Shown here in pieces: positions 1 through 7,479 of a stretch of 7,479 nt of DNA. The stretch lies in NCBI GenBank assembly GCA_024224995.1, contig JAAENB010000295.1, positions 1-7,479 of the forward strand, given 5' to 3'. The stretch's first letter is position 1, and each line of letters starts with the position of its first letter. The notes beneath the pieces were generated by a model. It saw nothing but the letters and a program-made list of their open reading frames with translations, ran no database searches and was not told the origin of the DNA. The position numbers were made by a program, and so were the translations under genes. The DNA is from a bacterium. Its GTDB lineage: Bacteria > Spirochaetota > UBA4802 > UBA5550.

Positions 1-104
1 AATGTAACCTATGCCGGAGCAATGCCTCTGCAGAACGTTCGGAACTCGCTCCGCTCAGACAGCCTCACAACCTGTAGAGGCATCACTCCGGCATAGGTTA
101 CATT
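1..104 (+). repeat. Long hairpin repeat, copy A
   Basis: Seen directly: positions 1-33 pair with 72-104 (AATGTAACCTATGCC at the left end matches its reverse complement at the right), with two mismatched pairs at 20-21 and one G-T pair at position 30. The 38-nt loop (34-71) carries GCTCCGCTCA and ends CCTCACAAC. The loop differs by one base from the loop of the hairpin at 3574-3693, which lies in the opposite orientation, and shares its core with the hairpin at 3167-3260. The window begins at the arm, so the element may extend further left. No T-run follows, so it is not a classical terminator. Function unknown. Confidence 0.93.
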
Positions 105-176
105 ACGAATTACGTTTTTCAGTATATTAAGACACGACCGACCCGGTTTAGCAGGGAAAAAAATACGGAAGAAAGT
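105..176 (+). repeat. Conserved flank of hairpin A with an element end (AAGAAAGT)
   Basis: This stretch matches, in reverse complement, the 62 bp at 3512-3573 beside hairpin C. Shared words include TACGTTTTTC, GACACGACCG, GCAGGG (151-156) and TACGGAAGAAA. The main difference is about ten bases around 142-150. It ends AAGAAAGT, one base off the AAGAAACT terminus of the other elements. Hairpin A plus this flank is therefore best read as one end of a larger mobile-type element, cut by the window edge. Confidence 0.8.
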
Positions 177-222
177 CCGAAAACAGTTTCAAATACTTCC
201 CCGGCAACCAGATCCGGGCCAG

Positions 223-257
223 AAACTTCAAACTTCAAACTTGAAACTTGAAACTTC
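223..257 (+). repeat. Five-copy heptamer tandem repeat (AAACTTC/AAACTTG)
   Basis: Five consecutive 7-bp units read AAACTTC, AAACTTC, AAACTTG, AAACTTG, AAACTTC with no gaps. Because of the C/G alternation, the middle is also partly self-complementary. It sits between the repeat element and the promoter of the 375-1868 gene. It may be a slippage-prone microsatellite. No regulatory role can be shown. Confidence 0.9.
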
Positions 258-265
258 CCCAAAAA

Positions 266-281
266 GTGAGTAACCACTCAC
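266..281. promoter_or_regulatory. Small perfect inverted repeat, possible operator
   Basis: GTGAGT (266-271) and ACTCAC (276-281) are perfect inverted arms around AACC. It lies 25 bp upstream of the -35 box of the 375-1868 gene, a position compatible with an activator or repressor site. It could equally be chance, because the arms are only 6 bp and no second copy is seen in the window. Confidence 0.3.
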
Positions 282-306
282 GAACCTTTTATTTAGAATT
301 ATTCAC

Positions 307-334
307 TTGACAAAATAGCCAAGAAGACTAGAGT
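307..334 (+). promoter_or_regulatory. Probable sigma-70-type promoter for the WecA-like gene
   Basis: A consensus -35 box TTGACA (307-312) is followed after 16 bp by TAGAGT (329-334), which matches four of six bases of TATAAT. The surrounding DNA is AT-rich. The expected start of transcription is near 341, giving a leader of about 35 nt before the ATG at 375. The perfect -35 is the main support. The -10 is moderate. Confidence 0.55.
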
Positions 335-374
335 TCCAAAAAAATATTAAAAAGCAAACATAAGCACAGAGACA

Positions 375-1868
375 ATGAAACAGATTACCCTGATAGAAGG
401 ATTAAATTACTTTCTTATAGCATTACTAATTTCCGTAACAATTATCCCTCTTGTTATATATTTATCCAAAAGGTTCAACCTCTATGACCGTATTGACTGG
501 CGAAAAGACCATGAGGGCGAGATTAGCCGGATTGGGGGAATTGCCATTTTTCTTGGTTTTCTCATCCCCTTTCTTTTCGTAATAGAAACCAAGGGATTAA
601 AGTTTAATTTGCCCATTTATATCGGCGCCATGTGCCTGGCCTTTATTACGGGGTTTATTGATGACCTGTTTTCCATAAAAGCCCGTTATAAGCTGGTTTT
701 GCAGATAGTCTGCGGTTTACTCATTGCCTTTTCCGGTCTGGAGATCGTTTCTCTTTCGGAAGTGCTCCTGCTTCCGTCATTTTTATCATTTATTCTAACT
801 ATTGTCTGGGTTGTAATTTTTATGAACGCCATCAATCTTCTTGATGGTATGGACGGTCTGGCATCGGGAATTGTTTTAATTGCCAATATCTTTGTATTTA
901 TCATGTCCCTTCCCTTATTTACGGGAAATCCCATCATTTGCGCTATGGCCATAATCATGGCCGGTGCGATCCTGGGATTTTATATATTCAATTTTCCCCC
1001 GGCAAAAATATTTATGGGTGACGGCGGCGCCTATTTTCTCGGATTTATGTATGCCACTATGCCGCTAATTGAATCCATGAAAACATCCGTTGCTACCCTG
1101 TTCTTAATCCCCTTAATTCTCCTGCTTGTTCCTATTGGTGACATTATGCAGGTTATGCTCAGACGGATGAGAATGGGTGATAATATTTTTATTGCCGATA
1201 AAAACCATATTCACCACCGTCTTATGGCTATTGGTCTTTCTATTCGCGGGATCATCTTTGTGCTGTATGTATTTACCACGATACTTGGGCTTACCGCTAT
1301 TCTCATGGTCCATATTGAAACAAAATTCTCCTATCTTCTCTTTGGCATCATTGCCCTGCTTCTTCTCTGGTCCATGTACCTGCTTAACTCTGTTGAACGG
1401 ATCCTTGAAAAGAAGATCGATGAAAGTGACGAAAATACCCGGAAGTTTATCCGGCTGAATTCAAATAATCCCATGGATATCACAACAACGGATATGGACA
1501 CTCCCATGACAAGAGGGATGTCCTTTGATCTTACGCCCATGGGCATTTCCTTTATCACCAATACCGAATGGCCCCAGGAACAAATCCTGCATATTAGCTA
1601 TCATATCCCCGGAGAGTCAAAGCCTGTTAAACTGAAAGCTATTGTTGTGTGGTCAAAGCCCATTGAAAAGAGTATGGCTTTTTTTACCGGGGCACAGGTG
1701 ATTGCCATTGACAATGAAAATAAATTTATTACCAATTTTTATTTTCAAATGCTAAAAGACATGACCGCCGATGTTGTTGATATTTCCGACACTGAGCCTG
1801 TTCGAAAAATCCACAAACGAACCTCCGCGAAAAACAAGACCGGCAAGACCGGCAAGAAAAAGAACTGA
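375..1868 (+). CDS. WecA/TagO-type polyprenyl-phosphate sugar-1-phosphate transferase with C-terminal PilZ-like domain
   Basis: A membrane enzyme expected to move GlcNAc-1-phosphate (or a related HexNAc-1-P) from its UDP donor to undecaprenyl phosphate, the first step of lipid-linked glycan synthesis. Family motifs are all present: D96-D97 with K106, N151xxN154xxDGxDGLA (157-163), FMGDGG (213-218), and HIHHR (278-282), which is typical of WecA/TagO rather than MraY. About ten hydrophobic segments fill residues 10-340. Unusually, about 150 residues follow: RKFIR (356-360) fits the PilZ RxxxR motif and DLTPMG (385-390), 25 residues later, fits DxSxxG with T for S, followed by a beta-rich stretch to about 460 and a Lys-rich tail. 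Known family members without this tail are about 320-380 residues. The cyclic-di-GMP role is inferred. The only Shine-Dalgarno candidate, AGAG at 368-371, is weak and close, but no upstream in-frame start exists. The stop lies 7 bp from the convergent gene. Confidence 0.93.
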   Translation: MKQITLIEGLNYFLIALLISVTIIPLVIYLSKRFNLYDRIDWRKDHEGEISRIGGIAIFLGFLIPFLFVIETKGLKFNLPIYIGAMCLAFITGFIDDLFSIKARYKLVLQIVCGLLIAFSGLEIVSLSEVLLLPSFLSFILTIVWVVIFMNAINLLDGMDGLASGIVLIANIFVFIMSLPLFTGNPIICAMAIIMAGAILGFYIFNFPPAKIFMGDGGAYFLGFMYATMPLIESMKTSVATLFLIPLILLLVPIGDIMQVMLRRMRMGDNIFIADKNHIHHRLMAIGLSIRGIIFVLYVFTTILGLTAILMVHIETKFSYLLFGIIALLLLWSMYLLNSVERILEKKIDESDENTRKFIRLNSNNPMDITTTDMDTPMTRGMSFDLTPMGISFITNTEWPQEQILHISYHIPGESKPVKLKAIVVWSKPIEKSMAFFTGAQVIAIDNENKFITNFYFQMLKDMTADVVDISDTEPVRKIHKRTSAKNKTGKTGKKKN

Positions 1869-1871
1869 CAA

Positions 1872-1897
1872 GGGGTCAGGGGTCAGGGGTCAGGGGT
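1872..1897. repeat. GGGGTCA heptamer array at the convergent gene junction
   Basis: Three exact GGGGTCA units (1872-1878, 1879-1885, 1886-1892) and a partial GGGGT (1893-1897) fill the gap between the two convergent genes. On the minus strand the array encodes the last residues and stop of the 1876-3126 gene (PLTPDP then TGA). Seven is not a multiple of three, so gain or loss of one unit would change that C-terminus. No hairpin-plus-T-run terminator is visible at this junction. Confidence 0.9.
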
Positions 1898-3126
1898 TGT
1901 GAACCTTTACCAGCGGCTTCTTCAATATACCGGTACATCTTAGCGGCCAGCTGTTCCCGGTCGTAGTCCCGGGCCAGTTTTCCGCATCCTTTTTGCAGCT
2001 TCCGGTATAATTTTTTATCCGCTTTGACCTGTTTTACCGTTCGAATAAAATCTTCCCTGTTTTCGGGTTCATAACAGAGCCCGGCAGTATAGTGCTGCAC
2101 GATCCGCGCGGCCTCCCCTTCCACTCCCAGGAGCACCGGTTTTTCCATGGCAGATGCTTCAAATATCTTCGACGGTATTACTGTCTTAAAGGTGTCGGAC
2201 CGTTTCAGGTTCACCAGGGAACAATCAAGAATTGATACATACCCTGCCACCTCCTCTTTGGATACCGGGTCCAGGAACGTCACGTTCCTGAGTCCCCGCC
2301 GCTCTGCTTCGGCTGCGACCTCTTCTTTTTGGGCTCCGTCTCCTATAAATAGAAAATGGATCTCCGGGTCCCCGGATAATTCTATTGAATCGATTGCATC
2401 AATAATAAAATCAAGGGCGTGAGCCATGCCGTGGGTTCCAATATATCCCACGATAAATTTATTCTCCAACCCCAGTTTTTGCAGCAGTTCCCGGTTCTTT
2501 TCTCCCGGGGTAAAAATCCCGAGATTTGACCCGTTGGTTACTACCCGGACCTTCTCCGCCGGGATTCCCCGCTTTTCCAGGTTTCTTTTAAAGGCTTCGG
2601 TTACGGCAATAACCATGGTCGACTTCCGGTATAAAAAGAGTTCCATCTTTTCAAAAAAGTCAAGTACCCGGCTTGTTTTCATCGCGCCCACTGCCCGGAT
2701 CGATTCGGGCCAGAGATCCCTGAGTTCAAAGATCCAGGGAACCCGTTTTACCCGTGACAGGAGATACCCGGTGTTGGTGGTAAAGAACTGGGGCGATGTT
2801 GCTATTATAATATCGGTTTTTACGCGCAGTCCGGCCCAGAACGCGCTAAAGGCAAAGCTGGTATAATCGAGTATTCGTTTAAAAAATCCCTTGTTTGGCG
2901 CCATATAACTCCAGACTCGGACTACCCGTATCCCTTCCATATATTCGACCTGCCTGAGCCTGTTCCGGTACCCCGGGAAAACCTTTCCCCGGGGAAAATT
3001 TGGCGCGCAGGTTATTACGGTTATTTCCGCCCCCTGTTTGATCCACTCCTTGCAGTGTTCATACGTCCTGGTTGCCGGGGCGTTTACCTCAGGGGGGAAG
3101 TTGTCAGTGATAAATAATATTTTCAT
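1876..3126 (-). CDS. WbuB-like family 4 glycosyltransferase
   Basis: A cytoplasmic, probably membrane-associated GT-B enzyme that would add one sugar to the lipid-linked glycan. Donor and acceptor cannot be read from sequence; E. coli WbuB, the name-giver, handles N-acetyl-L-fucosamine. Residues 1-60 carry the subgroup's N-terminal signature (ITDNFPPEVNAPATRTYEH, then TCAPNFPRGKV). ELRDLWPESI (134-143) is highly typical of this subgroup. The C-terminal nucleotide-binding half holds VVTNGSN (195-201), GYIGTHGMAHALD (227-239) and PSKIFEASAMEKPVLL (318-333). The 416-residue length is normal. The ATG at 3126 follows GAGAGCAGG (complement of 3132-3140), with AGG 5 nt from the start, and this ribosome-binding region lies inside a repeat-element end. 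The last residues come from a heptamer array. The fusion gene 620 bp upstream on the same strand was probably its operon partner. Confidence 0.92.
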   Translation of the reverse strand: MKILFITDNFPPEVNAPATRTYEHCKEWIKQGAEITVITCAPNFPRGKVFPGYRNRLRQVEYMEGIRVVRVWSYMAPNKGFFKRILDYTSFAFSAFWAGLRVKTDIIIATSPQFFTTNTGYLLSRVKRVPWIFELRDLWPESIRAVGAMKTSRVLDFFEKMELFLYRKSTMVIAVTEAFKRNLEKRGIPAEKVRVVTNGSNLGIFTPGEKNRELLQKLGLENKFIVGYIGTHGMAHALDFIIDAIDSIELSGDPEIHFLFIGDGAQKEEVAAEAERRGLRNVTFLDPVSKEEVAGYVSILDCSLVNLKRSDTFKTVIPSKIFEASAMEKPVLLGVEGEAARIVQHYTAGLCYEPENREDFIRTVKQVKADKKLYRKLQKGCGKLARDYDREQLAAKMYRYIEEAAGKGSQPLTPDP

Positions 3127-3130
3127 TTAA

Positions 3131-3150
3131 GCCTGCTCTCAAGAAACTTA
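3131..3150 (+). repeat. Partial end of an AGAAACT element, next to a start codon
   Basis: CTGCTCTCAAGAAACT (3133-3148) is identical to the right end of the element at 3281-3340 and nearly so to that at 3512-3750. The rest of an element is missing: coding sequence begins 5 bp away. Read on the minus strand it supplies the GAGAGCAGG ribosome-binding-like sequence of the 1876-3126 gene. It is either a remnant or one end used as a boundary. Confidence 0.75.
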
Positions 3151-3166
3151 ATTTTGTTTGTGCGCG

Positions 3167-3260
3167 GGCCTGTAAGTAGTATGGGCTCTTTGGATTGCTG
3201 CGGAACTCGCTCCGCTCAAACAGTCCTCACAACCCAAAGAGCCCATACTACTTACAGGCC
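3167..3260 (+). repeat. Long hairpin repeat, copy B
   Basis: The 27-bp arms at 3167-3193 and 3234-3260 are perfectly complementary (outer end GGCCTGTAAGTAGTATGGG). The 40-nt loop holds GGAACTCGCTCCGCTCA and ends CCTCACAAC, as in hairpin A and in the same orientation. The stem sequence is largely different from copies A and C apart from short words (TGTAA, TATG). The 72-bp flank found with A and C is absent here. It lies between two glycan genes of the same strand. No terminator T-run follows on either strand. Confidence 0.93.
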
Positions 3261-3280
3261 AGATGCAGCTCGCAATGCTA

Positions 3281-3340
3281 TTTAGTTTCTGACGTATTTT
3301 TTCCCTGTTCGACAGGGTCAGCTGCTCTCAAGAAACTAAA
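3281..3340 (+). mobile_element. Minimal 60-bp element with perfect 10-bp terminal inverted repeats
   Basis: TTTAGTTTCT (3281-3290) and AGAAACTAAA (3331-3340) are perfect inverted termini. Inside are GACGTATTTTTTCCCTG, a small stem CCCTG/CAGGG (3303-3307 with 3313-3317, loop TTCGA), and GGGTCAGCTGCTCTCA. The same end sequences bound the elements at 3512-3750 and 7282-7363, which carry longer interiors, so this looks like an internal-deletion or minimal form. No coding capacity. It is MITE-like, and any transposase would act from elsewhere. No clear target-site duplication is seen. Confidence 0.8.
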
Positions 3341-3511
3341 ATTTAACTCGGGTCTGTTTCCGAAGATATAGCCCAGGGGTTGGTTTCTACGAGACGTTGC
3401 GTGCAACGCCTTTACGGGCCTTTTCCCGTAGCACCTTCGAAAACGAGCCCCTCGCAGGGGTCGCACACCTTGCCCGGAGCATCTTCGCAAATTTGACCCC
3501 GGTATCACCGC
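3341..3511. other. Gene-less stretch with several short stem-loops
   Basis: No credible gene. It contains CGTTGC/GCAACG (3395-3408), TACGGG/CCCGTA (3413-3430, loop CCTTTT) and CCCC/GGGG (3448-3460, loop TCGCA) in close succession. It is bounded by CGGGTCTGTTTCC near its left end and TTTGACCCC near its right, ends that resemble REP-type GGGGTC words. It may be another repeat unit of this genome or a decayed structured element. A single copy in the window does not settle this. Confidence 0.45.
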
Positions 3512-3750
3512 AGTTTCTTCCGTATTTTTTCCCTGCTTCGCGGTCGTGTCTCAATATACCGAAAAACGTAATTCGGAATGTAAATTATGCCAGCCTGGAG
3601 TGATGCCTCGGCAGGTTGTGAGGCTGTTTGAGCGGAGCGAGTTCCGAACGTTCTGCAGAGGTATTACTCCAGGCTGGCATAATTTACATTCCGGGTTGAT
3701 ATACCTTATATGGCCCGCTCTGCAGGGTCAGCTGCCCTCAAGAAACTAAA
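3512..3750 (+). mobile_element. Full-length AGTTTCTT/AAGAAACT element carrying hairpin C
   Basis: The left terminus AGTTTCTT (3512-3519) is followed by CCGTATTTTTTCCCTGC. The right terminus AAGAAACT (3740-3747) is preceded by GCAGGGTCAGCTGCCCTC. CCCTGC (3531-3536) and GCAGGG (3722-3727) form an inner inverted repeat. Hairpin C (3574-3693) lies between. The right end runs into the 3' end of the fusion gene: its TAG stop (complement of 3746-3748) lies inside the terminus. No protein is encoded. It is probably a non-autonomous, MITE-like or REP-like repeat. Confidence 0.78.
3574..3693 (-). repeat. Long hairpin repeat, copy C
   Basis: The 41-nt arms at 3574-3614 and 3653-3693 pair with two G-T pairs and one mismatch. 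The 38-nt loop is, in reverse complement, identical to that of hairpin A except at one base. Aligned to A, the stem has two substituted base pairs that change on both sides (C-G to A-T, C-G to T-A) and a 5-bp insertion present symmetrically in both arms (AGCCT left, AGGCT right), plus three extra outer pairs. Pairing is thus kept while sequence changes. Confidence 0.93.
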
Positions 3751-6451
3751 TAATCAGAGTCGCAAGCTTACCACGGAACCGCACCCGAACCACCTTTGCC
3801 GCAACGAGCTTGTTAAACTCAGGAGCGTACATATAATCATCCAGTGTGATATCCTCTGCCCCGGTCATTGTTATTACAACAGAGCCAACCCTTATCTCAT
3901 TAGCGGTAATTACCGGTTCCAGGCCGGGATAAAAATGGAGATTGGCAAAAGAGTTGTACTCGTTCCGGGGATTTTTCATTGATATCGTATCAACAATAAC
4001 GATCTCTTCTTCGCCGAATTCAAATCTCCTTGAGTGAAGCGCTCCCTTTTTTTTATAGCCCGTATGGGCAGCTTCGATATGAGTTTCCATGCCGGTATTT
4101 GTTTCCCGGAGATTTACTACCCGGGCTCTTCTGCCCACCCTGAAAGCGGACCAGACCTCGGACTGTTCAAAGTCCTCTACCTGAACAGTATTATGAGAGC
4201 CCGTAGACCGCTCTTCCTGCCTGCGGCTGTTTATTTCATAGGTTGATGTTCCGGAATCAACAATAAACGGGCTGTTATTTATGTAAAGCTCAAAATTGAA
4301 TATATCACAATGGCCGTGCCCCGGGATGTAATCAGGACCGATTTGACCTATGTCTATGAGCATATCATAGCTTTTACCCCGTATCCGGCGATAGCCGGAG
4401 TCCTTGAGGCCGGGGCTGTTTTCCGGGCAGGAAATCTTTAGCTCCCGGGCATAGAGATTAATCTCTTTCGTAGTTGGCGCGATCCCAAAAGCGCTGTCGC
4501 TAAACAGGGGGATAGACCCGTTCGCGAAGGTCATCTCGCGCAGCCACTGAAGCATGAGCCCGGCTTTTTCCCGCAGCAGGTTCAGCAAGGGATCCTGTTC
4601 CGGTCCCCTCTCTATTCTATTATTTCCCATAAGGTCGATACAGCCAAGAAGCCGGAAAAGGATTACCTGGTGATACATGGGTGAAAGCTCAAAATTAGCT
4701 CCATCGGGCAGAACCTGTTCTTCCAGCTGGGTTTTTATAATGGCAGCCGCTTTTTTATAAAAACGCGGATCGTTAAAATAGTACGCCCCGTAAAGAAGGG
4801 ACAGGCCGTTTTCCAGGAGATGATTTCCCATGAGATGATACTCGGGATTTTTACACAAAAACCGGTACTGGCCATAGAGGGCCGCGTCAATTCCGGGATC
4901 GGTAATTCCGTTCCGCGCGAGGAACCGTATCCAGTTTATCCCCCGGAGCGATAGCGGGTACGGCTCCATTCCTTCATGGTTATACGCGATTGTTTTAACA
5001 AAAGAACGTATGAGGGCAAGCCCCTGTTCTACCGGAAGATCTTCCCGGTTTAAATAATCAAAATAGTTCAGGTTATAGACCCAGAGCTTTCCATACTCCG
5101 GGTAATTCCAATCGATATGGCCCTCAAAACTCTTGAAGCGGTTCAGGAACGTAAAACCGGTTCCGGCAGCCTCTTTTATTACGGAACTCCACGCTTTAAC
5201 GGAATTTGCGTCCTTCAGAGTAAGTAACCTTCCCTGCACGGAGCCTGCTTTGGGTACGGTGTACCGCGCTCCGAAGAAAGGGACTGTTCTTTTGGCAATC
5301 GCATAATAAACCCGGTACAGGATCTGTCTCAGCTTTAAGTAGCGGACAGTTCTCATAAGCAGTAACAGTTTCGTAAACACAGCGTGTAGAGAAGAGGCAT
5401 ACCTCTCCTCTACACGCAAGGTCCCAATCTCCTCAAGAAACCGCCCAACAACAGTTTCCGCGCGAAACTTCTCCGCCTCTTTCACGCACTTCTTCTTCAT
5501 CCGGTCCAGCTCACCCGTATTCGCGGCAACAGCGCCCAAACGCTCCGCCAGGCTCTCCAAAGAATTCGCCTCACAGAGAAACCCGGTCTCTCCCTCTTTC
5601 ACCAGCTCCCTGTTATACTTCCAGTCCGAAGCCAGAACAGGCACCCCGGCAATAAAGGCTTCTATGAGGACTCCGGGAAATCCTTCTCCCTCGTAGAACG
5701 TGGGAAAAAGCATAAGATCGTAGCCCGACAACATCTCGTAAATGCCTTCCGTTGCGATTCCCTTATAACAAATATAAGACGGGAATTTTTTATTAAGCGC
5801 CGTAAAAGCGGGCTCGTATTCTTTTTCTACCGGTCCGTATATATCCAGGCTAACCGCGGCTGTTCCTGTTTTCGCGTTAAGCGCGGAAACGGCAGCACAG
5901 GCAAGTTCCACTCCTTTGTCTTTAGAGACCCGTGAAAAGAAAATCGCCTTTACCGGTTTCCCGGTTTTTTTTATTTTAGGAACAAACGAATATTCCCTGA
6001 AATTGGGCAGGCAGCCCACGTTTCGAAGCCCCAGCTCTTCCAGGCGCTCTTTCATAATCATGGTCTCTACATAAATGCCGCTCAGCCGCCCGCACCTGCG
6101 TAAAAGCGAACTGCTGCGCGCAAGGAGCTCCGGGAGCCAGCCGCCAATGACAATATACCGAATATCTTTGTTATCCTTCCGGTTCCACCGGAGAAGCAAG
6201 GGAAGAAAAACCCGGAGTCCATTGATCCCGGGAAGCAGGAACACCCGGGAACTCTGCTTAAAAGCATCGCGTAATTCACGGTAAAGCCTGAAGGGGTGCC
6301 GCTTCCAGCCATTGCTGTCAACACGAAGGATCTCGCTCCGGGGCAGCTGTTTACTTATTGTTTCATCGAACAAACGGGTCTTAATTACCTGGCCGCCAAT
6401 AATGCCGCTGCCCGTTCCGAAAGCTCCGCAAATGAGTATCTTTTTATTCAT
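3746..6451 (-). CDS. Fusion protein: family 4 glycosyltransferase plus heparinase II/III-type lyase
   Basis: Residue numbers here count from a possible TTG start at 6469; subtract 6 for the chosen ATG at 6451. That ATG is preferred because GGAAAG (complement of 6459-6464) sits 7 nt before it. Residues 7-350 form a GT4 glycosyltransferase: FFSRVSKDKGVEL (177-189) and an E-x7-E motif, E262 to E270 within EGEGFPGVLIEAF. Residues 365-907 resemble the heparinase II/III (alginate-lyase-like) proteins of polysaccharide clusters: YRVYY near 385, GNHLLENG (548-555), ELSPMYH (594-600) and GHGHCDIFNFEL (717-728). N549, Y599 and H718 or H720 are the likely catalytic residues by family analogy. Such proteins usually stand alone at about 550-650 residues. 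No signal peptide or membrane segment is evident, odd for a lyase. The junction (351-363) is encoded by a palindrome. The stop lies inside a repeat element, so the C-terminus may have been altered. Confidence 0.88.
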   Translation of the reverse strand: MNKKILICGAFGTGSGIIGGQVIKTRLFDETISKQLPRSEILRVDSNGWKRHPFRLYRELRDAFKQSSRVFLLPGINGLRVFLPLLLRWNRKDNKDIRYIVIGGWLPELLARSSSLLRRCGRLSGIYVETMIMKERLEELGLRNVGCLPNFREYSFVPKIKKTGKPVKAIFFSRVSKDKGVELACAAVSALNAKTGTAAVSLDIYGPVEKEYEPAFTALNKKFPSYICYKGIATEGIYEMLSGYDLMLFPTFYEGEGFPGVLIEAFIAGVPVLASDWKYNRELVKEGETGFLCEANSLESLAERLGAVAANTGELDRMKKKCVKEAEKFRAETVVGRFLEEIGTLRVEERYASSLHAVFTKLLLLMRTVRYLKLRQILYRVYYAIAKRTVPFFGARYTVPKAGSVQGRLLTLKDANSVKAWSSVIKEAAGTGFTFLNRFKSFEGHIDWNYPEYGKLWVYNLNYFDYLNREDLPVEQGLALIRSFVKTIAYNHEGMEPYPLSLRGINWIRFLARNGITDPGIDAALYGQYRFLCKNPEYHLMGNHLLENGLSLLYGAYYFNDPRFYKKAAAIIKTQLEEQVLPDGANFELSPMYHQVILFRLLGCIDLMGNNRIERGPEQDPLLNLLREKAGLMLQWLREMTFANGSIPLFSDSAFGIAPTTKEINLYARELKISCPENSPGLKDSGYRRIRGKSYDMLIDIGQIGPDYIPGHGHCDIFNFELYINNSPFIVDSGTSTYEINSRRQEERSTGSHNTVQVEDFEQSEVWSAFRVGRRARVVNLRETNTGMETHIEAAHTGYKKKGALHSRRFEFGEEEIVIVDTISMKNPRNEYNSFANLHFYPGLEPVITANEIRVGSVVITMTGAEDITLDDYMYAPEFNKLVAAKVVRVRFRGKLATLII
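5382..5417. repeat. 36-bp palindrome inside the coding sequence at the domain junction
   Basis: GCGTGTAGAG (5382-5391) pairs with CTCTACACGC (5408-5417). After one mismatch, AGAGG (5393-5397) pairs with CCTCT (5402-5406) around a CATA loop. It encodes residues 351-363 of the fusion protein (numbered from 6469), between the end of the glycosyltransferase domain and the first lyase residues. It resembles in-frame palindromic insertions such as those known from Rickettsia, although its sequence matches no other repeat in this window. Confidence 0.85.
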
Positions 6452-6458
6452 TATTATA

Positions 6459-6464
6459 CTTTCC
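6459..6464 (-). promoter_or_regulatory. Ribosome-binding site that decides the start of the fusion gene
   Basis: GGAAAG on the minus strand lies 7 nt before the ATG at 6451. The upstream TTG at 6469 lacks a comparable purine-rich site at the right distance, so the ATG is favoured and the protein begins MNKKILICGAFG. Confidence 0.6.
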
Positions 6465-6485
6465 GGCAATAAGTCTTAAAAATCA

Positions 6486-6517
6486 ATAAAAAATTGTCCG
6501 GTTTTTGCTAAAACCGG
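6486..6517 (-). terminator. Terminator-like hairpin upstream of the fusion gene
   Basis: Read on the minus strand, CCGGTTTT (complement of 6510-6517), loop AGCA and AAAACCGG (complement of 6498-6505) form an 8-bp stem followed after ACAA by a run of six T. This fits an intrinsic terminator. It would stop transcripts entering from the right before the ATG at 6451, or act as an attenuator in that gene's leader if the promoter lies to its right. Half of the stem is A-T, so strength is uncertain. Confidence 0.5.
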
Positions 6518-6700
6518 CACTACTCTTGTAGGAAGAACAAAAAACCAAACAAAACCCCTGGAATGATAAAAAAATAATCAATTCGCTTGGCTCATAGCTC
6601 TTTCCCCCATACATTGGTAATACCAGTTTCCGGCAAACCACTGCCACCGGGGTCAAAGAATAATGCTCGGGATATCAACGATGACAAAACCAGAAGATCC
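6518..6700. other. Divergent spacer with no recognised feature
   Basis: This is most of the 300-bp gap between the fusion gene (-) and the CGGC-domain gene (+). It is AT-rich at 6540-6590, and no convincing -35/-10 pair was found for the minus-strand gene. GGGGTCAAAG at 6651-6660 recalls the GGGGTC words elsewhere but shows no clear second half. Confidence 0.5.
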
Positions 6701-6730
6701 TTGACATGATGGATAAACATCACTTACGGT
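6701..6730 (+). promoter_or_regulatory. Possible promoter for the CGGC-domain gene
   Basis: A consensus TTGACA (6701-6706) is followed after 18 bp by TACGGT (6725-6730), which matches only three of six -10 bases. Transcription would begin near 6737, just before the ribosome-binding site. Only the -35 is good. Confidence 0.3.
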
Positions 6731-6740
6731 GCTTTCCATT

Positions 6741-6745
6741 GAGGT
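6741..6745 (+). promoter_or_regulatory. Ribosome-binding site of the CGGC-domain gene
   Basis: GAGGT lies 6 nt before the ATG at 6752, standard spacing, and supports that start codon. Confidence 0.7.
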
Positions 6746-6751
6746 ATAGCC

Positions 6752-7174
6752 ATGAACCAGACAAAATATATCATCGTATTACAGTGCCATATCGTTAAGG
6801 AACGGTGCAGCGGGTTTCTTTGCGAGGATGCCTTTTTTAACAGGAAGGACGGGTTTCGTGAGTATCCGGCCGATGCGCCCATCCGGTATGTAAACATCAC
6901 CTGCGGGGGATGCTGCGGCAAGGCCACCCTTAGAAAGCTGGGGAATTTTTCCAGGCTTCTCGCGAAGAAAACAAAAATTCTTCCGGAAGAAGTGACGCTT
7001 CATTTCGCAAGCTGTATATGCAGGGAAAACTTTCACGGACCCGTGTGTCCGCATTATGATTATTTGAAAGAGCTGGTGGAGCGGAAAGGGATCGCGTGGA
7101 AAGAAGGGTCTCGGATTAGTCCCCTGGCGGAGAAACGGAGAGACGCGGACGGGCACTGGCACGCGGATGGATGA
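6752..7174 (+). CDS. CGGC-domain (cysteine-rich, putative metal-binding) small protein
   Basis: A 140-residue protein of the CGGC domain family, whose biochemical role is not established. Conserved cysteines and a histidine suggest metal or Fe-S binding. Visible features: an N-terminal strand YIIVLQCH (6-13), further cysteines C19 and C24, the signature TCGGCCGK (50-57), then a helix to about 75, LHFASCIC (83-90), and GPVCPHYDYLKEL (96-108) with C99 and H101. Family members are usually about 110-140 residues, so this is full length, with a charged, His/Asp-containing tail (125-140) that is probably not conserved. A good GAGGT precedes the ATG. It has its own strand and spacing, so it is likely monocistronic and not obviously part of the glycan pathway. 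No transmembrane segment or signal peptide is seen. Confidence 0.88.
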   Translation: MNQTKYIIVLQCHIVKERCSGFLCEDAFFNRKDGFREYPADAPIRYVNITCGGCCGKATLRKLGNFSRLLAKKTKILPEEVTLHFASCICRENFHGPVCPHYDYLKELVERKGIAWKEGSRISPLAEKRRDADGHWHADG

Positions 7175-7281
7175 TCAATCTCCCTTGAGAATCTTCTTTA
7201 AAATATTTCATTTGTCAGCTCATTTCCCTGGTAGTTCGTTATCAAACAGTAAATATTAAAAAAAATTTTACGCAAGCAAAA
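7175..7281. other. AT-rich spacer with no recognised feature
   Basis: The spacer lies between the CGGC-domain gene and the next repeat element. No clear intrinsic terminator follows the stop codon. AT-rich words (AATATTT at 7202 and AAATATT at 7251) are too short and too far apart to call. Confidence 0.5.
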
Positions 7282-7363
7282 TTTAGTTTCTTGAGAGCAG
7301 CTGACCCCGGCCCTTCGGCTCCGCTCAGGGACCGGATGGCCGGGAAAAAATACGGAAGAAACT
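7282..7363 (-). mobile_element. AGTTTCTT/AAGAAACT element, fourth site
   Basis: TTTAGTTTCTTGAGAGCAG (from 7282) and TACGGAAGAAACT (ending 7363) are the same termini as in the elements at 3281-3340 and 3512-3750, here in reverse orientation. An inner inverted repeat CCCGGCC (7306-7312) / GGCCGGG (7338-7344) encloses a 25-nt loop containing GCTCCGCTCA (7318-7327), the decamer shared by hairpins A, B and C. It is 82 bp with no coding capacity, intermediate between the minimal and full forms. Confidence 0.8.
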
Positions 7364-7393
7364 GTTTTTAAAAAATGGATCGGTTTCAGCATG

Positions 7394-7446
7394 GGGCTAC
7401 CCGGGGGTGAATCCCCGGGCTACATGACTATACCCCTCCGGGGTAT
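7394..7446 (+). repeat. REP-like double hairpin
   Basis: There are two adjacent stems: CCCGGGG (7400-7406) with CCCCGGG (7413-7419), loop GTGAAT, flanked by direct copies of GGGCTAC; and ATACCCC (7430-7436) with GGGGTAT (7440-7446), loop TCC. GC-rich paired hairpins of this style are typical of bacterial intergenic REP/BIME repeats, often mobilised by RAYT (Y1 HUH) transposases. No such transposase lies in the window. T-runs are lacking, so a terminator role is less likely. Confidence 0.65.
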
Positions 7447-7479
7447 TTCTGGTATGGGACCGAATCGCCCGCAGGGCAT

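Follow-up and report, generated by a model that had tools for sequence, protein, structure and literature searches.

The 7,479-nucleotide stretch of DNA analysed here (the window) carries hairpins of two types, which have a loop core in common at the tip and flanks of their own, and in which the sequence of the stem varies and its pairing is kept. We interpret them as dispersed, non-coding intergenic mosaic repeats, similar to BIMEs or MITEs, whose outer stems would be rewritten by copying of one arm onto the other; judging from a comparison of the sequences, we put the probability of this reading at roughly one half. The repeat family probably belongs to one uncultured bacterium of the Spirochaetota or its close kin.

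Three hairpins with a near-constant loop core

Three hairpins (A, B and C) had been predicted in the window, and their positions proved right. All three lie outside the window genes taken as real.

1–104, plus strand: hairpin A, type 1; 19 outer pairs, an imperfect inner stem and a 38-base loop; its start is the contig edge
40–69, plus strand: loop core of A; 30 bases, one substitution relative to C
3167–3260, plus strand: hairpin B, type 2; 27-bp stem without mismatch, foot GGCCTG/CAGGCC
3201–3231, plus strand: loop core of B; 31 bases, one T more
3574–3693, minus strand: hairpin C, type 1; 27 outer pairs, perfect, 14 inner positions, 3 of them mismatched, and a 38-base loop
3617–3646, minus strand: loop core of C; 30 bases

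The inverted-repeat arms span 1–33/72–104 in A, 3167–3197/3230–3260 in B and 3574–3614/3653–3693 in C. The outer left arm of A is the least secure, because it is made of the first 15 bases of the contig. Pairing is far above chance, both against shuffled sequences and by analytic expectation. Folded as single-stranded DNA, the hairpins reach z = -9.8 (A), -10.6 (B) and -11.4 (C), and folded as RNA they reach -10.9 (A), -9.8 (B) and -12.8 (C, minus strand), with 0 of 200 shuffles as good in each case; with loops of up to 90 bases allowed, a perfect 27-bp stem is expected about 4e-11 times in the window and a perfect 19-bp stem about 3e-6 times. The loop core, CGGAACTCGCTCCGCTCARACAG(T)CCTCACAAC, lies on the plus strand in A and B and on the minus strand in C. 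It is as nearly constant as had been claimed, the three copies being identical but for the single substitution in A and the extra T in B. By eye, a small tip hairpin (CGGA-ACTCGC-TCCG) is possible within the core.

Hairpin A is located upstream of a WecA-like/PilZ gene (375–1868, plus strand), and the best named relatives of the WecA-like protein are from Spirochaetota, the closest at 52% identity. Hairpins B and C are found in the roughly 620 bases that separate a glycosyltransferase gene (1876–3126, minus strand) from a glycosyltransferase-heparinase gene (3746–6469, minus strand). A main role as a terminator was judged unlikely, since copies are found both upstream and downstream of genes. 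In type 1, a TTTTT run lies 7–10 bases beyond the foot, and a pattern scan of positions 3100–3800 returned 4 terminator-like sites, of which two fall within the arms of B; shuffles gave 0.8.

Further copies on a second contig

The original prediction had proposed a search for the core combined with any stem. A scan of a species-genome collection for the two-part loop pattern, which took exact matches only and which diverged cores would escape, identified a sole contig (JAAEMX010000089.1, 3,011 bases; hereafter L001) with three more copies.

L001 1–93: hairpin D, type 1; outer left arm lost at the contig start
L001 203–288: hairpin E, type 2
L001 2891–3010: hairpin F, type 1

L001 starts within D and finishes one base beyond F. 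Type-1 hairpins hold three of the four contig ends of the window and L001, which suggests many copies in the genome without giving their number. The contig is filed under a Lentisphaerae MAG of 4.3 Mb, and all 7 matches to the repeat region of the window lie on L001. Its GC content (0.45, against 0.47 in the window) and its four-base-word correlation with the window (0.86) place it near the window and apart from the other MAG stretches that could be read. Of 15 such stretches, 6 were long enough to compare, and two of these had no readable bases; of the remaining four, three lie at GC 0.32–0.37, with a correlation with the window of 0.58–0.63, and one at 0.64. This composition points to misbinning, and L001 probably comes from the species of the window or from close kin.

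Among 194 genomes from the phylum of this MAG, with up to three first-look candidates scored in each genome listed, the only match was in the same MAG, on L001. Viral contigs gave no match to the full loop pattern or to the left end of the repeat M (described below), and none to the stems of B, E and C/F, so that this collection holds no sign of a viral origin of the stems; the 17-base core had 3 viral matches, none with inverted repeats in the surrounding 451–501 bases, and these were judged to be chance. Positions 3133–3750 had 0 matches in phages and 0 in plasmids, and the protein database contained no candidate with three words in common with the translated hairpin frames. With Rfam 15, the window has no match at the gathering score; when E-values up to 1 are admitted, the sole models hit by the hairpins are miRNA models, with scores well short of gathering. 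The window genes scanned include no transposase and no reverse transcriptase, and a check for RAYT proteins (PF01797) gave 0 matches in the MAG holding L001, to which L001 is probably foreign.

Two hairpin types and the variation of their stems

Hairpins A, C, D and F constitute type 1 and hairpins B and E type 2. Clearly common to both is the loop core only, with 30 bases in type 1 (A carrying its substitution) and 31 in type 2, which has the one extra T. Alignment of type-1 with type-2 stems is no better than that of shuffles (155 and 125 of 1000), and the flanks of the two types give no convincing alignment. It is plausible, as the original prediction had proposed, that the core at the tip is recognised by something.

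The argument for stem turnover is carried by the comparison of B with E, the type-1 statistics alone being modest. The cores of B and E are identical (31/31), their flanks are alike at 70 of 80 aligned bases (27/34 + 43/46, gaps excluded), and the foot GGCCTG/CAGGCC is common to both. Above this foot, 5 of the 21 stem bases agree in register, which is no better than in shuffles (190 of 1000). Yet each stem is paired with itself: B at 27 of 27 positions, bearing out the perfect stem claimed for it, and E at 26 of 27, with one mismatch kept.

Within type 1, the variation is on a smaller scale. C and F show one difference over 41 stem pairs, an A-T pair flipped to T-A (p = 0.024). Between A and C, whose flanks align over 51 nt at 90%, the outer stem has two adjacent pairs changed on both arms and a symmetric 5-bp insertion or deletion, both of which had been reported earlier. 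In the inner 14 pairs, all 4 differences between A and C are one-sided and unpaired, two in the left arm and two at other places in the right arm, and each copy keeps 2–3 mismatches in this inner stem. Independent variation of the arms, which had been named beforehand as evidence against paired change, is found in the inner type-1 stem and not elsewhere. The overlap of arm changes between A and C is weak over all 33 comparable pairs (p = 0.06), and for the outer 19 pairs only it gives p = 0.006, with a split chosen after the data were seen. A count over A, C and F finds 3 pairs with both sides changed, where shuffles give 1.1 and reach this number in 20 of 500; each of six slid versions gives 0. 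The right arm of D differs from that of F at two places, whose left partners are missing in D. Of the 127 pairs scored in the type-2 stems and the outer part of the type-1 stems, 126 are Watson-Crick, and the number of G-T pairs in the core orientation is 0; the lone remaining pair is C-A, i.e. G-T on the opposite strand.

A mosaic repeat around the hairpins

The hairpins are associated with a further repeat, M, whose ends are ATTTAGTTTCTTGAGAGCAGCTGACCC and GGGAAAAAATACGGAAGAAACT.

158–174, plus strand: partial M right end downstream of hairpin A
3133–3154, minus strand: partial M left end adjoining hairpin B
3284–3340, minus strand: short M unit with a small central palindrome, CCCTGT/ACAGGG
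3511–3751, minus strand: M unit holding hairpin C; left end 3725–3751, right end 3511–3533
7279–7364, plus strand: M unit with another central palindrome, foot CCCGGCC/GGCCGGG

The ends of M are constant and its centre differs by unit, two units having a simple palindrome as their centre. M has short inverted ends of eight bases, AGTTTCTT ... AAGAAACT, at 7285–7292 and 7356–7363, and no gene inside. Type 1 is situated within M where both sides are visible (C), type 2 has, in the window as in L001, a right end of M on one side and a left end of M on the other, and partial M ends are found beside A, B, D and E. In the window and L001, M, type 1 and type 2 are thus combined in a BIME-like mosaic.

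Proposed arm-to-arm copying and its alternatives

From the six copies we infer copying, fold-back and recognition of the tip as the candidate elements of a mechanism. A single strand would fold back, in replication or during movement, the fold would be held by the inner stem or the edge of the loop, and DNA synthesis, running outward, would copy one arm onto the other. Both arms would then show any change or foreign stretch that had entered one of them, with the loop and the inner anchor untouched. The inner type-1 mismatches and the one-sided differences between A and C would be expected, because the anchor would not be copied. The constancy of the core could reflect a trans-acting factor that recognises the tip, or a recent spread of the copies. 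Where the original prediction had set selection for pairing and arm copying side by side, the added copies lean to copying, because the stems of B and E are unrelated yet paired between alike flanks and around an identical core, because the paired changes are neighbouring pairs and a symmetric indel, and because the scored pairs are Watson-Crick with one exception and without G-T in the core orientation, a count that does not discriminate between copying and selection acting on hairpins of single-stranded DNA. The constant ends of M around differing, self-paired centres also speak for copying. Several observations count against copying. There are six copies only, one of which lacks its outer left arm, and the type-1 statistics are modest; the variable part of type 2 reaches almost to the loop, which would leave a very short anchor; the mismatch in E means that copying is not constant; and recombination that swaps stems between different repeats would look alike. 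A claim of mechanism must await more copies.

Selection for pairing, with the hairpin acting as an RNA or a single-stranded DNA substrate and one-sided mutations being compensated later, would also keep both types paired and the tip constant, and there is a precedent in REP families, for which complementary alternatives at stem positions and a high frequency of GT pairs are reported (PMC3733652). The lack of G-T would fit it as well if the hairpin were a DNA substrate. We nonetheless consider it unlikely on account of B and E: under such selection alone, double changes would occur less often than single changes do in free sequence and stems should accordingly lag behind flanks, and the reverse is observed, with unrelated stems above the foot and an alike core and flanks. 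The flanks are possibly constrained too, and stems that change faster than flanks need not change faster than neutral. Selection for pairing is further disfavoured by outer and type-2 stems devoid of G-T in the core orientation, by the unpaired changes kept in the inner stem, and by the absence of an Rfam family at the gathering score.

Stems might, alternatively, never have been derived from each other, if the core or the whole tip were inserted into, or exchanged between, ready-made palindromes. That types 1 and 2 have the core and little else in common, that one M slot carries different centres, and that the stems of B and E have no detectable common origin are all consistent with such modular recombination. 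It appears doubtful in view of the foot and both flanks common to B and E, since an exchange must then replace 21 bp per arm between a constant foot and a constant core, and in view of the C/F flip and the paired A/C changes, which are small steps within one evident lineage; five stem queries of the window and L001 gave, apart from the hairpins themselves, no more than a 10-base chance match. That an assembler copied arms at contig edges is hardly credible. The window does begin at the foot of A, and L001 starts within D and stops one base past F, but B, C and E are internal to their contigs and have unlike left and right flanks, the left arm of A keeps left-specific inner bases, and the last base of F, one base only, fits the right flank of C and not a mirrored left flank of F. 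Edge errors cannot explain the difference between B and E. Arm-to-arm copying could be extended to a mobile hairpin defined by its tip, which we think quite improbable: an enzyme would recognise the core in single-stranded DNA, move a fold-back intermediate and rebuild one arm at each move, such that the stem would be inherited yet free to turn over and able to take foreign stretches, with the tip and flanks constant.

Paired stem changes are usually regarded as strong evidence for a functional RNA, and a repeat family of this kind would caution covariation-based RNA discovery. A family with stems that change on both arms together, and do so more than the flanks, would lend itself as a natural system for testing arm-to-arm copying in bacteria, and a tip-recognising enzyme, if there is one, would represent a new kind of hairpin-moving system.

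Comparison with known repeat systems

The hairpins form a real repeat family of which we have found no description; its general kind is known, and its turnover of stems is unusual. Among the literature matches listed, no title or start of an abstract describes this repeat, and a literature text search with three 16-base core strings found no paper containing them. Integron attC sites likewise have paired stems with little sequence conservation and lie between genes. They have conserved boxes at the foot of the stem and a tip that varies. In the present hairpins it is the tip that is constant, the genes are on both strands and A is opposed to C, and an integron array was rejected for these reasons. 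MITEs and small mosaic bacterial repeats resemble M in having terminal inverted repeats (here eight bases) and no gene, whereas M has no known source transposon or clear target duplication and carries a large variable hairpin in its centre.

Quasipalindrome or template-switch mutation likewise yields mirrored clustered changes with the loop kept. Such template switching has been argued for in RNA genes, including events primed at the loop, in which the stem is fixed and the loop left as it was (PMC8794818). Clustered mirrored changes with the loop kept are seen here in A/C, C/F and B/E, that is in few copies and with no intermediates (one arm new, the other old) among the six. The published case is a mutation process in RNA genes (PMC8794818), while here it would concern dispersed DNA repeats and nearly whole stems.

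REP units and BIMEs, in the GTAG- and CGTC-tagged families treated in PMC3733652, are likewise palindromes dispersed between genes and arranged in mosaic groups. For REP units, stem residues with complementary alternatives have already been described (PMC3733652), so that dispersed palindromes with paired variation in their stems are no novelty as such. Table 1 of the same paper gives REP stems of 5–13 bp and loops of 2–20 bp, compared with at least 27 bp and about 32–38 bases here, and no GTAG or CGTC tag is seen by eye adjoining the feet of A, B, C, E and F. The present family is not filed as REP because its stem and loop sizes are outside these published ranges and no tag was seen. What sets it apart from REP, and is its unusual part, is the near-complete replacement of the stem between a constant foot, constant flanks and a constant tip.

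Contig L001 (JAAEMX010000089.1), which is filed under a Lentisphaerae metagenome-assembled genome and is probably misbinned there, carries three genes flanked by hairpins D and E on one side and by hairpin F on the other, with D and F in the same orientation.

Genes of L001 lying between hairpins D/E and F
ThiF-like gene
Zinc-finger gene with four DUF4379 stretches
274-aa gene, without a Pfam match

Ten bases of the hairpin loop core, GCTCCGCTCA, are found again at window 7318-7327, within the central palindrome of one unit of the mosaic repeat M, a recurrence that may be due to chance (E 0.18). Read by eye, a CCCCTCGCAGGGGTCGCAC-like palindrome is common to the B/C gap (window 3437-3468) and to L001 (137-159).

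Within the window, the product of the gene at 375-1868 is a WecA/MraY-like glycosyltransferase with a PilZ domain at its C-terminal end, the latter called barely above the Pfam cut-off (23.5 vs 22.5 bits). The glycosyltransferase-heparinase reading frame contains an inverted repeat of 16 bp with a 4-base loop (5382-5417), located between the two domains of the frame. Positions 7400-7445, near the contig end that is rich in hairpins, give a sub-threshold match to the Acido-Lenti-1 RNA (27.4 bits against a gathering threshold of 37; E 0.0043), a motif that Table 1 of PMC2864571 assigns to Acidobacteria and Lentisphaerae.
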